A stretch of DNA of 64,000 nucleotides from a virus: IMG/VR virus record IMGVR_UViG_3300049491_000716, positions 1 through 64,000 of that record; one strand, written 5' to 3'. A model generated the notes under the pieces. It did not search any database, had not been told where the DNA came from, and saw only the letters and a program-made list of their open reading frames with translations. The position numbers were made by a program, and so were the translations under genes. Positions 1 through 64,000 of this stretch are shown in pieces. The stretch's first letter is position 1. The number at the start of each line of letters is the position of its first letter.

Positions 1-513
1 CGTCTTCACCATTCGAGGCAAGCCCCCCCCCTTTCGACCTGGCACCCGGGTGGCGCGCGGCGCAGCCGCCTGGAAATGCGAACCCGCGCCGCGGCTTAGG
101 TCAACTCACGGGGCGGGCGCCAGTGCCGTGCGGCTTACTTGAGAGTTGATCGAACCGGCATCGCGCCGCTCGATTGAATCGATCGGATTGCCTGATAGAA
201 AAAACCGGCCCGCAGTGGCGCGCGCAGAGGAGGGATGCGACTAGCGCGCGGGCTGCGCCTGGCCGACTGCATCGGGCATGCCGACCGTCGGGCCGAAAGA
301 CTGGCGCCGGGCCTTAGCTGGCATGCGCTTTATATAGAGGGGGTCTGTCATCGGGCGCCGATCGGGCCCGGGTCTGTCATCCGGTTGACTGGTGCCACGC
401 TATCGACGCAAGGGCCGATCTATGGGGGCATCAATCCGCAGAATGGCAGAAATGTACACCATGTGTCCCGCGGCTTATTCAAGTTTGAATCAGATGCGCG
501 CGATCATCATTCC
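1..513. other. No convincing gene
   Basis: I see no ORF here with a ribosome binding site, family resemblance or plausible composition. The one visible pattern is a 12-bp direct repeat, GGGTCTGTCATC, at 341-352 and 370-381, spaced 29 bp start to start. Its role is unknown. Confidence 0.5.
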
Positions 514-574
514 AAAATGTTGTGAATTCTTGGCTATCTTTTGTCTTGACCTTCACAACATTTTTGCCGATAGT
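514..574 (+). promoter_or_regulatory. Sigma70-type promoter within a 13-bp inverted repeat
   Basis: A -35 box TTGACC (546-551) and a -10-like box GATAGT (569-574) are separated by 17 bp. The right arm of a perfect 13-bp inverted repeat (AAAATGTTGTGAA at 514-526, TTCACAACATTTT at 552-564) fills the spacer, so a protein bound there would block RNA polymerase. The half-site resembles the TTGTTGTG motif at the early control region near 13,200-13,330. It would drive the small genes that begin at 663. Confidence 0.55.
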
Positions 575-662
575 CTAGTCATGCGCTGCACCTGGCGCAC
601 CTGACCTAGCAGACCTAGGCACGATCAAGCCCCGAGGGGCTAAGCATCAAGGATTGAACATC

Positions 663-860
663 ATGGCCCGTGCTACTCGCTCTGAATTCTCGGCATCGCT
701 TGAACTGCAAGCCCTGCCGCGCGCTGGCGCCGATTGGCGCGCGCCCGCCCCGGTTCGTGCAAACCGCACCCAGCGGCAAGCCGCATCCGTGCATGCGCTG
801 GCCATCATGGGCACACTGGGTGCCATCCGCGCCGCGGCTCGGTTCATCGGTCTTTCCTAA
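663..860 (+). CDS. Small hypothetical protein, 65 aa
   Basis: The ATG is preceded by AAGGA at 648-652 and lies downstream of the promoter at 546-574. The product is rich in Ala and Arg and has no recognisable domain. A very short gap separates it from the next gene, suggesting one small transcription unit. Function unknown. Confidence 0.5.
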   Translation: MARATRSEFSASLELQALPRAGADWRAPAPVRANRTQRQAASVHALAIMGTLGAIRAAARFIGLS

Positions 861-875
861 CTCTAGGGGAACACC

Positions 876-1061
876 ATGACATTCAAGAATGCTGCGCGCA
901 CCTTTGCCCTGTTTCTTGTGCTGTTCGCACTGGTGCAGGGTTTCGCAGTCACCATGCATGCAGCCGCTCGATTCAAGCCCGTGGACTGCGCGGCGCCGGA
1001 ATCGGCGTGCACCTCGGCGCGGGAATGCGAGGCACTTTATAGCGGGCCCTGCGCCCGGTGA
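876..1061 (+). CDS. Small single-pass membrane or exported peptide, 61 aa
   Basis: A good ribosome binding site (AGGGGA) lies just before the ATG. Residues about 7-27 form one hydrophobic segment after a short basic start. The remainder carries four cysteines, which would suit a disulfide-bonded periplasmic tail. It follows the 65-aa gene and may share its promoter. No family recognised. Confidence 0.5.
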   Translation: MTFKNAARTFALFLVLFALVQGFAVTMHAAARFKPVDCAAPESACTSARECEALYSGPCAR

Positions 1062-1069
1062 GCATTTCG

Positions 1070-1129
1070 ATGGACCCGATCATTCAACGCCTGAAGCTGA
1101 TCGAGAGCTTCGCCGCCGGCGAGGTCTGA
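1070..1129 (+). CDS. Possible 19-aa peptide
   Basis: A tiny ORF eight bases after the preceding gene, with amphipathic sequence MDPIIQRLKLIESF at its start. Its length gives no statistical support. It is listed because it continues the tight series of small genes. Confidence 0.25.
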   Translation: MDPIIQRLKLIESFAAGEV

Positions 1130-1162
1130 ACCCCTACCCCGCAATTTCAACGAAAGCACACC

Positions 1163-1315
1163 ATGGCATCCAAGGTCTACCACGTGATGACCCCAGACGA
1201 GCTGCGCAAGTTCTGCGTAAAGCGCCTGCCAGCGCTGCATGTTGACTTGGTGGCCAACTTGACGCCGACCGAGTTCGTGAGGCTGATCGAGGCGGCCGAG
1301 GCCGTCGAGTTGTGA
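1163..1315 (+). CDS. Small hypothetical protein, 50 aa
   Basis: The ATG follows GAAAG at 1152-1156. The product looks like a compact helical protein (VMTPDELRKFC, LTPTEFVRLIEAAE). It ends exactly where the P63C-like remnant on the opposite strand becomes readable, so a junction lies near 1315. Function unknown. Confidence 0.45.
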   Translation: MASKVYHVMTPDELRKFCVKRLPALHVDLVANLTPTEFVRLIEAAEAVEL

Positions 1316-1747
1316 ACGACTGGACTTCGTCTCCGACGATCGTTTCCCGCGGTGGGCTGTAGCCAGCGAGCGCATAGACGAAGTATTTGATCCCTGACTT
1401 GGCGGATGCCCCCGTGATGATGGCGGCCTGCTGAACGATCTTCTCGTATCGCTTGCCCAGCTTGCCTGCTGCGTTGGCCGCTGCGATGGCGTTGCAAATG
1501 TCATCATCAGTGCGGCTTCAAAGCCCTTCACAAGCGACGGCGGTTGTTCGGCCCCTCCGCTACCCCATTGAAAACTAAGGGGATTTTCAAGTTTCTTCAC
1601 TGTTTCGGCCCCGACGAAATCGGCCATGGCCTGGCTACTGGTGAATCGAGCAAAGACGTTGCCGCGCGGCGAAATCCCAAGAGCGCGCGCCATGCCCGAT
1701 TGACTGACAACCGCCGTTTTCCCGGGGTCGTTCAAAACGTAGCACTC
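1316..1747 (-). pseudogene. P63C-like protein remnant, frameshifted and truncated at both ends
   Basis: Read leftward from 1747, one frame gives a segment with the order seen in the N-terminal half of P63C-domain proteins (VVSQSGMARALGIS, then a PLSFQ stretch). At about 1502-1506 the reading moves by -1 and continues as DDICNAIAAANAAGK and QQAAIITGASAKSGIKYFVY, the next block of that family. The C-terminal P63C domain is missing, and upstream it abuts transposase-like sequence. It is probably dead. Family assignment is from memory of motif order, hence moderate confidence. Confidence 0.5.
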
Positions 1748-1756
1748 AACATCGAC

Positions 1757-1867
1757 ACCAAGGTGCTCTTGCAACTCACCACCGATGGCATGCACGGCTA
1801 CCCCAACGCGGTCGCAAAGCACTTCGGCGAGAACGTGGACTACGGCGTGCTGAACAAGACCTATGCG
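1757..1867 (+). pseudogene. DDE transposase fragment (IS1-like)
   Basis: A stretch of about 37 residues reads LLQLTTDGMHGY...FGENVDYGVL and matches the pattern of the central catalytic part of IS1-like DDE transposases (QLTTDGH.AY...VDYA.L). Nothing else of the transposase survives on either side. It sits between the P63C-like and NYN-like remnants, so it probably marks an old insertion followed by deletions. Confidence 0.45.
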
Positions 1868-1947
1868 GCTGGCCCTGCCTTGTACGGGGACTTCTTCAGA
1901 CTCCCGTAGTAAAGATTGAAGCCATCGATGTAGACGATGGTCTTCAT
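1861..1947 (-). pseudogene. NYN-domain protein N-terminal stub, 28 aa
   Basis: Leftward from ATG 1947 the product starts MKTIVYIDGFNLYYG, the characteristic first strand of NYN (LabA-like, PIN-fold) nucleases with its metal-binding Asp. It stops after 28 residues, where the transposase remnant begins; full NYN proteins are usually 150-250 aa. This is a truncated gene. Confidence 0.6.
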
Positions 1948-1960
1948 TCTTTGATCCCGC

Positions 1961-1988
1961 AAAAAGCTAGGGCTCCATAAAGGAGCCC
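1961..1988 (-). terminator. Rho-independent terminator, leftward
   Basis: GGGCTCC (1970-1976), a 5-nt loop and GGAGCCC (1982-1988) form a 7-bp stem. In the leftward transcript it is followed by a short U run from the A run at 1961-1965. It would terminate the tRNA transcript that starts to its right. Confidence 0.55.
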
Positions 1989-2155
1989 CGGCACCGCACG
2001 GACGAAGCCTTGCGGGAAGTAGTGAAACGGAGTATGCGGCTTCTTCTTGTGCATATCAACCCTTGTTGCAACTTTGCGACTGGAGATTGTGCGGAAAAGA
2101 TCGCTTTGGTAGGGGTAATATTGCCCGACCGACGGTCCATTCGCTAAGATCAGGG

Positions 2156-2239
2156 TGCACCCGACGGGGCTTGAACCCGTACGCTTCCTAGGGCTTCGGT
2201 TTTAAAGACCGCTGTGTCTACCAGTTCCACCACGGATGC
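2156..2239 (-). tRNA. tRNA-Leu-like gene with anticodon TTA (predicted UAA suppressor)
   Basis: The leftward strand folds as a class II tRNA. The acceptor stem is GCATCCG/CGGGTGC with one G-T pair, the D-arm is Leu-like (TGGTGGAA...GGTAGACAC), the variable arm is long, and the T-arm is perfect (ACGGG-TTCAAGC-CCCGT). The anticodon arm is GCGGT-CTTTAAA-ACCGA: four pairs plus a G-A mismatch at 27-43. The 7-nt loop places the anticodon at 2203-2205 as 5'-TTA-3', which pairs with UAA. The 3' CCA is not encoded (ACCC follows). The fold is clear; the decoding assignment depends on the loop register, which the GGT/ACC inner pairs fix. Confidence 0.75.
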
Positions 2240-2259
2240 TTTGAACGGTGCTCACCGAC

Positions 2260-2305
2260 GGCCTCTGACTCGTGTTCTTCCAAGGGGCACAGCGAGTCAG
2301 AGGCC
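2260..2305. repeat. Perfect 13-bp inverted repeat beside the tRNA gene
   Basis: GGCCTCTGACTCG (2260-2272) and its exact complement (2293-2305) flank a 20-nt loop. A short T-rich tract follows on the + strand, so it may be a terminator. It lies 21 bp from the tRNA 5' end and could instead be a processing or recombination site. Confidence 0.5.
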
Positions 2306-2367
2306 TTTCTCATTCAGCCCCGGGTACGGCAAGCAGATCGCCGGGGCAGCAACTCTCTAAGGCCATC

Positions 2368-2877
2368 ATGCACGCGGCGTTTCGGCCCGCGCTTTTTGCG
2401 GAGCTTCGCAAGGAGTATGGAGACAACCCCCCGAAGTCTGATGACTTCCTGCGGGCTTTCCTCCTAAAGCGGGGCTTCTTACTCAGCGTAGTAGACGTGC
2501 CGATCAAGACTTACCGCGATACAATGCTTATGGTCGAGGAGGCCCAGGCGGTTCTGGGTCAGGAGGCAGTCGCGTTGGAGACGACGCGAGCACTCGAAAT
2601 CGACGAAGACGAGGAATCGATAGTGAATCAGGTTTCGATCGCCGCTCCGGCGGCGCAGGCTCACAGCGTTGTCGTGGCGCAGCCGCCGGCTGCGCTCACA
2701 TCACCAGTCGCGCCAGACTATCTCGACGACGTGTACAAGCTCGGCGATGGGCGCGCGTTCATCCTGCGTTGGCCCGCGTCGCTGACCCAGGACGAGTTTG
2801 ACGAGTTCAGCGACTGGATCGCTTTGCTTCAGCGGAAGATGAAGCGGGCGATACCCAAATCCGATCCGATTCAGTAA
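2368..2877 (+). CDS. Hypothetical protein, probably 5'-truncated, 169 aa
   Basis: The first 60 residues (FRPALFAELRKEYGD, SDDFLRAFLLKRGF, KTYRDTML) resemble a helical segment found in the middle of longer bacterial proteins related to DUF5343. Homology appears to begin at or just before the chosen ATG, so an N-terminal domain seems missing. The frame is open upstream but runs back into the inverted repeat at 2260-2305. The C-terminal 45 residues (DGRAFILRWPASL...) form a separate small domain. It ends at TAA just before a strong terminator. Confidence 0.5.
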   Translation: MHAAFRPALFAELRKEYGDNPPKSDDFLRAFLLKRGFLLSVVDVPIKTYRDTMLMVEEAQAVLGQEAVALETTRALEIDEDEESIVNQVSIAAPAAQAHSVVVAQPPAALTSPVAPDYLDDVYKLGDGRAFILRWPASLTQDEFDEFSDWIALLQRKMKRAIPKSDPIQ

Positions 2878-2887
2878 ACCGATAGTG

Positions 2888-2914
2888 AAGCCCGCCTAGA
2901 GCGGGCTTTCTTTC
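2888..2914. terminator. Bidirectional rho-independent terminator
   Basis: AAGCCCGC and GCGGGCTT form an 8-bp stem around CTAGA, followed by TCTTTC on the + strand. It closes the rightward gene ending at 2877 and would also stop the leftward early operon, whose last gene ends at 3032. Confidence 0.75.
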
Positions 2915-3030
2915 GTCTGCGATCTACCGGCTTGTCCCCGCCAGTCTAATGCGCTGGGTTTGCTTTGTACATACTTCCGAAAACTTTACACCGCAAACTT
3001 CGGCTGCACAACAAAAACGTGGACGAGTGG
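2915..3030. promoter_or_regulatory. Intergenic segment with IS-end-like 13-mer and operator-like motif
   Basis: GTACATACTTCCG at 2967-2979 is identical to 13 bases at the end of the IS1595-type element at 8612-10707. GCACAACAAAAA at 3006-3017 matches the early-promoter operator motif near 13,192 and 13,318. No gene is visible. It may be a scar of an earlier insertion plus a repressor site. Confidence 0.35.
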
Positions 3031-3031
3031 T

Positions 3032-3673
3032 TTAGGCGTCGTTCGGGTCCAAGATCAATCCGGCGCGGATGAACACATCTTCCATCTTGTTTTGAGCCAC
3101 GGTCTCGGTGCCGCCGCACACCTTGCGAAGCAACTGCTGGTCTCGATGTAGGGTGCTCTTGCTGCAGCCGTAGCTCTTTTCGATGGCCCGCAGTGACCAC
3201 TCGGATTCGCGCTTGCTGCGGCGCAGGTTGAAGGCTCTGGCGCCCTCGTCAGGACGCTGGCGCACGCCTGGCGCGTAGATGCCCCACAGCAGGGCTTTGA
3301 TCGCGCTCTGGTTGCCCGTCGTGCAGAGCGACCCGTAGTGCTGAGCCAACTCATGCACGCCGTTGCCGCGCGTCGTCTGATGGCCGAAGCGGGCGTGAAT
3401 TGCAGCTCGCTCAACACCCTTCAAGTGTCCCTCGACTTGCGCGCGGATCATGGCGCTCTGAGCCCGCAGTTCGATCGGCTTCAGGTCGCCGCGGTTGACG
3501 CGCGGGTCTCTGGGCGCAGCGTCGGCTGCCTTGCCGTAGCGCTGCTCCATCAAGTCTTCGATCAGGCTTTGAGTTGAGCCTCGTACCGACATGGAAGTGA
3601 ACTCCATGCCGAAAGCCGTGACCAAGGCTTCGCCTACCGTTGAGAACAGAGGATCTGAGTTGGCTGTGGTCAT
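3032..3673 (-). CDS. HTH-containing phage regulatory protein, 213 aa
   Basis: Last gene of the leftward early operon. The C-terminal half carries a helix-turn-helix (SLRAIEKSYGCSKSTLHRD) and the middle has conserved phage-type helices (SAMIRAQVEGHLKGVERAAIHARFG). Similar arrangements occur in phage late-gene regulators and DUF1133-like antiterminators, but I cannot assign it firmly. ATG 3673 follows an AAAGGGG ribosome site and overlaps the end of the upstream gene by four bases. Confidence 0.6.
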   Translation of the reverse strand: MTTANSDPLFSTVGEALVTAFGMEFTSMSVRGSTQSLIEDLMEQRYGKAADAAPRDPRVNRGDLKPIELRAQSAMIRAQVEGHLKGVERAAIHARFGHQTTRGNGVHELAQHYGSLCTTGNQSAIKALLWGIYAPGVRQRPDEGARAFNLRRSKRESEWSLRAIEKSYGCSKSTLHRDQQLLRKVCGGTETVAQNKMEDVFIRAGLILDPNDA

Positions 3674-4251
3674 GGCGCCCCTTTGATGACACGGAAAGAA
3701 AGCACCCATACCCATGAGTCAGCGCCATCAGCCATGTTCGGGAACGGGCAACCTTCGGCCGTGGCATCGCCTCGGCTGATGTCGTTCAGGCGCTCCACGC
3801 GGACTTCGGTGATCTCGAGCGTGATGCGGCTGGCCCATCTCGGCATGAAGATTGACGGCCGCCACTTGTAGGCCGGTTCGTCCGGCCGAGGTGTCGCTGC
3901 GTACTCAATCCAACCGACGTCAGGCGTTGGGTTATTGCAGATGCGCCGCGCTCGGTCGTTGCCACTAACAACCTGCCAAGTCTCGCGGACCCATAGGCGG
4001 TCTCCGCGTGTGCCGTATGGGCAACACTTTCTCGCTTCATCAGACCCAATGTCATACACGCCAAGCGCTGACTTGCCGTTGTACGTGCCGCCGTCAGTCA
4101 AAAGCGTCGCGCCGCTCGGGTAGCGCGGGTCATCTTCAATTCCTATGATGGGCCCGCGTTCTGTGTTCACGGTGCGGCGCGTTTGAGTTTTAGCGCCAGA
4201 CAGAATCGCACGCACCATTTCGGCCTTGAACAGGATTGGGCGCTCCTTCAT
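3670..4251 (-). CDS. ASCH-domain-like phage protein, 193 aa
   Basis: It begins MKERPILFKAEMVRAILSGAK followed by TQTRR, the typical opening of phage ASCH-superfamily proteins thought to bind RNA or modified nucleosides. DRLWVRETW and PSIFMPRWASRITLEI are further family blocks. ATG 4251 has an AAGGAGA site; a longer frame upstream lacks one. It overlaps both neighbours by 4 bp. The specific ligand is unknown. Confidence 0.75.
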   Translation of the reverse strand: MKERPILFKAEMVRAILSGAKTQTRRTVNTERGPIIGIEDDPRYPSGATLLTDGGTYNGKSALGVYDIGSDEARKCCPYGTRGDRLWVRETWQVVSGNDRARRICNNPTPDVGWIEYAATPRPDEPAYKWRPSIFMPRWASRITLEITEVRVERLNDISRGDATAEGCPFPNMADGADSWVWVLSFRVIKGAP

Positions 4252-4499
4252 TTCGTCTTCTCCTTCGCGGCCTTGGCCGCCGACATCCACTTCCACACCA
4301 GCGCTCTGCCGGCCTTGTAGTCCTTCGGGAAGGCGACATGAATGGCGGCCACCAATGCCTCGGCATCACCCTTGCTGGCAGCATAAGCACCAGGTCCGAA
4401 AGCCAGGCGCCGAGCCACGCAGCTATCGCAGGACTCGATGTAGACGCCGCTGCAGGCCATGCGCGTCTGCGCGGCTTCACAGGCTAGGCAGGTCATCAT
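4248..4499 (-). CDS. Cysteine-rich small protein, 83 aa
   Basis: The N-terminus has a CxxC pair and two further cysteine pairs (CLAC...C...CDSC), suggesting a zinc ribbon, followed by an Ala/Lys-rich helical tail. ATG 4499 overlaps the stop of the upstream gene (ATGA). Function unknown. Confidence 0.6.
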   Translation of the reverse strand: MMTCLACEAAQTRMACSGVYIESCDSCVARRLAFGPGAYAASKGDAEALVAAIHVAFPKDYKAGRALVWKWMSAAKAAKEKTK

Positions 4500-4702
4500 G
4501 CCGGCCCGACAAACCATTCAGCGTCAAGCCATTTCTCGCCGCCGCCGTTCAGAACCACCTTGATCATGATGCCGCTTTGTGATGGCTGCTCACGCTTCAC
4601 CGCCATCACTTCAACCTCTGCCGGCAAACGGTTCCATTCGCGCTCCGTCCGGTTCCAAAGCGGTGATGGGACCAATGCGTCGCCACGCTTCACGGTCTTC
4701 AT
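4496..4702 (-). CDS. Small hypothetical protein, 68 aa
   Basis: ATG 4702 is chosen because TAAGG lies seven bases upstream, just after the stop of the preceding gene. A GTG at 4741 would overlap that gene by 32 bp and has no site. The sequence suggests a small beta-rich fold (IMIKVVLNGGGEKWLDAEWF). No family recognised. Confidence 0.6.
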   Translation of the reverse strand: MKTVKRGDALVPSPLWNRTEREWNRLPAEVEVMAVKREQPSQSGIMIKVVLNGGGEKWLDAEWFVGPA

Positions 4703-4709
4703 CCAGGCC

Positions 4710-4877
4710 TTAGACGTTCGCACAAGCCGCCTCCGATTCACTGATCGGAGCGGCTTTGATCAACTCGGTATCGCTGTTGTCAGCCACTTCGTTGAAGACC
4801 ACCATTGTTGGCGTCGAACACGTCTTGGCGTCGTAGATATCCCAGTCGATGTCTCCCTTGCGGGCGTCAAGTCTCAT
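4710..4877 (-). CDS. Small acidic hypothetical protein, 55 aa
   Basis: ATG 4877 is preceded by AAAGGAAAG. The product starts MRLDARKGDIDWDIYDAKT and is acidic overall. Its start overlaps the end of the upstream gene by 11 bp. Unknown function. Confidence 0.5.
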   Translation of the reverse strand: MRLDARKGDIDWDIYDAKTCSTPTMVVFNEVADNSDTELIKAAPISESEAACANV

Positions 4878-5160
4878 GGGGCTTTCCTTTCTCGGCGAGT
4901 AGAAGCGCAACCAGTGCGATCTGCTGAGGGCTGGCGCAGCAGATTGGTTCGCCGGCTGGCGCCACCATGATCCAGTGTCCATCTGGAGCGGCTGCGCGCA
5001 ACACGCGCATGGCCTCGGCGACAAGCGCTTCGCCGGCCTGCGTGGAATTCGCTTGAATCGTTTCGGCTGGCTTTTGCGACTTCCAATTGGTCTTGAAGAT
5101 GCCGATGCCAGCCAACGCCACGGCCATCCAGAACAGGGTTTTGATCGTGCTGGAATCCAT
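4867..5160 (-). CDS. Single-pass membrane protein, 97 aa
   Basis: Residues about 6-22 (TIKTLFWMAVALAGIGIF) form one transmembrane segment, followed by a soluble tail with a PICCASPQQIALVALLL stretch. ATG 5160 lies three bases after the stop of the previous gene. No family recognised. Confidence 0.55.
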   Translation of the reverse strand: MDSSTIKTLFWMAVALAGIGIFKTNWKSQKPAETIQANSTQAGEALVAEAMRVLRAAAPDGHWIMVAPAGEPICCASPQQIALVALLLAEKGKPHET

Positions 5161-5162
5161 GA

Positions 5163-5579
5163 TCAAGCACCAACCACTCTGACATCGCTGCCAGCATTTC
5201 TGCTCTCGGCAATCTTCAAGATGACCCGGCTGCCGGCGCTCTTAATGGTGTCGCGCGCCAGCCGGCCAAGGCACTCGTCGTAGGTGCACACCAAGGTGAT
5301 GAGTGCGGCCTCAGCGGCGCGGTTCATGCGCATCGGCGCCGGCGGGCAGTCAATGGCCTCCACCAAGCCGTCGATCGCCTTGTTGATCATCGGCGTGTAG
5401 GTCTTGCCGTCGAGTTTTCCTGCATGCACCAGGGCTTCCGTCATGTTCAGGGCGTCCGCGCAATCCGCCCACTCTTCACGGCGGCCGCGCCCGACTCTCA
5501 TCTCCCACAGCGCAGTGTGGATGCGAAGCGCGACACGCATGTGATCGGCGGCGGCAAGTGGCTGGGTACTCAGGCTCAT
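5163..5579 (-). CDS. Hypothetical phage early protein, 138 aa
   Basis: A mostly helical soluble protein (LRIHTALWEMRVGRGRREEW, AAEAALITLVCTYDECLGRL). It starts at ATG 5579 in a 4-bp ATGA overlap with the upstream 49-aa gene, indicating translational coupling. Function unknown. Confidence 0.65.
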   Translation of the reverse strand: MSLSTQPLAAADHMRVALRIHTALWEMRVGRGRREEWADCADALNMTEALVHAGKLDGKTYTPMINKAIDGLVEAIDCPPAPMRMNRAAEAALITLVCTYDECLGRLARDTIKSAGSRVILKIAESRNAGSDVRVVGA

Positions 5580-5725
5580 GGGGCAATGCTCACGACACGA
5601 AACTTCCATTGGCCGAGGGTGATGATCTCACCCACAGTGATTGCAAACAAGTCACCCGGCTTGTCAATGACTACGGTGAAGCGGTGCCACTTTCCGCGGC
5701 CGCGCGGGGTGACCACCAGAGTCAT
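5576..5725 (-). CDS. Small beta-rich protein, 49 aa
   Basis: The sequence MTLVVTPRGRGKWHRFTVVI...FAITVGEIITLGQWKFRVV looks like one small beta barrel. It has 4-bp overlaps at both ends with its neighbours, which strongly supports expression despite the short length. Unknown function. Confidence 0.6.
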   Translation of the reverse strand: MTLVVTPRGRGKWHRFTVVIDKPGDLFAITVGEIITLGQWKFRVVSIAP

Positions 5726-5985
5726 TTTTGGGGCGCCTTCCAGTCCAACACAACCGGAGGCGGCGGTGGCGCCTTAGCCACACGCGGCCCGCGCTTTGCC
5801 TTGCGATCGGCAACCTCTTCAGGCGTCAGGCATGGCGCGCAAGCCAATGTTCCGTTCTTGAGATGACGGCGGCCGCCGACGTCCTTCGCTTTGCCGCATC
5901 GGCTGCACATGAAGGTCATGCCCATGCCGATGCCGGCCTGCAGCCATGTGGTTTCTCGCGCGTTGCCACGGCCGGTTTCGCTCAT
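5722..5985 (-). CDS. Zinc-ribbon protein, 87 aa
   Basis: Two CxxC pairs about 25 residues apart (CSRCGK ... CAPC) form a probable zinc ribbon, followed by a proline-rich tail. ATG 5985 overlaps the upstream stop (ATGA); an earlier ATG at 5994 would break that pattern. Likely nucleic-acid or protein binding. Confidence 0.65.
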   Translation of the reverse strand: MSETGRGNARETTWLQAGIGMGMTFMCSRCGKAKDVGGRRHLKNGTLACAPCLTPEEVADRKAKRGPRVAKAPPPPPVVLDWKAPQK

Positions 5986-6227
5986 GTCTTCCACTCCAAA
6001 ACATCCACATAGGCGCTGGCCACGATATAGCCACGCGATTTACCACGGCGCTTGACGACGACGAGTTTTTGTTCAAGCGCCTTCAGATGATCGGCGGCGG
6101 CATTTGCGCTGTGATAGCCAAACTTCTCAGCGATCTCGGCACACGTTGGATTGCACTGCGCCGCTAAACGGAAAGCGTTGATGAAACACAGAACCGTGTA
6201 TTGAGTATCGGTGAGGCTCTCAATCAT
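5982..6227 (-). CDS. LexA-like winged-helix DNA-binding protein, 81 aa
   Basis: LTDTQYTVLCFI...CAEIAEKFGYHSANAAADHLKALEQK is the winged-helix pattern of the LexA DNA-binding domain. There is no peptidase domain, so it cannot self-cleave. It may regulate transcription or compete with a repressor. ATGA overlaps on both sides tie it to the operon. Confidence 0.7.
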   Translation of the reverse strand: MIESLTDTQYTVLCFINAFRLAAQCNPTCAEIAEKFGYHSANAAADHLKALEQKLVVVKRRGKSRGYIVASAYVDVLEWKT

Positions 6228-6478
6228 CTTGGCCCCTTTGCCTGCAGCGCGCGCCGCGCGTTCCATGCAGCCTGCACGTCGGCCGGCACTTCGTATTCCA
6301 TCTGAGTCCAGAACTTGCGCTTCACCTCACGGGCCGTCAACAGGCCGCGGTCAATCAGCGGCTTCACCTGCTCGGGGAATGGCCGGTAACGGATCCTGTG
6401 GCCGATCGCATCGTTCCAGCCACCATGAGTCAGCAGTTGTTGCTGGAGTACCGTGAGGCCGTTGAAGTCGTAGGTCAT
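6224..6478 (-). CDS. Hypothetical phage early protein, 84 aa
   Basis: A short soluble protein with YDFNGLTVLQQQLLTHGGWND at the start and two basic helices at the end. It overlaps the next gene by ATGA. No family recognised. Confidence 0.6.
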   Translation of the reverse strand: MTYDFNGLTVLQQQLLTHGGWNDAIGHRIRYRPFPEQVKPLIDRGLLTAREVKRKFWTQMEYEVPADVQAAWNARRALQAKGPR

Positions 6479-6705
6479 GGCTGCCACACTATGTAGGTCT
6501 CGGTATTAGCACTTTCGCCCCTGTCGCTGGCCAGCAGAAGCATCGCTGCCTCGGTCCTGATCTTCATGTCCCAGCATGCCATCTTCGCGAAGCCATGCAT
6601 GGCGGCGATGGGCAGCGCAGCTCGGGCAGCCATGTAGGTGGCCTGCGCGCGGCGCTGCACGTCAATCGCGTAGGCATGCCAGTCGGATGCATCAGCGAGG
6701 TTCAC
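6475..6705 (-). CDS. Hypothetical phage early protein, 76 aa
   Basis: An alanine-rich helical protein. Two GTG codons occur back to back; GTG 6705 gives the usual GTGA overlap with the upstream stop. Unknown function. Confidence 0.55.
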   Translation of the reverse strand: MNLADASDWHAYAIDVQRRAQATYMAARAALPIAAMHGFAKMACWDMKIRTEAAMLLLASDRGESANTETYIVWQP

Positions 6706-6914
6706 CACTGGCTCTCCGGTGCCACCACGTGCATGCTACGAGGCAGCATTTCACTTCGAATTGAGACGCGCAGCGCGCAATACTTGATGCGTGGGTCATC
6801 TTGTTGAACCAAGATGCACGGAGGCGATGCTCGCCAAAACCGCGGCGGCAGCGGCGCCTCTGGATGCATGCACAACTTGGCATGGCAATACTGACAATTG
6901 ACGTTGGCGGTCAT
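6702..6914 (-). CDS. Cysteine-rich small protein, 70 aa
   Basis: CQYCHAKLC at the N-terminus and two further cysteines suggest a metal-binding module. It starts two bases after the RusA stop. Unknown function. Confidence 0.5.
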   Translation of the reverse strand: MTANVNCQYCHAKLCMHPEAPLPPRFWRASPPCILVQQDDPRIKYCALRVSIRSEMLPRSMHVVAPESQW

Positions 6915-6916
6915 TC

Positions 6917-7420
6917 TTAACCCCCGGATTGAAACAAGTCAGCGGGCTCAAAGGCGGGCGACGCCGCAGCGAGTTGGCGCGGAATCGGTGTGACCGTGAC
7001 GATCAGCCTGGCTTCACCGTCGGGGACCATGCGGCGCAGCAGGATGCCGCGGAACATGCTGTCGTCGGTGATGAGGATTCCGTTCATCGCATCCGAAAGC
7101 ACCTTTTCTACATTCCCGAGGTCAATGGCCTGCACGGTGTCATCCCAGCAGTCTGGATCCAGGCGCTGCCGCTTCTTCCAATCAAGCGGGAGCTTCGGGT
7201 ACATGTCCACGGTCAGTGCCACACGGCCCTTGATGGGTTCCGTCACTCCGTACTGCCTGGCAATCCACGCAACCTCTTCCTTGTAGGCTTTCGCCTCAGG
7301 CGTCACGTAGGTCATTGCCATCCACTTGCCGGTGGCCTTGACCTTCACGACACGGTGAGCCCAATAGCGGTTTGCTGAAACTGCCATGGGCAACTTCATC
7401 ACGATCGGCTGCGCCGTCAC
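6917..7420 (-). CDS. rusA: RusA-family Holliday junction resolvase, 167 aa
   Basis: RusA cleaves four-way DNA junctions during phage recombination. The signature appears as AIDLGNVEKVLSDAMNGILITDDS, with D100, N103, K106 and D119-D120 in place. Escherichia RusA has Asp where this protein has Gly102, so the metal site differs. The N-terminal SANRYWAHR block is also typical. GTG 7420 is chosen for its GTGA overlap with the upstream gene. Confidence 0.85.
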   Translation of the reverse strand: MTAQPIVMKLPMAVSANRYWAHRVVKVKATGKWMAMTYVTPEAKAYKEEVAWIARQYGVTEPIKGRVALTVDMYPKLPLDWKKRQRLDPDCWDDTVQAIDLGNVEKVLSDAMNGILITDDSMFRGILLRRMVPDGEARLIVTVTPIPRQLAAASPAFEPADLFQSGG

Positions 7421-7599
7421 CACCACAGCCTCCCGTGGCCGAACGCCCAAATGAAGTACAGCACGGCCGGCATGACGATCCACCAGCCAACCCACTCGAA
7501 CACCGTGATGACGCCGATGAAGCCAAGCACGAAGCCCACGGCAATCAGGAAGATCACAAAGAACGGAGACGGAACTTCGTAGAGGTCACGGCGTTTCAC
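7417..7599 (-). CDS. Two-helix membrane protein, 60 aa
   Basis: Two hydrophobic segments (about residues 12-33 and 36-53) with a short turn; the C-terminus ends WW. It overlaps its neighbours by 4 bp at both ends. Role unknown; small membrane proteins in early operons sometimes mediate exclusion. Confidence 0.6.
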   Translation of the reverse strand: MKRRDLYEVPSPFFVIFLIAVGFVLGFIGVITVFEWVGWWIVMPAVLYFIWAFGHGRLWW

Positions 7600-8204
7600 G
7601 GCATCACCTTATTCAAAAACCGCTTCAGTTTCACGGCCTCTTCTGGGCCAAAGCGAATGACCTGGTCCTGCTGCAAAACGATGAGTTCACCGTTGCTGTA
7701 GAAGCCGTAGATGGGCTCCGGTGGTTCCTCATCTCTGAGTTCGTCTTGGAGTTCGTCGTCGGGCTGCGCGTGAAGCAGGCGGTTGACAATCTCGTCGTGC
7801 TCGGCATCTTCTTCAAGCGTTGGTTCGTTTGCCTTCAGGGGCAGGAACTGCGGGATCTGTTCGATGCCTGCCGCTGCGCCCGTAGTCGTGTTCTCAGTTG
7901 TCAACGATGGCTTGACAACTGCCGGCGTCACGCCATCCGGCATGAGGCCGCGAAGCCAGCCGGCGCCGCTGCGCTCACCTGCTGCGGCGGAGTTCTCGAG
8001 TCGGTAGAACATCTGATCGCCGCGGCTGACCCGCCGCACAAGGTTTGCCTTCACCGGCATTGCCATGGCGCCGTGCAGCACGCTGCGGTCAATGTCTAGG
8101 GAATCGGCAAGTTCGAACTCTTCGACCTCACCCAAGCCAGTCAAGTGCGCAATGGCTCGCTCAGCGTGGCTGCCAGGCCGCGGCACGTAACGAGGCATGG
8201 TCAC
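7596..8204 (-). CDS. Winged-helix-type phage protein, 202 aa
   Basis: Residues about 12-65 (AERAIAHLTGLG...EFELADSLDIDRSVLHGAMAMPVK) look like a winged helix. An acidic linker follows, then a conserved C-terminal block (DQVIRFGPEEAVKLKRFLNKV) seen in other phage early proteins. GTG 8204 gives the operon-type overlap; ATG 8198 is the alternative. Probably DNA binding. Confidence 0.6.
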   Translation of the reverse strand: MTMPRYVPRPGSHAERAIAHLTGLGEVEEFELADSLDIDRSVLHGAMAMPVKANLVRRVSRGDQMFYRLENSAAAGERSGAGWLRGLMPDGVTPAVVKPSLTTENTTTGAAAGIEQIPQFLPLKANEPTLEEDAEHDEIVNRLLHAQPDDELQDELRDEEPPEPIYGFYSNGELIVLQQDQVIRFGPEEAVKLKRFLNKVMP

Positions 8205-8533
8205 AGCGAAGCCCCCAACTCAAAGACGGAACGAACAGGCTTGAGGCCATCGAAGTAGCTGTCAACGTTTTTTGGCCGCTGGGGGTGCGGCCTCACCTGC
8301 TTGTCAATCGGGTAAAAACGCGACCGGATCACGCGGCCCGAGAAGGTTTCCTCAAAGAACTTCTCGCGGCGATACCATCCGGCCGCCATCCCAGAGTTCA
8401 TCAACTTGCTTGCCGGCGAGTTGCCGGGTGGTGCGCCGAACTTTTGCTCGGCTTCCTCGGCTGTCATGCCCACGTTTGCGGCCAAACAGTGGGCATGGAC
8501 CGCCGCGCTCCACTTGCCCAACCCGTTTCTCAT
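8201..8533 (-). CDS. Hypothetical phage early protein, 110 aa
   Basis: A soluble protein with a basic C-terminal half. ATG 8533 has AGGAGAAAG just upstream and overlaps the stop of the IS-disrupted gene (ATGA). Because the insertion sits immediately upstream, its transcription may now depend on a promoter within the element. Confidence 0.6.
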   Translation of the reverse strand: MRNGLGKWSAAVHAHCLAANVGMTAEEAEQKFGAPPGNSPASKLMNSGMAAGWYRREKFFEETFSGRVIRSRFYPIDKQVRPHPQRPKNVDSYFDGLKPVRSVFELGASL

Positions 8534-8611
8534 GCTTTCTCCTGTTTTTGTTGGCTGAAGTTTTGTTCAAAGGCCCGCCAGTGCATTGTGTTGACTTCGG
8601 CTCCTTTGAAG
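8530..8611 (-). pseudogene. 3' part of an early gene interrupted by the IS element
   Basis: These bases encode the last 27 residues (ending QNFSQQKQEKA) of a gene whose first part lies at 10708-10819. Removing the element and one 8-bp repeat joins 112 + 74 = 186 bp into one 61-aa ORF without frameshift. The rebuilt protein (GQTWLRLGRTARVLGVLDGY, VVYRFKG) resembles a small beta-rich phage protein of unknown function. Confidence 0.85.
8604..8611. repeat. Target site duplication, left copy
   Basis: CTTTGAAG immediately outside the left end of the insertion element, identical to 10708-10715. Eight bases is the duplication length expected for the IS1595 family. Confidence 0.9.
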
Positions 8612-8638
8612 CGGAAGTATGTACTTGACGCCACACAA
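8612..8638. repeat. Terminal inverted repeat, left
   Basis: Starts CGGAAGTATGTACTTGACGC and matches 26 of 27 bases with the complement of 10681-10707. Confidence 0.9.
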
Positions 8639-8653
8639 CAAAAGCGCGATGAT
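8625..8653 (+). promoter_or_regulatory. Transposase promoter
   Basis: TTGACG (8625-8630), a 17-bp spacer and GATGAT (8648-8653) resemble a sigma70 promoter; the -35 lies within the terminal repeat. It is followed by CAGGAG and the transposase GTG. The spacer contains ACACAACAAAA, similar to the phage operator motif. Confidence 0.5.
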
Positions 8654-8676
8654 TCATCCATTCCAGGAGAAACATC

Positions 8677-9597
8677 GTGGCTGCAATCGACCAGAAGCAC
8701 TTTCAAGACGAAGCTGAAGCCTTCGCCTACCTCGAATCTGTGTGCTGGCCGGAAGGCCCCGTTTGCCCGCACTGCGGCACGATCAACACCGCCTACGGTC
8801 TGACCTCGCGCCTGGGTCTGTACCGCTGTGGCGAGAAGGAATGCCGCAAGGACTTCACGGTCCGCGTCGGCACCGTGTTTGAAGACAGCCCCATCAAGTT
8901 GCACAAGTGGCTGCTTGCCGCCTACCTCGTCTGCGCATCGAAGAAGGGCATCAGCGCGAAGCAGTTGGAGCGCATGCTCGGCGTCAGCTACAAAACGGCG
9001 TGGTTCATGGCCCATCGCCTGCGTGAGGCCATGAACACCGACACCGACAAAAAGCTCGGCGGCGACTTTGGCATGGTCGAAGTTGACGAAACCTATTGGG
9101 GCAACGCCGGCAAGCAAAAGCCGGGCGCTCGCGGCGGCGACCATAAGATGAAGATCGTTTCCCTCGTTGACCGCAAGACCGGTCAGAAGCGTTCTGTCCA
9201 CGTCGCCGACGTGACGGCCGACACGTTGAAGCCGGTGCTGCAAAAGCACCTTGACGCGGCCACCACGCTGATGACCGACGAGGCCGCCGTTTACAGGAAA
9301 GTCGCGCCGTCCTTCGGTGACCACGAAACCGTCAACCACAGCGCCAACGAGTACGTGAACCGCATCCGTCCGTGGGTGACGACGAACACGGTTGAATCGT
9401 CGTTTGCGCTGCTGAAGCGTGGCCTGCACGGCACCTTCCACAGCGTCAGTGAACAGCACCTTCAGCGCTACGCGACCGAGTTCGACTTCCGTTGGAACAA
9501 CCGGATCAAGCTCGGCGTTGACGACGCGCAGCGCACGCGCAACCTGCTCGCCAGCATTCGCGGCAAGCGCCTCACCTATCGGCGGCTTGACTCGTAA
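8677..9597 (+). CDS. IS1595-family transposase, 306 aa
   Basis: It catalyses cut-and-paste movement of the element. An N-terminal zinc ribbon has C30, C33, C51 and C56, and a helix-turn-helix (ISAKQLERMLGVSYKTAW) follows. Catalytic acids fit the DDE pattern: D137 in VEVDETYWG, D201 in LMTDEAAVY and E240 in NTVESSFALLKRG. Length is normal for the family. GTG 8677 has a CAGGAG site, and the gene looks intact. Confidence 0.93.
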   Translation: MAAIDQKHFQDEAEAFAYLESVCWPEGPVCPHCGTINTAYGLTSRLGLYRCGEKECRKDFTVRVGTVFEDSPIKLHKWLLAAYLVCASKKGISAKQLERMLGVSYKTAWFMAHRLREAMNTDTDKKLGGDFGMVEVDETYWGNAGKQKPGARGGDHKMKIVSLVDRKTGQKRSVHVADVTADTLKPVLQKHLDAATTLMTDEAAVYRKVAPSFGDHETVNHSANEYVNRIRPWVTTNTVESSFALLKRGLHGTFHSVSEQHLQRYATEFDFRWNNRIKLGVDDAQRTRNLLASIRGKRLTYRRLDS

Positions 9598-9610
9598 GCA
9601 GGGGCGATAA

Positions 9611-10441
9611 GTGGCGCGCTGGGTACTCCCTTCGGCTTTGGTTCTTGGCATCTCCATTGCAGCGTTCCTATCGGTGTCCAGTTGGGCCAATGGTGAATGC
9701 CAAAGACCACACGCTAGTTCCGAGGCAAACGTAGGTGGCGAGAAGCCACCAAGCAGCCTTGCATCCCCCCCAAAGACTCCCATCGGCGACAGCCTCAAGC
9801 GCATAGCTGAAGCGCAAGAGGCTATAGCTGCTGCCAGCAAGCCCAGCGACGAAAAGGAGCGCGACCAGAGAGACCTTGAGGCGCAACAGGAGATGGCTTG
9901 TTGGGCTCGGTGGATGTTCTACGCCACCGCATTTGGCGCGCTCGTTGCCGTTGTCGGGACCGGGTTGCTGTTGGCAACCCTCAGGCATGCCCGTAGCAGT
10001 GCCGAGACGCAACTGCGGGCCTATGTCAACGTCTTTGACGTTCGCGCTAAGTGGCTTGCCGAACCGGATGATGTGATCATGAAGAACGTTCAAGTTCAAG
10101 TTCACTTCAAGAACACGGGCCAAACCCCGGCTTATGCCGTTACCTGTTGGATGCGGTTCGACAGCAAGCCTCGTGATGCCATGGTCTTTGACCTTGAAAC
10201 TCCGCACATTTCTGCAACTGGAGTTCAAGGTCCAGGCGCAATCAACCATCTTGAAGAGATGAAGCAGGTTGATTGCGCTACTGGCGTTGTGGCCGCTTGG
10301 AAAGCCGGAACGCAGTCGCTTTTCGTGTACGGAACAATCAACTACTCTGACGCATTTGATAGCGGCGAAGTTATTGGACACGACGGGACCAAGTACAGGA
10401 CCGGTAAGTTTGAAGCCCACAAAGGCGGTTACTCCACATAG
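9611..10441 (+). CDS. IS passenger: two-segment membrane protein, 276 aa
   Basis: An N-terminal hydrophobic segment (about 5-26), a Lys/Glu-rich linker (60-95) and a second transmembrane helix (100-123) precede a beta-rich domain with VQVHFKNTGQTPAYAV, reminiscent of immunoglobulin-like periplasmic domains. It starts 14 bp after the transposase stop, so they are probably co-transcribed. Function unknown. Confidence 0.75.
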   Translation: MARWVLPSALVLGISIAAFLSVSSWANGECQRPHASSEANVGGEKPPSSLASPPKTPIGDSLKRIAEAQEAIAAASKPSDEKERDQRDLEAQQEMACWARWMFYATAFGALVAVVGTGLLLATLRHARSSAETQLRAYVNVFDVRAKWLAEPDDVIMKNVQVQVHFKNTGQTPAYAVTCWMRFDSKPRDAMVFDLETPHISATGVQGPGAINHLEEMKQVDCATGVVAAWKAGTQSLFVYGTINYSDAFDSGEVIGHDGTKYRTGKFEAHKGGYST

Positions 10442-10455
10442 CGCAAGGAGCAGCA

Positions 10456-10620
10456 ATGCGAAGACGACAACCCCAGACCGTGCCTGCGCCAGAGCCGCAG
10501 GTTGACGAGTACGCCGAGGTGCGAATTCCGTTTGATGTCGTGCTGCGGAAGTTGACGAACACGCCGGCTCCGCCGAAGAAGGCAGCGGCGAAGAGAGTGC
10601 CGACCCCAAAGAAGAGCTGA
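10456..10620 (+). CDS. IS passenger: small basic protein, 54 aa
   Basis: A short Pro/Lys-rich ORF with an AAGGAG site just upstream of ATG 10456. It ends in a basic KKAAAKRVPTPKKS tail that could bind nucleic acid. It lies inside the element after the membrane protein gene. Confidence 0.5.
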   Translation: MRRRQPQTVPAPEPQVDEYAEVRIPFDVVLRKLTNTPAPPKKAAAKRVPTPKKS

Positions 10621-10680
10621 GCGAACAAGCGGCCGAAGCCGCCGTCGCTATCCGGCCTGTCGCTGCGGATAGTAACCGTT

Positions 10681-10707
10681 TTGTGTGGCGCCAAGTACAT
10701 ACTTCCG
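10681..10707. repeat. Terminal inverted repeat, right
   Basis: Reads TTGTGTGGCGCCAAGTACAT then ACTTCCG, the inverse of the left end with one difference. A 13-base part of it recurs at 2967-2979. Confidence 0.9.
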
Positions 10708-10715
10708 CTTTGAAG
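10708..10715. repeat. Target site duplication, right copy
   Basis: CTTTGAAG directly after the right end, identical to 8604-8611. Confidence 0.9.
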
Positions 10716-10819
10716 CGATACACCACATAGCCATCAAGCACGCCCAGCACGCGAGCCGTGCGGCCGAGGCGAAGCCATGTCTGGCCCTTTTGAATGACTG
10801 TCGCTGCCTTGGCGATCAC
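10708..10819 (-). pseudogene. 5' part of the IS-interrupted early gene
   Basis: GTG 10819 overlaps the stop of the upstream gene (GTGA) and encodes the first 37 residues up to VVYRFK, where the element is inserted. See 8530-8611 for the remainder. Confidence 0.85.
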
Positions 10820-11028
10820 TTGTTGACCTCCGGCATGACGGCCTGTAGCATGTCGCGGCGACCCGGCATGCACAACCGCTCGACCGGATCGGATCGCTGC
10901 GCCTGGTGGTAGCGGGCACAGGTCTCGCGAACCGTGCAGCCGCCGCCCATGCATGCCGGAAGGCGCGCCGCTGAGCGCACGACGCGCAGCGGGCGTCCAT
11001 CTGGTTCACCCCACGCTTCATAACTCAT
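10816..11028 (-). CDS. Cysteine-containing small phage protein, 70 aa
   Basis: The motif CMGGGCTVRETCARYH with a later cysteine is a pattern seen in small phage zinc-binding proteins encoded near replication genes. ATG 11028 overlaps the upstream gene by 11 bp. Unknown function. Confidence 0.65.
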   Translation of the reverse strand: MSYEAWGEPDGRPLRVVRSAARLPACMGGGCTVRETCARYHQAQRSDPVERLCMPGRRDMLQAVMPEVNK

Positions 11029-11794
11029 CGCTGCCGCCTTTCTCGTAGAACTCAACCTTGCTTGCAGCCTCGGCCTTGAGTTTTCGTGTGCGCGCTTTCT
11101 CGGCGGCGTCCATGCCTGGCGCGTGCGTCTTCTCCACCAACATTTTGCGCAGTCGATCCAGCGATTCGCGAACGTGATCAGGCATTCCCGTCACAGGCGT
11201 TGCGGCAAGCAGCAGCGGCTCGCCACGGGCAGCCGGGCCAGTGATCGCCAAAACTTCTGTCTGCGAAATCACACCAAGCCGTTCGGCACGCTCGAGCGCG
11301 ACGTCGCGACGCTGCGTGTCGAAGCCAAGCGACACATTCCACCGCACTGGTGGCATGCGCTTGGCTCGCGCCAGCGCGACGAAGCGGTTGTAGGAATCTC
11401 GGAAAGCTAACCTGGCGCCGATCTCATCTCCGGAAACGAACACCGGCTTAGCCGTTGACCATGCCTCGGCCATTTCTGCAGTCCACACCACGGTGTCGCC
11501 TTCATCGGCGGCTGTGATTGCGACGGCCCATGCTTCATCGGCGCCGGGCCTGCCGTCACCACCAGACCGCGCCTCAATCTGCGCAATCACGTCAGCGGGG
11601 GTCGGTGGGAAGCGGCCGCGTGCTGGATCCTTGACGTGGCCGTCAAAGCCGGACGCCACGTTCTCGATGCTGTAGCTCGAAAGCGCTCGGAAAAACATGG
11701 TGCCCTGAGCGGAGTTCAGCGGCTTCGCGTTGGGCCACAGCGCCCAGACCTCGGACAGCAACTTCGCAAAAGTCTCGATGTCGGATTCGATCAT
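11018..11794 (-). CDS. Phage replication-type protein (possible helicase-loader analogue), 258 aa
   Basis: The N-terminus (FAKLLSEVWALWPNAKPLNS, then RFPPTPADVIAQIE) resembles phage proteins found directly after DUF1376-type initiators, in the place of lambda P. The C-terminus is charged and helical. ATG 11794 overlaps the upstream initiator gene (ATGA). The role is inferred from position and weak similarity. Confidence 0.6.
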   Translation of the reverse strand: MIESDIETFAKLLSEVWALWPNAKPLNSAQGTMFFRALSSYSIENVASGFDGHVKDPARGRFPPTPADVIAQIEARSGGDGRPGADEAWAVAITAADEGDTVVWTAEMAEAWSTAKPVFVSGDEIGARLAFRDSYNRFVALARAKRMPPVRWNVSLGFDTQRRDVALERAERLGVISQTEVLAITGPAARGEPLLLAATPVTGMPDHVRESLDRLRKMLVEKTHAPGMDAAEKARTRKLKAEAASKVEFYEKGGSDEL

Positions 11795-12807
11795 GCCACG
11801 TCCTGTTGACTGGCTTTTGTCAGGCTGGCACGCATGCTGGCCGCCAGTGAATCGGCCGACTGACCGGCGCCGGATCTGGTGCTCCGCATTCCGCAGGCCT
11901 TCGGGAGCCACGTCTGCGCGTCAACGACGTTCTTCACGATCGCCTCACGGATAGCGTCAACAACGATTTCCTCTCCGTAGGACTTGACGAGCTTTCCGAC
12001 GAAACTTCCGCACTGCTTCTCGGGCATGCCCTGATGCGTGAGCAGCGACTTCCCGGCACGCCAGAGTTCCGTTCGGGTCATCTCTGCCGCACTCGGCAGG
12101 GGTTCGCCCACCGCCACGACAACGAGCGGCAACTGCTCGCCAGGCGCGGCAGCGCCCGAAGCGATAGCTTCGGAACCAAGAGAGTCTCCGTTCCGTTCCA
12201 TCTCCGTTCCATCTCCCTTTCCGTTCCCTTTCCCTTTCAGACTCGAATCCAGAGGAATTCCGGCGGAAGGCTTACGTGTTTCCGTTGGAATTCCTACGGC
12301 TGCATCTGCCTTTTCCATTGGAATTCCCCCAGCAATGCGCAACTCATTCCACTGATCAAATGTGATTTCCGGCAGCAAGGGCTGGCCTGCGGCCTCGCGA
12401 GACTTGTTCAATTTCCGCAGCCGATCGCGGGCGCGGTCGTAGTGGTGATGAAGCCTGGACTCCCATGCCGTCACGGCCTTCTTTGAGATAACCCGATGGT
12501 AGAGCCGCCCGTCACTGCACTTCACGAATAGCGCCAAGGCCTCTTCCTTGAACTTCAGCCACTCCTTGACGACGCGGCCGAATCCAGCAAGGCCTGACAA
12601 TTCCTTGTCGTTGTCCGGCAGCGAAGCTGCCGGCACCTGGTGCCACGATGCACACCACAGCAGCACGCCAGCTCTGAACGCCTCTGGCTCGACTTCGGCT
12701 GCGAACTTGCTGTCACGAAGGGTCTGCACGTCAAGTTCCATGTATTGGAAGTCGCGCAGGTCAACCTCCGCAGGAACGAGTGGCGCCGGCAACTTTTCGG
12801 CAGTCAT
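11791..12807 (-). CDS. DUF1376-domain phage replication protein, 338 aa
   Basis: Residues about 15-120 carry the DUF1376 pattern (DLRDFQYMELDVQTLRDS, then AGVLLWCASWHQVPAASLPDND), found in phage replication initiators. A low-complexity Gly/Lys linker follows (about 180-230), then a C-terminal helical domain (WLPKACG). It probably binds the origin and recruits host helicase together with the next gene. ATG 12807 overlaps the preceding mini-ORF. Confidence 0.8.
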   Translation of the reverse strand: MTAEKLPAPLVPAEVDLRDFQYMELDVQTLRDSKFAAEVEPEAFRAGVLLWCASWHQVPAASLPDNDKELSGLAGFGRVVKEWLKFKEEALALFVKCSDGRLYHRVISKKAVTAWESRLHHHYDRARDRLRKLNKSREAAGQPLLPEITFDQWNELRIAGGIPMEKADAAVGIPTETRKPSAGIPLDSSLKGKGNGKGDGTEMERNGDSLGSEAIASGAAAPGEQLPLVVVAVGEPLPSAAEMTRTELWRAGKSLLTHQGMPEKQCGSFVGKLVKSYGEEIVVDAIREAIVKNVVDAQTWLPKACGMRSTRSGAGQSADSLAASMRASLTKASQQDVA

Positions 12808-12869
12808 ATCGTGCAACCTTCGTGAAGGTTGATGGCGCCGGCGATCTCGCCTTCGGTCCACGGCTTCAT
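12804..12869 (-). CDS. Possible 21-aa coupling peptide
   Basis: MKPWTEGEIAGAINLHEGCTI ends in an ATGA overlap with the DUF1376 gene. It may serve mainly to couple translation. Too short for independent support. Confidence 0.35.
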   Translation of the reverse strand: MKPWTEGEIAGAINLHEGCTI

Positions 12870-12870
12870 C

Positions 12871-12927
12871 TCAAATCCGCACCGTCGCCAGCGGATACGT
12901 CTCGCACTCAACCATGAAGTCGTGCAT
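12871..12927 (-). CDS. Possible 18-aa leader peptide
   Basis: A short ORF (MHDFMVECETYPLATVRI) between the Cro-like gene and the 21-aa ORF, with tight spacing on both sides. Listed for completeness. Confidence 0.25.
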   Translation of the reverse strand: MHDFMVECETYPLATVRI

Positions 12928-12931
12928 GGGA

Positions 12932-13177
12932 TCAGGACTTTTCGGCGAGCACCGCGTTGTTCTTCTCGATGTCGCCGTGCAGGTCGCGGAGCTTCTTGCC
13001 CTTCGGCAGCATCTTCTCGAGCCGCAGGAAGTATTTCGGGGCGCCCCAGCCGCGCTTTACCCAGCGCTGGACCTCTTGGTAGTGGACGATGTCGCCCATC
13101 TTGCGGGCAACCTCAGCCGGGCCGCCTTGCAGGGCCACGAGTTGAGCAATGACGGAGTCGGGTGGTGTGGACATCAT
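12932..13177 (-). CDS. Cro/YdaS-like DNA-binding protein, 81 aa
   Basis: First gene of the leftward operon. The sequence VIAQLVALQGGPAEVARKMG...EVQRWVKRGWGAPKYFLRLEKML matches the helix-turn-helix layout of Cro/YdaS proteins (LGG...A..LG....V..W..RG..P). It probably binds the repeated TTGTTGTG motifs in the adjoining control region. No CI-type repressor with a peptidase domain is visible nearby. Two adjacent ATGs (13177, 13174) are possible starts. Confidence 0.75.
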   Translation of the reverse strand: MMSTPPDSVIAQLVALQGGPAEVARKMGDIVHYQEVQRWVKRGWGAPKYFLRLEKMLPKGKKLRDLHGDIEKNNAVLAEKS

Positions 13178-13185
13178 GGTCGCCC

Positions 13186-13214
13186 ATCGTACACAACAAA
13201 ACTGGGATGCGCAA
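13186..13214 (-). promoter_or_regulatory. Leftward early promoter with operator
   Basis: Read leftward: TTGCGC (13214-13209), a 17-bp spacer, TACGAT (13191-13186). The motif TTTTGTTGTG (complement of 13192-13201) abuts the -10 box. A repressor there would shut off the Cro-like gene and the whole left operon. Confidence 0.6.
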
Positions 13215-13302
13215 CTTTTTTGCACAAGCCATCTTTCATGACCTCAGGTTTTGTTAAAGCCAAGAATGTGCTGAAAACATTATTTGCGAGCCGCCCATGA
13301 TT

Positions 13303-13335
13303 TTGGTTGTGTCGCCGCTTTTGTTGTGCGATGAT
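13303..13335 (+). promoter_or_regulatory. Rightward early promoter with two operator-like sites
   Basis: TTGTGT (13307-13312), 17 bp, GATGAT (13330-13335). TTGGTTGTGT overlaps the -35 and CTTTTGTTGTG (13318-13328) lies just before the -10, mirroring the leftward promoter. The boxes match consensus only moderately, so strength is uncertain. Confidence 0.5.
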
Positions 13336-13370
13336 TCCTCAGTGGTCAGTGGTTGACCATCGGAGACACC

Positions 13371-13445
13371 GTGAAATTCATTGCTTGGTTCACCTTTCAG
13401 ACTGGAGTCGTCGACATCGCCTTTGCGTGGGGTTGGCTGCCGTGA
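13371..13445 (+). CDS. Leader-like peptide, 24 aa
   Basis: MKFIAWFTFQTGVVDIAFAW starts after GGAGACACC and ends in a GTGA overlap with the next gene. It is hydrophobic and may be a membrane peptide or a coupling leader. Confidence 0.4.
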   Translation: MKFIAWFTFQTGVVDIAFAWGWLP

Positions 13446-13561
13446 GATTCGTGGCCACCCTGATTTCCGCCTGTGCGATGGCTTTGATCTGGATGGCACT
13501 TGCCGCCAGCGAATCCGAGTGCGTCAACCCACGGCAACCTGCCGCCAAAGCGGCCCACTGA
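13442..13561 (+). CDS. Small exported or membrane peptide, 40 aa
   Basis: One hydrophobic segment (residues about 4-20: VATLISACAMALIWMALAA) then a short polar tail with one cysteine. GTG start in overlap with the previous ORF. Unknown role. Confidence 0.45.
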   Translation: MRFVATLISACAMALIWMALAASESECVNPRQPAAKAAH

Positions 13562-13570
13562 GACTTTCAC

Positions 13571-13795
13571 ATGCAAGTCAAGCAACTGCTTCTCACCGGC
13601 GCCATTCAGGGGCCCTACTTCCGGCCGTGGTCGCCGCTGAATTGGCTGCGCCGCGCGTGGCTGAAGATGCGGATTTCGGACATCAACGATGAGTTGTCGC
13701 TGCATCACAGAACAGGTGCGCTCAGCAGTGCTCAGGCCGTGAACTGGATGCAGCAGAGGGATTGGCTCGAGCGTCGGCTGGAGGATCTGCGGTGA
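13571..13795 (+). CDS. Small hypothetical protein, 74 aa
   Basis: A basic, tryptophan-rich helical protein (SPLNWLRRAWLKMRISD, then NWMQQRDWLERRLEDL). Short spacing to its neighbours places it in the rightward early operon. No family recognised. Confidence 0.6.
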   Translation: MQVKQLLLTGAIQGPYFRPWSPLNWLRRAWLKMRISDINDELSLHHRTGALSSAQAVNWMQQRDWLERRLEDLR

Positions 13796-13944
13796 CGCAA
13801 ACTGCGCTGCCGACGCATGTCGGCTCGAACGGTGCCGGAGCGATGGAGCGCGGCGCGTATATCAGCCCGTGCGGGCGCTACCTGGGGCTGCCTGAAACTT
13901 TGAGCCTTGCGTACCCGCAGGGCGGATGGGAGCAACGAAGATGA
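13792..13944 (+). CDS. Small hypothetical protein, 50 aa
   Basis: Starts at GTG in a 4-bp overlap with the preceding gene and ends in an ATGA overlap with the next. Gly-rich; no domain recognised. Confidence 0.5.
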   Translation: MTQTALPTHVGSNGAGAMERGAYISPCGRYLGLPETLSLAYPQGGWEQRR

Positions 13945-14186
13945 TGATGGAACAGACTTGCACCGCCTCCAAGCTTGTGATGCGGCTCCGGGAGTTGATT
14001 GAAAAGCATGGCGATCTGCCCGTGTACGCTCGCGACCCCGATACACACTGGCGCCTTCCGGTCGGTTTGCGGTTTCGAGACGCGCAGCCAGAGGAAGAAA
14101 GGCCGGCCCGCTTTGAAATTGAAAGCGAGTATCACTTCCGGCCGCGTGGCGATCTTGTACCAGCCGAAGACCTTGAGTCCAATTGA
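13941..14186 (+). CDS. Small hypothetical protein, 81 aa
   Basis: Begins at three consecutive ATG codons in overlap with the previous stop. The pattern VMRLRELIEKHGDLPVYARD...LPVGLRF resembles small phage proteins of unknown function in which a helix is followed by a beta hairpin. Confidence 0.55.
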   Translation: MMMEQTCTASKLVMRLRELIEKHGDLPVYARDPDTHWRLPVGLRFRDAQPEEERPARFEIESEYHFRPRGDLVPAEDLESN

Positions 14187-14219
14187 ATCGGGGCGCTCGC
14201 ACTCGGTGCCTTGTTTGAG

Positions 14220-14301
14220 GCCTAACGGTTGAGCTAACCGGCGATTTGCGGAGGCGGGGTTTGGGCTAGGCTTTTATAGCCAAAACCCCGCCCATGTAGG
14301 C
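14220..14301. repeat. attC-like palindrome, left boundary of cassette 1 (degenerate)
   Basis: GCCTAAC (14220-14226) at the left pairs with GTAGGC near 14296-14301. Inside lies a strong hairpin, GGCGGGGTTT (14253-14262) with AAACCCCGCC (14283-14292). The outer boxes match the attC inverse and core site pattern, but the right core lacks one T of GTTAGGC. No terminator T run is present. Confidence 0.4.
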
Positions 14302-14313
14302 AACTGGAGGACG

Positions 14314-14646
14314 ATGATGACAGACGGAAAGCTACTTGAAGCCGCCGCAAAGGCTGCGGGGTTTGCCTACCGGTGGGAGCCGGGACTGCCATTTCCTCAG
14401 ATTGAAGAGCTGGAAGATGGTCGGCTTGAATGGAACTTCTGGCATCCGCTAACGGACGACGGCGATGCGTTGCGGCTGGCGACACAACTGCGCATTGACA
14501 TTTGTTTCGAGAAAACGCATTCGGTCAGTGCCTATACAGAGGATGATGAGTGGTTTCACGAACACTGCGACCAAGGGAAGCCCGAGCAGATTTTGGCCAA
14601 GACGCGTAGGGCGATTGTTTGCGCAGCCGCTTCTATGTCGGCATGA
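14314..14646 (+). CDS. Phage ABA-sandwich-like protein in a cassette-like unit, 110 aa
   Basis: Starts at ATG 14314 after CTGGAGG. The pattern LLEAAAKAAGF...WNFWHPLTDDGDALRLATQL resembles the small phage ABA-sandwich family, which also occurs in integron cassettes. The gene stands alone between two attC-like palindromes, 13 bp after one and 14 bp before the other. Biochemical function unknown. Confidence 0.65.
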   Translation: MMTDGKLLEAAAKAAGFAYRWEPGLPFPQIEELEDGRLEWNFWHPLTDDGDALRLATQLRIDICFEKTHSVSAYTEDDEWFHEHCDQGKPEQILAKTRRAIVCAAASMSA

Positions 14647-14659
14647 GGGTATTGGTGCT

Positions 14660-14759
14660 GCCTAACGTCGAAGCTCAGGCGCCCGACACGGCGCCTGGGT
14701 TGACGAAGTAGGCAAGGTGCGGCCCGCCGTGGCGGGTCGCTTGGAGCGACCAGTTAGAG
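14660..14759. repeat. attC-like site, right boundary of cassette 1
   Basis: GCCTAAC (14660-14666) and GTTAGAG (14753-14759) bound a 100-bp imperfect palindrome. The outer arms pair well: CTAAC..GTCGAAGCTC against the complement of GGAGCGACCAGTTAG. Two inner hairpins are present (CAGGCGCC/GGCGCCTG; GCGGCCCGCC/GGCGGGTCGC). Length and architecture fit integron attC sites. The stop codon of the leftward HTH gene lies in the right core box. Confidence 0.55.
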
Positions 14760-14948
14760 CGCTGATGGATCAGGAGCAACCGATGCAGGACGACCGACAG
14801 GGCGAGCAGGCACACCGACTTGCGAGGCGATGCGGCGTGCCTGGTGCACTGACAGCCCGAATTTGCGCGCAGCTTCGGCCGCAGTGCCGTGGCCAGCGGC
14901 GAGCCACTTGGCTACGCGCTCGGCCGCCGCGGATGGGCGCCCGCTCAT
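14754..14948 (-). CDS. HTH protein, 64 aa
   Basis: Residues 8-45 (AERVAKWLAAGHGTAAEAARKFGLSVHQARRIASQ) form a helix-turn-helix of the resolvase/MerR type. Last gene of a three-gene leftward unit. Its TAA stop falls inside the attC-like core box, suggesting truncation or fusion at the cassette junction. Confidence 0.6.
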   Translation of the reverse strand: MSGRPSAAAERVAKWLAAGHGTAAEAARKFGLSVHQARRIASQVGVPARPVGRPASVAPDPSAL

Positions 14949-15133
14949 TCGGCGCGCTCGAAGTCGTGACGAATCACGGCGCGGCCGTTGTCGACCCAGC
15001 AGTACAAGCCGCCGATCGCTTCGGCGTCGGCCTCACACTGTTCGCGGTGCCCGGACGAGACGAACTCGCCAGCCTGCGTGAACACGGCGGCGTCGGCCGG
15101 GAGTGCGTCTTTAGGAAGTTGCAGGCTCAGCAT
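14945..15133 (-). CDS. Small hypothetical protein, 62 aa
   Basis: A compact alpha/beta protein ending GGLYCWVDNGRAVIRHDFERAE. Overlaps the HTH gene by ATGA. Unknown function. Confidence 0.55.
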   Translation of the reverse strand: MLSLQLPKDALPADAAVFTQAGEFVSSGHREQCEADAEAIGGLYCWVDNGRAVIRHDFERAE

Positions 15134-15145
15134 GGCGGCTCCGAA

Positions 15146-15445
15146 TCAGCGAGCGTTGGCGGCGTCGAACTTGGCTTGCTTCCAGGGCGATCTGGCGCGG
15201 GCAGCGGCTTCGCGGGCTGGACGGTCGGCTTGGATGATTGTGTCGAGCTCGCGGCCGATCTGACCGTGAGTGAACTTGACATAGGCGGCGTTTGCAGCAT
15301 CGACAGCAGCCTTGAGCGGCTTCAGTTGTTCGTAGCGAGCCTTCGAGTTCAGGCCGGCAGCGGCGAGGCGGTCACGCTCGGCGTCATGGGCAGCAGCGGC
15401 GGTGTCGAGGACTTGCTTCAGCGCGGCGATCTTGGTGGTGTTCAT
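15146..15445 (-). CDS. Helical coiled-coil-like protein, 99 aa
   Basis: Almost entirely helical and rich in Ala, Lys, Arg (TTKIAALKQVLDTAAAAHDAERDRL). ATG 15445 is preferred over an upstream frame extension because the promoter at 15479-15507 lies just upstream. Function unknown. Confidence 0.6.
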   Translation of the reverse strand: MNTTKIAALKQVLDTAAAAHDAERDRLAAAGLNSKARYEQLKPLKAAVDAANAAYVKFTHGQIGRELDTIIQADRPAREAAARARSPWKQAKFDAANAR

Positions 15446-15478
15446 GGTGCTGGTCCGGTTGCGTTGTTCGATGAATGA

Positions 15479-15507
15479 ATAATAGAGCATCATGCACCAT
15501 TACGCAA
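15479..15507 (-). promoter_or_regulatory. Leftward promoter
   Basis: Read leftward: TTGCGT (15507-15502), exactly 17 bp, TATTAT (15484-15479). It would drive the three-gene unit ending at 14754. A nearby palindrome CTAGTTTTGCTAG (15511-15523) could bind a regulator shared with the rightward gene at 15543. Confidence 0.6.
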
Positions 15508-15542
15508 GGGCTAGTTTTGCTAGGACAAACCCGGAGCGCAAC

Positions 15543-15731
15543 ATGAACACTTACTCAATCACCGAAATCATTGCTGCGGCCAAAGCGGCCAACAACGGCC
15601 GCCTTCTGGCTTTTGCAATGACCGAGCCCCAAAAGCGCGCCGCAGAAAAGGCTGTCGCACGCGGCCTGATGACCGCGTACCACATGAAATTCCCCGGCTT
15701 CGGTTTCGTTGCAGCCTACGCAGTGGCCTAA
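15543..15731 (+). CDS. Small hypothetical protein, 62 aa
   Basis: ATG 15543 has a CGGAG site; the longer frame upstream overlaps the divergent promoter. Helical N-terminus (ITEIIAAAKAANNGRLLAF) and a short hydrophobic tail. No family recognised. Confidence 0.55.
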   Translation: MNTYSITEIIAAAKAANNGRLLAFAMTEPQKRAAEKAVARGLMTAYHMKFPGFGFVAAYAVA

Positions 15732-15734
15732 ACC

Positions 15735-15995
15735 ATGAACAACGCGCACTCAATTACAACGATCAAAGACTTGCGCGATGCGCCGTGGCTTGACCCGCGA
15801 TGCGCCGATGCTGGGGCCTGCCAATCGCTTCGGTATATGGAAGCGCCGCCAATGTTGACAAATGAACAAGTGCTGCGAATCCTAGATTCCGTGCGCGAGC
15901 AATTTGCAAAAGACGGGCCGCCGAATGAAAGCGGAGCGCTGCTGTTTGCGCGTGCAATCGAACGAGCGCACGGCATCAAAAATGAACGTCGCTAA
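15735..15995 (+). CDS. Hypothetical protein, 86 aa
   Basis: Starts three bases after the previous stop. The C-terminal half is helical (LTNEQVLRILDSVREQFAKDG). Unknown function. Confidence 0.5.
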   Translation: MNNAHSITTIKDLRDAPWLDPRCADAGACQSLRYMEAPPMLTNEQVLRILDSVREQFAKDGPPNESGALLFARAIERAHGIKNERR

Positions 15996-16161
15996 GACGC
16001 CAGCCCAGCGCCAGGCCGAGCGCAAGGCCCGCGAGCTTGCATCAGGCCGCGTGCAATGGAAGCTCTGGGTTCACCCTGATGATGTGCCAGAGCTGGCGGA
16101 ATACGCCGACAAGATGGCGCGGCGCAGGGAACGTGCCGCGAAGGCAAGTCCGGTTGAATGA
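15982..16161 (+). CDS. Small basic phage protein, 59 aa
   Basis: The pattern QRQAERKARELASGRVQWKLWVHPDDVPELAEYADKM is common in small phage proteins, with basic residues then a VHPDD turn. It overlaps the preceding gene by 14 bp. Possibly nucleic-acid binding; not established. Confidence 0.6.
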   Translation: MNVAKTPAQRQAERKARELASGRVQWKLWVHPDDVPELAEYADKMARRRERAAKASPVE

Positions 16162-16260
16162 AATGTTGTGCATCACACGCGCTGACGCGGCACAATAGAC
16201 GAAGCCCGAATCATGGCAAGTGCAACGGGCTTCTGATCAACAACATCGGGAGTCGAAGAA
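16162..16260 (+). promoter_or_regulatory. Leader with operator-like motif and hairpin
   Basis: ATGTTGTGC near 16163-16171 resembles the early operator motif. GAAGCCCG (16201-16208) and CGGGCTTC (16226-16233) form an 8-bp stem just before the helicase-methylase gene. The hairpin lacks a T run, so it may be an attenuator or mRNA-stability element. Confidence 0.4.
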
Positions 16261-18531
16261 GTGACTAAAAGCATTGTAGGCGGGTACGAGTCATTCATTC
16301 AAGACAAAGCGCTGGCGCAGATTGCGACGGGCTTTGATCCGCAACGACTCGGCCCCCACCTGTTCGATTTCCAGGCGGCCATCGTCGAGTGGGCTTGCAA
16401 GCGAGGCCGCGCTGCGATCTTCGCTGACACCGGCCTGGGCAAGACGGCGATGCAAGCCGAATGGGCCAGACAAGTAGCGGCCCATACTGGTGGCCGCGTG
16501 CTGATCCTGGCCCCTTTGTGCGTGGCACAGCAGACTGTCGAAGAAGAGGCGCGATTCGGCACTGCGATCAAGTATTGCCGCAAAGAGGCACAGACAGAAG
16601 GCGAGATCATCATCACGAATTACGAGATGGCGGACCACTTTGACGTAGCCGACTATGCCGGCGTGGTGCTGGATGAGTCTTCGATCCTGAAGAGCCACGA
16701 CAGCAAGACGCGGGCGCGCATCATAAGCATGTTCGACAAGACGCCGTACCGGTTGAGTTGCACCGCGACCCCAAGCCCGAACGATCACATGGAGCTTGGC
16801 AACCAGGCCGAGTTCCTGGGCGTGATGACGGCCGTTGAAACGCTGGCGATGTTCTTTGTTCACGACGGCGGAGACACCGCAAGCTGGCGCCTGAAAGGCC
16901 ACGGCAAGCAGCGCTTTTGGGAGTGGATGAGGACATGGGCTGTGTGCGTGCGCAACCCGTCGGACCTTGGCTTTGATGGATCGCGCTACATCCTGCCGGG
17001 CCTGCAAATGCACGAGCACACAATCGATGTGCAAGAGCCGCTGCCGGGGCAGTTGTTTGCTGGCATTGCGCAGACGCTGACCGAGCGCCGCGACGCAAAG
17101 CGGCAGTCGTTGGGCGAACGTGTTTGCATTGCCGCCGATCTGGTCAACAGCCACACGCGGCCAGCCATTGTGTGGTGCCACCTGAACGACGAAAGCAAGG
17201 CGTTGGCGCAGGCCATCCCCGATGCCATCGAAGTCACCGGTTCCATGACGGCCGACGAGAAAGAGGCCGCAATCATGGCCTTCACGCATGGCGAGAAGCG
17301 AGTGATCGTCACAAAGCCAAGTATCGCTGGATTCGGCATGAATTGGCAGCACTGCGCCGATATGGTTTTTGCTGGTCTTGATGACTCGTTCGAGAGCTTT
17401 TACCAGGCGGTGCGGCGCTGCTATCGCTTCGGCCAGAAAGACGTGGTGAACGTGCATCTGGTGTCGTCAAGTGCCGAGGGCGCAGTGAAGGAAAACCTGC
17501 AGCGCAAGCAAGCCCAGGCTACTGACATGGCCGAGAGCATGGTGGCGTACATGCGAGAACTCACGAAACAAACGATCAAGGGTGCGACGATGGAAAAGAG
17601 CGACTACGTGCGAGAAGTAGCCGAGGGCAAGGGCTGGACGATTCACCTTGGCGATTGCGTCGAAGTGGCAAGCGAACTGCCTGACAACAGCATCGACTTC
17701 TCAGTGTTCAGCCCGCCGTTTGCCAGCCTATACACCTACAGCAACAGCGATCGCGACATGGGTAACTGCAAGAGCTACAGCGAGTTTTACGATCACTTCC
17801 GGTTCCTCGTTGCGCAACTGTACCGCGTCACCAAGCCTGGCCGGCTGCTGAGCTTCCATTGCATGAATCTGCAAACCAGCAAGTTCCGCGACGGCGTGAT
17901 CGGCCTGCACGACTTCCGTGGCGAACTCACGCGCATGTTTGTCGCGGCCGGCTGGGTCTTCCATTCCGAGGTTTGCATCTGGAAAGACCCCGTGACCGCG
18001 ATGCAGCGCACCAAGGCCCTGGGCCTACTGCACAAGACCATCCGCAAGGATTCGAGCATGAGCCGGCAGGGCATCCCTGATTATCTGGTGACGATGCGCA
18101 AGCCTGGCGAGAATGCCGAGCGCATCAGCCACACTCACGAGAATTTCCCTGTCGAAAAGTGGCAGCGTTACGCCAGCCCGGTCTGGATGGACGTGAACCC
18201 GACTCGCACGCTTCAATTTCGCAACGCCCGCGAGACTGACGATGAGCGCCACATCTGCCCGCTCCAGCTTGACGTGATCGAGCGAGCTATGGAGTTGTGG
18301 AGCAACCCGGGCGACTTGGTTTTTAGCCCGTTTACGGGCATCGGCAGCGAGGGCTATGTGAGCATCGAAATGGGCCGGCGCTTTGTTGGCGCGGAACTCA
18401 AGCGGAGCTACTTCGACTTGGCAAAACGCAATCTGACTGATGCCCGCAAGACTCAGGTCGAAGGGCTGTTCGCTGACGATTACGAGGATGCATTTGCAGA
18501 AGATGGCGAGCCACAGGCGGCGGAACTGTGA
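16261..18531 (+). CDS. Helicase-DNA methyltransferase fusion, 756 aa
   Basis: The N-terminal 430 residues form a superfamily 2 (SNF2-like) ATPase: Walker A ADTGLGKT (55-62), DES (138-140), SCTAT (166-170), QAVRRCYRFGQ (382-392). The C-terminal part is a beta-class amino-methyltransferase with catalytic SPPF (484-487) before the SAM-binding FSPFTGIGSEG (688-698). Such fusions occur in phages and may mark phage DNA against restriction; the target site is unknown. GTG 16261 follows GGGAG. An internal ATG (residue 444) could yield the methylase alone. Confidence 0.88.
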   Translation: MTKSIVGGYESFIQDKALAQIATGFDPQRLGPHLFDFQAAIVEWACKRGRAAIFADTGLGKTAMQAEWARQVAAHTGGRVLILAPLCVAQQTVEEEARFGTAIKYCRKEAQTEGEIIITNYEMADHFDVADYAGVVLDESSILKSHDSKTRARIISMFDKTPYRLSCTATPSPNDHMELGNQAEFLGVMTAVETLAMFFVHDGGDTASWRLKGHGKQRFWEWMRTWAVCVRNPSDLGFDGSRYILPGLQMHEHTIDVQEPLPGQLFAGIAQTLTERRDAKRQSLGERVCIAADLVNSHTRPAIVWCHLNDESKALAQAIPDAIEVTGSMTADEKEAAIMAFTHGEKRVIVTKPSIAGFGMNWQHCADMVFAGLDDSFESFYQAVRRCYRFGQKDVVNVHLVSSSAEGAVKENLQRKQAQATDMAESMVAYMRELTKQTIKGATMEKSDYVREVAEGKGWTIHLGDCVEVASELPDNSIDFSVFSPPFASLYTYSNSDRDMGNCKSYSEFYDHFRFLVAQLYRVTKPGRLLSFHCMNLQTSKFRDGVIGLHDFRGELTRMFVAAGWVFHSEVCIWKDPVTAMQRTKALGLLHKTIRKDSSMSRQGIPDYLVTMRKPGENAERISHTHENFPVEKWQRYASPVWMDVNPTRTLQFRNARETDDERHICPLQLDVIERAMELWSNPGDLVFSPFTGIGSEGYVSIEMGRRFVGAELKRSYFDLAKRNLTDARKTQVEGLFADDYEDAFAEDGEPQAAEL

Positions 18532-18532
18532 T

Positions 18533-18590
18533 GCACAACGTTTGAATTCACCTGCCGCCGGAGGCGGTCAGGTGGAATGAAGGGTTATGC
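18533..18590. repeat. attC-like site, left boundary of cassette 2
   Basis: GCACAAC (18533-18539) and GTTATGC (18584-18590) are the outer boxes of a 58-bp imperfect palindrome. The arms (TTTGAATTCACCTG-CCGCC against GGCGG-TCAGGTGGAATGAA) pair with a few extrahelical bases, which is the attC hallmark. GTTATGC is also the core box of Vibrio cassette repeats. Confidence 0.6.
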
Positions 18591-18620
18591 GTCTGATTCA
18601 ACAACGAAGGAATTTGAAGC

Positions 18621-18875
18621 ATGAGACAAAGCCTGTTGGTAGCCGCGCTTGAATATGAGGAAGGCGGACAAACTCTGTGGTTTCATGCGCCTGATGGAAC
18701 GACGCTGCTGCGCCTAAAAGTCGATGGAGCTATCACGACACAAACATGCGAGACAAGCCCTGTCGCGCATGCCGATGGATGGGTGAAGGGGAACTTGGTT
18801 TTTTGCGTTCCGGAGAACAAGACGCATAACGTCGGCGATGAGCGGACCGCGAAGGCGCCGCCTACCGACGAGTGA
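18621..18875 (+). CDS. Cassette-type hypothetical protein, 84 aa
   Basis: A soluble beta-rich protein (QTLWFHAPDGTTLLRLKVDG). Its last 17 residues are encoded by the downstream attC-like site, as often happens in integron cassettes. The start lies about 36 bp after the presumed recombination point, a normal cassette leader. Function unknown. Confidence 0.6.
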   Translation: MRQSLLVAALEYEEGGQTLWFHAPDGTTLLRLKVDGAITTQTCETSPVAHADGWVKGNLVFCVPENKTHNVGDERTAKAPPTDE

Positions 18876-18925
18876 AGAAGCAATGCGGCCCGCCGGAGCG
18901 GGTCCGCTCGATCAACCTGTTCGGC
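18824..18925. repeat. attC-like site, right boundary of cassette 2
   Basis: GCATAAC (18824-18830) to GTTCGGC (18919-18925), 102 bp. The arms pair as GATGAGCGGACC with GGTCCGCTCGATC; an inner hairpin GCGGCCCGCC/GAGCGGGT follows. The right half is strikingly like the right half of the site at 14660-14759. Confidence 0.55.
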
Positions 18926-18931
18926 TAGAAG

Positions 18932-19051
18932 GTGCAAAGCGATGGGAGCTTGCACGTCTTCAATGACTCCGCAACGAGCCAATACGTGAAGGTGTCGGGC
19001 TCGGTCGTGGTTTCTGCTGCGGATGGAGGTGGCCCGGACATGGCAACCTGA
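18932..19051 (+). CDS. Possible 39-aa peptide
   Basis: GTG start seven bases after the attC-like core. Beta-like sequence (DGSLHVFNDSATSQYVKVSG). It could be a remnant of a third cassette gene. Weak support. Confidence 0.3.
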   Translation: MQSDGSLHVFNDSATSQYVKVSGSVVVSAADGGGPDMAT

Positions 19052-19130
19052 CTACGCCACCAAGATGGACCGCGATACCTTGCAGCACGCAGAGGACTTC
19101 GCGGACTGCAAGACGCCCAACGTGTTCTAG
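19023..19130 (+). CDS. Possible 35-aa peptide
   Basis: Overlaps the preceding ORF in another frame; ends DFADCKTPNVF. No independent evidence beyond position; only one of the two overlapping ORFs is likely real. Confidence 0.25.
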   Translation: MEVARTWQPDYATKMDRDTLQHAEDFADCKTPNVF

Positions 19131-19170
19131 GCAACTCGTTAGATTGCAACCAGACCCAAGAGATGTGAGG

Positions 19171-19302
19171 ATGTGGCGCGCGTATCGCGATGGCGAGCCA
19201 TGGATCGTTGACGGCCGGCCGATGCGCGGCGGTCTTGAGATGATGTGGCGTGCGATCCAAGCCGAGATCGCAAAGCCACTTGGTCGTCGACACTGGAACT
19301 GA
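19171..19302 (+). CDS. Small hypothetical protein, 43 aa
   Basis: MWRAYRDGEPWIVDGRPMRG with a helical end. It directly precedes recT. A GTG six bases upstream is an alternative start. Unknown function. Confidence 0.45.
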   Translation: MWRAYRDGEPWIVDGRPMRGGLEMMWRAIQAEIAKPLGRRHWN

Positions 19303-19332
19303 TAACTTTCAACCAACAGATAGGAGCACCCT

Positions 19333-20391
19333 ATGAGCAACGAACTCGAAGTCACCAAGCAAGCCATCGTCGAACAAGACACCAGTGCGGCGGGCCTGAT
19401 GTTCACGCCTGGCGCCATGCAGCAACTGGTCGCCGTTGCCGACTTCATGGCCAAGGGTCGCGCCACCGTGCCGAAGCATCTGCAGGGCAACCAAGGCGAT
19501 TGCTTGGCTGTCGTGATGCAGGCCACCACGTGGCGCATGAACCCGTTCGCCGTGGCTCAGAAGACGCACCTCGTCAACGGCGTTCTCGGATACGAGGCTC
19601 AACTCGTGAACGCTGTCGTCAACACCATGGCGCCGACCAAGGACCGCATCAACTACGAGTGGTTCGGCGAGTGGACCCGCGTGATGGGCAAGTTCGAGGA
19701 ACGCGAGTCAAAGAAGAAGGTCGACGAAGACACCGGCAAGCCACTGAAGTACCGCGTGCCGAATTGGAACATCAAGGACGAAGACGGTCTCGGCATCCGT
19801 GTGTGGGCCACCATGAAGGGCGAGGCCGAGCCGCGCGTTCTTGAGTTGCTGCTCGTGCAGTGCCGTGTCCGCAACTCGCCGCTGTGGGCCGACGATCCGC
19901 GCCAGCAGATTGCCTATCTTGCCGTCAAGCGCTGGACCCGCCTGCACTGCCCCGACGTGCTGCTCGGCGTATACACGCCGGATGAACTCGACGACGCGCC
20001 GGTTCCGAAGGACATGGGCGCCGCCGATGTGGTCGGAAAGCCTGTGGATCCGAAGAATCCTCCGGGCCTGAGCGATGCCGAGCTTGCGGCATGGCGCCGG
20101 GAAGCCACTAAGGGGCTGGCAGCCGCCGAGGCGCACTGGAAGGCCATGGGTCGCGAGTTGCGCATGAAGGCCACCATGGACCAGCAGGTTGAGATGCGCA
20201 GGCTTGCCGAGGAAGCCGACAAGAAACGCACGGTGGACAACGGTGCCGCCGAGACCAAGACGGCGCAGCCCGCCACCAATGCCCCGGCTGCTACCGTGGC
20301 CGCCAAGGCCGACCCAGCAACCGGTGAAGTTGATCCCGACTTCGTGGCCGCCATGGATCGCGCCGAGCAGGCGGCTGGCGCGAAGGCCTGA
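19333..20391 (+). CDS. recT: RecT-family single-strand annealing protein, 352 aa
   Basis: It pairs complementary single strands during phage recombination. Core motifs are present: FMAKGRATVPKHLQGN, CLAVVMQATTWRMNPFAVAQK, VNGVLGYEAQLVNAV. The C-terminal 100 residues are low-complexity and charged. ATG 19333 follows ATAGGAG. It is paired with the YqaJ nuclease gene immediately downstream, as in Rac-prophage RecET-like systems. Confidence 0.9.
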   Translation: MSNELEVTKQAIVEQDTSAAGLMFTPGAMQQLVAVADFMAKGRATVPKHLQGNQGDCLAVVMQATTWRMNPFAVAQKTHLVNGVLGYEAQLVNAVVNTMAPTKDRINYEWFGEWTRVMGKFEERESKKKVDEDTGKPLKYRVPNWNIKDEDGLGIRVWATMKGEAEPRVLELLLVQCRVRNSPLWADDPRQQIAYLAVKRWTRLHCPDVLLGVYTPDELDDAPVPKDMGAADVVGKPVDPKNPPGLSDAELAAWRREATKGLAAAEAHWKAMGRELRMKATMDQQVEMRRLAEEADKKRTVDNGAAETKTAQPATNAPAATVAAKADPATGEVDPDFVAAMDRAEQAAGAKA

Positions 20392-20394
20392 CCC

Positions 20395-21297
20395 TTGATC
20401 TACGTCCAGTGCGAGCAAGGCGATGCGGACTGGCACCGGGCCCGTTGCGGCCGACCGACCGCTTCGCTTTTCCACATCATGCGGGAGAGCGCCAGGAACA
20501 AGCGCGGCCCCAACGCCGGCGACTGGAGCGACACGCAGAAGAACCTCGCCTTCAAATACGCAATCGAGCGCAAGAGCGGTGAGCCGCTGGACGAAGGCTT
20601 CGAGACTTTCTTCATGCGCCGCGGCACGGCGCTCGAGCCCGAGGCGCGCCAAGAGTACGAGAAGGAATTCGGCGTTTTCGTGACGCGCGTTGGCTTCGTG
20701 ATGACCGACGACGGCAACTTCGGCGCCAGCTTGGACGGCACGATTGACAACGACGGCAGCCAAGAAATCAAGTGCTACCTGCAGCCCATGAAGTTGCGTG
20801 CCATTCACACGACCGGCGACATCAGCATGGTCATGGACCAGTGCCAGGGTGGCCTGTGGATCAGCGGCCGCAAGTGGATGGACTTTTGCCTGTACTGCCC
20901 GGCCCTGCGCAGCATCGGCAAGCAGTTGTGGGTGAAGCGCATCTACCGCGATGACAACTACATCGAAGCGCTCGAGGCCGACCTTTGGGCGTTCAAAAGC
21001 CTGATTGACGAATACGACAGGATCCTGAGTCTTCCCTACGACTCGTCTGCGTTTGAAGTGCAGCCACGGGTGGTGGTCGAGAAGGCCAGCAAGCGGACAG
21101 CGACACCCGCGCCGATCGCGCAGCCGCCTGTCGCGCCTGTCTCGCGCTTCGCCGCCCTTTCCGCCCGCATCGCCGCCGCGCCGAGCCGCGCATCCTGCGA
21201 CCTGATCCTTGACGGCGCCAGCGACCTGGATGCCATTGAGTACGCGGCGCTGGTTGGCAAGGCGAATGAGCGGTTTCCGGCAGAACAGGCGGCCTGA
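20395..21297 (+). CDS. YqaJ-type viral recombinase (exonuclease), 300 aa
   Basis: It would resect double-stranded ends to feed RecT. The PD-(D/E)XK core is visible: E81 in GTALEPEAR, D114 in ASLDGTID, E124-x-K126 in QEIKC. The start appears to be TTG 20395, four bases after the recT stop. The last 70 residues are an Ala/Pro-rich tail and a small helical domain. Confidence 0.88.
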   Translation: MIYVQCEQGDADWHRARCGRPTASLFHIMRESARNKRGPNAGDWSDTQKNLAFKYAIERKSGEPLDEGFETFFMRRGTALEPEARQEYEKEFGVFVTRVGFVMTDDGNFGASLDGTIDNDGSQEIKCYLQPMKLRAIHTTGDISMVMDQCQGGLWISGRKWMDFCLYCPALRSIGKQLWVKRIYRDDNYIEALEADLWAFKSLIDEYDRILSLPYDSSAFEVQPRVVVEKASKRTATPAPIAQPPVAPVSRFAALSARIAAAPSRASCDLILDGASDLDAIEYAALVGKANERFPAEQAA

Positions 21298-21299
21298 GC

Positions 21300-21593
21300 A
21301 TGCAACGCAAGCCCGCATCCACTGCCGCCGCTAAGCGCCACATGGGCCGCGTGGCCGCGCTCGGCTGCATCTGCTGCTCCATGCTCGGCTACGGCGAGAC
21401 GCCTGCGCAGGTTCATCACATCCGCGAAGGTCGCATCGCACGCAGCGACTGGCTCGTGATCCCGTGCTGCGCGAAGCATCACATCGGCGCCGCGATGTCC
21501 ATCCACATGGACAAGGAACCACTGCTGCGCGCGCTTGGCGTTTTCAGCGAGTTCGATCTGCTTGCCATCGTATTGGAAAGGATTGCGAAGTGA
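21300..21593 (+). CDS. Ref-like HNH nuclease, 97 aa
   Basis: Phage P1 Ref is a RecA-dependent HNH nuclease. This protein has the matching cysteine and histidine layout: CICC, QVHHIREGR, VIPCCAKHH. It is shorter than P1 Ref and lacks its N-terminal arm. It starts two bases after the YqaJ gene. Confidence 0.8.
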   Translation: MQRKPASTAAAKRHMGRVAALGCICCSMLGYGETPAQVHHIREGRIARSDWLVIPCCAKHHIGAAMSIHMDKEPLLRALGVFSEFDLLAIVLERIAK

Positions 21594-21643
21594 ACCCGAT
21601 AAAGCCGGGGCCGCGTCCTCACATCAATCTAAGGAGAAAGCGT

Positions 21644-21835
21644 ATGCTGAAAAACAGAGAGTCAAACTGGTACGGCATTTTTGTCGTTGCCATGACCGTG
21701 TGGGTTTTCGCTGCATGGTTTACCCATGTCTTTGTTTGCCTGAAATCGTCGGCGTGGGGGTTCCTAGTTGCTGGCGCCATATTCTTCCCCGTTGCATGGG
21801 TTCACGGCACCGGGATCTGGCTCGGGGTCTGGTGA
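21644..21835 (+). CDS. Two-helix membrane protein, 63 aa
   Basis: Hydrophobic segments about 11-31 and 36-55. ATG 21644 has AAGGAGAAAG directly upstream. Unknown role between recombination genes. Confidence 0.55.
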   Translation: MLKNRESNWYGIFVVAMTVWVFAAWFTHVFVCLKSSAWGFLVAGAIFFPVAWVHGTGIWLGVW

Positions 21836-21838
21836 TTC

Positions 21839-22330
21839 GTGAGCGACCAGTTCGTCACCGTAATCGCTACCGAGGAAGGCGCTCGCGCAGCCTTCATCGC
21901 GGCCATGAACCATGCCAAGTGCATGTTTCTCAACGGCGAGCGCGTCGAGCTTCGCGTCGGGCCAGCGCTGGACCCGATCCGCGCGAAGCAGCGCAAGTTC
22001 CTCAAGGACATCGTGTTCGGCCAGATCGCTGAACAGGTCTGCGTCGGCGAGAAACGCGAGCGCTTCACCAAGGAAATCTGGGCCGAGTTCTTCCGCAGGC
22101 GATTGCTTGGCGACCGCTTCGAGATGCGTAAGCTGCCGGGCGCCAAGAAGGCGACGCCACACAAGGTACGGAACTCGACTGAAGAACTCGGCGTGCGCAA
22201 GTACGCGGCCTACACCGACCAGGTGATCGACATTGCCGTTGCCGAACACGGCGTGGAGTTTGTATTCGAGACAGGTGAGCGCGAGGCCGTTCGTCACGTC
22301 TCCAAGAAAGACCGTCAGCCGCAATCGTAA
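21839..22330 (+). CDS. ninB: NinB/Orf-like recombination protein, 163 aa
   Basis: NinB (Orf) of lambda helps load recombinases on SSB-coated DNA. The family block is clear: DPIRAKQRKFLKDIVFGQIAEQV, RFTKEIWAEFFRRR, and later TDQVIDIAVAEHGVEF. GTG 21839 lies three bases after the upstream gene. Confidence 0.8.
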   Translation: MSDQFVTVIATEEGARAAFIAAMNHAKCMFLNGERVELRVGPALDPIRAKQRKFLKDIVFGQIAEQVCVGEKRERFTKEIWAEFFRRRLLGDRFEMRKLPGAKKATPHKVRNSTEELGVRKYAAYTDQVIDIAVAEHGVEFVFETGEREAVRHVSKKDRQPQS

Positions 22331-22378
22331 ACCGCACAACTTTATTTTCCGCAACCCCTTGCGGCACAACAAAAAGGT
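22331..22378. promoter_or_regulatory. Hairpin flanked by operator-like motifs
   Basis: CCGCAA and TTGCGG form a small hairpin. GCACAACTTTA lies before it and GCACAACAAAAA after it, resembling the early operator motif. Possibly a terminator-operator combination before the next gene. Confidence 0.35.
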
Positions 22379-22618
22379 ATGCATCATTTGGAAATGGCAA
22401 CCGCAGATGGCAGACAAATGACGGACGAAGAGTTGGACCACACACCAGTCACCAAGGGCAAGTACAGCGGCAAGACGATGAGCCAGATCGCTGAGATTGA
22501 CCCAGCCTATGTGATCTGGGCATGCGGCGAGTGGAAGCCGATGCCGTGCAGCAAGTTGCTGCTGCGTGACTGCAAGAAGGACATCGCTGACTCGCGCCGG
22601 CCGCGCGGCAGCGCTTGA
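22379..22618 (+). CDS. Exonuclease X C-terminal-like protein, 79 aa
   Basis: TKGKYSGKTMSQIAEIDPAYVIWA matches the small domain at the C-terminus of exodeoxyribonuclease X and related proteins (GKYKGK...A..DP.Y..W). The catalytic exonuclease domain is absent. ATG 22379 is the longest start; 22418 is possible. Confidence 0.6.
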   Translation: MHHLEMATADGRQMTDEELDHTPVTKGKYSGKTMSQIAEIDPAYVIWACGEWKPMPCSKLLLRDCKKDIADSRRPRGSA

Positions 22619-22703
22619 CACGGAAAGGCCGGAGAGGAATCGAAAGACAAGGCACGGCCAGCAAAAGCGTGGCTCGGCAGGAACTGACTTCATTGGAGAA
22701 CCC

Positions 22704-24200
22704 ATGAGTGAGCAAGTAGCGGAGAACCCGCAGATTGAAGTGCTGGATGCGGCGCCGAAGATCACCACCGAGGTGGCCGAGTACACCAAGACGGCTGCCG
22801 GCCTGGCCGATCTTCATCGTCGATACGGCAACGTCGCATGGACGGTTGACACGAAAAAAGATGAGGACGCCGCGCGTGCAGTTCGTAGGGAATTGGTGTC
22901 GTTGCGAACCGGACTCGACAAGCTCCGCAAGGACATGAACGCCGACGATCAGGCGCGCATTGCCCTTCGCAACACCGAGGCCAAGCGCATCACAGCCTTG
23001 ATCGAAGCGCTCGAGGCGCCGGTGGATGAGGCGATCAAGGCCAAGGAAGATCGCATTGAACGCGAGAAACAAGAGCGCCTACAGGCCGAGGCCGCTCGCA
23101 TCGCCGCACTGCGCGCCAGCATTGACGACATTGCGTCGGTCGCGACTCGCGCCTCAAGCCTTTCGTCTCCGGCCGAGTTGGACCGCAAGATCGAAATGCT
23201 TGTCCGCGTGGAGATCACGGAAGCCGCTTTCTCTGAACTGAAGGATCAGGCCTTCGTCGTGAAGGCCGAGGCACTGCGTCGACTCGAGGACTTGAAGGTC
23301 TCTGCTGTGGCCCGCGAAGCCGCCGAAGCCAAGGCCCAGCGCGATGCCGAAGAACTCGAGAAGCTGCGTGCCGAGGCCGCCCAGCGCGAAGCCGATGAAG
23401 CCGCTGAGCGCAGCCGCGTGCTGGCCGAGCGCCACGCCCGAGAAGCCCGGCAGCGCCTGCATGACGACTTCCTTGCCGACCTTCGCCAGCAGATGCGCGG
23501 CACCCTCACCTGCAGCGCCGACCAGGTTTCCCAGAAGATCGAAGCCGTGAAGGCCATGGTGCTGCCGGCCGGGCTGGACGATCTTGCCGCCACGGCAGAG
23601 TTGGCGAAGGCCGACACTCTGGAAGAACTGACCGAGCTGCACGCCGTGGTCGTGCGCCGCGAGGAAGAACAGCACGTGGCTCGCGCCGAAGCCGATCGCG
23701 TGCAGCGCCAGGCCGATGAAGTCGCGGCTGCGCAGAAGCGTATTGATGACGCCGAAGCGCAAAAGGAAGTTTCCAAAAGGGCGGATTTTTTGGATCGCAC
23801 TCTTCAAGGTCTTGCGACTGAAGAATTCAAGCAACTGATGAGCGGCGAGACGGCTGCAATCATTGAACCGAAAACCGAAGGCTCACCCGAACTCGCAAAG
23901 GCATTTGACGATATTGCAGCGCTGGAACCGTCTGCGGCGCAGTTCAATGGCTGGACTGAAGTTCAAGAACCCGATCTTCGCGACACTGTTGACCCGCGGC
24001 CCGACATCAAGCTTGGCGACATCGCCGCCAGGCTCGGCTTCCCGCTGTCCGAGTCATTCGTCACCGAAGTCCTCAACATCAAGCCGGCTGGCTTCATCAA
24101 GCGTTCCGTGATGTTCCGGGCTGCCGACTTCGACGAGATCTGTTTCGCCTTGACTCAACACATCATCCGCGTGACGACCGCGCATCGGAGGCCGGCATGA
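22704..24200 (+). CDS. Large coiled-coil phage protein (DUF1351-like), 498 aa
   Basis: Residues about 60-400 are mostly charged heptad-like helices (EREKQERLQAEAARIAAL). The C-terminal domain (KLGDIAARLGFPLSESFVTEVL, FDEICFALTQHI) is conserved in phage proteins near recombination genes. ATG 22704 follows TTGGAG. Probably a recombination or replication accessory protein; not proven. Confidence 0.65.
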   Translation: MSEQVAENPQIEVLDAAPKITTEVAEYTKTAAGLADLHRRYGNVAWTVDTKKDEDAARAVRRELVSLRTGLDKLRKDMNADDQARIALRNTEAKRITALIEALEAPVDEAIKAKEDRIEREKQERLQAEAARIAALRASIDDIASVATRASSLSSPAELDRKIEMLVRVEITEAAFSELKDQAFVVKAEALRRLEDLKVSAVAREAAEAKAQRDAEELEKLRAEAAQREADEAAERSRVLAERHAREARQRLHDDFLADLRQQMRGTLTCSADQVSQKIEAVKAMVLPAGLDDLAATAELAKADTLEELTELHAVVVRREEEQHVARAEADRVQRQADEVAAAQKRIDDAEAQKEVSKRADFLDRTLQGLATEEFKQLMSGETAAIIEPKTEGSPELAKAFDDIAALEPSAAQFNGWTEVQEPDLRDTVDPRPDIKLGDIAARLGFPLSESFVTEVLNIKPAGFIKRSVMFRAADFDEICFALTQHIIRVTTAHRRPA

Positions 24201-24442
24201 GCATCATGAAGTGGAACAAGGGCGTGCCGCCGAGCATGGGTTGGTGGCCGGCCAGGATCCCGGGTCGCGAAGACGCGCCTTCGTTGCGCTGGTGGAATGG
24301 CAAAGTCTGGAGCTGGCCGGTGATGGTTGGATCAACTCAGATCAAGCACATCGTGGCGTGTGCCGGCATCAAGTCGCTCTGGTCGGATCAAGTAGTGTGG
24401 GCCGATCGACCGGCTGACTGGCCTGCCCGGAGCCGCACATGA
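24197..24442 (+). CDS. Small tryptophan-rich protein, 81 aa
   Basis: Ten tryptophans in 81 residues (MGWWPARIPG, SLRWWNGKVWSWPV), suggesting a compact WH2- or SH3-like fold. ATGA overlaps on both sides. Unknown function. Confidence 0.6.
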   Translation: MSIMKWNKGVPPSMGWWPARIPGREDAPSLRWWNGKVWSWPVMVGSTQIKHIVACAGIKSLWSDQVVWADRPADWPARSRT

Positions 24443-24765
24443 GCGGCTTTCACACACCCGGGCCGTGGTTGCCGCGTCGCGTTGACTCTCAGTGCTGGGA
24501 GATTGACGCGCCGAACGGCGACCCGCGGATCGGTCACACGACATGGACTGGATTGGCAGTGGTTTACGGCAGCGATGACGTCGGCCGCACCGCTGCGCCT
24601 GTCTGCGAGGCCAATGCTCGCCTGATCGCCGCCGCCCCGAATTTGCTGGCCGCCCTGCAATTGCTGACCACCAAAAGTGAGAAGCAGGCTACCGGTGCCG
24701 GCTGGAACAAGCGGCTGGCAGCGGCGCGCAAGGCAGTCGCGGAAGCCTTGGGAGAGCAGCCATGA
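24439..24765 (+). CDS. Conserved small phage protein, 108 aa
   Basis: Carries the widespread phage pattern HTPGPW near the N-terminus and ANARLIAAAPNLLAAL in the middle. The family is common in phage early regions but has no assigned function. ATGA overlaps with both neighbours. Confidence 0.75.
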   Translation: MSGFHTPGPWLPRRVDSQCWEIDAPNGDPRIGHTTWTGLAVVYGSDDVGRTAAPVCEANARLIAAAPNLLAALQLLTTKSEKQATGAGWNKRLAAARKAVAEALGEQP

Positions 24766-25037
24766 GTGCGCCAGACCATGGCAGCCCTGCGCGATGCCAT
24801 GCTGAAGGCGAGGCAGTCATGAGCGAACTGAAGTTCTGCAAGGATTGCCGGCACTTCTATGACGATGCTACCGAGCACGTCTACCCACTCTGCTCACACC
24901 CGAATGCGCGCGGCGAGCCAGACATGGTGACCGGAGGCCGCAATCGCCCAACCTGCGACTTCGCCCGCCGCACCGAGGGCATGTGCGGCCGCGAGGCTCG
25001 CTGGTATCACGAAATTCACACTGAAGGGAAACCATGA
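24762..25037 (+). CDS. Zinc-binding phage protein, 91 aa
   Basis: Cysteine pattern CKDCRHFY...YPLCSHP...CDFAR...GMCG suggests a zinc site. ATG 24762 keeps the operon overlap; an internal ATG at 24819 would begin exactly at the conserved part and may be the true start. Confidence 0.6.
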   Translation: MSAPDHGSPARCHAEGEAVMSELKFCKDCRHFYDDATEHVYPLCSHPNARGEPDMVTGGRNRPTCDFARRTEGMCGREARWYHEIHTEGKP

Positions 25038-25375
25038 AACGCATCTTGAAAACAACCGCGCTGCTTGCAGCCTTGGCATCTGTCTCCGCATGCACCGTGA
25101 TCCAGCCGTCGTGCTGCGCTCAGGCTTGCGCATGCCAGCAACCGGTGGCGGCGGCTCCGATCGTTGCGCCGCCGAGTCATTCGACGCCGCCCGCGATTCC
25201 GGTGGTGGCAGCCGTGGCCCCCAAACCGCCCGCCGTGAAGCCGCCGCCCGTGGCAGTAACGCCTGCGCCGCCGCCGGCTCACAGCAAGCCGCACCCGAAG
25301 CCGCCGGCACCGCCCCCGCCTCCGCCCGCACCCCCGAAGCATTCGCCTGGCAAGCCATGCGTCAAGAAGTCCTGA
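25034..25375 (+). CDS. Proline-rich lipoprotein, 113 aa
   Basis: A signal peptide with a lipobox (ASVSAC, modified Cys at residue 20) is followed by about 80 residues dominated by Pro, Ala and Lys. It would be anchored in a cell membrane with an extended tail. It directly precedes the pilin gene. Confidence 0.7.
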
Positions 25376-25400
25376 ACCCATTCAACCCAAGGGGGTCACC

Positions 25401-25886
25401 ATGAAAACCAATCGCAATTTCTCCGGCTTCACGTTGATCGAAGTCCTCATCGTCGTGGCGCTGATCGGCATCCTGGCCGCCATCTCGCTGCCGGTCTACC
25501 AAGACTACGTCAAGCGCACGAAGCTCACCGAAGTCCTGCTGGCCGCATCAACCTGCCGCACCGCGGTTACCGAGGTCGTGCAGACTGCTGGCGTCCTGCC
25601 GGCAGCCGGTGCGTGGGGATGCGAGAGCGCGACACCGACTTCCAAGTACGTGGCTGCCGTCGAGACCGATGCCTTTGGGGCCATCCACGTGCTGGTGTCC
25701 GGCATCGGCGACAAAAACATTGACGGCCACTACGTGAGCCTCGTACCCTTGGCTACCGGCGACGTTCCGCCTGTGGCCGGCGACACCATCTTCCGCTGGG
25801 TTTGCGGCAACCAAGCCGTGCTTGGCACCAGCACTTTCGTGACCGACATCCCTGCCAAATTCCTGCCGGGCTCTTGCCGCGGCTGA
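25401..25886 (+). CDS. Type IV pilin precursor (PilA-like), 161 aa
   Basis: Complete class III signal: [20 protein letters not shown] with cleavage after Gly9, Phe10 becoming +1 and Glu14 at +5. The hydrophobic helix and a C-terminal cysteine pair (RWVCGNQ ... PGSCRG) are typical of type IVa pilins. It has a good site (AAGGGG) and a length usual for pilins. It could be assembled into host pili or minor-pilin complexes and change phage receptor or motility. Confidence 0.9.
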
Positions 25887-25914
25887 CCTTCAACTTCTGA
25901 CTGCGAGGTAATCT

Positions 25915-26916
25915 ATGAGCCTGCTTCCTGCCGCCATGAAATTGGCCGACGACATCCAACCGCTGGGCCCACCGATTCGGCGCCAGCCCGAGTCTAAGCC
26001 TGATGGGGCAGTCTGCGATCAGATCATGGCCAGCGTGTTGACGCTGATCAAGATCAACAATGGCTTGGACGGCATGCTCGCGAAGTCGAATCCTTCGAGG
26101 CTTCTCAAGGCGAAAGCAGTCGAAGACTTCCGGAAAGACTACTTGGTGGAGGCTCGTATCACCTACGCGAAGGCTACAGCCGAACGCAGCGTCTTTGCTC
26201 AGGTCTGCGAAGAAACATCGCAATCCATTCTGTCGTCAATTCAAGAAAGCGGCGAGGTCAGCGGTGAAGACTACTCAAGGACGAAGACAGCAGATCCAAC
26301 AACCCCGAAAGCCCACATGAAATTCGAACTCACGAACCCTACGACGGTCAAGCTCAAGCACGTCAACGCCCGCAAGGAGAACCACGGCGAGGCCAAGGTT
26401 CTAGCCATGGATCTGCGGCTCTGCTGGACCACGAACAATCGCGCTCTGGATGCGATGTTTCCAGGCTTGCGCCAATCTCTCTTTGCCGCCCTGCCGATCG
26501 GCGAACTGGAAGACGACGAACTCAGCGGCTATACGCTTCGCATGGAGTTTGGCTTGGGCGGAGAGAAGTCCGACACCGTGGTCAAGGTCTGCGTAGTGAA
26601 GGGGTTTTCAGTTTCGCCCATTGAAGGCGGCAGCGTCGAAATTGAGTTTTCGGTTTCTTCATCGGCTGACATCACTGGTGAGGTTTCGGGTCGATTCAAC
26701 GACTTCATCCAGCAAGACATCGTCATCACCCTGCTCGCCCCCACCGTGCTGGCCACCGACCTGATCGACGCCAGCGCCGGCAGCGGGGCTCCCGGCACCG
26801 GCCCGGCCGATGAACCCGAGAAGCCGAAGAAGGCCAAGAGCAAGGCCGTGATTGACGCAACGGAAGCCTTCATCCAGCGCAACACCGATGCCGACGGTGC
26901 CGCCCTGCCTCACTAA
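25915..26916 (+). CDS. Two-part phage protein with conserved C-terminal domain, 333 aa
   Basis: Residues 1-130 are a helical region of unknown type. From about residue 135 (MKFELTNPTTVKLKHVNARKE) begins a beta-rich domain common as a separate phage protein in recombination clusters. The Met at that point lacks a ribosome site, so I read one fused protein. The C-terminus is Lys/Pro-rich. Function unknown. Confidence 0.6.
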   Translation: MSLLPAAMKLADDIQPLGPPIRRQPESKPDGAVCDQIMASVLTLIKINNGLDGMLAKSNPSRLLKAKAVEDFRKDYLVEARITYAKATAERSVFAQVCEETSQSILSSIQESGEVSGEDYSRTKTADPTTPKAHMKFELTNPTTVKLKHVNARKENHGEAKVLAMDLRLCWTTNNRALDAMFPGLRQSLFAALPIGELEDDELSGYTLRMEFGLGGEKSDTVVKVCVVKGFSVSPIEGGSVEIEFSVSSSADITGEVSGRFNDFIQQDIVITLLAPTVLATDLIDASAGSGAPGTGPADEPEKPKKAKSKAVIDATEAFIQRNTDADGAALPH

Positions 26917-26932
26917 ACCCTGCGAGACCATC

Positions 26933-27145
26933 ATGGAAGAACCCGACATCAAGAGCGGCTGGTCCACACACCATGAACTCAGGTTCATCGAGGCGCTGGG
27001 GAGCTACGCAGTCACCGGCTTCACGCCGGTCGAGTTGCTGCGCGGCTATCGCATGGCGCTGATCAACCGGAAGCGCATGGCTGGCATGGATCGCGACAAG
27101 TTGCTGGCCAAGGTGCATGCGCGGATGGATGCGCTGGGCGCCTAA
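26933..27145 (+). CDS. Small phage protein, 70 aa
   Basis: STHHELRFIEALGSYA...LLRGYRMALINRKRM is a small helical protein pattern found in phage early operons. ATG 26933. Unknown function. Confidence 0.55.
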   Translation: MEEPDIKSGWSTHHELRFIEALGSYAVTGFTPVELLRGYRMALINRKRMAGMDRDKLLAKVHARMDALGA

Positions 27146-27148
27146 GCC

Positions 27149-27352
27149 GTGAACATCGAACTTCTGCCGTGCCCGTTCTGCGGGAGCTTTCATGTCTCGG
27201 TTGCCGATGTCGGGACTTCGGCTTGCTCCGTCTTGTGCGGCAACTGCGGAGCCGAAGGCCCTTTTGCTGAGGACGTGGATGCCGCAGCCAACGCATGGAA
27301 TGCCCGCACGCTCATCGGTGGCAAAACTGTGTCAAGTGATATTCCTGCATAG
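27149..27352 (+). CDS. Lar-like restriction alleviation protein, 67 aa
   Basis: LLPCPFCGS, then VLCGNCGAEGP and AANAWNAR, is the Lar-family zinc-ribbon signature. Lar of Rac prophage moderates type I restriction. GTG 27149 follows the preceding stop by three bases. Anti-restriction activity is inferred from family only. Confidence 0.8.
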   Translation: MNIELLPCPFCGSFHVSVADVGTSACSVLCGNCGAEGPFAEDVDAAANAWNARTLIGGKTVSSDIPA

Positions 27353-27512
27353 CAGAGCGCCGCCACACCCGAAGATTCATGAGCGCTAGTCATCAATGCG
27401 CGGGCGCATCCCAAAAGATGCCCGACACTCTTATTTGGCTTTGCTTTTCAAGCACGCCATCACATCGCCTCAACTCATCGGCGACTCTCTCAAAGAAATC
27501 CGGAGCAGACCA

Positions 27513-27701
27513 ATGATCATTGAACGCACCAAGATCCTCGAAGCCTACAACCGCGTCATCCAGCAGCTCGGCGAGCACAGCCACGAACAGGCATGCGCAG
27601 CCGTGAGCCAGGCGCTGGGCAACCCGCCCGACGTGGTGTCGGATGTCGTGATGCTGGCAACGCAGGAAGAGGCGGCAGCCGCGCAAGGAGTGGCGGCGTG
27701 A
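27513..27701 (+). CDS. Small helical protein, 62 aa
   Basis: ATG 27513 has CGGAG upstream; the frame is open back to 27396 but that part has no site. The sequence is Ala/Gln-rich and helical. It ends in a GTGA overlap with the next gene. Confidence 0.55.
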   Translation: MIIERTKILEAYNRVIQQLGEHSHEQACAAVSQALGNPPDVVSDVVMLATQEEAAAAQGVAA

Positions 27702-27805
27702 GCACAGATCACCTGACAACCGAGCGCTTCCTGGCGCTTGACGCCGCGCTTGCCAAAGTCCGTGCCGAAGTGCTGGCCGCCATGCAGCGAAGCCTGGGGG
27801 CTTGA
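27698..27805 (+). CDS. Small helical peptide, 35 aa
   Basis: Starts at GTG in overlap with the previous gene; LALDAALAKVRAEVLAAM forms one amphipathic helix. The next gene overlaps it heavily in another frame. Confidence 0.4.
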   Translation: MSTDHLTTERFLALDAALAKVRAEVLAAMQRSLGA

Positions 27806-28151
27806 GCAGGAAAGCAAGGCGCTGAACCTGCTGGGATCCTTGGTCACGCATCGCCAGTTCAAGCAGTACGTGCTGACCGGCATGTTCGTCGAGTCCAGCA
27901 AGCGCAGTGGTGTGACCTACGTCTTCCGCAGGCTCAAGCCGACCGTGGCGATGCACATCGTGGCCGGCAAGGTCAAGGTGCTGTGTGCGCTCTGCATGCA
28001 TGCCTGCGCTCATTACGCAGGATCGTGGGCTGGCGGCATGGCACCAAGCGACGACGTGGCCAGCCATCTCGTCATGATGCGAGGTGATGAGCGGCTCTAC
28101 TGGGCCAGAGCAAACCAACACGCCGCATGGCGCGCGGAGGCAGGACTGTGA
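27738..28151 (+). CDS. Conserved phage protein, about 110-137 aa
   Basis: From EAWGLEQESK onward it matches a common phage early protein pattern (RQFKQYVLTGMFVESSKRSGVTYVFRRLKPTVA, then GSWAGGMAPSDDV). The true start is unclear: TTG 27738 and GTG 27762 are possible, and the upstream 35-aa gene overlaps. Function unknown. Confidence 0.6.
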   Translation: MTPRLPKSVPKCWPPCSEAWGLEQESKALNLLGSLVTHRQFKQYVLTGMFVESSKRSGVTYVFRRLKPTVAMHIVAGKVKVLCALCMHACAHYAGSWAGGMAPSDDVASHLVMMRGDERLYWARANQHAAWRAEAGL

Positions 28152-28339
28152 AGCGCTACGCCATCCTCATCCTGCTGTGCACGCTCTACGCTTGCTCAGA
28201 CGACTTCGCGGCCAACGGCACCTACTGGCAGTACCAAGCGCTGAAGGATGCCTGCGTGAAGGATTCCATGACGGCCTACCGCACGAAGTCAGCCGAAGGC
28301 CAGCCCATGCTGGTGATCACCTGCCGGGAGAAGAAGTGA
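28148..28339 (+). CDS. Small lipoprotein, 63 aa
   Basis: Signal MKRYAILILLCTLYAC with a lipobox-like LYAC and a 47-residue polar domain containing two more cysteines. GTGA overlaps on both sides. Confidence 0.6.
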   Translation: MKRYAILILLCTLYACSDDFAANGTYWQYQALKDACVKDSMTAYRTKSAEGQPMLVITCREKK

Positions 28340-28986
28340 AGCGCATTGACGTCAGGTGCTGCGGCCAGCCGCTGAAGTTGCTGGGCACGTTGCCCGTGAT
28401 GGATGCCGTGCGCGACGGAGATCCGGTCAGATTCATCTTGATGCAGCCGCGAGTCCGGGACTTCGACGCGGCGCAAGGCGGAACCAACACCGAGATGGTG
28501 GCTGTGAACGAAGCCTGGCAAGTGCTCGGCGACGACAAGACGCGCAAGCACTACGACCAGACGGGAGAGAACAGCCCGCCATCGGTTGAGCTTCGCGCCC
28601 ACCAGCAGTTGACGGAGTTCTTCGCGGCAGCACTTTCAAACGACCACGTACCGCTGCTTGTTGCCGTTGGCCAGATGCTTGACATGCAGCAGGCGCAGGC
28701 CAAGCAGGCCATCAGCCAGAACGGCCACAAGGTCGTAAAGCTCACGGCGCGCCGGGACAAGATCAAGACGAAGGCCGGCAAGCAGAACTTGGTGCACCAA
28801 CTCATTGACCACGGCATCTTGGTGCTGAACGCGCAGATCGCGGAAGCCGAGGAAATTCTTGTCGTTAACGCCGCGGCTCGAGTGCTGGCGGCCAACTACG
28901 AATCTGAAGAAGACGCTGGGCTGATCGTGCCGCGTGGCCCAGTGTTTAGGGCGGGCTCGTTCACTGGAGGATTTCACAATGGCTGA
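28336..28986 (+). CDS. J-domain-like protein lacking HPD, 216 aa
   Basis: NTEMVAVNEAWQVLGDDKTRKHYDQTGE (about residues 54-81) matches helices III-IV of DnaJ J-domains. Where J-domains have HPD, this protein reads FDA, so it probably cannot stimulate Hsp70 in the normal way. A long helical C-terminal region follows. GTG start overlaps the lipoprotein gene. Confidence 0.55.
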   Translation: MKRIDVRCCGQPLKLLGTLPVMDAVRDGDPVRFILMQPRVRDFDAAQGGTNTEMVAVNEAWQVLGDDKTRKHYDQTGENSPPSVELRAHQQLTEFFAAALSNDHVPLLVAVGQMLDMQQAQAKQAISQNGHKVVKLTARRDKIKTKAGKQNLVHQLIDHGILVLNAQIAEAEEILVVNAAARVLAANYESEEDAGLIVPRGPVFRAGSFTGGFHNG

Positions 28987-29596
28987 GACCACCGCAATTT
29001 CTTGGTGCGACAGCACGCTGAATCCGTGGCTAGGATGCACCAAGGTCGGCCCTGGATGCGACAACTGCTATGCCGAGGCGATGATGGACAGGCGCATGCA
29101 CAAGGTCAAGTGGGGGGCCGGCCAGCCGCGTGTGCGCACCAATGAGGCCAACTGGCGTCAGCCGATTAAGTGGAATGCATCGCCGTTCTACGAATGCCCG
29201 ACGTGCCACTGGCGCGGCGCCGAATCCGATTTGCTGAAGACGCGGCCCGGCTATGCACCGTGGTGCCCGGCCTGCGGGCTCGGCTTGGTCGCCGCGCGGC
29301 GACGCGTGTTCTGCGCCAGCTTGGCAGACGTCTTCGACAACGAAGTTGATCCGCAGTGGCGCGTTGATCTGTTCAAGTTGATTGCCGGCACGCCGAACCT
29401 TGATTGGCTCCTGCTGACCAAGCGCATCGGCAATGTCGCCAGCATGCCAACTCGACGCATCCATGAAGGAGGTGGAGAGGCTCAGTGGCGCGCTCATAAC
29501 CGGTGCCTGACGGAATTCAGGCTCGGGGCATCCGCAGGCCTAATCGGTGTTGCAGTTTACGAACTCATTCCAGAAACACAAAAGCCGAGTGGTTAG
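28979..29596 (+). CDS. Gp37/Gp68 (DUF5131)-family protein, C-terminally truncated, 205 aa
   Basis: The N-terminus has the family signature LNPWLGCTKVGPGCDNCYAE, then CxxC pairs and DVFDNEVDPQWR...LDWLLLTKRIGNV. After about residue 160 the sequence no longer follows the family, which normally continues for another 80-100 residues. The gene therefore seems cut at its 3' end near 29455, at the meeting point with the late operon. Confidence 0.75.
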   Translation: MAETTAISWCDSTLNPWLGCTKVGPGCDNCYAEAMMDRRMHKVKWGAGQPRVRTNEANWRQPIKWNASPFYECPTCHWRGAESDLLKTRPGYAPWCPACGLGLVAARRRVFCASLADVFDNEVDPQWRVDLFKLIAGTPNLDWLLLTKRIGNVASMPTRRIHEGGGEAQWRAHNRCLTEFRLGASAGLIGVAVYELIPETQKPSG

Positions 29597-29603
29597 CTCG
29601 GCT
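29574..29603 (-). terminator. Late-operon rho-independent terminator
   Basis: AGCCGAG (29583-29589) and CTCGGCT (29597-29603) form a 7-bp stem. Read leftward it is followed by TTTTGTGTTT. It would terminate the long leftward late transcript, but lies within the 3' end of the rightward gene. Confidence 0.65.
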
Positions 29604-29733
29604 CTGTGCGGTTCCTGCGTCGCTCGCGTTGCGGCGCCCGGCAGTTTCATCGTTGCCCCGGTGGAACCTATTGCGCAATGCCGCGGATTATGCACTCATT
29701 TCAGGGGAGTGCAAGCGGCCCCGAATTGCTCCA

Positions 29734-30108
29734 TCACAGGGCGTAGCGCCCCGGCTTCTTCTCGTCGGGCTCGGTTTCGTCGGATGCCGGCGCCTTGTCA
29801 TCGCTGCACGGGTAAGCATCCCTAAGGATGGACGCCACCAACTTGATAGCCGGCAGGCCAAGCAATGGCGTCAGCCGGGCCATGCGCTCCTGCACGGCGT
29901 CTTTGACATCCCCCGCCGTCAGCGAATCCGGCACGCAGTGCTCGGCGCTTGTCGCGTCATGAGCGGCCAGCACGAAAATCAGGGCTTGCGCCTGGCCCTT
30001 CTCGTTTCCATCGAACAACTCCAACAGGCGCTGCCCAGTGAGGTAGTAGCCGCCGGCGTGAGTCATCCCGCAGACCGAAAGCAATGCTGCCGCAAACATG
30101 GACTTCAT
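29734..30108 (-). CDS. Exported Rap1a/Tai-like protein, 124 aa
   Basis: A signal peptide (about 1-18, MKSMFAAALLSVCGMTHA) precedes a domain with CVPDSLTAGDVKDAVQERM and LVASILRDAYPC, a pattern found in Rap1a/Tai immunity proteins that neutralise type VI peptidoglycan amidase effectors. It is the last gene of the late operon, next to lysis genes. The C-terminal 20 residues are acidic and unrelated. Confidence 0.6.
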   Translation of the reverse strand: MKSMFAAALLSVCGMTHAGGYYLTGQRLLELFDGNEKGQAQALIFVLAAHDATSAEHCVPDSLTAGDVKDAVQERMARLTPLLGLPAIKLVASILRDAYPCSDDKAPASDETEPDEKKPGRYAL

Positions 30109-30182
30109 CTGATTTCCTGCTCAAGTTGTGGGTACTTCGGGCCAGCAAGATTGAAGCCAGCGGCGGCGGCTGGCTTCATTCC

Positions 30183-30515
30183 TCACTTGGCTGGCGGCGG
30201 GCTCTTGGTGAGCGGCGTGGACTTCGCTGGCGGAGGGCTCTTGGCCATGGCTGCCTTGGCAAGATCCGTAGCTTCGGCGATGCTGTAGTTGCTCTCCGGC
30301 AGCGGGAAGCCGCGGCGCACCGTCTTCGGCTTCTGGCCGACGGCATGCACCACCATGCGTGCGTAGGGCATGTGCCGGCCGGCCGTCATGAAGGCGCGGC
30401 GCGCGTTCGCCGGTGAGTCAAAGGATTCCTCGGTGCTGATCTTCTTGCCGTTGCTGGCCGTCGTGTTGACGAACCATGCACCCCGGGCGTTCTGTCTGAG
30501 GTTGATGATCCACAT
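30183..30515 (-). CDS. Small hypothetical protein with Pro/Lys tail, 110 aa
   Basis: MWIINLRQNARGAWFVNTTASNGKKI resembles the beta hairpins of DUF1508/YegP-like proteins. The C-terminus repeats the SPPPAK motif. GTG 30521 is an alternative start that overlaps the upstream gene. Confidence 0.5.
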   Translation of the reverse strand: MWIINLRQNARGAWFVNTTASNGKKISTEESFDSPANARRAFMTAGRHMPYARMVVHAVGQKPKTVRRGFPLPESNYSIAEATDLAKAAMAKSPPPAKSTPLTKSPPPAK

Positions 30516-30517
30516 GG

Positions 30518-30712
30518 TCACGGCACCCTAGGCAAGGTGGCCTGAGCAGCCAAGGCGTCGGTGGCGGCCACGGCAGCGGCTCGCATGGCGGCAATCTCGG
30601 CGTCGCTGACGTCGCGGCCTTCGGCGGCGGCAGCGTTCAGGATGGCCGAGAGCTTCGCGGCTTCGGTCAGGGATGCCAGCAGGAGCTGGGTCACGAGCAG
30701 CGTGTTGTTCAT
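30518..30712 (-). CDS. Small Ala-rich helical protein, 64 aa
   Basis: Two helices rich in Ala (LLLASLTEAAKLSAILNAAAAE). It overlaps the upstream lipoprotein gene by ATGA. Confidence 0.5.
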   Translation of the reverse strand: MNNTLLVTQLLLASLTEAAKLSAILNAAAAEGRDVSDAEIAAMRAAAVAATDALAAQATLPRVP

Positions 30713-31068
30713 GGCTTCACTCCTTGTTGGCTGGCCAGGTAGGACTCGAGGGCGGTCAAGATCGTCAGGGTGGCCGTCAGCTTGGTCTGCGCGGCACCAA
30801 GGTCGGTCTTGGCTGTGGCGGCGGCGATGTCCAGGCCAGCGATCGCCTGACGGTTGGTCGACACCACGTTCTCAAGATCGGAGTCGCTGAGCTTGCCGGC
30901 GGTGCGCAGGACGCCAGCCGTCTTGGCCACGGTCGTCACCGTCGCGTAGCCGCCGAGCAACTTCTTGTTGAAGGTGTCGGCAGTCGGAACGCCGAGAGCG
31001 GCGCAGGCCACCAAGGCTGTGGCCAGCATCACTGCGATGCCGGTCTTCAGGGTTTGAAGCAGTTTCAT
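30709..31068 (-). CDS. Lipoprotein, 119 aa
   Basis: Signal peptide with lipobox LVAC (Cys about residue 22), then an all-helical domain (KLLGGYATVTTVAKTAG, KLSDSDLENVVSTNRQA). Lysis-region location raises the possibility of a spanin-like role, but no Rz/Rz1 pair is evident. Confidence 0.6.
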   Translation of the reverse strand: MKLLQTLKTGIAVMLATALVACAALGVPTADTFNKKLLGGYATVTTVAKTAGVLRTAGKLSDSDLENVVSTNRQAIAGLDIAAATAKTDLGAAQTKLTATLTILTALESYLASQQGVKP

Positions 31069-31095
31069 GAGTTGCCTTTCAGGCGGTTGGGGTGA

Positions 31096-31815
31096 TCAGT
31101 TCACGGTGACGGTTGAGATGCCGCCTGCAGGCACGCTGCCATGGCAGTAGAAGCCGATTTCGACGTACTTCTTGACCCACGTTCCGGTGGGAACCATCTT
31201 GCGGGACGGCGCACATGAGATGCCGGCTGGCACGGTGAACAAGTGATGCGAGTAAAGCCATGCCGGGTCGTTGACATAGATCGCTGTGTCTGCCGAAACT
31301 CGAGCCTGGCCGCTGTTGTCGAACACCACGTAGGGCATCTGCCACGTTGCGGTGGCCTGCTTCGCTGGCGTCAAATAACAGGTGATCGGGTTCGGCCACA
31401 ACTCTTGGTCGTAGAAGGTTTCGCCGTCGTTCGTCAGCGTCAAATGCAAGTCTTGCAAGATGCCGCCGTCAGCCGGGCACGTGTATCGCTGCACGCTGGT
31501 CGTTTGAAGATGAAACTGACCGGGGCCTGCGCAGGTGAAGCCGATATAGGTGACGCCGTTGAACTTTGGCACGTAGTCGCGCACGCAGTTGCCGCTGATG
31601 ATCCACTGGTAAGACAGGTCAACCGCTAAAGTGTTCCAGCGCACCACGCCGCCATCCGTGACGATGACAACGTCGGTGCCGCGACCCGGCGGTGTCGGCA
31701 ACGGAACCAGTTCTCCGCCATAGACATCCTGCTTGAATGCGGCGGCGCCAGCGTAGGCCGGTGATGCGACAAGAAAACTGGCGAACGCCAGCAGGACAAA
31801 GAAGAGTTTCTTCAT
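31096..31815 (-). CDS. Exported beta-rich protein, 239 aa
   Basis: A typical signal peptide (1-22, ending SPAYA) then a soluble domain with several cysteines and aromatic residues. Good ribosome site before ATG 31815. It may act in the periplasm; no family recognised. Confidence 0.6.
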   Translation of the reverse strand: MKKLFFVLLAFASFLVASPAYAGAAAFKQDVYGGELVPLPTPPGRGTDVVIVTDGGVVRWNTLAVDLSYQWIISGNCVRDYVPKFNGVTYIGFTCAGPGQFHLQTTSVQRYTCPADGGILQDLHLTLTNDGETFYDQELWPNPITCYLTPAKQATATWQMPYVVFDNSGQARVSADTAIYVNDPAWLYSHHLFTVPAGISCAPSRKMVPTGTWVKKYVEIGFYCHGSVPAGGISTVTVN

Positions 31816-31841
31816 GGTTCACCTCTTGGGTGGTTGGGGGG

Positions 31842-32015
31842 TCAATGAGTCGGGGGTAGCGGAATTTCGGTCTGGAACTTGCCGTCGGCATCGACCATCA
31901 CGCCTTTGGCTGCGCCTTCGACTTGTCGCAACACGGGCTGCGCCTGCGGCTTTTCGGATCGGATTGGCTTACCGAGAACGAAGTCGTCGGCGTCGTCTTG
32001 GTCAAGGTCTTTCAT
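31842..32015 (-). CDS. Small hypothetical protein, 57 aa
   Basis: Acidic start (MKDLDQDDADDFVLGKPI) and ATGA overlap with the endolysin stop. Function unknown. Confidence 0.5.
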   Translation of the reverse strand: MKDLDQDDADDFVLGKPIRSEKPQAQPVLRQVEGAAKGVMVDADGKFQTEIPLPPTH

Positions 32016-32557
32016 GGAACTCCCAGTGCAAGTTTGGCGGCGCCCCAAAGGGCGATGCGTTGGTCTAGGTGGGTGAGCCCGCCGTTGATGCGGCGGGTGA
32101 GTCCGGTGAAGTCGCCGTTGTCGGCGTAGGCGTTCAGGTGGTTGGATGCCCAGAACCAGGCCGCGCTGCGAGACGCGAGGCCGGGCTCGGCCAGTAGTTG
32201 CGGGAATGCTTCGAGGTCGACGCCGAGGGCGGCGCCGCAGCGCCTGTAGTTGGCGCGGCCCGTCACCTGCAGAAGGCCGCGGCCAAGGAAGCGGATGCCA
32301 TCGCCGGGCTGCGTGTTCCCGAGATCGGCGGCTTTCTTGCCGGGCGGCTCGTATCGCCGCTGAGCAATCGTTGGGCCCCACAACTCGGTCAACCAATGAA
32401 GGCCGCCGCTTTCGTGGCCAATCTGAGCCAGCCAAGCCGCCTGACGCCGCGGGGTGTCAATGCCGAACTCCGTCATGGCTGCCGTGATGAACGGCAAGAA
32501 TCTGGACGCCCGGTCAATCCGGGCGCCGGTGCAGGCCACGAGCGTCTGCGGCGTCAT
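32012..32557 (-). CDS. GH19-type endolysin, 181 aa
   Basis: Degrades peptidoglycan at lysis. The pattern RQAAWLAQIGHESGGLHWLTE contains the catalytic Glu (E49), followed by FLGRGLLQVTGRANY and AAWFWAS, as in glycoside hydrolase 19/chitinase-like phage lysozymes. No signal peptide is visible, so it needs a holin. ATG 32557 chosen at the start of the conserved region; the upstream frame extension overlaps the neighbouring gene. Confidence 0.85.
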   Translation of the reverse strand: MTPQTLVACTGARIDRASRFLPFITAAMTEFGIDTPRRQAAWLAQIGHESGGLHWLTELWGPTIAQRRYEPPGKKAADLGNTQPGDGIRFLGRGLLQVTGRANYRRCGAALGVDLEAFPQLLAEPGLASRSAAWFWASNHLNAYADNGDFTGLTRRINGGLTHLDQRIALWGAAKLALGVP

Positions 32558-32558
32558 C

Positions 32559-32837
32559 TCACTTCGTCGGCGGCGTAGCCTTGGCTGCCGGGATGCTGCC
32601 GGACACTTCAGCCGGCGCATCGGGGCTCGGCTCGATCGGCTCTGATTCCTCCAAGGCGACGCCATCGAAGAAGTAGGCCAGCGGCACCTTGGCGTTGGCG
32701 ATGATGGCGCCGATCAGCGTACCGACCATCGTCATCTGTGTCGGCGTCATGTTGGCGAAGGTCACCAGCAGCACGCAGGCGAACAGCATGGCGGTCATGC
32801 CATACGCCAGGACGGCGCGAACAGTCTGTGAGTTCAT
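32559..32837 (-). CDS. Putative holin, two membrane helices, 92 aa
   Basis: Transmembrane segments about residues 9-29 and 36-56, then a polar acidic tail ending in Lys. Its position one base upstream of the endolysin supports a holin role. The family is not recognised. Confidence 0.6.
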   Translation of the reverse strand: MNSQTVRAVLAYGMTAMLFACVLLVTFANMTPTQMTMVGTLIGAIIANAKVPLAYFFDGVALEESEPIEPSPDAPAEVSGSIPAAKATPPTK

Positions 32838-32863
32838 TCGGGTTCTCCTTGGGTTGAACTGTA

Positions 32864-33307
32864 TTACGGCAGCGTGGTTGACGCCATCACTTCAAAGGAT
32901 CCGCTGTACCACGTGATCAGTTCGGTGCGCACGGTTCCCTGAACCTCGGCGCTGCCCTCAACATGGTAGATGCCGGGCGCCGTCTTGGGTGGCACCACGT
33001 TGATCGCGCTGGTCGCAGTTGTGCAACCCGGCACGATTGAAGCCTGAGTGACGGGCAGCAGGATGGTTGGCAAGCCTTCGCCGACAAGCTGGTGGGCGAT
33101 GGAATAGACGCGCGGCCGGTGGTCGGAGTTGCATCGCCTCACCTCGAGCAGAACGGCTTGGCCGGGTTGGACTTGCGGTGTCAGCACCTTGAACGGGAGA
33201 TCCGGATAGCTCAGGTAGGGTGCCTCGATCATGCCGTAGTAGGCGCCGACAACCAGCACCAAGATCAGCGATCCCGTGTTGAAGGCGCGGTACAGGGTCT
33301 TCATCAT
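32864..33307 (-). CDS. Single-pass membrane protein with external domain, 147 aa
   Basis: One N-terminal transmembrane helix (about 9-28) and a beta-rich exterior domain with two cysteines. Two adjacent ATGs overlap the preceding stop. It belongs to the lysis cluster; a spanin-like or receptor-modifying role is possible. Confidence 0.5.
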   Translation of the reverse strand: MMKTLYRAFNTGSLILVLVVGAYYGMIEAPYLSYPDLPFKVLTPQVQPGQAVLLEVRRCNSDHRPRVYSIAHQLVGEGLPTILLPVTQASIVPGCTTATSAINVVPPKTAPGIYHVEGSAEVQGTVRTELITWYSGSFEVMASTTLP

Positions 33308-33663
33308 GGTGGCGTTCTCCCGCCGTGGGTGATTGCGTAGATGGCCGACCAGATGGCGACACCGGCGCCGGCTACGATGCCGGCCCATCGCACGAGCTTC
33401 ATGATGCCGCGGCCGACCATTGCCAGCCCGCGGCCAAACTTCGCGATGGCCGACATGCCGGCGCGCCAGGCGAGCAGCATCTCGTGCACGTCTCGCGTCA
33501 TGTCGGTGTTCTCTTTGACCTCGCCTTCAATGCGGTCCATGCGGCGGGCGCCGAGGGCCAAGCGTTTTTCGATGGAGTCGAAGCGGCTCTGATCATTCAG
33601 GGTGTCAAAGTCGGTATCGATGTCGCCTGGGCTTGTCTCTTTGAATTCTTGTTCGTTGGTCAT
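33304..33663 (-). CDS. Coiled-coil plus membrane anchor protein (holin-like), 119 aa
   Basis: Residues 25-65 form a charged helix (SIEKRLALGARRMDRIEGEVKEN). A transmembrane helix lies near 92-111. Small phage proteins of this layout are often holins or holin regulators. Unproven. Confidence 0.5.
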   Translation of the reverse strand: MTNEQEFKETSPGDIDTDFDTLNDQSRFDSIEKRLALGARRMDRIEGEVKENTDMTRDVHEMLLAWRAGMSAIAKFGRGLAMVGRGIMKLVRWAGIVAGAGVAIWSAIYAITHGGRTPP

Positions 33664-33680
33664 GTCTTGTCTCAGTTATT

Positions 33681-34547
33681 TCAGGCAAGGGTGATGGCCA
33701 ACGAGTCGGCGGCGTGCGATTGCGGGCTGGAACCCGAGGCGATGGTTCGTGATGCGATGGCGCCCCAGAACATCAGGTTGCCGGCGGTGCTTGCGTCTTT
33801 GAGGCCTTCAAACCCAACGGTTCCCCATGATGCGGTGGCTGTCGGGTAGGTCAGTGCCGAGTTGTTGCTGATGCGGCCGCTGGTGCCCGTGCTCGCCGTG
33901 GTGCTGCCAGCCGACTGCGTGCCACTCCACGCGGCAAGGCTTGACGCGATGGCCGGCCGCGCGTAGCTGCCACCCGACACTTCGGTGCCGCCGCCGGCGT
34001 TGCTTGGCGTCGCCGTGTACAGGGCGCCGTAGAGGTTGCTTGGCCACGAGTAGGCCTGAGCGCGGAAGATCAGGTCAATCAACTTGTTGGCGCAGTAGTC
34101 GGTCATGCCGCCACTGAGGCCAAGCGTCACAGCGACGCTGCCGATGGCAATGCTGACCGGGATGCCGCCGGCGCCGATCGCAATGGGAACCGGCAGGCTG
34201 AACCACATCCAGCAGTTACCGCCGCTGCCGGCGTCGAAGAGTCCCAGATGGCTTGCCGTTCCCCATGCGCCACCCGATGTGCCGAAGTCCCACAGCGTGT
34301 TGTTGCTGGTGGCGTGGCTTGTGCCTGTGCTGGCCAGCGTGGAACCAGCGCTCTGCGTTCCGGCGAAGTTGGCCAGGCTGCGTGCTACGCCGAACCGCGA
34401 GTAACCGGTTCCGCTGAGTTCAGTGAATGCGCTGTCGGATGCCGCACTCCCAAGCGCGACAGACCAGTTGGTTGGCAAGCCCGCCAAGCCTTGACCCCGA
34501 AAGTAATCGGCAATCTTGTTCTCGCCGTAGTCCGTGAATTGGCTCAT
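33681..34547 (-). CDS. Tail fibre-type protein with duplicated domain, 288 aa
   Basis: Two tandem domains of about 140 residues share the pattern NKI.D..FR.Q....P.N...AL..A.....EL/V.G..Y.R......A...GTQSAGST.ASTGTS, then WGT....GL.DA..GGN. Such domains occur in phage receptor-binding fibres. It follows the tail tip gene in the operon. Receptor unknown. Confidence 0.7.
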   Translation of the reverse strand: MSQFTDYGENKIADYFRGQGLAGLPTNWSVALGSAASDSAFTELSGTGYSRFGVARSLANFAGTQSAGSTLASTGTSHATSNNTLWDFGTSGGAWGTASHLGLFDAGSGGNCWMWFSLPVPIAIGAGGIPVSIAIGSVAVTLGLSGGMTDYCANKLIDLIFRAQAYSWPSNLYGALYTATPSNAGGGTEVSGGSYARPAIASSLAAWSGTQSAGSTTASTGTSGRISNNSALTYPTATASWGTVGFEGLKDASTAGNLMFWGAIASRTIASGSSPQSHAADSLAITLA

Positions 34548-34559
34548 GAGTTTTCCTTT

Positions 34560-37307
34560 TTATACCGTGCCAGCCAACATGCTGATCGTTGCCGAAGCAA
34601 GGATTGTTGTCTCACCAACCTTGCGGATATCCAGTCGGAAGTAGGCCGTTCCATAGCGAGCCTGAGATCCGTTCGGCGCGGCTTGCGTGATGGACCAAGT
34701 TCTGTTCGTCCCAAGGTTCAACCAAACCCCAATGTTGCCGGGATTCGTGGTGACAGCGATTGGGTTGCCGCCATAGCCAGGCATGCCACCAAGGAATGTT
34801 GCGTAGACCTCGTAGAGCGCGGCGACCGTTGGCTCAACAATGCCGTACAGCATCCACTCGGTCGGGTAGGCGTGCGACCCGCTGTCGTCGCCGCGAATCG
34901 CATTTCCGTCGTTGCGCAACGAGAAGCTGTTGGCGCCCGAGTAGTAGGTGCGGATGTAGTGGCTGCTGAGATTGGCGATGTACAGGACACCAGAGCCAGG
35001 ATCAATCACATCGGATCCAATGACGATCGGATCTTGAATGTCGCCGGGGCCTGGCAGATAGGCATTGTCAGCGGTGTGGACGCGCTCGTCGTCAATCACG
35101 CCGTCAACGTCGTAGAGTTGCTCGCCCTCTTGTCCACGGCCGCCGTCTCGGATGGCCAGCACCTTCACGAGTTCGTCACCACCGACCTGCGGGCCAAGCA
35201 GGTACTTCGGGCGCTCACGGGTGCCATCGTCAATCACGAGATCAAAGTCCGGAGCCGCGGGAAGCGTGATGTCGTAGTTCGTCGGTCCCGGCGTCACCGC
35301 CACCGGAGTCGTGAGCGTGCCATCGTCCTTCTGCATCGTCAGGTAGAGCGACGCCGCGCCAAACACAGGTGGCTCTGTCAGGCCGAGAACGAGATTCGCA
35401 GGATCCCAGTAGGCAACGTCGCCGCTCTGCCCGTAGCCGTAGATCTCAGGCATCCAGCGCACGGCGCTCATGAAAGCCGGCAGCACGCCCTGCATCTCGG
35501 TCTTGCAGGTCGTGGTGCGAGGCCGATACGTGAGGTTCGCTGCTTCGTACATGCCCTCGCGTCGGGCCTGCGTGGCGCCGGTGACGCCTTCAATGAACTT
35601 GCGCACGGGGTTGGTCATCACCGTGACGCCGGGACACGGGCATTCGATCGGCGTCTTCAGCCATGTGCGGTTGTCTTCGTACTCAATGACATAGCCGTCG
35701 GGCGTGTCGTTCGTTGGCAGTTTCTCGCTGATCACCATGCTGCCCGGCATGCAGTTGCGGTGCGTGAAGGCAGTCACGGGAAGCGTAGCGAGTTCGTCTC
35801 TGGCAATCGTGTAGACGCCATTGCGGCGGAACACTCTGGAGCGGCATGATCTGGCGATCAATTGCGCAGCATCCCACAACGGCATGGCGGTGTCGAACAC
35901 CCAGTCGAAGCGGTCTTGCCTCAGATTGGCCGTGAGGGAGATGTCGTAGAAGGACTGCAAGTCAATTCTGTCATCCGCATAGCCGCCACCCCATGTGGAC
36001 TTGCTCAGCAGATCCATGAGCCACAGCATGCCGTTGCGTGTCGCGACCTCGGAACCCCAGCCACCGCCGGGCGTCCATGTCCGGCACTTGCCGGTGACGA
36101 TCAACGCGATGTCGCGCTGCGACAGTTGGCTGAGTTGATCACTGGCGCGCAGCACGACTTCATAGTGCGCAGTGTTGGCGTTCAGTGGTGCCGGCTCATT
36201 GGTGTAGGCGCGCAATCCGGCCCATGTGATTTCATGGGCGGCCGTGGAGTCTGGATCTTTCGGGTCGGTGCGGACAACTCTGACTTCAATGCGCGCCGGC
36301 GTTGAAAGCACAAACTTCTGGCTCCAACGTTGCGGGGTATTCGTGGCGCCCGTCTTGGTGCCGCTGCCAAGCGTTGACCACACGCTTGTCGCAACACCGA
36401 AGTCATCAATGGTCCTACTCTCGACGCGCCAAGAAACCGTGAGCGGGCTGGTGCCCTTGCCAAGGCCTCGAGTTGCCACGATGTCAATGCCGATGGCGGC
36501 ACACGTGCGCTTTGGCTTGCAGGCCGCAAAGCCACCGACATAGCGGCCACTGTCAAGCAGGCTCCCGCTCACCGCGGGGCAGTTGCTGACGTTGGCGAGC
36601 ACTTGACTCGGCGGCGTGCCTGGTGGCAAATACTGACTGACGATGACGTCGTCATAGTGACCGATCGGGGTGCCACCGATCAGCGCCTGCTCAAGATCAT
36701 GGTTTCCCTCGCCAACAGCGAACAGGGCGTAGTAGAACTGATCGCAGTCAAAGCCTGTATCGGTTTCGGCGAACTCAAGATACGGCTCGCATGCAAACGG
36801 GGGCGTGATCTTGCGGCGACCGCATACCTTCCAGATCGGCTGATCCAGCTTCGCTTGGTTGCCGCTGAGCGATGTGCTGAAGACGGCATTGGCTGCCTGC
36901 TGGTTCTGGGACTCGGGAAGCGTTGGCGGCAGCAGGAGGTTGCTGACTGTGAGGCCAACACCCACGGCAACCACCGCGCCACCAAACGTGAGCGCGCCGA
37001 AACCGCTGGTAGCAGCGATGTATGCGGCGGCCACCACCACGGCCAAAACACCGCGTACCGTGCCATCACTTTCTGGCGGGTCAATGGTGAAGACGACGAT
37101 GTCCTGCGGCTGCAGTTTGTAGCCCCACTGCTCCCGCGGGATGTAGCCAGGGATCCCGGAGACTTGGCATACCACCGGCTTGTCGGTAATCGGCGCCACC
37201 TCGGCAATCGTGCGACCCGCTGGCTCGGCCCGCATGTCCTGCGGGCGCAGGCCCAACAGCGGGTTGTCGACGACCCCAACGGTCGCGTCGAAACTCAGCA
37301 TGAACAT
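34560..37307 (-). CDS. TipJ/J-type central tail tip protein, 915 aa
   Basis: The N-terminus has a typical hydrophobic Gly/Ala region (VLAVVVAAAYIAATSGFGAL) and SNLLLPPTLPESQNQQA, as in host-specificity protein J and TipJ proteins. The middle resembles baseplate hub domains (TWTPGGGWGSEV, MLWLMDLLSKSTWGG). It initiates tail assembly and contacts the host surface. It is flanked by NlpC/P60 and fibre genes, the usual order. Confidence 0.88.
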   Translation of the reverse strand: MFMLSFDATVGVVDNPLLGLRPQDMRAEPAGRTIAEVAPITDKPVVCQVSGIPGYIPREQWGYKLQPQDIVVFTIDPPESDGTVRGVLAVVVAAAYIAATSGFGALTFGGAVVAVGVGLTVSNLLLPPTLPESQNQQAANAVFSTSLSGNQAKLDQPIWKVCGRRKITPPFACEPYLEFAETDTGFDCDQFYYALFAVGEGNHDLEQALIGGTPIGHYDDVIVSQYLPPGTPPSQVLANVSNCPAVSGSLLDSGRYVGGFAACKPKRTCAAIGIDIVATRGLGKGTSPLTVSWRVESRTIDDFGVATSVWSTLGSGTKTGATNTPQRWSQKFVLSTPARIEVRVVRTDPKDPDSTAAHEITWAGLRAYTNEPAPLNANTAHYEVVLRASDQLSQLSQRDIALIVTGKCRTWTPGGGWGSEVATRNGMLWLMDLLSKSTWGGGYADDRIDLQSFYDISLTANLRQDRFDWVFDTAMPLWDAAQLIARSCRSRVFRRNGVYTIARDELATLPVTAFTHRNCMPGSMVISEKLPTNDTPDGYVIEYEDNRTWLKTPIECPCPGVTVMTNPVRKFIEGVTGATQARREGMYEAANLTYRPRTTTCKTEMQGVLPAFMSAVRWMPEIYGYGQSGDVAYWDPANLVLGLTEPPVFGAASLYLTMQKDDGTLTTPVAVTPGPTNYDITLPAAPDFDLVIDDGTRERPKYLLGPQVGGDELVKVLAIRDGGRGQEGEQLYDVDGVIDDERVHTADNAYLPGPGDIQDPIVIGSDVIDPGSGVLYIANLSSHYIRTYYSGANSFSLRNDGNAIRGDDSGSHAYPTEWMLYGIVEPTVAALYEVYATFLGGMPGYGGNPIAVTTNPGNIGVWLNLGTNRTWSITQAAPNGSQARYGTAYFRLDIRKVGETTILASATISMLAGTV

Positions 37308-37714
37308 CTCCAGATTTCAACGGGGCCAGCAACGTGGCGCAGTGCTTCGTCTATCGGCGGCGCCACTACACAACCAACGGCGCCGCGCTCACCAAGGTGG
37401 CCGTCGCTGTGCAGCAGGCGCAGCGCACGATCCGCGTAGATCACGACGCCGACGTGCCTGCGATGGAATGGGCTTGTCATCACGAGAACGTCATCGACTT
37501 GCGGCTCGCCTTCGATGCGACGCCAGCCTGACAGCGATGCCGTGTGCTTGATGGCGGCCACGTTCTCGGCGGCATGGTCTTCGGTGTCGCCGACCACGAC
37601 CTGCGGCATGTCCAGTCCGCAGCGCAGCGCGAAGAACTGGCGCACCAGCCACCAGCAGTTTCTGGCTGGCGTCCAAGGCTCACCGATCAGGTGAGCCGCC
37701 CAGTGCGCCGCCAT
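37295..37714 (-). CDS. NlpC/P60 tail peptidase, 139 aa
   Basis: LIGEPWTPARNCWWLVRQFF contains the catalytic Cys20; RRHVGVVI contains His87. It is equivalent to the peptidase part of lambda K and would process peptidoglycan or the tail tip. It overlaps the neighbouring gene starts. Confidence 0.88.
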   Translation of the reverse strand: MAAHWAAHLIGEPWTPARNCWWLVRQFFALRCGLDMPQVVVGDTEDHAAENVAAIKHTASLSGWRRIEGEPQVDDVLVMTSPFHRRHVGVVIYADRALRLLHSDGHLGERGAVGCVVAPPIDEALRHVAGPVEIWRCSC

Positions 37715-38259
37715 CAGGCCAGCCCTGAGTATTCGGCGCGGCGGAACGTGAGGCGCGGAATGCTCACGTTGGCTGGATCTGCAAAGCTGGCGCGGATGCT
37801 GGCGCCGTTGCCGCTCATGTCGGCCTGGCTGATCATGTAGGTCAGCACCGGCAACTTGGCTGGCCCCGTCGTGTCGTCGCTGGCATACAGCCGCTCAATC
37901 AGGATCCACGGTACCAGTGACCCGCGGGCCGCGTCGAAGGCTTGTTTCAGCAAGCCACTGATGCCTTCCCGGCTGAGTGTCACTTCTGGCGTGGCTGCTG
38001 TATCGCTTTCCTCGGGACGCTCAACGGAGAGCGGAACCGAGATGAAGGTCTGCGATGTGCCGGCGTTGCGATCGGCTCCGGCTTCAATCTTTGCCGTGAG
38101 GTCGGCCTTGTCGTCCACGAAGTAGATCGGGGTCGCGAGGCTTGGGTGCCAGAGTTCATAGGCCCACAGCATGGCTCTGCCAAGCGGGGCGATGGCTGCC
38201 GCCTCTTGGTAGGCAACGCTGTATGAGACGCCGCGAAGTGGTGTGCTGTATGAGGGCAT
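37714..38259 (-). CDS. DUF1833-type minor tail protein, 181 aa
   Basis: MLWAYELWHPSLATPIYFVDD near the start and SREGISGLLKQAFDAAR match the DUF1833 minor tail family found before NlpC/P60 genes. Structural role at the tail tip. Confidence 0.75.
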   Translation of the reverse strand: MPSYSTPLRGVSYSVAYQEAAAIAPLGRAMLWAYELWHPSLATPIYFVDDKADLTAKIEAGADRNAGTSQTFISVPLSVERPEESDTAATPEVTLSREGISGLLKQAFDAARGSLVPWILIERLYASDDTTGPAKLPVLTYMISQADMSGNGASIRASFADPANVSIPRLTFRRAEYSGLA

Positions 38260-38260
38260 G

Positions 38261-39190
38261 TCAGCAGACGTCCAAGTCAGAGATCGTGCTCGGCGACGGC
38301 GATGAACTGACGTCGGCGTTGAACTCAATCGAGTCGTAGGTGATCGGCGGATGCGCCAAACTGAAGTTCGTGGAGTCAATCACGACGTTGTCGCTCAAGC
38401 GCTTGATCGTGCAGTTCGTGGCGCCGGCGACCGCAGAGAACGTGAATGTGAACTCGTACCAAGTGCCAAGCGTCAATGCTGCCGTGGACACGAAGTTCGA
38501 CTCCGATGGTGTGGCGACGAGCGCGCGGCGCGTTGCATCGCCAGAACTAGCACGCCTTGCGATGATCGCAATCACCTGCGTGGCACCGTTGTTCAGAACA
38601 ACCGGAATGGAGTCATCGGATGCCGATGAAACGACCAGCGACTTGAATGTGATGCTGCTCACGCGACGCGGGGTCACCGTCTTTCTAAGGTAGGTCTGCG
38701 CAGTGGTGTTCAAGCCGACAAGGTGAACGCCATACCCATAGGGGGTGGTGACAACAGTGAATTGGCCAGCATCCCCGCTGATCAAGGAATAGGACGAAAG
38801 GCTCCTGAACTTTTCATGGATGCAGGTTGTCGGCAAGACGCCGACGCCACGCACCTCAAGCACGCCGCTGACCTTCCATCCGATGGCCGCCATGTACTCC
38901 CAGCGTGGCGGCTGCACGAAGCGCCCAACGAATGGCGACACCGGGTTCGGCACAAGCCAGCCCGCATAGAACCAGCAGGCGCCGTAGACGAGATCAGTCT
39001 TCCACCACGCCCTGAACACCGATGCGTGAGCAAAGGTGAAGGCAAACGAGACCTCGCACTTGGAAAGTCTGTCGCGCTGAAGAGGCCGCGTCTCGCGCGG
39101 ATCCATCTGAGCAATGGCGCGCAGTTCCTCCAGTTCGAATGGCGATGCCGTTGGACCCGGCAGGCTCTCTGGATAGATGACTTCAAACAT
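38261..39190 (-). CDS. Minor tail protein with beta-sandwich domain, 309 aa
   Basis: Residues 1-125 (FEVIYPESLPGP, AWWKTDLVYGACWFYAGW) match phage minor tail proteins. Residues 140-309 look like a LamG/concanavalin-type carbohydrate-binding sandwich (TLGTWYEFTFTFS..AGATNCTI). It could attach the tail tip to surface glycans. Confidence 0.7.
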   Translation of the reverse strand: MFEVIYPESLPGPTASPFELEELRAIAQMDPRETRPLQRDRLSKCEVSFAFTFAHASVFRAWWKTDLVYGACWFYAGWLVPNPVSPFVGRFVQPPRWEYMAAIGWKVSGVLEVRGVGVLPTTCIHEKFRSLSSYSLISGDAGQFTVVTTPYGYGVHLVGLNTTAQTYLRKTVTPRRVSSITFKSLVVSSASDDSIPVVLNNGATQVIAIIARRASSGDATRRALVATPSESNFVSTAALTLGTWYEFTFTFSAVAGATNCTIKRLSDNVVIDSTNFSLAHPPITYDSIEFNADVSSSPSPSTISDLDVC

Positions 39191-39197
39191 GAGTGCC

Positions 39198-40487
39198 TTA
39201 CTGCAACGTAAAGTCGTCAACCATCAAGCCTGCAATACCAACGCCTGGGCCAAACTCTGGCTTTCCGATGCGCCACTTCAGCCCAGATCCAGATGGCAAT
39301 GTAATGCCAGTCATGTCATATGTTGCTGCTGTGTTGTTGCCAACCTGAAGACTCAGTGTGTTGCCGACCATCTTCACCTTGTAAACAGCAACATTGTTTG
39401 ATGGATTCATTCCGCTTGTTCTGCTCAAAACTTGTGACCGCGTTGTGCCATCGCTTATATAAAGCAAAATATTTCCAGCCGACTCAAACAAGGCAAAAAC
39501 AGTTCCAGAAGCAGATGCTGATGAATCTTGAGCCGACAGGATATAGCCAGATGGATTGACTGTTGCGCATTTGAATGAGCAAATCATTTCAAAGTCACCG
39601 TGACCTGGCAGGCCATTTGTTGATTGAACGTAGTTGGCCTCGATGTAATCGCTGTCTGCTGTAAGAAGCAATGAACTTGATCCAGATATCGGACTGCCTG
39701 TAGTCAGCGCAGCGCCTCCAGTACCTGACCAAGATGACCCACCGGATCCGTTATCGGTATACGTTGTTGAGCCATTAGAGCCTTCAAAGTACATCTTGAT
39801 TTTGTAAGAATCAAGCGGAAGTCCGGTGAACGAAAGCGAGCCTGATCCAGGAAAGGCAAACATCCCAGTGCTTCGGAATGCCGTTGGCGTCAACGTGCTG
39901 AGCGCCATGGACCCAACGCTTGGCGCCACGTATACCGCGAACGACAACTGCACAAGCGCCGCCGAGAACGAAAGCGACCCGACTGCCGCGATGCTTTGAA
40001 GGGCGACGCTGATCTCAAGAGCCAGCGGTTGCGGCGCCGAGAGTGCCGCCGTGCCAAGCAGAGGCACCGAGATAGACATGGCCAGCGCCGACGACACCGG
40101 CGCTACGCTGCTGCCCTCTCCGAACAGGATGATGACGCCAGTCACGCGCCAGCGATTGCTGGTCAGCGGTGTCGCCTTGAACGGAGCCGCCCACTTGGCC
40201 TTCCACCACAGCAGGCCGCGCGAGTCTTGGTCCTTCACGCGGATGCTGAAGTAGTTGGAGCCGACGTCCAGCGCGTTGTGAAACCAGTCTTCGAAGACCG
40301 CCATCTCGGCGGCGTCAAGCGACCAGTTCACGGGGATCTGACGGTCGGGCACCGTGTAGCGGCGGCGCATGCGGCCGTGGCCGGTAGCCGGCTTGACGGC
40401 GGCGAACACCGACGACTCTTCAATGGCATGGCCCTCACCCAGCAGGATGGGGATGCCGTCGGGAACGGTGATGCCTGGAAGTGCCAT
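39198..40487 (-). CDS. Minor tail protein with repeats and LamG-like domain, 429 aa
   Basis: An N-terminal minor tail domain (about 1-130) is followed by degenerate beta repeats (MSISVPLLGTAALSAPQPLA, GSGSLSFTGLPL), then a LamG-like sandwich (about 235-429). The repeats echo those of the 848-aa protein at 57578-60124. The C-terminal part is visibly more AT-rich than its surroundings, pointing to recent acquisition. Confidence 0.7.
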   Translation of the reverse strand: MALPGITVPDGIPILLGEGHAIEESSVFAAVKPATGHGRMRRRYTVPDRQIPVNWSLDAAEMAVFEDWFHNALDVGSNYFSIRVKDQDSRGLLWWKAKWAAPFKATPLTSNRWRVTGVIILFGEGSSVAPVSSALAMSISVPLLGTAALSAPQPLALEISVALQSIAAVGSLSFSAALVQLSFAVYVAPSVGSMALSTLTPTAFRSTGMFAFPGSGSLSFTGLPLDSYKIKMYFEGSNGSTTYTDNGSGGSSWSGTGGAALTTGSPISGSSSLLLTADSDYIEANYVQSTNGLPGHGDFEMICSFKCATVNPSGYILSAQDSSASASGTVFALFESAGNILLYISDGTTRSQVLSRTSGMNPSNNVAVYKVKMVGNTLSLQVGNNTAATYDMTGITLPSGSGLKWRIGKPEFGPGVGIAGLMVDDFTLQ

Positions 40488-40489
40488 GT

Positions 40490-43400
40490 TCAGGTGCGAC
40501 GCGGAATGTTGCCGCCTGTGGGGATGCCGATCGCCTTCATGGCGACGCCGGCTGGGCCCGTGCGGCTTGCGATGTCGGCAGCCACGGCGTGCCGCGACTG
40601 CTCAACGGCTTGACGGATGATCAGGCGAACCTGCTCGCGGCCATCGGGGCCAGTCTCCTGCGTCTTCTGAATGTCGGCGCCGTGGTTCTCGATGACGATG
40701 TTGGTGCCGCCGCCAGCCGCGCGGCCGCTGACCTGGGGAGTCTTGGCCGGTGAGGTTTCGGCCGATGGTGGATCCGCGTAGAACGACCCGCCGGTAGCAA
40801 AGGCGCGCACACCCGCCGTGCCGCTTGCAAATGCCCCGCCTTTGGCGAATGCCTGCACACCAAGAGAACCACCGGGGCCGCGGGTCAACGCAAGCACGGG
40901 GCCCGGCCGACCATTGGCGCGATAGGACTGAACGCCCTGCACGCCGCCGCCACGCTTGAGCGGCACCACGGCTTCCGGACCGGCTTCGCCCATCAGGCCG
41001 AGGCGCGACTTGCCGCCATCTTTGAAACGGAAGTAAGTCGGCTGCGAAACCACGCGGTTCGTGAACTGGCCGCCCGCCGCGAACTTCTGGGCGCGCGGCT
41101 CGGCGTCGCGCTCAAAGGCGCCTCCCTTGGCAAACGGGAAGATGCCGTCGGCGGCGAAGCGGTTTCCTTCGGCGAAGGCCATGACAGAGCCACCGGAGAA
41201 TGCATCGCCCTTGGCTTTCGCAAACACACTGACCGCGCTTCCGCCTGCCGCTTTAGCCGCGGCCGCCGTGACCGCAGATGCGAACAACTCAACGGCTGCC
41301 AGCGCGTTGATGATGCCGTCACCAAAACCCGAGATGAAGATTGCCGAGGCAGCCGACTCCGAGCCGATCGCGTTGACGCCGAGTGATGCCGTCGTGGCTT
41401 CGCTGGTCAGCGCGCTGATCACGGGCGCCGCGGCGCTCGCCGCCGTGCCGACTGACGTCAGGCCGGTGGATGCCGTCGTGGCAGCAGTTGCGGCGGCCGC
41501 ATCTGCGGAGGCTCCGCTGACGGAAGACGCGGCGCCGACCAAGCCCGTGTCCTTGGCTGCCGAGAACCCGGCGCCAGTGGCGTTGATGCCGGCGTCGTTC
41601 TTCGGGTTGCCGCGGCTGCCGAACTTCAGGAACTCTGCGAAGCCGCTGCCGCCGTCAATGAAGGTGCGGATCTGGCCTTGAATGGCGGTCTCAAGCGGCT
41701 TTTCGTAGAACTCTTTGACGAGGATCTGGACGGCCTTGTCCTTGATGGACTCCAGCAGATCCTTGAAGCTCTTGGCATGCAGGGCGGCATCGCTGAAGAT
41801 CTGAGCGAGCCCGGTTCCGAGGTCTTCGCCGGCGCCACGCAGGCGCGTGATGTACGGGTTGACGGAGTCCAAGGCCTGCGCGTACTTCAGGGAGGCATCT
41901 GCGGCTTCCCCGATGATCTTCGGGTTGTAGGCGCGTCCCGCGGCATCGGCGGCGTCACGTTCGCGCTGGGCCAGTTTCTCGGTCTCGTCCGCATAAACCT
42001 TGAGTTGGTCGACAAGCGTTCCGCGGATCGCGAAGACTTGCTTTTCTTGCGCCTCCAGCGACAAACCGTCCTGAGTGGCGCGCAGCAGGAAGGCAGTCTC
42101 GGCGCGAGCCGCATCGAAGGCAGCGATGCCAACCTTGCGTTGTGCTTCGGCCAGATCGTTGGTGATGGCCAGGGCTGTTTGCAGACCCGACACGTCAACC
42201 GGTGGCGCCGACTCGAAGCGGCGCACGCCGCCCGGCGTCTTGATGTCGGGACGCGCCTGATTCGCGAGTTGGCGCGCCGCCGCGACTTGCTGCTGGGCAC
42301 GCAGGTCGGCGGCCGTCTTCTCGTCGCCCACGAGTTGCGCCAGGCTGGCGCGGTAGTCGTTGACCTGTTGACCGAGAGCCTTGAAGGCGGCGACCTGTTC
42401 AAGGTTCGACAGCGTGATGTCGTTGGCCGCCTTGATCTGGATGGCCGCGCTCTTGTCGGCGCTGGCGTTGATCTCGGTCTGAGTCTTCTCTTTGTCGGAG
42501 CCCGACGTCGTCTTGAGGTCGCGGTACTCAGCGAGTTTCTTGCGTTCGGCGGCAAGCGTCGCTAGTTCGTCGGCCACACCCTTGGCGGTGTTGGCGTTGC
42601 GCTCTGCGTAGAAGTCGATCAGAGACTTGCCGCCAGCCGCGTAGATAGCCTGCAACTCTTGGTTGTGGAACTGCACGGCCACACGTTCGGCGGCGAGTTC
42701 GTCTTCGAGCGCCTTCAGTGCGCTGGCGAGGCGGGCCTTGCGCAGGCGCTCGGCTTCGCTTTCACTTTTGCTGACGGCGCCTGTGTCGGTAAAGTCCTTC
42801 TTGAGTTGAGCGAGCGCTGCCTTCTGATCAGTTTCGCTGACGGGGTCACCTAGAGATGCGCTCTTGCGGAAGTCTTCTTGAATTTTATTCAGCGCCTTCT
42901 GGTATTCAGCGCCAGACTTCGCTTTGACCAAGAGACCCTTGAGACGCTCTTGGAATGCTGCGACATCCTTGGTGTCAGATGCACGCTCGGCATCCGCGAA
43001 AGCGTTGTCGTCTTGGCGCAGTTTCTTGCGCGACAAGGACAGCACGTCGGCTGCAGCCTTTGCTTTTGCAGCCTCTGTGCCTTGTCTCAGGTTCGCCGCA
43101 TCGCCAGTGTTTTCGGGTGCGATCGGGCCGTTGGCTGGTGCCTCGGTGACGATCTTGGTTTTGGCGAGTGTGGCCTGCAAAGCAATGGCACGCTTCAGGT
43201 TCTCTTCGACTGTCTGCGCGCGGCCGGTGCCAGTCGCGGCATCCCAAAACTTGTCCCAGAGGTTCGCGGTTCCACGCAGCAGTTTGTCAAGGCCCGTGAG
43301 GTTATCCTCCAACCCACGGAAGCGCAAATTCAGGGCGTCATAGACGATGCCCTGCGCCTCGGCGGCGCGCCCCTGCTCTTGAAGAGTGCGGATCTGGCGG

Positions 43401-46174
43401 AACTGCGCGACGCTCAGGAAGTTGAGCGAGCGGTTGTGCTCCGTCGCCCATGCTACGACATCGCGCGACATGCTGGCGAAGTCGCCCGCCACTTCTTGCG
43501 CCGTCTTGCCGGTTGCCGCACCGTAGCGCGCCGCGGCTTCCGTAGCTGAGCCAAGAACACGCGGGCCAACTTCGCCGGTGCTGATAAGTGCTTGGCCGAA
43601 CTTGCGGGCCGTGCTGGCGCTAATCTCGCCAGTCGCCGCAACGCTCTTGGCGAGTGCGTTGAACTGGCCTTCCGTGACACCAGCGTAGCCGCCGGTGAGC
43701 ACCAAGCTGTCTGCAAAGGCTTTGCTCTGCTTGCTGCCTTCATAAAAGGCAAAGGCTGTAGCAGTAGCCGCAGCAGCAACACCACCAAGCGCAAGGCGAA
43801 GCGGCGTTACAAAGCTCAGCAAGCCTTTGAAGAATGCCCCGACACCGCCGCCTTGTGCGCCCGGCCCGGTGAAGGCGTCAATGACCTGCCCACCCTGTTG
43901 CAGCAGGATGGTGAGCGGAGAGATGCCGCTGGCCGCGGACGCCGCGATGTCGCCGATCGTGTACTGCAGGGTCAGCAGTTGATTGCGTGACGCGAAGGCC
44001 GACTTGCCGAGTTGGCCGGTGCGCGCATCGAAGGCGGCGATCTTGGCGATCGCGGCTTCGGCTTCCTTGCTGAGGCCACGTTCGGCGGCTTGCAGTTGAA
44101 GGATTTCAACGCGGGTCTTGCCGGCGGCGACGGCTTCGCGCTCAAGTTGCGCCAAGAAGGCCGTGTTGCCGCTGGTGACGGCGTCCTGTCTGGCCTTCGC
44201 TGCCGCCAACTCTTGATTGGCCGTCGTCAGACGTTGCAGTTCAGCGATGGCAGCGGCCGTCTCTGTCGTCAGCCCCTTCTCGGCGGCACGCAGCGCCAGC
44301 ACTTCGGTTGCCGTCTTGCCGAATTCCTCGGACAGCCGACGCTGCGTCAGGATCTGCGCTTCGATGCTGGCGACGAACTCGGTGTTGCCGGTTGCCTTGA
44401 TTTCGGCAGCAGCGACACCGGCATTCACGCCGGCGCGGGCGGCGCGCAGCGTCAGCAGTTCCTCGCGGGTCTTGCCAATCTCTTCGCGTTCACGGACCAG
44501 GTCGCGGATGAACTGATCGGCCGGCGTGGTCGGTGCCTGCACGCCTCCGAGTGATGCGTTGGCCTCCTTCAGCGCCTTGAGTTGCGCAATGGCCGGCGCC
44601 AGCGACTCGCCGAGCCCGCGCTGCGCGGCTTCGAGTTGCAGGATCTCGATTTCGGTCTTGCCGAACTCGGCGGCGAGTTTCTGCTGGGCGGCAATCTCGG
44701 CCTGCACGCGAGCCACGAAGCCATCGGAAGCCGCCTTGGCTTCGTCGGCGCGACGTGCGGCTGCCGCCACGTCTTCGTAGGCTTTCTGTTCGCGTTGCAG
44801 CGCCGCAATGGCCGCCGCGTTCTCGGCGCCGGTGCCCTGTTGGGCGGCGCGAAGTTGCAGGATCTCGGCGGCTGTCTTGCCGAACTCTTCGCGGAGTGCG
44901 CGGACCTTCAGAGTCTGCGCAGCAATGTCCGCCGTGAGTTCGGCCTTGCCGAGCCCGGTGATCAGTGGCTCGGCTTGTTGCGAGCGACCGACGGCAGCGG
45001 CTTCGAGACGCAGTTTCTCTTCGCGCGTCTTGCCGATGGCGAAGACCTGCGCGTTCAGGTTCTGGATGAAGCGGTTGCCGGCCTCGATCTCGGCATCGTT
45101 CTGCGTGGCTTGGCGAGCCGTGTCGCCGAGCTTCACGTAGCCGGTAGTCAGGACTTCGATGCGTGCCTGCATCGCCTGGAATGCGTTGGCGCGCAGCCGC
45201 GTGCCTTCCACAACCGCGGCGGCGGCGGCCTTCTCTTCGGCGATCTGCTTTTGTTGGCTGACGAAGGCCGGTTGCTGCTCGACCAACTTCGTCTTGGCCT
45301 GCAGGAACTCGGGGCCCGTCAACTTGTCTTTGGCGAGCAGCGCCTCGAGGTCTTTGAGTTGCTGGCGGTACGAGGCCGAGATTCCGTTGTTGGCGTCGAT
45401 GACCTTTTGGGCGGCGGCGACTTCAGCTTGGCGCTGCTGGACAACTGGCTGTGCACTGACTAGCTTGGCGCCCTCTTCGCGGAACTTGGCCGGCGTGATG
45501 TCTCCGGCATCCCGCAGAGCGCGCAGCGATTGCAACTGCGTGCGGTAACTGGCGCTCAACCCATTCTGGGCATCGGTGAGTTTCTGGATCGCCGCAGCGC
45601 GCCTGATGGCACCTTGCTCGGCAACCGAGGAAATTTCAAGTTCTGCGGCCTTCTGATCGCGTGCCGCACGGAAGCCCGTAATGGCGTCGTCGCGCTGCTG
45701 GCGCGCGTTCGCCAAATCGGCCTTGAGTTTGTCGCTTGTGATAGCGCCAGATGTGCCTTGTTCGCGAATGGCATCGCGCTTCTGGCGATACAGCGCGTTG
45801 ATCTCGAGCAGGCCCTGGCGCTCCTGCGCATTCAGGGCGGCCAGTTGCTGTTCGTAGGACTGCGCTGCAACGCTCGCCGCCGTGTAGCCCTCGGCGGCGG
45901 CCTTGCTTGCGCGTGCCGTGCCTTCCTGTTCGCTGAGCTTCGCCAGTTTCTCGCTGGTGTCGATCAGGCCGGCCTGCGCGGCCTGCACGGCCAAGGCTTC
46001 GGTGGACGTGCGCTTGAACTGATCCTGCTGCTTCTGAAACGCCGCCTCAACGGCGCGAGCCGCCCGCGACATCTTCTCGCTGTCGCGAGTGATGATTTGG
46101 GCTGCCTTGCCGCTGTCGCCCTCGAATTTCGCGAGCGCAAGTGTCAGGTCAACTGAAAGACTGGCCAAGGCCAT
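40490..46174 (-). CDS. Tape measure protein, 1,894 aa
   Basis: It sets tail length and helps DNA entry. The N-terminal 700 residues are coiled coils with many repeats. The family core is present (LTLQYTIGDIAASAASGISPLTILLQ). The C-terminus has the typical RLGLMGEAGPEAVVPLKRGG motif. At about 1.5 Angstrom per residue the tail would be near 280 nm long. ATG 46174 follows the frameshift gene. Confidence 0.95.
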   Translation of the reverse strand: MALASLSVDLTLALAKFEGDSGKAAQIITRDSEKMSRAARAVEAAFQKQQDQFKRTSTEALAVQAAQAGLIDTSEKLAKLSEQEGTARASKAAAEGYTAASVAAQSYEQQLAALNAQERQGLLEINALYRQKRDAIREQGTSGAITSDKLKADLANARQQRDDAITGFRAARDQKAAELEISSVAEQGAIRRAAAIQKLTDAQNGLSASYRTQLQSLRALRDAGDITPAKFREEGAKLVSAQPVVQQRQAEVAAAQKVIDANNGISASYRQQLKDLEALLAKDKLTGPEFLQAKTKLVEQQPAFVSQQKQIAEEKAAAAAVVEGTRLRANAFQAMQARIEVLTTGYVKLGDTARQATQNDAEIEAGNRFIQNLNAQVFAIGKTREEKLRLEAAAVGRSQQAEPLITGLGKAELTADIAAQTLKVRALREEFGKTAAEILQLRAAQQGTGAENAAAIAALQREQKAYEDVAAAARRADEAKAASDGFVARVQAEIAAQQKLAAEFGKTEIEILQLEAAQRGLGESLAPAIAQLKALKEANASLGGVQAPTTPADQFIRDLVREREEIGKTREELLTLRAARAGVNAGVAAAEIKATGNTEFVASIEAQILTQRRLSEEFGKTATEVLALRAAEKGLTTETAAAIAELQRLTTANQELAAAKARQDAVTSGNTAFLAQLEREAVAAGKTRVEILQLQAAERGLSKEAEAAIAKIAAFDARTGQLGKSAFASRNQLLTLQYTIGDIAASAASGISPLTILLQQGGQVIDAFTGPGAQGGGVGAFFKGLLSFVTPLRLALGGVAAAATATAFAFYEGSKQSKAFADSLVLTGGYAGVTEGQFNALAKSVAATGEISASTARKFGQALISTGEVGPRVLGSATEAAARYGAATGKTAQEVAGDFASMSRDVVAWATEHNRSLNFLSVAQFRQIRTLQEQGRAAEAQGIVYDALNLRFRGLEDNLTGLDKLLRGTANLWDKFWDAATGTGRAQTVEENLKRAIALQATLAKTKIVTEAPANGPIAPENTGDAANLRQGTEAAKAKAAADVLSLSRKKLRQDDNAFADAERASDTKDVAAFQERLKGLLVKAKSGAEYQKALNKIQEDFRKSASLGDPVSETDQKAALAQLKKDFTDTGAVSKSESEAERLRKARLASALKALEDELAAERVAVQFHNQELQAIYAAGGKSLIDFYAERNANTAKGVADELATLAAERKKLAEYRDLKTTSGSDKEKTQTEINASADKSAAIQIKAANDITLSNLEQVAAFKALGQQVNDYRASLAQLVGDEKTAADLRAQQQVAAARQLANQARPDIKTPGGVRRFESAPPVDVSGLQTALAITNDLAEAQRKVGIAAFDAARAETAFLLRATQDGLSLEAQEKQVFAIRGTLVDQLKVYADETEKLAQRERDAADAAGRAYNPKIIGEAADASLKYAQALDSVNPYITRLRGAGEDLGTGLAQIFSDAALHAKSFKDLLESIKDKAVQILVKEFYEKPLETAIQGQIRTFIDGGSGFAEFLKFGSRGNPKNDAGINATGAGFSAAKDTGLVGAASSVSGASADAAAATAATTASTGLTSVGTAASAAAPVISALTSEATTASLGVNAIGSESAASAIFISGFGDGIINALAAVELFASAVTAAAAKAAGGSAVSVFAKAKGDAFSGGSVMAFAEGNRFAADGIFPFAKGGAFERDAEPRAQKFAAGGQFTNRVVSQPTYFRFKDGGKSRLGLMGEAGPEAVVPLKRGGGVQGVQSYRANGRPGPVLALTRGPGGSLGVQAFAKGGAFASGTAGVRAFATGGSFYADPPSAETSPAKTPQVSGRAAGGGTNIVIENHGADIQKTQETGPDGREQVRLIIRQAVEQSRHAVAADIASRTGPAGVAMKAIGIPTGGNIPRRT

Positions 46175-46189
46175 GGTTAGACCCTCACT

Positions 46190-46827
46190 TCAATTGATTG
46201 GCAGCGAATCTTCATCTGGTGTCCTGTGCGTCTTGATCGTGATCAGGCGATCCGTGAGGCCGTCAATGTCTTCAACGCCGTATTTGGCCGCCATCAACTC
46301 AATGCCAGACCAGTCAACGCCGCCCATCCCATTGCTCAGTGCATTGAAGATGAGCAGGCTAACGTCGTCGTCGTGCGTGAACTCGGGACCGACTCCCTCA
46401 AACCTAGCGCCCGGCTGAGCCGCAAGACGAGCTTGCAGCGTCAACCGGGCGGTCAGTTTTTTGCAGCCTTGTCGCGCTCCGTGATGTGGTCCACCACCGA
46501 ATCCAAGATGGCTTGGCCAACCTTCTGCTGCCAATCGAATCGGTCACCGACGACCTCAGCCCAAAGGGCCGGGTCGAAGGGTTCTTCATCGCTGCTGCCA
46601 ATGGCGGAGCCGATCATGTCGGCCTCGGTGATACCTTTCCACCCGGTCACGTACTTGCGCACGTGTTCCAAGGTGATGTTCCACACGCCCTTGCCGTCCG
46701 TGAAGGACAGCAGGGATGGGAAGTCGGCCTCGAGCGGCCGTTCGAATTGAACGGTCTTGCCCTCGGCGACTTCCACGCTCTTTTCGCGGCGAGCCTTGAG
46801 CTTCGCCAGCAACTCCTTCGCGGCCAT
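46190..46827 (-). CDS. Tail assembly chaperone, frameshifted long form, 212 aa
   Basis: Equivalent of lambda gpGT. A -1 slip on A AAA AAC (46462-46456) just before the stop of the short form fuses it to a downstream frame reading KKLTARLTLQARLAAQ...FEGVGPEFTHDD. The long form bridges tape measure and tail tube during assembly. No start codon of its own is needed for the second part. Confidence 0.85.
46453..46827 (-). CDS. Tail assembly chaperone, short form, 124 aa
   Basis: Equivalent of lambda gpG, made when no frameshift occurs. It ends RDKAAKN immediately after the slippery heptamer. Its ATG is in frame with, and three bases after, the TAA of the tail tube gene. Confidence 0.85.
   Translation of the reverse strand: MAAKELLAKLKARREKSVEVAEGKTVQFERPLEADFPSLLSFTDGKGVWNITLEHVRKYVTGWKGITEADMIGSAIGSSDEEPFDPALWAEVVGDRFDWQQKVGQAILDSVVDHITERDKAAKN
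46456..46462 (-). promoter_or_regulatory. Slippery sequence for -1 frameshift
   Basis: On the coding strand A AAA AAC in the zero frame, followed directly by TGA. This heptamer is among the efficient -1 slip sites known in phages and retroviruses. Confidence 0.85.
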
Positions 46828-46830
46828 GGT

Positions 46831-47496
46831 TTAGGCCGTTTCGCCAAGGTACAGGATCTGGCCGCGGATCGTCACCGACAACTGGCCGGTGCCCGTGGCG
46901 CCCTGCTGCACCGACTCGCCCGGGATGGACGGTTGGCCGCGGAACAGACGCTGTGCGCCGCCCGGCATCGTGATGCGGAACACCATGAAGCCGAGGTTGC
47001 GCGCCACCGAGCGGATCTTGGCGAGCGCCTGGTTGTCGACCTTCAGCGAGCGGATGTCGATCGTCACCGTCTCGGCCGCGTTCTTGATGGTCAGCAGCTT
47101 TTCACGGGTGTCGATCAGCGTGCCCACGTCTTCGGTCTTGCCGGCGCCGCCGCCCAGTTGGTACTGGGTGGATTGCGACAGCGTGGACCAGGCCGTGACG
47201 GGCACGAAGCTGCCGGCGGTGAAAGCCGGGAACGACGTGGTGTCCAAGTCTTCCAGACCGAAGTTGTCGGCGGACGGCGAGCCAGCCGAACCCACGCGGG
47301 CGGCTTGGCCGTCCAGCGGGTCCATGCCGGTCACGTCGGTGAAGTAGCCAGCGCTGCCGACCGCCAGACCGTGAGCGGCTTTCGACGCCACGGCGGGAGA
47401 AGCCAAGCTCACAGCAGAGATCGTGACGGCCGCACCTTCGGTGTAGCCGATTTCGACCTTGACGCCGCTGCCCAGGATGATTTCGTTCGATGCCAT
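46831..47496 (-). CDS. Major tail tube protein, 221 aa
   Basis: Position between tail terminator and chaperone genes, and a beta-rich sequence (LLTIKNAAETVTIDIRSL, FMVFRITMPGGAQRLF, LSVTIRGQILYLG), fit the tail tube family. It polymerises into the tail shaft. GAAAGG precedes ATG 47496. Its stop is TAA. Confidence 0.85.
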   Translation of the reverse strand: MASNEIILGSGVKVEIGYTEGAAVTISAVSLASPAVASKAAHGLAVGSAGYFTDVTGMDPLDGQAARVGSAGSPSADNFGLEDLDTTSFPAFTAGSFVPVTAWSTLSQSTQYQLGGGAGKTEDVGTLIDTREKLLTIKNAAETVTIDIRSLKVDNQALAKIRSVARNLGFMVFRITMPGGAQRLFRGQPSIPGESVQQGATGTGQLSVTIRGQILYLGETA

Positions 47497-47600
47497 TTCA
47501 ATGACCTTTCAGGGGGGAGAAACCCGGAATCCCGGGCGGGGTTGGGGGAAACAGAATGGCTCGCCAGAGACGGGCCGGTGAGGTGGTTGATCGGAGTGCA

Positions 47601-47629
47601 GAAACAAAAAAGGCCACCCGAAGGCAGCC
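47601..47629 (-). terminator. Internal rho-independent terminator
   Basis: Read leftward: GGCTGCC, TTCG loop, GGTGGCC (two wobble pairs), then TTTTTTGTTT. It lies between the connector/terminator genes and the tail tube gene, so it could lower or separate downstream transcription unless antitermination or a second promoter acts. Confidence 0.6.
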
Positions 47630-47645
47630 TGTGAAGATGTGCTGG

Positions 47646-47882
47646 TTACGACTCCAGCGGCATGTCGCCCGGGTTGTTGCGCTTGCCAGTGCGCTTGTCT
47701 AGGCAGTAGGTGGTGACGTGTGGGCTGGGAGTTGCGCTTCCGGTACGCGCGGCGCCCGAGTTGCCGGTCTTGCAGTTCGTTGAGACCCCCGTCGCCGCAA
47801 GTCGCTTCGGGTGAATTTGGTGATCAGATGACCTCGGGTGTGATCCAGGTCGGCACGAACACGTCGGCGCAGCGCACGTCAA
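47646..47882 (-). CDS. Possible small cysteine-containing protein, up to 78 aa
   Basis: The C-terminal 50 residues (CKTGNSGAARTGS, VTTYCLDKRTGKRNNPGD) look protein-like, but no convincing start is seen: TTG 47882 overlaps the tail terminator gene. Low support. Confidence 0.3.
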   Translation of the reverse strand: MTCAAPTCSCRPGSHPRSSDHQIHPKRLAATGVSTNCKTGNSGAARTGSATPSPHVTTYCLDKRTGKRNNPGDMPLES

Positions 47883-48198
47883 CTGTCGGGTCCATGCCGT
47901 CAGGGCCGTTGGCGTCCGGAATCAGGCCGGCGGCGATCAGCGCCGTCACGACCTCTTCTTCCAACTGGTTCGCCTGTTCGCGAGTCTCGCCCCAGCACTC
48001 AAGGTGATAGGTCTGCTTCTTGGCCATCAGCGTGTTGTCAAGGCCGAAGATGCGCTCAACCGCCACACTGTGGCCGACGATGAAGGGGTAGGCGTCGGTG
48101 TCGATAGCGGCATCCACGCGGATCTTCTCGCCGGCCGACGTGGGTGTAGGGCTGCCCGTGGTCAGGGCCGCCACGACTTGTTCCCAACCGGTTGCCAT
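47824..48198 (-). CDS. Tail terminator protein, 124 aa
   Basis: Position and length fit the lambda gpU/DUF3168 group, which caps the tail tube. Typical features are the helical start, the central QTYHLECWGETREQANQLEEEVVTAL segment and the basic turn. Two bases separate it from the gp10-like gene. Confidence 0.7.
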   Translation of the reverse strand: MATGWEQVVAALTTGSPTPTSAGEKIRVDAAIDTDAYPFIVGHSVAVERIFGLDNTLMAKKQTYHLECWGETREQANQLEEEVVTALIAAGLIPDANGPDGMDPTVDVRCADVFVPTWITPEVI

Positions 48199-48199
48199 G

Positions 48200-48691
48200 T
48201 CAGAAGAGTTTCAGTTGGTTCATGGACTGGATGTCGACGCCGAGCGAGTTCTTGATCTCGGTGAGGGCTTGGCCTTCAAGCTGTGCGGCACCAACCAGAA
48301 GGAACGGGCGCGGCGTGTTGTTGCGCTTGGTCTTAAAGTGAATCCAGCGCCAGTAGTAGTTATCGTTCGGGTTGTTCTTGCCGCGATCGGCGCCGCGCGC
48401 CGGCGCCACGTTCACGAACACGCCGACGTCGCCGGTCTTCGCCGTGTCCTTGCTGGTCCGCGTCTTGATGGCGTCACGCACCGCGCCTGGCTTGCGGATC
48501 AGCACGCCGCGGCGATAGATCGGATTGCCGAGCACGGGCACGACACCCGGCGACGCCGCCACCTTGCGCACGACCTCGGCGCCCTTCAGCAGCGCCTTGC
48601 GGGCGAAGCGGCGGCGAATGGTCGGCGTCATCTCGGCGAGACGCGCATTCAGGCGCTCAATGCCTTCAATGCTCAGTTGAAAGATGCTCAT
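48200..48691 (-). CDS. HK97 gp10-like tail completion protein, 163 aa
   Basis: The pattern IERLNARLAEMTPTIRRRFARKALLKGAEVVRKVA near the start and RPFLLVGAAQLEGQAL at the end match HK97 gp10-type neck/tail proteins. ATG 48691 overlaps the head closure gene (ATGA). Confidence 0.82.
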   Translation of the reverse strand: MSIFQLSIEGIERLNARLAEMTPTIRRRFARKALLKGAEVVRKVAASPGVVPVLGNPIYRRGVLIRKPGAVRDAIKTRTSKDTAKTGDVGVFVNVAPARGADRGKNNPNDNYYWRWIHFKTKRNNTPRPFLLVGAAQLEGQALTEIKNSLGVDIQSMNQLKLF

Positions 48692-49032
48692 GTCAGCCGT
48701 CCGTCGCCGATGCCGGCGTTGCACATCAAGTCCACCCACTCGTTCGCTGCCTGAACCGGGTTCACGGCGGCGATGTCGTAGGGCTGGTCGCGCCACAGCA
48801 GGCGCATCTTCGTCGTCACATCGGTGCGGTGGCGGATGCGGAACACGATCGTGCTCTGCGCCTGCTCTTGGCCGGCGGCGAAGAACTCCTTGCCGCGCGG
48901 CGTGTAGACCTTGGCCCAGATGCCGGCCGGCGTGTACATGATCCAGGCCTTCGACTGCTCGCGCAGGGCACCCAGCGTAGGGTCGCGGCGCTGCAGGTAG
49001 ATGCGCTGGTTCAGGTCACCGGCGACTGTCAC
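48688..49032 (-). CDS. Head closure protein (SPP1 gp16-like), 114 aa
   Basis: LNQRIYLQRRDPTLGALREQSKAW is the common opening of phage head-tail adaptors, and RIRHRTDVTTKMRLLWRDQPYDI a further block. It closes the connector after DNA packaging. Overlaps both neighbours by 4 bp. Confidence 0.85.
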   Translation of the reverse strand: MTVAGDLNQRIYLQRRDPTLGALREQSKAWIMYTPAGIWAKVYTPRGKEFFAAGQEQAQSTIVFRIRHRTDVTTKMRLLWRDQPYDIAAVNPVQAANEWVDLMCNAGIGDGRLT

Positions 49033-49634
49033 GCGAAACCTCGGCGGATCTTCACGGTGTCCAAGAAACAGGTGGCGCCCATCGGAATGGTGGTCAACGC
49101 GGCCTGACTTGAAGCCTCGCGATTCTTGTACAGGTGGCCGATCGTCAGCAGCAGCGCCACCTTGATGGACCGCGGCATCGGGTTGTCTTGCGGACTCTCG
49201 CCGGGCGCCGAGTAGCCGACGGCATAGAACACGCGGATGCCGTTGGTCTGCGTGCCGACGTCATCCGGCCACGTGGCATCCGGCGCCAGGATCACGCGCG
49301 CCGGCGTGCTGAAGGTGTCGAGTTGGTAGTCGGCGGCCGGCACCACGAGTTCAAGGCCGTCCTTGTCCAGGTAGGTGATGTAGGCAATGCCGATCACCGG
49401 GCCGTAGGGGAAGGTGATCTCGGCAGGGAAGGCGGTCAGCGCCATCTCGAGCGTGCGGCCGCCGAGCGCGAGCCCGGTGTACTGCTCTGCCCACTCTCGG
49501 GCGGCTGAGATGAACAGCTCCAGTAGCAAGTCGTCGGGGTGCGACGGCGGGCTGCCGAAGGCGTCGATCTTGCACTGCAGCCGCGCTTCTTCGAGCGATA
49601 CAGGCTCGTAAGTCGGGGCGGGCAGATTGCTCAC
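49029..49634 (-). CDS. Head-tail connector protein, 201 aa
   Basis: VSLEEARLQCKID, DDLLLELFISAAREWAEQYTG and IKVALLLTIGHLYKNREA are hallmark blocks of HK97 gp6-like connectors. It forms the ring under the portal. This marks the boundary between the decoration block and the head-tail genes. Confidence 0.88.
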   Translation of the reverse strand: MSNLPAPTYEPVSLEEARLQCKIDAFGSPPSHPDDLLLELFISAAREWAEQYTGLALGGRTLEMALTAFPAEITFPYGPVIGIAYITYLDKDGLELVVPAADYQLDTFSTPARVILAPDATWPDDVGTQTNGIRVFYAVGYSAPGESPQDNPMPRSIKVALLLTIGHLYKNREASSQAALTTIPMGATCFLDTVKIRRGFA

Positions 49635-50317
49635 AGGGTTTCCTTCAGCCAGATGTCATCGAACTCGTGTGGCGCCCAGTCCGGGAGGAACGGGCCGCCT
49701 TCTGTGAAGTGCGCGATTTGCGGAACCGCTGGCTTCGGCATCACGCCGACCAGCCAATTCCATTCGTAGGGCAACTCGCCGATTTCGCTGTCGTGTAGCC
49801 AGCAGAACTGGTGCAGGTCGATGCCGCGCGTGTGGTTGATGGCATCCAACGTCAGGCGGCGGTTGCCCGGGTGGCCCACGTTGAACAGCATCACGCTTGA
49901 CCAACCCTTGCGCTCGTAGGGCACCTGAGCCTGGCCATCCATCTTCTCGCCGGCGCGGAAGTCGGCGTAGTGCTTCACAACCTGCACGGCCTTCGTGTAG
50001 TCGGCCAGCGCGAAGAGTTTGGTCACGTCTCCGAGAAAGACGACGTCGCTGTCAACGAACAGCGCGAGGCCGTTCTGCGCGAGGATCGGCGTCAGAAATC
50101 GGCTGATCGCGAAGCCAGTTGAGCATGGCGCGTTGCTTGTCAGGTCGTACATGCTGCCGCGCAGATCGGTCGGGCGGCGCAGCAGGCCGCAGCGCTCCAG
50201 GTTGTCGCGGTTCAGCGGCGTGATGCTCACCGGGGCCTTCGTGCGGCGCAGCATGGACTTCACGGCCACGTCGTAGGCGCGCTGCTCGCGCGGCTCGTGG
50301 CCGATGTAGACGCGCAT
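49631..50317 (-). CDS. Putative glycosyltransferase with DSD motif, 228 aa
   Basis: MRVYIGHEPREQRAYDVAVKSML, SRFLTPIL, LFVDSDVVF and QFCWLHDSEIGELPYEWNWLVG match a glycosyltransferase-like family encoded by phages; DSD is the likely metal-nucleotide-sugar site. ATG 50317 chosen at the start of the conserved region. Its target could be virion protein or host envelope. It overlaps the connector gene by 4 bp. Confidence 0.78.
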   Translation of the reverse strand: MRVYIGHEPREQRAYDVAVKSMLRRTKAPVSITPLNRDNLERCGLLRRPTDLRGSMYDLTSNAPCSTGFAISRFLTPILAQNGLALFVDSDVVFLGDVTKLFALADYTKAVQVVKHYADFRAGEKMDGQAQVPYERKGWSSVMLFNVGHPGNRRLTLDAINHTRGIDLHQFCWLHDSEIGELPYEWNWLVGVMPKPAVPQIAHFTEGGPFLPDWAPHEFDDIWLKETL

Positions 50318-50319
50318 GG

Positions 50320-50526
50320 TCAAGACACCTTGCCGTATCGCCATTTCATTTCTTCAAAGGCAGCCTCTGGGTCGCCTCCGCTGTTCAGCCAGACTTCATT
50401 GATTTCTACAGCAGGTGCACCGAACGCCTCGCGGCACTTTGTGTAGAAGGATTTCGCGACCTTAATATTTTCATAGCCGCGGTCCGGCCGGCGAGCAAAG
50501 GCCAATCCAATTTCAGTCAGGCTCAT
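50320..50526 (-). CDS. Small hypothetical protein, 68 aa
   Basis: A short charged protein (YTKCREAFGAPAVEINEVWLNSGGDPEAAF) between the transferase and methyltransferase genes. Unknown function. Confidence 0.5.
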   Translation of the reverse strand: MSLTEIGLAFARRPDRGYENIKVAKSFYTKCREAFGAPAVEINEVWLNSGGDPEAAFEEMKWRYGKVS

Positions 50527-50541
50527 GGCGCCCCCTATTGA

Positions 50542-51192
50542 TCAATCGCAGGTCATCAGGTAGTCGCCGCTCATCTCCTTGCGCACCTTGTAGCCCAAGG
50601 ATTGAAGATAGGGAACGGCGTCGGTGTCGCCGATGCCGTAGCGCACGGCGTGGCCCTTCTTCTGTTCGACGCAGATCACCGGCTTGCAGCGTGCGATGGT
50701 TTCCTCGGCGCCGCGGAGCACGAACAGTTCATGGCCTTCGGTGTCGATCTTGATCAGGTCCACTCGGCTCAGCGCGAAGCTGTCCAGCGTGTGCATCGGG
50801 ATGTCGCCGTCGCCGTCCACGCGGCTGTCGCCTGAACTGGTCGGTTCGGTGCGGATGGCAACCATGCCTTCGTGATCACCCAGCGCGCAGGCGTGAAGCG
50901 TGATGTTGTCGCAGGCAAGCGTGTTGGCCAAAAAGCACTCGCGATGCGCAGCCACCGGCTCGAAGGCGTGGACTTCGTCGAACTCGTGCGACAGGTTGAA
51001 TGACCACAGACCCACGTGGCCACCAACGTCGATCGCGACGCGCTTCTGTTTGCAGAGGCCCATCGCAGCCACCTGCTTCTGGCCTTGGTAACTCGCGCGA
51101 CCGTTCAAGTGCATACGCACCTTCGGGTTGGCCATCCAGATGGGGAGGTGGGCTTCGCGATCGGGGAAATACCAGCCGTCAGTCTTCAGCAC
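50542..51192 (-). CDS. FkbM-family methyltransferase, 216 aa
   Basis: SAM motif AIDVGGHVGLWSF and the FkbM hallmark VDLIKIDTEGHELFVLRGAEE are clear. FkbM enzymes O-methylate small molecules and sugars. GTG 51192 overlaps the stop of the upstream GT9-like gene. The enzyme may cap a virion glycan; inference. Confidence 0.85.
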   Translation of the reverse strand: MLKTDGWYFPDREAHLPIWMANPKVRMHLNGRASYQGQKQVAAMGLCKQKRVAIDVGGHVGLWSFNLSHEFDEVHAFEPVAAHRECFLANTLACDNITLHACALGDHEGMVAIRTEPTSSGDSRVDGDGDIPMHTLDSFALSRVDLIKIDTEGHELFVLRGAEETIARCKPVICVEQKKGHAVRYGIGDTDAVPYLQSLGYKVRKEMSGDYLMTCD

Positions 51193-51923
51193 AGAATCTG
51201 CTCCAGGTTTGTTTGAACTTCGTCGACCGTAATGGCCAGCATGGATGCGCGGCAACCAGCGCAGGGAACTCGAGAGCCGCAGGCGCCGCCGGCGTGCCGC
51301 AGGTTGCGGTGCTGCGGATAGCCGGTGTAGTCGGGGTGGATGAACTCCGAAAAGAGCACAACCGCTGGGATGTTCAATGCGGCCGCCGCGTGACCGAGGC
51401 CGCCCTCGGCGCCAACGAATGCCCGGCTGACCGCCAGCACCGCCATGGCATGCCGGAAGGTCGGCGTCTCGACGAACTGCACGCCATTCAAGCGCTCGGT
51501 GGCTGGCTTGCCGATCTGAATGCACTGGCCGGCGTTGCGGTCCGCGAGTTCCTGCCAGCGCTCCCAGATCCAGGCCTTGTTGGAGCCCGGAACCTTGGTG
51601 CATGGTTCGATCAGGATGTGGCCGGCGTGCGGCGCCGCCCACGTTCGCTCGCCATGGCTCAGGTAGACCTCGCCGGGCTCGATCTGCCATCGCTTCCAAG
51701 TCCACGCCGTGGCTGACTTCGCCGCGATGTAGGGCCGCACGCCGCCACCGTTGATCAACTTCACGGCGCCGCGGTCGCCGGCTCGGGCGATGCGCGGGTT
51801 GTTCTCGAAGACCTCAGACCACTGGTGCCGTCCGTCCCTGCCGAGCACCATCACCTTGCGTTTCGTCTCGACATTGAGTTGCCGAACCTGTGCAGTGCAC
51901 ATCAGCCAATCGCCGACGCCCAT
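51186..51923 (-). CDS. GT9-like (heptosyltransferase-type) glycosyltransferase, 245 aa
   Basis: MGVGDWLMCTAQVRQL at the start, ILIEPCTKVPGSNKAW...WERWQELAD in the middle and FVGAEGGLGHAAAALNIPAVVLF at the end form the GT9 fold pattern used by LPS heptosyltransferases. Slightly shorter than host enzymes. Confidence 0.8.
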   Translation of the reverse strand: MGVGDWLMCTAQVRQLNVETKRKVMVLGRDGRHQWSEVFENNPRIARAGDRGAVKLINGGGVRPYIAAKSATAWTWKRWQIEPGEVYLSHGERTWAAPHAGHILIEPCTKVPGSNKAWIWERWQELADRNAGQCIQIGKPATERLNGVQFVETPTFRHAMAVLAVSRAFVGAEGGLGHAAAALNIPAVVLFSEFIHPDYTGYPQHRNLRHAGGACGSRVPCAGCRASMLAITVDEVQTNLEQILC

Positions 51924-51930
51924 GACAGCC

Positions 51931-52734
51931 TCAGGCGCCGCGGCGGGTGTACTTGCGCTTCGGGCGCTCCTGCTCTTGGCTTGTGGCGTCAGGCAGCAGG
52001 TCTTGCTGGGGTTCGGTGACTTCGGGTTGCAGGGTCACCGGTTCGGCATCATGCATCGTCGTCACGTCCAGCGCCACCGGTTCCGCGGCGGCATCCTGAA
52101 GCATGGCGTTGAAGCCCGGCATCGTGTCGAAAACTTCGGTTTCCGTAGACACGTCGGCTTCGACGTGTACAGTTTTCGGAGTTTCCTGAACACGTCGGCG
52201 GAAGTAGCCCTGCCATTCGCCGCGCGGGCCCTCGCCTTCGGTTTCCAGGTCGAAGCCTTCGCTGGCCATGACAGCCAGGATGTCGTGCGGCACGTTCTCG
52301 CTGCGCAGGTCGCGGATCACGGGGCCGTAGGGCGGCAGGCGGATGACCACAAGGTCATCACAAGCCGCGGCCAACATGGAGCACACAGCGCTCGGGTTCT
52401 TGAGTTTGTGAAGCGACGCGAGCATCACGATGATGTCGTATCGCTCGTCTTCCGGGTGAGCATAGTGGTTCAGATTCGCCTGTTGAAATTCGCAAGGCAA
52501 GTCGCCGGCCAACGTTTTTGCAACCGGTATGTACCAATCCACGATCTCCAAGCCCTTGCAGAACTTGGCCCCAGCTTTCGCCAACTCCATGGAGATCAGG
52601 CCCTCTCCGGCGCCAACGTCAAGAACGGTTTTCCCGGGAACTTCTTTGAGCAACTGACCCAAGCCGGTCATCTGCTCATCAATCGTCCTGTCTCCGTCTT
52701 GCACGCCTTCGATCTTGAACCAGCCTTTTTTCAT
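51931..52734 (-). CDS. SAM-dependent methyltransferase with charged tail, 267 aa
   Basis: Class I motif VLDVGAGEGLIS near residue 38 and a following acidic loop define the fold. Residues about 165-267 are a disordered acidic-to-basic tail ending KRKYTRRGA. ATG 52734 has a GGAG site. Substrate unknown; neighbours suggest sugar chemistry. Confidence 0.78.
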   Translation of the reverse strand: MKKGWFKIEGVQDGDRTIDEQMTGLGQLLKEVPGKTVLDVGAGEGLISMELAKAGAKFCKGLEIVDWYIPVAKTLAGDLPCEFQQANLNHYAHPEDERYDIIVMLASLHKLKNPSAVCSMLAAACDDLVVIRLPPYGPVIRDLRSENVPHDILAVMASEGFDLETEGEGPRGEWQGYFRRRVQETPKTVHVEADVSTETEVFDTMPGFNAMLQDAAAEPVALDVTTMHDAEPVTLQPEVTEPQQDLLPDATSQEQERPKRKYTRRGA

Positions 52735-52824
52735 TGTTTGCTCCACTAAAATAGGCGAGCCCCTGAAGCGTGGCAACGCGACAGGGGCCCTGATCACACC
52801 TTGACCTGCTTCATAGGCCACAGC
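52735..52824. promoter_or_regulatory. Divergent gap with hairpin
   Basis: GCC CCTG and CAGGGGC (about 52759-52788) form a stem with a 16-nt loop. It lies where a homing endonuclease gene meets the late operon, so it may end or attenuate late transcription or belong to the endonuclease insertion. Confidence 0.35.
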
Positions 52825-53343
52825 ATGACTGTTGAAAATTCTCTCACAGCGGAACGTCTCCGCGAACTTCTTCACTACGACCCGGCCATCGGCGTCTTCA
52901 AGCGCATTCTTGAACTAAGTCGAAGGCGTCGCGACAAGGTCGGCAGCCTAACTTGGAACAAGTACCTGCTGATCTGTGTTGATGGTAAGCAGTACCGTGC
53001 TCATCGATTGGCTTGGCTCTACATGACTGGATCTTGGCCAACCAGCGACATTGACCACAAGAATCGGATCAAGACGGACAACCGATGGACGAATCTTCGT
53101 CAGGCCACCAGAAAGCAAAACATGGAGAACACTGGCCTGCAGAAAAATAACAAATCAGGCATTTGTGGCGTGTATTGGGATACCAACCGAGAGCGATGGC
53201 ACGCGATGATTCAACACAACAAAAGGATGATCCACATCGGACGGTTCGTGGCGTTTGAGGATGCAGTGAAGGCTCGCAAGGACGCTGAAAACCTCTACTT
53301 CACTCATCACTTGAAAGAGCCGACCACGCAAAACCAGATCTGA
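52825..53343 (+). CDS. HNH homing endonuclease with AP2 domain, 172 aa
   Basis: DIDHKNRIKTDNRWTNLRQATRKQN is the HNH core and SGICGVYWDTNRERWHAMI...HIGRFVAFEDAVKARKDAE an AP2 DNA-binding domain, a common homing-endonuclease combination. It is on the strand opposite the late operon and overlaps the 3' end of the transferase-like gene by 44 bp, indicating insertion there. Confidence 0.9.
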   Translation: MTVENSLTAERLRELLHYDPAIGVFKRILELSRRRRDKVGSLTWNKYLLICVDGKQYRAHRLAWLYMTGSWPTSDIDHKNRIKTDNRWTNLRQATRKQNMENTGLQKNNKSGICGVYWDTNRERWHAMIQHNKRMIHIGRFVAFEDAVKARKDAENLYFTHHLKEPTTQNQI

Positions 53344-54058
53344 ACTCGTCAAGGCTCCACTGCTGGTCGGCCAGTTGGTTCGCCCACTCGTGGCGGCCAT
53401 CAGGCGTCGGCAGGTTTTCGATCTGCTCAAGCGTGCCGCTCATGGGTCGCGCTGAGCAATCATCCGATTCAACAACGACTGGTATGCCCGCCAGCAGCGC
53501 AGTGACGGCTGCGGCTGACGACCAAGTGACCAGCGCATGTGCGCCGACCAAGTCTGCAGCCAGCGTTGCAGAGGACTTGCTCTTGTTTGCCGACCACGGC
53601 CGGACACGGATCTCGCGGTCAGTGACCGTCTTGAGTCGCTGCAGCGTCTGTTCAGTCCAGTCAAATTCGACTCCAGCCAAGGTCTTCATGAAGTGGGCCG
53701 ACTGGGGGCACACGACGATGTGGCTGCCGCTGCTGCGCCACGGCTTGATCTCAATGCCGAGCGCGGCAAAGCGCGTGCCGTCACTGGCGCCCTCGGCGAT
53801 CGGCTGCAACATGTTCTTGGCGACGCGGAAGTAGGCTTCGCGAGCCGAGTCGAACAGGCTGCCGTCCGAGTAGAAGATGGTGCGTCCGTCTTGCGATCCC
53901 TGCCACGCCTCCAGGTTGCCGGCCGTCACGCCGTAGAAGAACGATCCGCCTTCGCTGCGCAGCTTGTAGGCAATCTGGCCATTGCAACCACGGGCAAAGG
54001 CCAAGCAGATGTCGGCACTCTTCTGCTTGTGCGGAACCGGGTAGGCGGTCACGATCAC
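53300..54058 (-). CDS. Capsule-synthesis-like glycan protein 1, 252 aa
   Basis: Pattern MIVTAYPVPHKQKSADICLAF, then SAREAYFRVAKNML, IVVCPQSAHFMKTL, LVTWSSAAAVTALLAGIPVVV resembles phage/bacterial proteins related to capsular polysaccharide synthesis enzymes with a GT-B-like C-terminal half. A paralogue lies next to it (54055-54834). The homing endonuclease overlaps its last codons. Confidence 0.65.
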   Translation of the reverse strand: MIVTAYPVPHKQKSADICLAFARGCNGQIAYKLRSEGGSFFYGVTAGNLEAWQGSQDGRTIFYSDGSLFDSAREAYFRVAKNMLQPIAEGASDGTRFAALGIEIKPWRSSGSHIVVCPQSAHFMKTLAGVEFDWTEQTLQRLKTVTDREIRVRPWSANKSKSSATLAADLVGAHALVTWSSAAAVTALLAGIPVVVESDDCSARPMSGTLEQIENLPTPDGRHEWANQLADQQWSLDEFRSGFAWSALSSDE

Positions 54059-54834
54059 GATGCCAACTTTCTCAGGATCCTGGCGAAAGGCTCGCCGCTC
54101 TCAATGTCGGCCACGCTCCATTGTGCGTGGGCCATGCGCGAGAAGGCATCAAGCCGTGACTGATCGTCACGCTTCAACTCGGCCAGCCCGTCAGACCAGC
54201 GCGTCGCGGCGCCACCGCAGATCCAGTGCGGCGCCGAGTAGACCACCGGCACACCCTCGATCAGTGCCTTTACCCCGCTGGCGCTGCTCCACACGAAGCA
54301 CGCCTCGCAGCCTGCCAGTTCGGTGTCAAGCGTCATCTTTGGCGGGAAGCGGCCCGGGTGGCGGCGAATGCGAACCTGAAGGCCCATTCCCCGCAGTTGC
54401 ACCGTAGTGCGGTCTTCCCATCCGTGCGGGCTGGCCATCTCGGTGGAGCCGACGCCGCGCTGACCACATACCAAGACGTGCTTTCCCTTCTGCCAAGGCT
54501 TGAAGTTGATACCGAGAAGCGAGAGGCGGTCATCTTGTTCCACGGGGAACCAGCCGCTTCCGTTGTGGCCGCCGACGGCGATGGCATAGTTCGGCCGGCC
54601 TTCGCTGTCTTGGCCGTAGTAGCCGTTCTCGCACACCACCACGGTGCCGCCCTTCAGTTCCCAGTTGCGGGCCAACTCCTGTTCGGCACCCTGCCGATTC
54701 CAGAGGATGAGCATGTCGCGCTCGTCCTTCGGGTCACCGGCAACAGTGACGGCGTAGCCGAGGCGGCGGAGCCCGGCTTCGAATGCGTCGCGTCGGTATT
54801 CCGGCTTGAACCGGATATTGCAGAGAGCGATCAA
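54055..54834 (-). CDS. Capsule-synthesis-like glycan protein 2, 259 aa
   Basis: Same layout as its neighbour: ALCNIRFKPEYRRDAFEAGL, VVVCENGYYGQD, HVLVCGQRGVGS, CFVWSSASGVKALIEGVPVVY. It starts at TTG 54834 in a TTGA overlap with the upstream gene. The pair may be a duplication or form a heterodimer. Reaction unknown. Confidence 0.65.
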   Translation of the reverse strand: MIALCNIRFKPEYRRDAFEAGLRRLGYAVTVAGDPKDERDMLILWNRQGAEQELARNWELKGGTVVVCENGYYGQDSEGRPNYAIAVGGHNGSGWFPVEQDDRLSLLGINFKPWQKGKHVLVCGQRGVGSTEMASPHGWEDRTTVQLRGMGLQVRIRRHPGRFPPKMTLDTELAGCEACFVWSSASGVKALIEGVPVVYSAPHWICGGAATRWSDGLAELKRDDQSRLDAFSRMAHAQWSVADIESGEPFARILRKLAS

Positions 54835-55574
54835 GCCAGGGCTTCCTTCAAGTCGGCGAGTCGGAAGCACGTCAGGCGCGTTGACCGCGTGCAGTTCACC
54901 ACCTCCACGCCGGCCTTCTTGATGTCGTGCGCCAGCGGGTCAAATGCCTGAATCCAGAGTTCGAAGAGGTAGTTCGGGATGCCTGTCAGCGGCTTCGGGT
55001 GATCGCTGTGCCAGTGCTTGCCGTGCATGTCGAAGCCCAGCAGGATGATCTTCTTGGCGCCGGCCTGATACGCGAGGTTGATCGCCTGGTAACCGCCGTT
55101 GCGGCCTTGGTTGATCACGCCGGGCGTCTTGTTCAGGCCTGAACCCGGCCGGCTTTCGATGTGCTTGACGCCTTCGTGGGCGACATTCTTGTCTTGTGTC
55201 CAGAACTCGGATTTGCTGACGCGGCGCGCTTCGCCGATGTACTGGTTCCACCACGGCGCATCGCATGCGTAGAGGACGTCCGCCCACGGCGCCAGCATGA
55301 AGGTGGTGTTGATCGCGATGACCCGGCGGCCGCCCGCGGCTTCTCGCCACTCGCGCACCAGCTCGCAGTCGGCCAATTTCAGGCTCTGCCCGCTGGCCAG
55401 AATCACGACTGTGTCGCCGGCCCACTCGAGGCCGCGCCACGCGAAGCCGCCAAACGGGCGGGCTTCACCCGTCGCGATCATGGCTTCTGCCGTGGTCTGA
55501 TCAGCCTCAAAGGTGGACCCTTCAAAGATGGTGCCGACGGCATGGCCGATCGGCTTCAGCGCGATCATCTTCAT
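54831..55574 (-). CDS. DUF115/Maf-type glycan transferase-like protein, 247 aa
   Basis: DTVVILASGQSLKLADCELV, RRVIAINTTFMLAPWADVLYACDAPWW and AKKIILLGFDMHG are the Rossmann-like motifs of DUF115/Maf proteins; some Maf proteins add nonulosonic acids to flagellin. It follows the collagen-like gene directly with an ATGA overlap, making that protein a natural candidate substrate. Confidence 0.7.
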   Translation of the reverse strand: MKMIALKPIGHAVGTIFEGSTFEADQTTAEAMIATGEARPFGGFAWRGLEWAGDTVVILASGQSLKLADCELVREWREAAGGRRVIAINTTFMLAPWADVLYACDAPWWNQYIGEARRVSKSEFWTQDKNVAHEGVKHIESRPGSGLNKTPGVINQGRNGGYQAINLAYQAGAKKIILLGFDMHGKHWHSDHPKPLTGIPNYLFELWIQAFDPLAHDIKKAGVEVVNCTRSTRLTCFRLADLKEALA

Positions 55575-57244
55575 GTGTATCGGCGGTCTTGCCCGGGCAG
55601 GCCGCGCTCTCCCTTTTCGCCACGATCACCGTCTTTGCCGTCGCGGCCGTCGCTGCCCTTCTTCACGATCAACTGCCAATCGGCGGTCAGCGGCTTCTCA
55701 CGTGTTCGGGTCTTGCAGTGATGCATCGAACCAGCCCATGTGACCTGATCACCAGGCAGGTATTCCTCGCCTTCGCGGAACACGCCCTTGTAAAGCGGCA
55801 CCGGGATGTTGAAGGACTCGGCGGCGGCCGTCTTCCCGAATGCGGTGATGCTCTTGAACTCAAAGGATCTCGGGTCGGTTTCGCTTTGCACGAACACAGT
55901 CTTCACAACCGGGTCAAGGATGATGTCCCAACCGGATTCCTCAACGCCGGCCGTGATCGGGTCCGTTGTGCGGATGGCGGTCATCAAGCCGCCGCGGTGC
56001 TTGGCAAAGGTGCCGCGGGCGTAGCTTCGGGTTTCGTCAATCGCCGGCAGGATGGTGATGTGCAGAGCATCGCGGCCCGGCGCGCCATCCTTGCCGTCGC
56101 GCGGCGCTGGCATGTCCTGAGCTGCCCGAGCCACCATCAAGCGAATCACGGCCGGGTCGGCATCGGCTCCTTTTTCGCCGTCCTTCCCGTCTCGGCCGTC
56201 CTTCGGCGTCGGGATCTCGGCAACCGCCTTTGCCACGAGTTCGGCGACGACAGCCGGGTCGACATCTTTGCCGGGGGCGCCAGGTTCTGCCGGCGGCAGC
56301 GACTTGACGTGTGCAGCCACGATCTCGGCAACCATCTGGACGCTGACATCCTTGCCGTCGGCACCGTTCGCCCCGTCTTTGCCGTCAACACCATCACGAG
56401 GCCGCGGGATCTGGTCAACCGCCTTCGCCACCAAGTCAATGATGACAGCCGGGTCAACGCTCTCGCCATCGCGGCCGTCTTTAGGAACCGGGATCTCATC
56501 CAAGAATTTGCTGACTTCAGCCAAAACATCCTTGGCGATTTCGGCGGGGTCTGCGTCTTTCCCGTTCGCGCCGTCCTTCGGCTTCGGCATGGCAGCCACG
56601 GCCTCAGCCACGCTGGCCTGCACCATGGCTGCCAGTTCTTCAGGATCCGGGCCTTCACCGTCACAGCCGTCGGCGCCGGGCGGGCCGACCAGCGAGTCCA
56701 GCCATTCTGGCTCTGTGCCGACGAAGCCATTGGCCACAGCCAGTTCGTAGGCTGACTTGCCGTCGGCGCCGTTGATGCCATCCTTCGGGATCGGGATTTC
56801 ATCCAAGAACTTGCTGACCTCAATCAGAACGTCCTTGGCAATCTCGGCGGCGTCGGCATCTTTGCCGTCCACCGCCTTCGGGAGAAGCGCGACGGCGCGC
56901 TGCACGGCGGCATCGATGACGGCCGGGTCGGCGTCGCGACCATCGCTGCCGTCTTTGCCGTCCATGCCTTTCTCGCCGGGTTCGCCCTTGACCGACTCGC
57001 CGCGAAGAGACTTCAGCCATGCGGCCTGGTCGCCATCGAAACCGCAGGCCTTGGCAACCTCAAAGGCGCCGAGACCGTTCAAGCCGTCGGCGCCGTCCTT
57101 GCCGTCCTTGCCCGCCGGGATCTCGGCAAAGCGAGCCAGCAACGGCTCGATCGCCGTCTTGAGGCGACGATCGAACTCGACACCAACATAGCCTTTGACG
57201 GCCAGGAAGATGGAGTCCGAGAGTGCTTTGATGTCGCCCTTCAT
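55571..57244 (-). CDS. Collagen-like virion protein with alternating helical modules, 557 aa
   Basis: Short GXY triplet blocks (GKDGKDGADGLNG, GEPGEKGMDGKDGSDG) alternate at least six times with a module of about 30 residues like DPAEIAKDVLAEVSKFLDEIPVPKDG. A globular domain follows (about 425-530), then a final GXY tail. Such trimeric fibres occur on phage heads and tails. Lys and Asp dominate the X/Y positions. Confidence 0.82.
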   Translation of the reverse strand: MKGDIKALSDSIFLAVKGYVGVEFDRRLKTAIEPLLARFAEIPAGKDGKDGADGLNGLGAFEVAKACGFDGDQAAWLKSLRGESVKGEPGEKGMDGKDGSDGRDADPAVIDAAVQRAVALLPKAVDGKDADAAEIAKDVLIEVSKFLDEIPIPKDGINGADGKSAYELAVANGFVGTEPEWLDSLVGPPGADGCDGEGPDPEELAAMVQASVAEAVAAMPKPKDGANGKDADPAEIAKDVLAEVSKFLDEIPVPKDGRDGESVDPAVIIDLVAKAVDQIPRPRDGVDGKDGANGADGKDVSVQMVAEIVAAHVKSLPPAEPGAPGKDVDPAVVAELVAKAVAEIPTPKDGRDGKDGEKGADADPAVIRLMVARAAQDMPAPRDGKDGAPGRDALHITILPAIDETRSYARGTFAKHRGGLMTAIRTTDPITAGVEESGWDIILDPVVKTVFVQSETDPRSFEFKSITAFGKTAAAESFNIPVPLYKGVFREGEEYLPGDQVTWAGSMHHCKTRTREKPLTADWQLIVKKGSDGRDGKDGDRGEKGERGLPGQDRRYT

Positions 57245-57257
57245 GCTGTGCCCTTGT

Positions 57258-57569
57258 TCATGGTGTCACGACAACGACAGTTCGTTCGCAATCGGTCATG
57301 TCTGCTGCCACTCGCGTGGCCGCTCCGTCAACCGAATCGAATTCAACATGTTCGTGTCCAGTACCTTGGTTCGTGATTCGTGTCTTGCCGGCCGCCACTG
57401 CCGCCAGCAGGCGGAACAGTTGCGCCGCCGTGTACGGTGTTTCGATCACGGCATCCAAGTCGCTCGGGCTGAGCAACAGTGCTTCTGAGTTGGCTTGGGC
57501 TTCAATGAGCCCTGCTTGGCTTGGGTAGCCGTTGTCGAGCGTGAAGCTCCAGATGCTTGATGCCGACAT
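57258..57569 (-). CDS. Small virion-associated domain protein, 103 aa
   Basis: Nearly the whole protein is a paralogue of the C-terminal domain of the adjacent 848-aa protein (shared IW..TL.NG, L.AVAAGKT, GHEHVEF, RVAADMT..ER..VVVTP). It probably arose by tandem duplication and may act as a cap or adaptor. Confidence 0.65.
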   Translation of the reverse strand: MSASSIWSFTLDNGYPSQAGLIEAQANSEALLLSPSDLDAVIETPYTAAQLFRLLAAVAAGKTRITNQGTGHEHVEFDSVDGAATRVAADMTDCERTVVVVTP

Positions 57570-57577
57570 GTCTTTGC

Positions 57578-60124
57578 CTACGGTGTGATGACGACGTTCG
57601 TGCGTTCGCTGCCTGTCATTTCGGCGGCCACCACCACGTGGGTGTCGTCAATCGCGTTGAACTCAACGTGTGCGTGGCCGTTGCCCTGCGCTGCCACCGA
57701 AGTGCGGCCAGCCGCCACGGCGGTGATGATTTTCAGCATCTCGCCGGCCGTGTAGGCGCCCTCGATCACGGTGTCCCATGTCGCCGGGCGATCCAGCAGG
57801 GTCTGCAAGTTCGTCTGGATCTCAATCAGCGTGGCCTGCGCGGTCATGCCGTTCGTGAGAACGTAGTTCCAGACCTGTGCGGCGCTTGCCCCGCCTTGGC
57901 TGTCTTCTTGAGCGAACGGCGTGTAGCCAGCGAAGGCGATGCCGCCGGCGCCCGGCGCGCACACGATGTTGTTTGTGACAACGATCTGCGGGCCATAACC
58001 TGTGACCTGAAGATCAGCGGCGCCGGGTCGCGCAATCTGCTGAACCAGCGCCGTCGGCGCCTGGCCGGCAATGATCAGTTGACCCTGCGCCGGTTGGGCA
58101 ATGACGCCCTGAACCGCCGCCGGCGCCAGCCCTGTGATGGCCAGACTCGCCGCTGCCGGCTGGCTCAGCGTGCCATCGGTCTGGATGCCGATCGGCGCGG
58201 CGCCCGTCAGGATCAGCGCGGCTGCCCCGACTTCGGCAATCGTGCTGTGTGTTTCGACTATCGTGGGCGTGCGGCCCGTAACGACAATCTGTCCGGCTGC
58301 AGGTTGCGCTGTCGTGCCGGTGCTGCTGACCGCGGTCGGTTGTTGACCTGTCAGCGTCAGCCCGCCGGCGCTAGGCTGTGCTGTCGTGCCATCGGTCTGC
58401 GCAACAGCAGGTTGTTGACCCGTCAGCGTCAGCGCACCGGCCGCGGGTTGCGCTGTCGTGCTGTGAGTCTCTGCCGCTGTCGGCGTGAGCCCCGTGATCG
58501 CCAAGGCCGCGGCGCCAGGCTGCGCGACGGTGCCAGCCGAAGACACGGCTTGCGGAGCGGCTCCGGTGAGCACCAGCGCCGCGGCAGCCGGCTGCGCGAT
58601 GACGCCATTCGTCTGCACCGCCGTCGGCGCCAGACCGGTCGTCGTGATCTGGCCGGCACCCGGCTGAGAGATCGTGCTCAGCGTGACAACCGCCGTCGGC
58701 GCCAACGCAGTCAGCGTCAGCGCGCCGGCGGGCGGCTGAGCGTAGATGTTGTTGCCAGTGAAGGCGACGGGTTGCGCGCCGGCGAAGGCAAGGGCGCCAG
58801 AAGCCGGCTGAGCCACGGTGTTCGCCGTGGTAACCAGTGCCGGCGTCAGGCCGGTGATGACAAGCGCCGCGGCTCCGGGTTGCGCCGTGGTGCCGTTCGT
58901 TTGAACTGCGGTCGGCGCGAGGCCTGTGATCTGCAGGGCTCCGGCGGAAGGCGCCGAGAACACGTTTGCCGTGGTCGACGCCGTGGGCGCCAGCCCCGTG
59001 AAGTTCAGCGTGCCCTGCGCCGGCGCAGAGATTCGGTTGTCAGAAAGTGCCGCAGTCGGCGCGGCGCCGGTCAAGATCAGCGAGCCAACACCCGGCGCCG
59101 GGATGTAAGCTAGCAGCAATGAAGGCGCGAGCCCGCTGAGAGCCAGTGCCCGCACAGGCACAGAGACGACCGCGCCGGCAACGGCTACGGGCGCGAGGCC
59201 CGTGAGAGAAAGGACACCAACTGCAGGAGAAGCAACGGTGCCCGCAACCGCTACCGGCGCGGCGCCTGAAATCGTCAGCGTGCCCTGTGCCGGGCTGGCC
59301 ACAATGCCGGCACCCGTGCTCGGCGGCAGGCCGGTGAATGTGATGGCGCCGACACCCGGGCTGGCCACGACACCCGACAGCGCGCTCGGCGCCAAGCCAG
59401 TCAGGCTGAGTGAGCCGGCGCCCATCTGCGCGACGGCGCCCGCGATGGCGGTTGGCGTGAGGCCGGCAAGCGTCAGCGTTCCGGCGGCCGGCAGGTAGGC
59501 CGTTCCGTAGGCGGCAACTGGTGCCTGACCCGTGAAGGCCAGAGTGCCGGCGCTAGGCGAAACCACGGTGCCGGCAATCAGCGCCGGCGTCAGGCCGGTC
59601 AGCGTCAGCGTGCCCTGCGCGGGTTGCGCGGTAATGCCGGTGGTGACCACCAGCGTCGGCGTCAAACCGGTCAGGGCCAGACTGCCTTGCGCAGGCGTCG
59701 CCGTGCGATTGTCAGTCCAGACCGTCGTCGGCTGTTGGCCGGTCAGGCTCAGGGTGCCGACACCGGGCAGCGCGAAGTCCGCACGAACCGTTGTCGGCGC
59801 CAAACCGGTCAAGGCAAGCGTGCCTTGCGCCGGATACACGATCGTGCCGGCAACGGCGACAGGCGTCAGGCCCGTGATCGCCAGAGTTCCCTGCGCCGGC
59901 GAGATGACGGTGCCGGCAACAGCAACCGGTGTTTGCCCAGTGAGAGCCAGTGTGCCGGCGGCCGGCGAGATGTAGGCTGCGACCAGCGCAACCGGCGCCA
60001 GCCCCGTCAGTGCAAGTGATCCAGCGCCCGGCGTCGCATTGGTATTCGATCCGCCGCCTGTATTTCCACCGGGGATCTGAAACCCGTCGCTCTGGAATGC
60101 GCCGGGTTGAAACGCTGCGGTCAC
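57578..60124 (-). CDS. 31-repeat beta-rich virion protein, 848 aa
   Basis: After a Gly-rich start, I count 31 repeats of about 22-26 residues with the core GxLxLTGLxPxAV, then a C-terminal domain of about 100 residues. Repeats vary but conserve the Gly, LTG and Pro positions, as in beta-solenoid or pilin-like stalks. Many Thr and Ser residues lie in the linkers and could be glycosylated. Related units occur in the minor tail protein at 39198-40487. Confidence 0.75.
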   Translation of the reverse strand: MTAAFQPGAFQSDGFQIPGGNTGGGSNTNATPGAGSLALTGLAPVALVAAYISPAAGTLALTGQTPVAVAGTVISPAQGTLAITGLTPVAVAGTIVYPAQGTLALTGLAPTTVRADFALPGVGTLSLTGQQPTTVWTDNRTATPAQGSLALTGLTPTLVVTTGITAQPAQGTLTLTGLTPALIAGTVVSPSAGTLAFTGQAPVAAYGTAYLPAAGTLTLAGLTPTAIAGAVAQMGAGSLSLTGLAPSALSGVVASPGVGAITFTGLPPSTGAGIVASPAQGTLTISGAAPVAVAGTVASPAVGVLSLTGLAPVAVAGAVVSVPVRALALSGLAPSLLLAYIPAPGVGSLILTGAAPTAALSDNRISAPAQGTLNFTGLAPTASTTANVFSAPSAGALQITGLAPTAVQTNGTTAQPGAAALVITGLTPALVTTANTVAQPASGALAFAGAQPVAFTGNNIYAQPPAGALTLTALAPTAVVTLSTISQPGAGQITTTGLAPTAVQTNGVIAQPAAAALVLTGAAPQAVSSAGTVAQPGAAALAITGLTPTAAETHSTTAQPAAGALTLTGQQPAVAQTDGTTAQPSAGGLTLTGQQPTAVSSTGTTAQPAAGQIVVTGRTPTIVETHSTIAEVGAAALILTGAAPIGIQTDGTLSQPAAASLAITGLAPAAVQGVIAQPAQGQLIIAGQAPTALVQQIARPGAADLQVTGYGPQIVVTNNIVCAPGAGGIAFAGYTPFAQEDSQGGASAAQVWNYVLTNGMTAQATLIEIQTNLQTLLDRPATWDTVIEGAYTAGEMLKIITAVAAGRTSVAAQGNGHAHVEFNAIDDTHVVVAAEMTGSERTNVVITP

Positions 60125-60133
60125 GTCACTCCG

Positions 60134-60709
60134 TTACGGACGCTTGGAGAGCGTGACGATGAGGTCGCGCCATGCGTTGGTGTAGTGGTTCATGGCGAAT
60201 TGTTTGTACTCGGCGTTGCGGACTTCAAGGGACTGATCCCAAGACGCTGCGATCGTGTGGTCGAAGTCGCACGTGAAGCCGGTGTGCGGCGCATTCGCGG
60301 CGCGCCATTCCTTGTGCAGGTAGAGCGGATACCACTGCGACATCGGCGGCCATTGGTGGGTCGGATCGCCGTAGGCGCAGGCATGCGACCAGTTCGGCGT
60401 GATGATCAGGGCCTGCGTGCCGGGCTTCATGACGCGGTACAACTCGTTGAAGAACGACACGCGCTCGGCACCAGTCAGGTGTTCAACGAAGTGGCAACTT
60501 CGGGCTTCGTCGACCGAGTTGTCTTCCAGCCAAGTCAGGCCGTTTCGCACGTCGCGCACATGCTTCTGGCCGAAGTCGATGCTGTCGACGCCTTCCCAGC
60601 CTTCGGGAGTCGTCTTGCCGCAGCCGATGTCAATTCGGACGGCCGCCGCGGGTTCCGGAAGGGTCGGGTCGCTGAGTTCGACCGCGCGCATTACGCTGCC
60701 CTTTGCCAT
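60134..60709 (-). CDS. SAM-dependent methyltransferase, 191 aa
   Basis: IDIGCGKTTPEGWEGVDS is motif I, and ARSCHFVEHLTGAERVSFFNELYRVMKPG is the helix-rich central block of class I methyltransferases. Embedded in the decoration block, it may methylate a virion glycan or protein. Confidence 0.82.
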   Translation of the reverse strand: MAKGSVMRAVELSDPTLPEPAAAVRIDIGCGKTTPEGWEGVDSIDFGQKHVRDVRNGLTWLEDNSVDEARSCHFVEHLTGAERVSFFNELYRVMKPGTQALIITPNWSHACAYGDPTHQWPPMSQWYPLYLHKEWRAANAPHTGFTCDFDHTIAASWDQSLEVRNAEYKQFAMNHYTNAWRDLIVTLSKRP

Positions 60710-60752
60710 CTTTCTCTCCTTGGTTCATACACGTTTTTCGTGACCATCGAAC

Positions 60753-60758
60753 TATAAT
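60753..60758 (+). promoter_or_regulatory. -10 element before homing endonuclease gene
   Basis: A perfect TATAAT six bases before ATG 60765. No good -35 is seen. The close spacing implies a leaderless mRNA or use of the internal ATG at 60819. Confidence 0.4.
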
Positions 60759-60764
60759 GTTGCG

Positions 60765-61247
60765 ATGGAATGGGGAAGGCATTACAGACACTCAATCGAA
60801 AGCGCCCGCGCTCGATTCATGTCCCGCATTGAAGTTGAACCGTCGGGTTGCTGGCGCTGGATGGGCGCGATCGGAAGCCATAAACGCTATGGGTCTGTTC
60901 ACATCGCCGGCAAGAGCTGGCTTGCGCATCGCGGCGCATGGTTCTTGTTCAAGGGAGATCCTGGCGCCTTGAATGTTTGCCATACCTGCGACAACGGGAT
61001 GTGCGTCAATCCAGATCATCTGTTCCTTGGAACGCAATTGGACAATGTCCATGACATGGAAGCCAAGCAGCGGTCCAAGCATCCTTCTGGCGCGGCTCAC
61101 GGCAGGTCAAAGTTAACTGCGACCGATGTCGAAGACATCCGCCGCTGCTGCACGACAGAGTCCATTCTGTCTATGGCTACCAGATTCAAGGTATCAAAAC
61201 CAACCATAGCCAGAATCGTGAAGGGTGTTGGCTGGGTCACCAAGTAG
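60765..61247 (+). CDS. HNH homing endonuclease with HTH, 160 aa
   Basis: VCHTCDNGMCVNPDHLFLGTQLDNVHDM is the HNH_3-type zinc and catalytic core; the N-terminal CWRW...YG...LAHR block is typical. A helix-turn-helix follows (ESILSMATRFKVSKPTIARI). It lies opposite to the late operon and its end overlaps the glycosyltransferase gene by 11 bp. Confidence 0.88.
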   Translation: MEWGRHYRHSIESARARFMSRIEVEPSGCWRWMGAIGSHKRYGSVHIAGKSWLAHRGAWFLFKGDPGALNVCHTCDNGMCVNPDHLFLGTQLDNVHDMEAKQRSKHPSGAAHGRSKLTATDVEDIRRCCTTESILSMATRFKVSKPTIARIVKGVGWVTK

Positions 61248-61962
61248 TGTCCGGGGGGCCAAATTTCCCTTCGAGATCAAAGTGTCCAATTTGCACGCCG
61301 CAGTCGATCGCGCAACGATAGCCATGCCGCTGAGCATCGGACCAGAAGTAGAGGTCTTGCGTGGCAATGCCTCCCTCGGTCTGAGTCTTAAACCATGGTC
61401 TTCGTAGGTCGCCATCTTTGAACATGTCAAGGCGCCACAGGTTGAATCCCATGCCGGTTCCCCAGCATTCGACCAACTGGCCGGCAATCGGCGGCTGCGG
61501 ACGGAAATTCATCACGGGGTCGCGACGGTCCCCCCAAATTTGGGCTTGGCCGCCCTCGCCCTTCGTAAAATAAATTCCGCCGATGCAGTCGTATTCTGGG
61601 TGAGCCTCCATCTGCGCAAGCAGTTTGATGAGCCCATCCGGGGGAACGATCGAATCGTGCTCGATCGTCAAGATGTACTTGAACTTCGACAACTCTGGAT
61701 GCGCGAGGATGGCTTCGATGGCGAGAGAGTATGCCTCTCCCACCTCGACGCCAATGGCCCACATGCGATGCAGCGCATTGTTCGGCGGCGAGTAGAGATT
61801 CATCCAACTGGCGACTGCCTTGGTAGGCACCGTGCCGCCGGCTGGGATGATGATGATCGTGTCCAGCTTCTTCCACGCCGACGTCTCTTTGACGCGAGCG
61901 ATGGATGCTTCGAGGTCTGCGTTGTGCTTGCCGTAGTCGACGGCGACGAACTGGGGACGCAT
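61237..61962 (-). CDS. Glycosyltransferase-like protein (GT-A type), 241 aa
   Basis: KLDTIIIIPAGGTVPTKAVASWM, YILTIEHDSIVPPDGLIKLLAQM and ECWGTGMGFNLWRLDMF follow the GT-A order of nucleotide-sugar binding, acidic EHD and acceptor loop. GGAGATCC precedes ATG 61962. Donor and acceptor unknown. Confidence 0.72.
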   Translation of the reverse strand: MRPQFVAVDYGKHNADLEASIARVKETSAWKKLDTIIIIPAGGTVPTKAVASWMNLYSPPNNALHRMWAIGVEVGEAYSLAIEAILAHPELSKFKYILTIEHDSIVPPDGLIKLLAQMEAHPEYDCIGGIYFTKGEGGQAQIWGDRRDPVMNFRPQPPIAGQLVECWGTGMGFNLWRLDMFKDGDLRRPWFKTQTEGGIATQDLYFWSDAQRHGYRCAIDCGVQIGHFDLEGKFGPPDTTW

Positions 61963-62011
61963 GCTTAGGGATCTCCTAATTTGCTGGCAACAGGTAGTCT
62001 AGCGAAGCCCG

Positions 62012-62932
62012 TCAGGCGCGGGCCCAACCAAGAATCGCGCTTGGCAAGACGGTCAACAGCGCGCTTCCTGAAGACGTTGTTCCGACATCATCGGAGACAT
62101 CGCATGTGATCAAAGAGCCGTTGTCGCCAAACACCGTTGTTGGCGCATAGGTGCTGCTATCTGTTCCGACATTGCTGCCATCGTCTTTCCATTGATAGTG
62201 CAGGGCGCCAGTGCCGGTTGCAGAGACTGTGAATGTTGCAACCTGCCCGGCATATACAACCTGAGGGCTTGGATTGCCAGTTATCACCGGGCCAGCGGCC
62301 GGCAGTGAAACCACAAATCCACCGAAGCCAGCCGCCCCCGTACCTGTGAGCCTTGTAGCGGTGGCAGTCAGCGTGCCTGTTGCACCAGCCGATATGTTGT
62401 CTTGCGTCCAGCCGGTCAGGTTGGACCAGATGCCATCGGCAACGTCTTGGCGGCTCGTAAACCCAGAGAGCCCACTGAATCCCCAAGTGTCCGCGTTGGT
62501 GTTCTGGTCAAGGCCGCAGCCGTAGAACAGATCCGAACCTCCCGATGCAGTGACGCCTGTCAGCGCGCATGAAATGGGCGTTGCATTGGCGCTGATGTTG
62601 GTGGTGACTGCCACCACTGCTGTCGCTGCGTTATCTCGACCGGAAAAAGCAAATAGTTGCAAGATGCCTGAATTGGCCGCGACCGAAACAAATGCATAGG
62701 AATCTGAACCTGTGGCATCCTTCAGTTCGAACAGTTGAACCGTGTGCCCATCGGGGCCAGAAAGATCAGCGTTCCCGATCTGCGCCCATCCCGATGGCGG
62801 CGTAATAACGCGGATCGTGTCTTGAACCAGAACCGCAAGCAATCGATCATGCGCGACAACGCCAGCCGGAGCCGTGCCAGTAAAAGCCGTCGTTCCGTTG
62901 AACGATGTTGACGATGACGAGCGAAACGCCAT
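62012..62932 (-). CDS. Virion protein with C-terminal Ig-like domain, 306 aa
   Basis: Residues 1-205 are a beta-sandwich with a pattern common in phage surface proteins (APAGVVAHDRLLAVLVQD, PPSGWAQIG). Residues 215-300 form an immunoglobulin-like domain (PQVVYAGQVATFTVSATGTG, YQWKDDGSN). Ig-like domains on phage virions bind carbohydrates. Starts at a TAATG junction. Confidence 0.75.
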   Translation of the reverse strand: MAFRSSSSTSFNGTTAFTGTAPAGVVAHDRLLAVLVQDTIRVITPPSGWAQIGNADLSGPDGHTVQLFELKDATGSDSYAFVSVAANSGILQLFAFSGRDNAATAVVAVTTNISANATPISCALTGVTASGGSDLFYGCGLDQNTNADTWGFSGLSGFTSRQDVADGIWSNLTGWTQDNISAGATGTLTATATRLTGTGAAGFGGFVVSLPAAGPVITGNPSPQVVYAGQVATFTVSATGTGALHYQWKDDGSNVGTDSSTYAPTTVFGDNGSLITCDVSDDVGTTSSGSALLTVLPSAILGWARA

Positions 62933-63306
62933 TACGTCGTCTCCACCACGATGCTTGCCGCCGTGAAGTTCTGCAAGGTCTGCGCGTCACACTTGATGTG
63001 AGTAGGCACGATCAAGGCGCCCGCCGCGGTGCGCTGCCATGGGGACTCGACGGTCGTGAACGGGACCGGCGTTGTCCCATCCTTTTCAAGAAAGACGCCG
63101 CCGACCAGTGACACGCTGAACTGCCGAACCCACGTCGCTTGGTTGTCAAAACTGAACCATGGCGTTGCGTTGAGCAGAGCCCCTGAGGGAAGACTGCTGC
63201 GGCTGATTCGAACGCGCAGCCCATTTCCGGCTGGTGTAGCCCATGGGCCAAGCGTTTGGTTGCCGACGACAAGCGCCTGAGCCGTCAGCGTCACGAGAAC
63301 GGTCAT
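62932..63306 (-). CDS. Small structural protein, 124 aa
   Basis: A beta-rich protein (TPWFSFDNQATWVRQFSVSLVGG) without membrane segments, located between decoration proteins. Probably a virion component. Confidence 0.6.
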   Translation of the reverse strand: MTVLVTLTAQALVVGNQTLGPWATPAGNGLRVRISRSSLPSGALLNATPWFSFDNQATWVRQFSVSLVGGVFLEKDGTTPVPFTTVESPWQRTAAGALIVPTHIKCDAQTLQNFTAASIVVETT

Positions 63307-63310
63307 AGCA

Positions 63311-64000
63311 TCAGGCGTTGTTGATCATCTGCACGTAGGGCGCGACATGCGACGCCGACGAGCTGATCTGCGACAGCGCGATGCTTGCCGTGGTGGCGCC
63401 GGCATTGCTGTACGAGCCCAAGCCCTGCTGCCACTGATTCGATGCGCTGTTGGCGATGCCGAACAAGCCGATCGTGTTGTTCGGCTGGCTCATGCCGATG
63501 TGGCTGTGCACGATGCGGGCCGCGCTCAAGTTCGCAGTGCCCTGCGTGGTCTGCGTCGTTGAAACGCCGTAGGCCATGAACATCAAGCCTGCCTGTCGCG
63601 AAGCCGCGAACTTCGTATCCCACATCTTCATGCCGCTCAGCGCCGTCATGTGAGTTGTGCTCACCTGCATCGTGCTGTTCGTGGCGGCGTAGCTGAAGCT
63701 CAGCGATGACGTGCCGTTGCTGACCGGGTAGGTCAGGCCGTGCGTCACGCTGATGTTGTTCGTCGTGTTCTGGCTGACGTTGATTGAGAAGCGGAAGCTC
63801 ACCGAACTTGACGAGAAAGACTGCAGGCTCATCGAACTCGCGCCTGTTCCCAGACTGTACAAGACGATGTTGTGGGTTTCCTGCTGGTTGTAGCTGTACG
63901 CGCTGTTGCCGGTGGATGCGAACGACGTCGAGGCCAAGCTCACGGTGTGCGCCATGCGCATGAAGCCGGCCGAGAACTGCTCCCTGACCTGCATCGGGAA
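63311..64000 (-). CDS. Structural protein, partial, Ser/Thr-rich, at least 229 aa
   Basis: The frame stays open at the right edge; Met at 63994 may be internal. The protein is rich in Ser, Thr and Asn with a repetitive beta pattern, as in fibre or capsid-associated proteins. Its N-terminus lies outside the window. Confidence 0.6.
   Translation of the reverse strand, partial: FPMQVREQFSAGFMRMAHTVSLASTSFASTGNSAYSYNQQETHNIVLYSLGTGASSMSLQSFSSSSVSFRFSINVSQNTTNNISVTHGLTYPVSNGTSSLSFSYAATNSTMQVSTTHMTALSGMKMWDTKFAASRQAGLMFMAYGVSTTQTTQGTANLSAARIVHSHIGMSQPNNTIGLFGIANSASNQWQQGLGSYSNAGATTASIALSQISSSASHVAPYVQMINNA

Follow-up and report, generated by a model that had tools for sequence, protein, structure and literature searches.

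Phage attC sites and gene cassettes, often without an accompanying intI, were described by Qi et al. 2023 (PMC9892861), with several of the sites shown experimentally to recombine with IntI1; for the virulent phage TJE1, two attCs were tested and found active with IntI1 in the same work. The phage CALINs and integrons of that study resemble the locus described here in combining attCs and cassettes in phage genomes, but the genes of the TJE1 array lie in sense to their attCs, whereas those of the present phage and its relatives are inverted, and many of the related phages possess a dedicated IntI clade. Betaproteobacterial chromosomal integrons share with the phage arrays the order IntI-attI-array, a related IntI and the attC type (a model built mostly from betaproteobacterial chromosomal sites finds the phage sites); they differ in that phage cassette genes run towards intI and chromosomal ones away from it. 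In Treponema integrons (PMC3607928), intI and the cassette genes also point in one direction, but there intI itself is turned and transcribed towards attI, whereas the phages have intI in its normal position and it is the cassette genes that are reversed, such that transcription would reach intI last. We found no description of inverted phage cassettes in the open-access literature searched (preprints not covered).

The window analyzed here comprises 64,000 nucleotides (positions 1 to 64,000 of the 80,304-base IMG/VR virus record IMGVR_UViG_3300049491_000716). Its unit at 14220-14665, in the phage early region, is very probably an integron gene cassette of an inverted kind; recombination by IntI is inferred.

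attC sites of the window

For attC detection, a covariance model was trained on 19 accepted sites, drawn from class 1 integrons on plasmids and from chromosomal integrons of Betaproteobacteria and all oriented along the direction of their genes; it superseded a simple hairpin finder, which had recovered few reference attCs and missed site P2. The scan of the 64 kb yielded exactly three strong attCs, each on the minus strand: P3 (18533-18590; 46.8 bits, E 8.3e-9; R'' GCATAAC, R' GTTGTGC), P4 (18824-18925; 36.9 bits, E 1.7e-6; R'' GCCGAAC, R' GTTATGC) and P2 (14660-14760; 34.0 bits, E 8.2e-6; R'' GC(T)CTAAC, R' GTTAGGC). The fourth-ranked match, with 12.7 bits, is at chance level. P2 is placed at the 3' end of a 110-residue gene (14314-14646), and P3, the best-scoring site, starts straight after the stop codon of a helicase-methyltransferase gene, adjoins the second cassette unit and scores 46.8 bits on the minus strand versus 5.9 bits on the plus strand. 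The R' core of P2 fits GTTRRRY, and those of P3 and P4 are each one base off, a deviation also present in several accepted sites of the model alignment; all three sites satisfy the criterion of an R' core with a complementary R''.

A fourth palindrome, P1 (14220-14301, minus strand), folds strongly as DNA (z -5.0), but its whole-site score of 9.7 bits (E 0.48, filters off, 7.5 kb) fails the attC model. It retains a canonical R'/L' arm, which over 22-24 nt is about 95% identical to attCs of viral loci L245, L231, L265, L214 and of other phages, while its R'' is cut to GCCTAC and its left arm swapped for another hairpin. Given the strong fold and the one canonical arm, we read P1 as a degraded attC.

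These results bear on an initial annotation made from sequence alone, which had placed the 110-residue gene between a degenerate palindrome at 14220-14301 and an attC-like site of about 100 bp at 14660. Both features held, the former as a palindrome with one canonical arm and the latter as a full attC. The proposed likeness of the right halves of P2 and P4 also held: GCGGCCCGCCNNNGCGGGTC is common to both, and among 408 fetched loci viral locus L236 alone repeats it, within an attC. The annotation would have been refuted by the absence of an attC score for either palindrome; with P2 and P4 scoring strongly, this refutation fails. It had overlooked the direction of the sites, all of which lie on the minus strand and run antisense to the genes.

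The inner hairpin of P2 (14660-14713) was considered as an attC of its own and dropped, as it reached just 14 bits; it is taken here as the variable region of P2, because the L236 attC contains a similar inner stretch. An exact search of viral contigs with 22 bases of 14660-14760 gave no match, and Rfam returned no named family at the window sites. At 19115-19144, 30 bp carry only R''-like and R'-like boxes (GCCCAAC...GTTAGAT) and score 7-8 bits; they may be what is left of a further site, or may have arisen by chance.

Cassette units and their boundaries

An integron cassette opens with the R' of the preceding site, and these bases are the complement of the R'' in the cassette's own attC. On the minus strand, the first unit (14220-14665) extends from the R' of P2 to the R' of P1 and encloses the inverted gene; the R' of P2 (GTTAGGC) and the R'' of P1 (GCCTAC) are complementary apart from one missing base. 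The other unit (18534-18829, minus strand) is a 296-bp cassette extending from the crossover point in the R' of P4 to that in the R' of P3, and the R' of P4 (GTTATGC) is the exact complement of the R'' of P3 (GCATAAC) at 7/7 positions. Its gene (18621-18875, plus strand) has a reading frame that enters attC P4; no relatives of this gene were found. Between both units lies a gene of the phage backbone, a helicase-DNA methyltransferase fusion (16261-18531, plus strand), behind which the closest relative, L002 (89% identity), has no attC. GC3 is 0.59 for both candidate cassette genes, lower than for the helicase-methyltransferase (0.75) and RecT (0.81). The attC identity, orientation and cassette boundaries are thereby shown, with the boundary match at P1 short of one base. 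The two cassette-like units of the initial annotation held with two corrections, the degenerate state of 14220-14301 and the inversion of the cassettes relative to bacterial ones: with plus-strand genes and minus-strand attCs, the usual same-direction rule for cassettes is not satisfied.

The 80,304-base record contains no TIGR02249 match for an IntI, which leaves the criterion of a complete integron unsatisfied, nor any tyrosine recombinase, although the record may be incomplete. Cassette movement in this phage would therefore need a recombinase acting in trans. The first unit (14220-14665) is probably frozen by the decay of P1; the unit at 18534-18829 is expected to have kept its mobility.

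Inverted orientation across viral loci

A viral sample was drawn from contigs matching one short attC arm, a single pattern of betaproteobacterial type; at least 119 stretches were obtained and 80 loci kept. Of the 258 attCs that the covariance model finds in these loci, 256 (66 loci) were used to count orientation. With one codon model throughout, 355 neighbouring genes are antisense and 14 sense to their attCs, and loci divide 63 to 0. In Burkholderiales chromosomes, 30 loci found with the same covariance model and called with the same gene caller give 3 antisense versus 43 sense. Per-locus codon models lower the viral ratio to 316 antisense versus 59 sense for neighbours and 55 versus 6 for loci. 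The attCs of one array are not independent, and near-copy contigs are present (L353/L354, L193/L242), which makes loci the better unit.

In a codon-free test of 140 cassettes, the longest antisense ORFs match 75 PHROG and 17 Pfam families, and the longest sense ORFs of the same cassettes one of each. Unlike homology, a crude longest-ORF count fails to tell the strands apart (248 sense and 169 antisense in the viral loci), and this way of counting orientation was dropped as uninformative in viral, largely GC-rich DNA. The boxes R'(i) and R''(i+1) are complementary in 127 of 182 consecutive viral pairs (shuffled mean 41, maximum 52) and, by the same rule, in 11/18 pairs of bacterial arrays. TJE1 served as a positive control, and the model recovers its three attCs (29-32 bits) in sense orientation; the inversion is therefore neither a rule for all phages nor an orientation error of the model. 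The inverted layout is general in the sampled viral contigs.

Among 201 inverted cassette genes, 97 stop inside the attC behind them and 78 begin inside the attC before them, so that the protein often includes translated attC sequence. Unrelated cassette proteins (e.g. of L208, L236 and L251) carry recurrent ends (PNVRG, PNAELTG) and starts (SELSEGLG, PVERGVRR) that represent translated attC. A relative of the window phage (L034/L035, contig G432) has five attCs, two of them clear and three weak, and each is antisense to the genes (L034 1362-3293); one inverted gene is a small zinc-finger gene resembling Lar. A weak call in the L066 contig (19.4 bits) was rejected, because it falls within a relative's structural gene.

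The 110-residue gene and its family

The cassette gene at 14314-14646 (plus strand) belongs to the phrog_5086 family (E 1.9e-20) and has a coding pattern like that of the phage's other genes, which confirms it as a real ORF. Its product is predicted to fold as helix-strand-strand-helix-strand-strand-strand-helix (mean pLDDT 71.6); Pfam gives no family and a structure search no confident match to a solved fold. The alpha-beta-alpha sandwich named by the initial annotation remains a possibility compatible with the predicted structure, unconfirmed by either search.

The family occurs beside or between attCs in four other array phages (L224, L265, L354 with two copies, and L355). Ordinary relatives lie in operons, with attCs at 0 of 76 viral loci; likewise, none of 8 loci in Burkholderiales genomes has an attC, and in four isolate phages the genes lie in operons without attC. 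The initial annotation would have been refuted by related phages carrying the gene with unrelated flanks; this condition applies insofar as the 76 viral loci have the family but lack attCs, yet the four array phages carry the family together with attCs. From this distribution, free in the one set and attC-flanked in the other, we infer a phage gene turned cassette; the simplest reading sees here a phage gene either converted into an inverted cassette or carried within one.

Phage IntI and cassette exchange

IntI is present in two of 50 viral contigs with arrays. Both contigs have tail and phage integrase genes, with IntI between the phage integrase and the array; in the second of them, the array runs across the contig ends. 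With one of the two IntIs as query, 28 viral loci were retrieved, and in 19 of the 27 newly scanned ones the model finds attCs. All 55 attCs of these 19 loci point away from IntI, as in any integron, with 97 genes antisense versus 3 sense and 18/19 loci inverted. Genes within 1.45 kb on the attI side are mostly on the intI strand in the phages (41 versus 3) and mostly on the opposite strand in chromosomal integrons (18 versus 8). The phage IntIs fall, in 22 of 24 cases, into one clade (support 100/97) among betaproteobacterial IntIs, and in 399 sampled Burkholderiales genomes no IntI exceeds 62% identity to the phage IntI used as query. Virus Rctr41k encodes an IntI-like protein and was set aside, as the model finds no attC in it. 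Matches of cassette ORFs include methyltransferases, Mom and a Tad2-like domain; these family names, without any test, raise the possibility of counter-defence cargo.

Exchange was seen between phages of this class. The siblings L349 and L359 are 92-97% identical over most of their flanks and differ in the whole array, their identity breaking off in the last attC, at its R' box, and resuming at the attI core G|TTA. L204 and L235 have one cassette in common (92.6% identity), with R' boxes as its limits. Differences of whole arrays and sharing of single cassettes, with breakpoints at R' and attI, are thus shown for the same phage class. The proposal of the initial annotation that the phage had repeatedly captured cassettes is largely supported. 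The precise presence or absence by which it was to be checked was seen in these same-class siblings only: no close relative shows the unit 14220-14665 present or absent, and its capture is therefore inferred by class.

A bolder reading, which we hold as one joint claim and consider likely, is that temperate phages of Betaproteobacteria have an integron class of their own: an IntI lineage known almost exclusively from viral contigs, located at the distal end of the early operon beside the phage integrase, with inverted cassettes that are read towards intI and shuffle small early and counter-defence genes, the window phage holding cassettes of this pool.

Alternative explanations

The locus might be an ordinary bacterial cassette fragment (CALIN) from a host integron, with the usual arrangement of gene and attC. 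In favour of this, attCs are frequent in the sampled Burkholderiales genomes (52/80), and phage CALINs with sense genes are known from TJE1. Against it, every window attC is antisense to the genes, the family of the 110-residue gene is a phage family that occurs without attC in other phages and prophages, and the window attCs have arms and a variable region in common with attCs of phage arrays; we regard this explanation as very unlikely. That the palindromes are transcription terminators or operon RNA hairpins, resembling attCs by chance, is highly unlikely. P1 and P2 do fold well single-stranded, and attC hairpins may terminate weakly, but there is no T-run intrinsic terminator at P2 or P3 on the plus strand, the scores of 34-47 bits far exceed both the window background and the match in the structural gene noted above, and neighbouring sites have complementary R boxes, a requirement for cassettes.

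A further objection is that the attCs are decayed remnants without present recombination and that the genes arrived by illegitimate recombination. The degenerate P1 and the lack of a detected recombinase in the window phage speak for it; P3 and P4, however, are intact and complementary, and cassettes are exchanged exactly within the same class, both between siblings and as single cassettes in common, which renders it unlikely.

Proposed mechanism

The substrate of IntI is the folded bottom strand of attC, and excision is affected by whether this strand lies on the leading or the lagging template (PMC11023631). With attCs at the 3' ends of phage genes and facing backwards, the strand recombined by IntI would be the coding strand of the genes. 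An IntI from a co-resident phage or a host integron may have moved the gene into the window phage in trans. Early phage transcription would run through the cassettes, which would hence need no integron cassette promoter, and, where present, intI and then the phage integrase would be transcribed after them. The putative benefit is the swapping of small early and counter-defence genes.

If this is true, phages own a gene-cassette economy consisting of recombinase, insertion site and cassette pool, and their cassettes can be distinguished from bacterial ones by the reversed gene direction. Ordinary phage genes that occur both free and as cassettes, such as phrog_5086, offer a direct route to study cassette origin, and inverted cassettes suggest how phages might trade counter-defence genes as units.

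Other features of the window phage

Upstream of the first unit, inverted repeats at 13191-13329, of the type ACACAACAAAA / TTTTGTTGTG, are possibly operators of the early region. An IS1595-type (ISXO2-like) transposon lies inside the phage at 8604-10715, bounded by 35-bp inverted repeats of 91% identity and containing a transposase (8677-9597) and a further ORF (9611-10441). A tRNA gene at 2154-2239 (minus strand) has the anticodon TTA, which would decode TAA, a codon that 14 of 79 called genes still use as their stop. By the N-terminal motif as judged by eye, the ORF at 25401-25886 (plus strand) is type IV pilin-like, as is a second ORF at 15537-16007 of L347, on the phage-integron contig G481.

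Follow-up and report, generated by a model that had tools for sequence, protein, structure and literature searches.

The first 64,000 bases of an 80,304-base virus record (the window) contain, between a helicase-methylase gene and recT, an arrangement that raises the question of whether an integron-type gene cassette has been captured by a phage. The initial annotation had described an 84-residue open reading frame (ORF84) bounded by two palindromes with the layout of attC recombination sites, and we found the frame (18621-18875) and the palindromes (58 bp at 18533-18590 and 102 bp at 18824-18925) where it had placed them. The frame was also said to run into the downstream site, and codons 70-84 of ORF84 do fall within 18824-18925. 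Likewise, the absence of a visible integron integrase extends from the window to the entire 80,304-base record, which may be incomplete: searches with TIGR02249 (E up to 10) and PF00589 (E up to 1) gave no match.

For scoring candidate sites we collected 80 bacterial loci around integron integrases, yielding 53 non-redundant attCs from which a pair-aware scoring model (pair-PSSM) was built, and made an Infernal covariance model from 18 short bacterial attCs with well-covarying base pairs. A scan by fold energy only was dropped as nonspecific, since it flagged palindromes of high GC content within the tape measure gene as well; a geometry score took its place, followed by the pair-PSSM with nulls. 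Three intact sites and two half-sites were recovered, of which the initial annotation had seen only the two palindromes beside ORF84:

18533-18590, minus strand (conventional attC direction): attC S3, 58 bp, predicted cut between 18538 and 18539.
18824-18925, minus strand: attC S4, 102 bp, with the polarity of S3, predicted cut between 18829 and 18830.
14660-14759, minus strand: attC S2, 100 bp, polarity as in S3 and S4.
14220-14243, minus strand: orphan 5' half-attC, GCCTAACGGTTGAGCTAACCGGCG, half-site PSSM 26.5 bits.
16148-16171, minus strand: orphan 3' half-attC ending in CCGGTTGAATGAAATGTTGTGC, half-site PSSM 26.4 bits.

The covariance test that the annotation had proposed bore out the attC layout of both its palindromes, S3 scoring 62.6 bits (E = 7e-14) and S4 38.0 bits (E = 2.4e-7), and gave S2 37.5 bits (E = 3.4e-7); beyond these three, the best match in the ~80-84 kb searched reached only 13.9 bits (E = 0.66). 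By pair-PSSM the scores were 58.1 (S3), 40.6 (S4) and 48.0 bits (S2), against null maxima of 14.3 bits in 1.54 Mb of other phage sequence, a set that leaves out the real array in L119/L120, and 16.9 bits in 2.56 Mb of Markov sequence. Half-site maxima in 3.0 Mb of other phage strands were 18.2 (5' half) and 15.7 bits (3' half). The pair-PSSM recovers the attCs of phage TJE1 at 40-45 bits and detects none in phage P12002L despite published attCs there, so the model under-detects other attC types.

S3 (18533-18587) shares 85.5% identity over 55 nt with the aacA34 attC of class 1 integrons (E = 1e-7), and its arms are those of an attC-like site on a Polaromonas plasmid. The proposed fold of the palindromes gave a divided result: the S3 minus strand folds at -13.8 kcal/mol (z = -4.6, equaled by 0/200 shuffles) and its plus strand at -14.8 kcal/mol (z = -3.8), whereas the minimum-energy structure of S4 folded alone does not take the attC form (z = -1.7). 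The outer boxes of S4 pair at 5/7 positions only, and both of its arms match canonical attC geometry. Transcription terminators or other attC-like hairpins, a notion suggested by GC-rich hairpins immediately 3' of genes, can be dismissed in view of covariance-model E-values of 7e-14 to 3.4e-7, no T-run, conserved unpaired G and T, ~86% identity with a clinical attC, and boxes that are complementary between sites 240 bp apart.

A palindrome at 13191-13329 was considered as a fourth site on a geometry score of 32.0 and was lost in both the PSSM and the covariance model. We also considered that the two half-sites were one attC split by a 1.9-kb insertion, with L-stem arms pairing 6/6, but 8% of unrelated arms do the same, and complete attCs follow the homologs of the neighboring frame ORFc in contigs L268 and L277; separate deletion is therefore more likely, and the 16148-16171 half-site has apparently lost its 5' arm and loop. 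Just 3' of the 14220 half-site there is a strong inverted repeat, GGCGGGGTTT...AAACCCCGCC (14253-14292), which may be a terminator. As in the integrase-free arrays known as CALINs, the region has at least two same-orientation attCs within ~4 kb (14660, 18533 and 18824) with attC fold and sequence features (R boxes, L boxes, extrahelical bases and a variable loop). The stretch from 14220 to 18925 (at least 4.7 kb) is probably the remnant of an integron-type cassette array in a phage, as one part of the fuller explanation given below.

In bacterial cassettes the gene lies on the strand opposite the attC bottom strand. This bottom strand, the one that recombines, bears an unpaired G and usually an unpaired T in its 3' arm (PMC2727003). 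By the positions of the extrahelical G and T, it is the plus strand of the window sites, which is also the gene strand, that has the bottom-strand form. The reference orientation was fixed independently, from aacA34 and neighboring cassettes with annotated genes and from TJE1. We at first took the sites for a normal plus-strand array, a view excluded by the extrahelical bases together with the aacA34 homology, and a minus-strand frame that would make S4 canonical (ORF122, 18925-19293) has a codon score (-0.26) of the non-coding kind. Read from the DNA, then, the window genes (the helicase-methyltransferase, ORF110, ORFc and ORF84) face against attC polarity, so that a gene running along the attC direction with the attC at its 3' end, the usual CALIN layout, is not what is found here. 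The genes and reading frames of the array are as follows:

13926-14186, plus strand: ORF86, putative, on codon score only; its end is 34 nt 5' of the 14220 half-site.
14314-14646, plus strand: ORF110, a cassette-type gene matching phrog_5086 (1.9e-20); its end is 14 nt 5' of S2.
14717-14770, plus strand: GTG start in the S2 loop, read through the 3' arm (VRPAVAGRLERPVRAL...), a leader type common in phage arrays.
15982-16161, plus strand: ORFc, 59 aa, upstream of the helicase-methyltransferase.
16261-18531, plus strand: fusion of an SNF2-type helicase and an N6-N4 DNA methyltransferase, 756 aa, with flanking boxes that are exact complements.
18539-18829, no strand assigned: predicted mobile unit of 291 bp, comprising the S3 hairpin, ORF84 and the closing half-box.
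18577-18624, plus strand: possible 15-codon leader, MKGYASDSTTKEFEA and a stop, starting at an ATG in the S3 3' arm.
18621-18875, plus strand: ORF84, 84 aa, last codons within S4.
18883-18966, plus strand: ATG in the S4 loop, read through the 3' arm (MRPAGAGPLDQPVRLEGAKRWELARLQ and a stop; MRPAGAGPLDQPVRL...), decayed.

In an integron array the opening and closing boxes of a unit arise from one recombination and are complementary, with pairing extendable to 9-11 nt, and the integrase cuts the bottom strand between the A and the C of RYYYAAC (PMC2727003). The ORF84 boxes, GTTATGC and GCATAAC, are exact complements over 11/11 nt (GTTATGCGTCT at 18584 and AGACGCATAAC ending at 18830), and joining the ends of the unit gives a hairpin of -24.8 kcal/mol (z -8.1), compared with -14.8 kcal/mol (z -3.8) in the array. 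By its sequence, the segment with ORF84 is a genuine unit of recombination. Given a polarity opposite to ORF84 and this cutting rule, the unit would be 18539-18829, made up of S3 and ORF84, and the attC would lie 5' of the gene. In the same way the box GTTGTGC (16165-16171) exactly complements the S3 5' box GCACAAC (18533), so the helicase-methyltransferase belongs to the array and not to its flank. No such complementarity links S2 with S3, which are separated by other DNA. Across phage arrays, the 3' box of an attC and the 5' box of its successor are complementary in 161/207 pairs (78%), compared with 48/207 for a site's own box and 22% after shuffling; for bacteria the counts were 53/66 and 88/119. 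Of the proposed cassette captured between the helicase-methylase and recT, then, the attC sites and the recombination unit between them (the 11-nt box match) stand, but a standard cassette of a gene followed by its own attC is not supported, since attC polarity opposes ORF84, and the helicase-methylase is a neighboring array unit and not a flank; both this and the reversed polarity had been overlooked.

Searches of Pfam, PHROGs, IMG/VR, GTDB genomes, plasmids and the other arrays turned up no homolog of ORF84 that could confirm its translation; in an excised circle it would stop after 71 codons at a TGA inside S3 (GTTTGA). The stop of the 15-codon leader and the start of ORF84 overlap (ATGA), no more than a suggestive feature. 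The helicase-methyltransferase matched PF01555 (1.6e-16), Helicase_C (1.8e-8) and phrog_16 (1.2e-74). The closest relatives of ORFc among the fetched sequences are in other phage attC-array contigs, with tblastn matches in L277 (82%), L321 (74%) and L268 (73%) and also in L318, L265 and L314. The gene behind the S2 GTG leader is disrupted by a minus-strand module (14754-15493), and the S4 ATG reading is probably a decayed remnant of the following unit; recT, at 19333, is the next gene after the array. The module itself breaks the plus-strand array immediately after S2 and holds three small ORFs, one with an HTH match (PF13518, 5.5e-5) and two with good codon scores. Among relatives of the helicase-methylase (80 loci) and of RecT (80 loci) there was no synteny to the region, and no empty site could be demonstrated. 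Elsewhere in the window, a predicted portal protein (55571-57244, minus strand) matches tail-fibre/collagen-like families over its N-terminal half, an odd fusion or a low-complexity insert.

We then compared phage arrays at large with bacterial ones. IMG/VR was scanned for a degenerate attC motif, giving 77 stretches, with polarity counted across 79 phage loci, and 399 Burkholderiales genomes were scanned with the identical motif as a control (76 positive). Polarity was called from the strand of the longest ORF ending at each attC; the survey covers one attC subtype, its contigs are not fully independent, and duplicates were removed by attC sequence. Phage attCs were predominantly reversed (174, with 68 canonical and 39 undecided), whereas same-motif bacterial attCs (11 reversed, 127 canonical, 31 undecided; Fisher p = 1.8e-36) and integrase-adjacent attCs (12, 81 and 13) were predominantly canonical. 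Counted by contig, phages had 52 reversed and 15 canonical, and bacteria 3/59 and 2/43. As ORF length can mislead, the coding strand was checked against PHROGs with 45 reversed ORFs and 45 length-matched ORFs of the other strand, and 19 families were matched by the former and 2 by the latter. Within this one attC subtype, the sequences show that the reversed layout holds for most phage attC arrays found and is rare in bacteria; the quarter of phage sites scoring canonical are mostly, though not provably, shadow ORFs. Three IMG/VR contigs (L281, L323 and L328) carry canonical attC arrays, possibly bacterial integrons beside prophages.

Several array-bearing contigs contain tail, portal, tape-measure or replication genes. 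The cargo of the reversed ORFs included C5 and N6 DNA methyltransferases, an RNA ligase, a PAPS-reductase-like protein, DUF5131, a deoxynucleotide phosphatase and NinB, and one cassette in a reversed phage array (L255:3863-4138, minus strand) is a gene with the Acb2/Tad1 hairpin domain, of anti-CBASS type (PF24729, E 1.5e-14). It could be supposed that standard bacterial cassettes merely landed in phages in reverse, in which case polarity would be meaningless beyond the genome of the window; reversed cassettes do occur in bacteria at low frequency (11/138 decided sites), and the attC arrays of phages TJE1 and M16-3 are canonical. We find this improbable, because a reverse landing flips the whole cassette and would leave the direction of the gene relative to its own attC as it was, yet here that relation is reversed, and is so in 52/67 decided phage contigs, with array genes that belong to phage families.

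The reversed layout places the attC ahead of its gene, and among long phage attCs (80-160 bp) 61/112 contained the start codon of the ORF behind them, required to run at least 60 aa beyond the attC, compared with 15/82 in bacteria (p 3e-7). A Shine-Dalgarno-like stretch accompanied 37/61 of these internal starts in phages and 4/15 in bacteria, and the arm that is read through yields recurring N-termini, AVGxxVERGVRxL and LGLSEGLGP. Short attCs had no excess of internal starts (17/158 phage vs 18/189).

Such observations could also mean that phage attCs have lost recombination and are retained for no role other than marking gene boundaries (translation start, terminator), as the half-sites, the degenerate S4 boxes, the integrase-free record and the starts inside long attCs might suggest. 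Against this quite unlikely reading, recent movement elsewhere is implied by the 78% of intact box pairs and by a 381-bp unit that is 99.2% identical in two phage contigs (L309:1115-1495 and L336:4014-4394), the identity being confined to the unit. In both contigs the identity stops where the first box of the following attC ends, and a second shared-unit pair, at 81% identity, has the identical edge. Apparently full-length integron integrases, 53-56% identical to IntI1, are encoded in the attC-bearing IMG/VR contigs L304 (1489-2529), L279, L307 (8588-9568) and L311 (9547-10512); those of L304 and L279 sit in contigs with reversed-type arrays, and L307 and L311 have few attCs, with a canonical score. 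IntI fragments were found in L254, L302 and L308.

The left identity edge of the shared units lies inside the attC, away from the cut site, which IntI alone does not explain. It is what would be expected of hybrid sites from homologous exchange, and an account in which attC arms are shared homology for a phage single-strand annealing recombinase, shuffling units without an integrase, can also point to recT (19333) adjoining the array and to a Sak ssDNA-annealing protein in L306. Annealing leaves unexplained, however, the box rule in 161/207 junctions, the sharp right edge at the first box, and the integron integrases and fragments beside several arrays, and as a replacement for integrase we think it unlikely, if the strongest of the rival accounts; as an alternative or additional route, RecT or Sak annealing at the conserved arms would explain the left edge inside the attC.

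We put at roughly three in four the probability of our overall explanation, a phage integron-type array of reversed polarity whose units, each an attC with the gene downstream, were moved by an integrase and which is now decaying. The plus strand of each attC would fold on single-stranded DNA during replication, injection or conjugation, and an integron integrase, provided in trans either by the host or by an integrase-bearing relative, would cut between the A and the C of the RYYYAAC box, excising or inserting units of attC plus downstream gene, which would leave the attC at the 5' end of the gene. Long attC variants would supply the start codon, often a Shine-Dalgarno-like stretch, and the first residues, and the short S3 may supply a leader peptide coupled to ORF84; because the attC carries start signals, a unit could be translated at any position of a phage operon that runs in its direction, with no need of an integron promoter. 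In the phage of the window the array appears to be decaying, with half-sites, a disrupted downstream gene and no integrase, and its units may now serve the phage like any other accessory genes; the methyltransferase plausibly shields the phage DNA against restriction.

Arrays of attCs without an integrase (CALINs), with DNA methyltransferase cassettes, were published in phage genomes by Qi et al. 2023, who also reported that phage attCs recombine with attI1 by IntI1 (PMC9892861). The window array is like these phage CALINs in being integrase-free and in having DNA methyltransferase genes among its cassettes, but in TJE1 and M16-3, the two that our model could read, the gene precedes the attC, whereas in the window the attC precedes the gene with opposed polarity. 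In that paper (PMC9892861) we found nothing on how genes are oriented with respect to attC, and in the open-access literature, which as a search is weak evidence, no report of reversed attC polarity or of start codons within attCs. Class 1 integron cassettes (aacA34, aadA) share with the window the attC structure, R boxes and extrahelical bases, and unlike them the window array has its genes on the opposite strand relative to the attC, no intI and phage-type genes. The sedentary chromosomal integrons of Burkholderiales share with phage arrays the attC subtype (76/399 genomes) and the box rule, but differ in polarity (127 canonical and 11 reversed, compared with 68 and 174 in phages).

Integrons are known from bacteria, where they capture genes as cassettes that for the most part rely on one common promoter. 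We consider the case evenly balanced for a broader proposal, that phages, probably mainly those infecting Burkholderiales and related hosts, maintain a pool of reversed-polarity cassettes of their own, in which the attC is a translated 5' leader (ribosome site, start codon and first residues, e.g., VERGVR or LSEGLG in long forms), making self-expressing units that could be traded among phages by the integrases found in some, with counter-defence and DNA-modification cargo. If true, such a phage counterpart, with its polarity opposite, its start signals in the recombination site and its counter-defence cargo, would amount to a second cassette economy and would account for some of the modular turnover that phage accessory genes undergo. 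Phage arrays will be misread by tools and papers that infer the direction of a gene from that of its attC, and reversed ORFs between attCs offer a simple sequence signature for new anti-defence genes.
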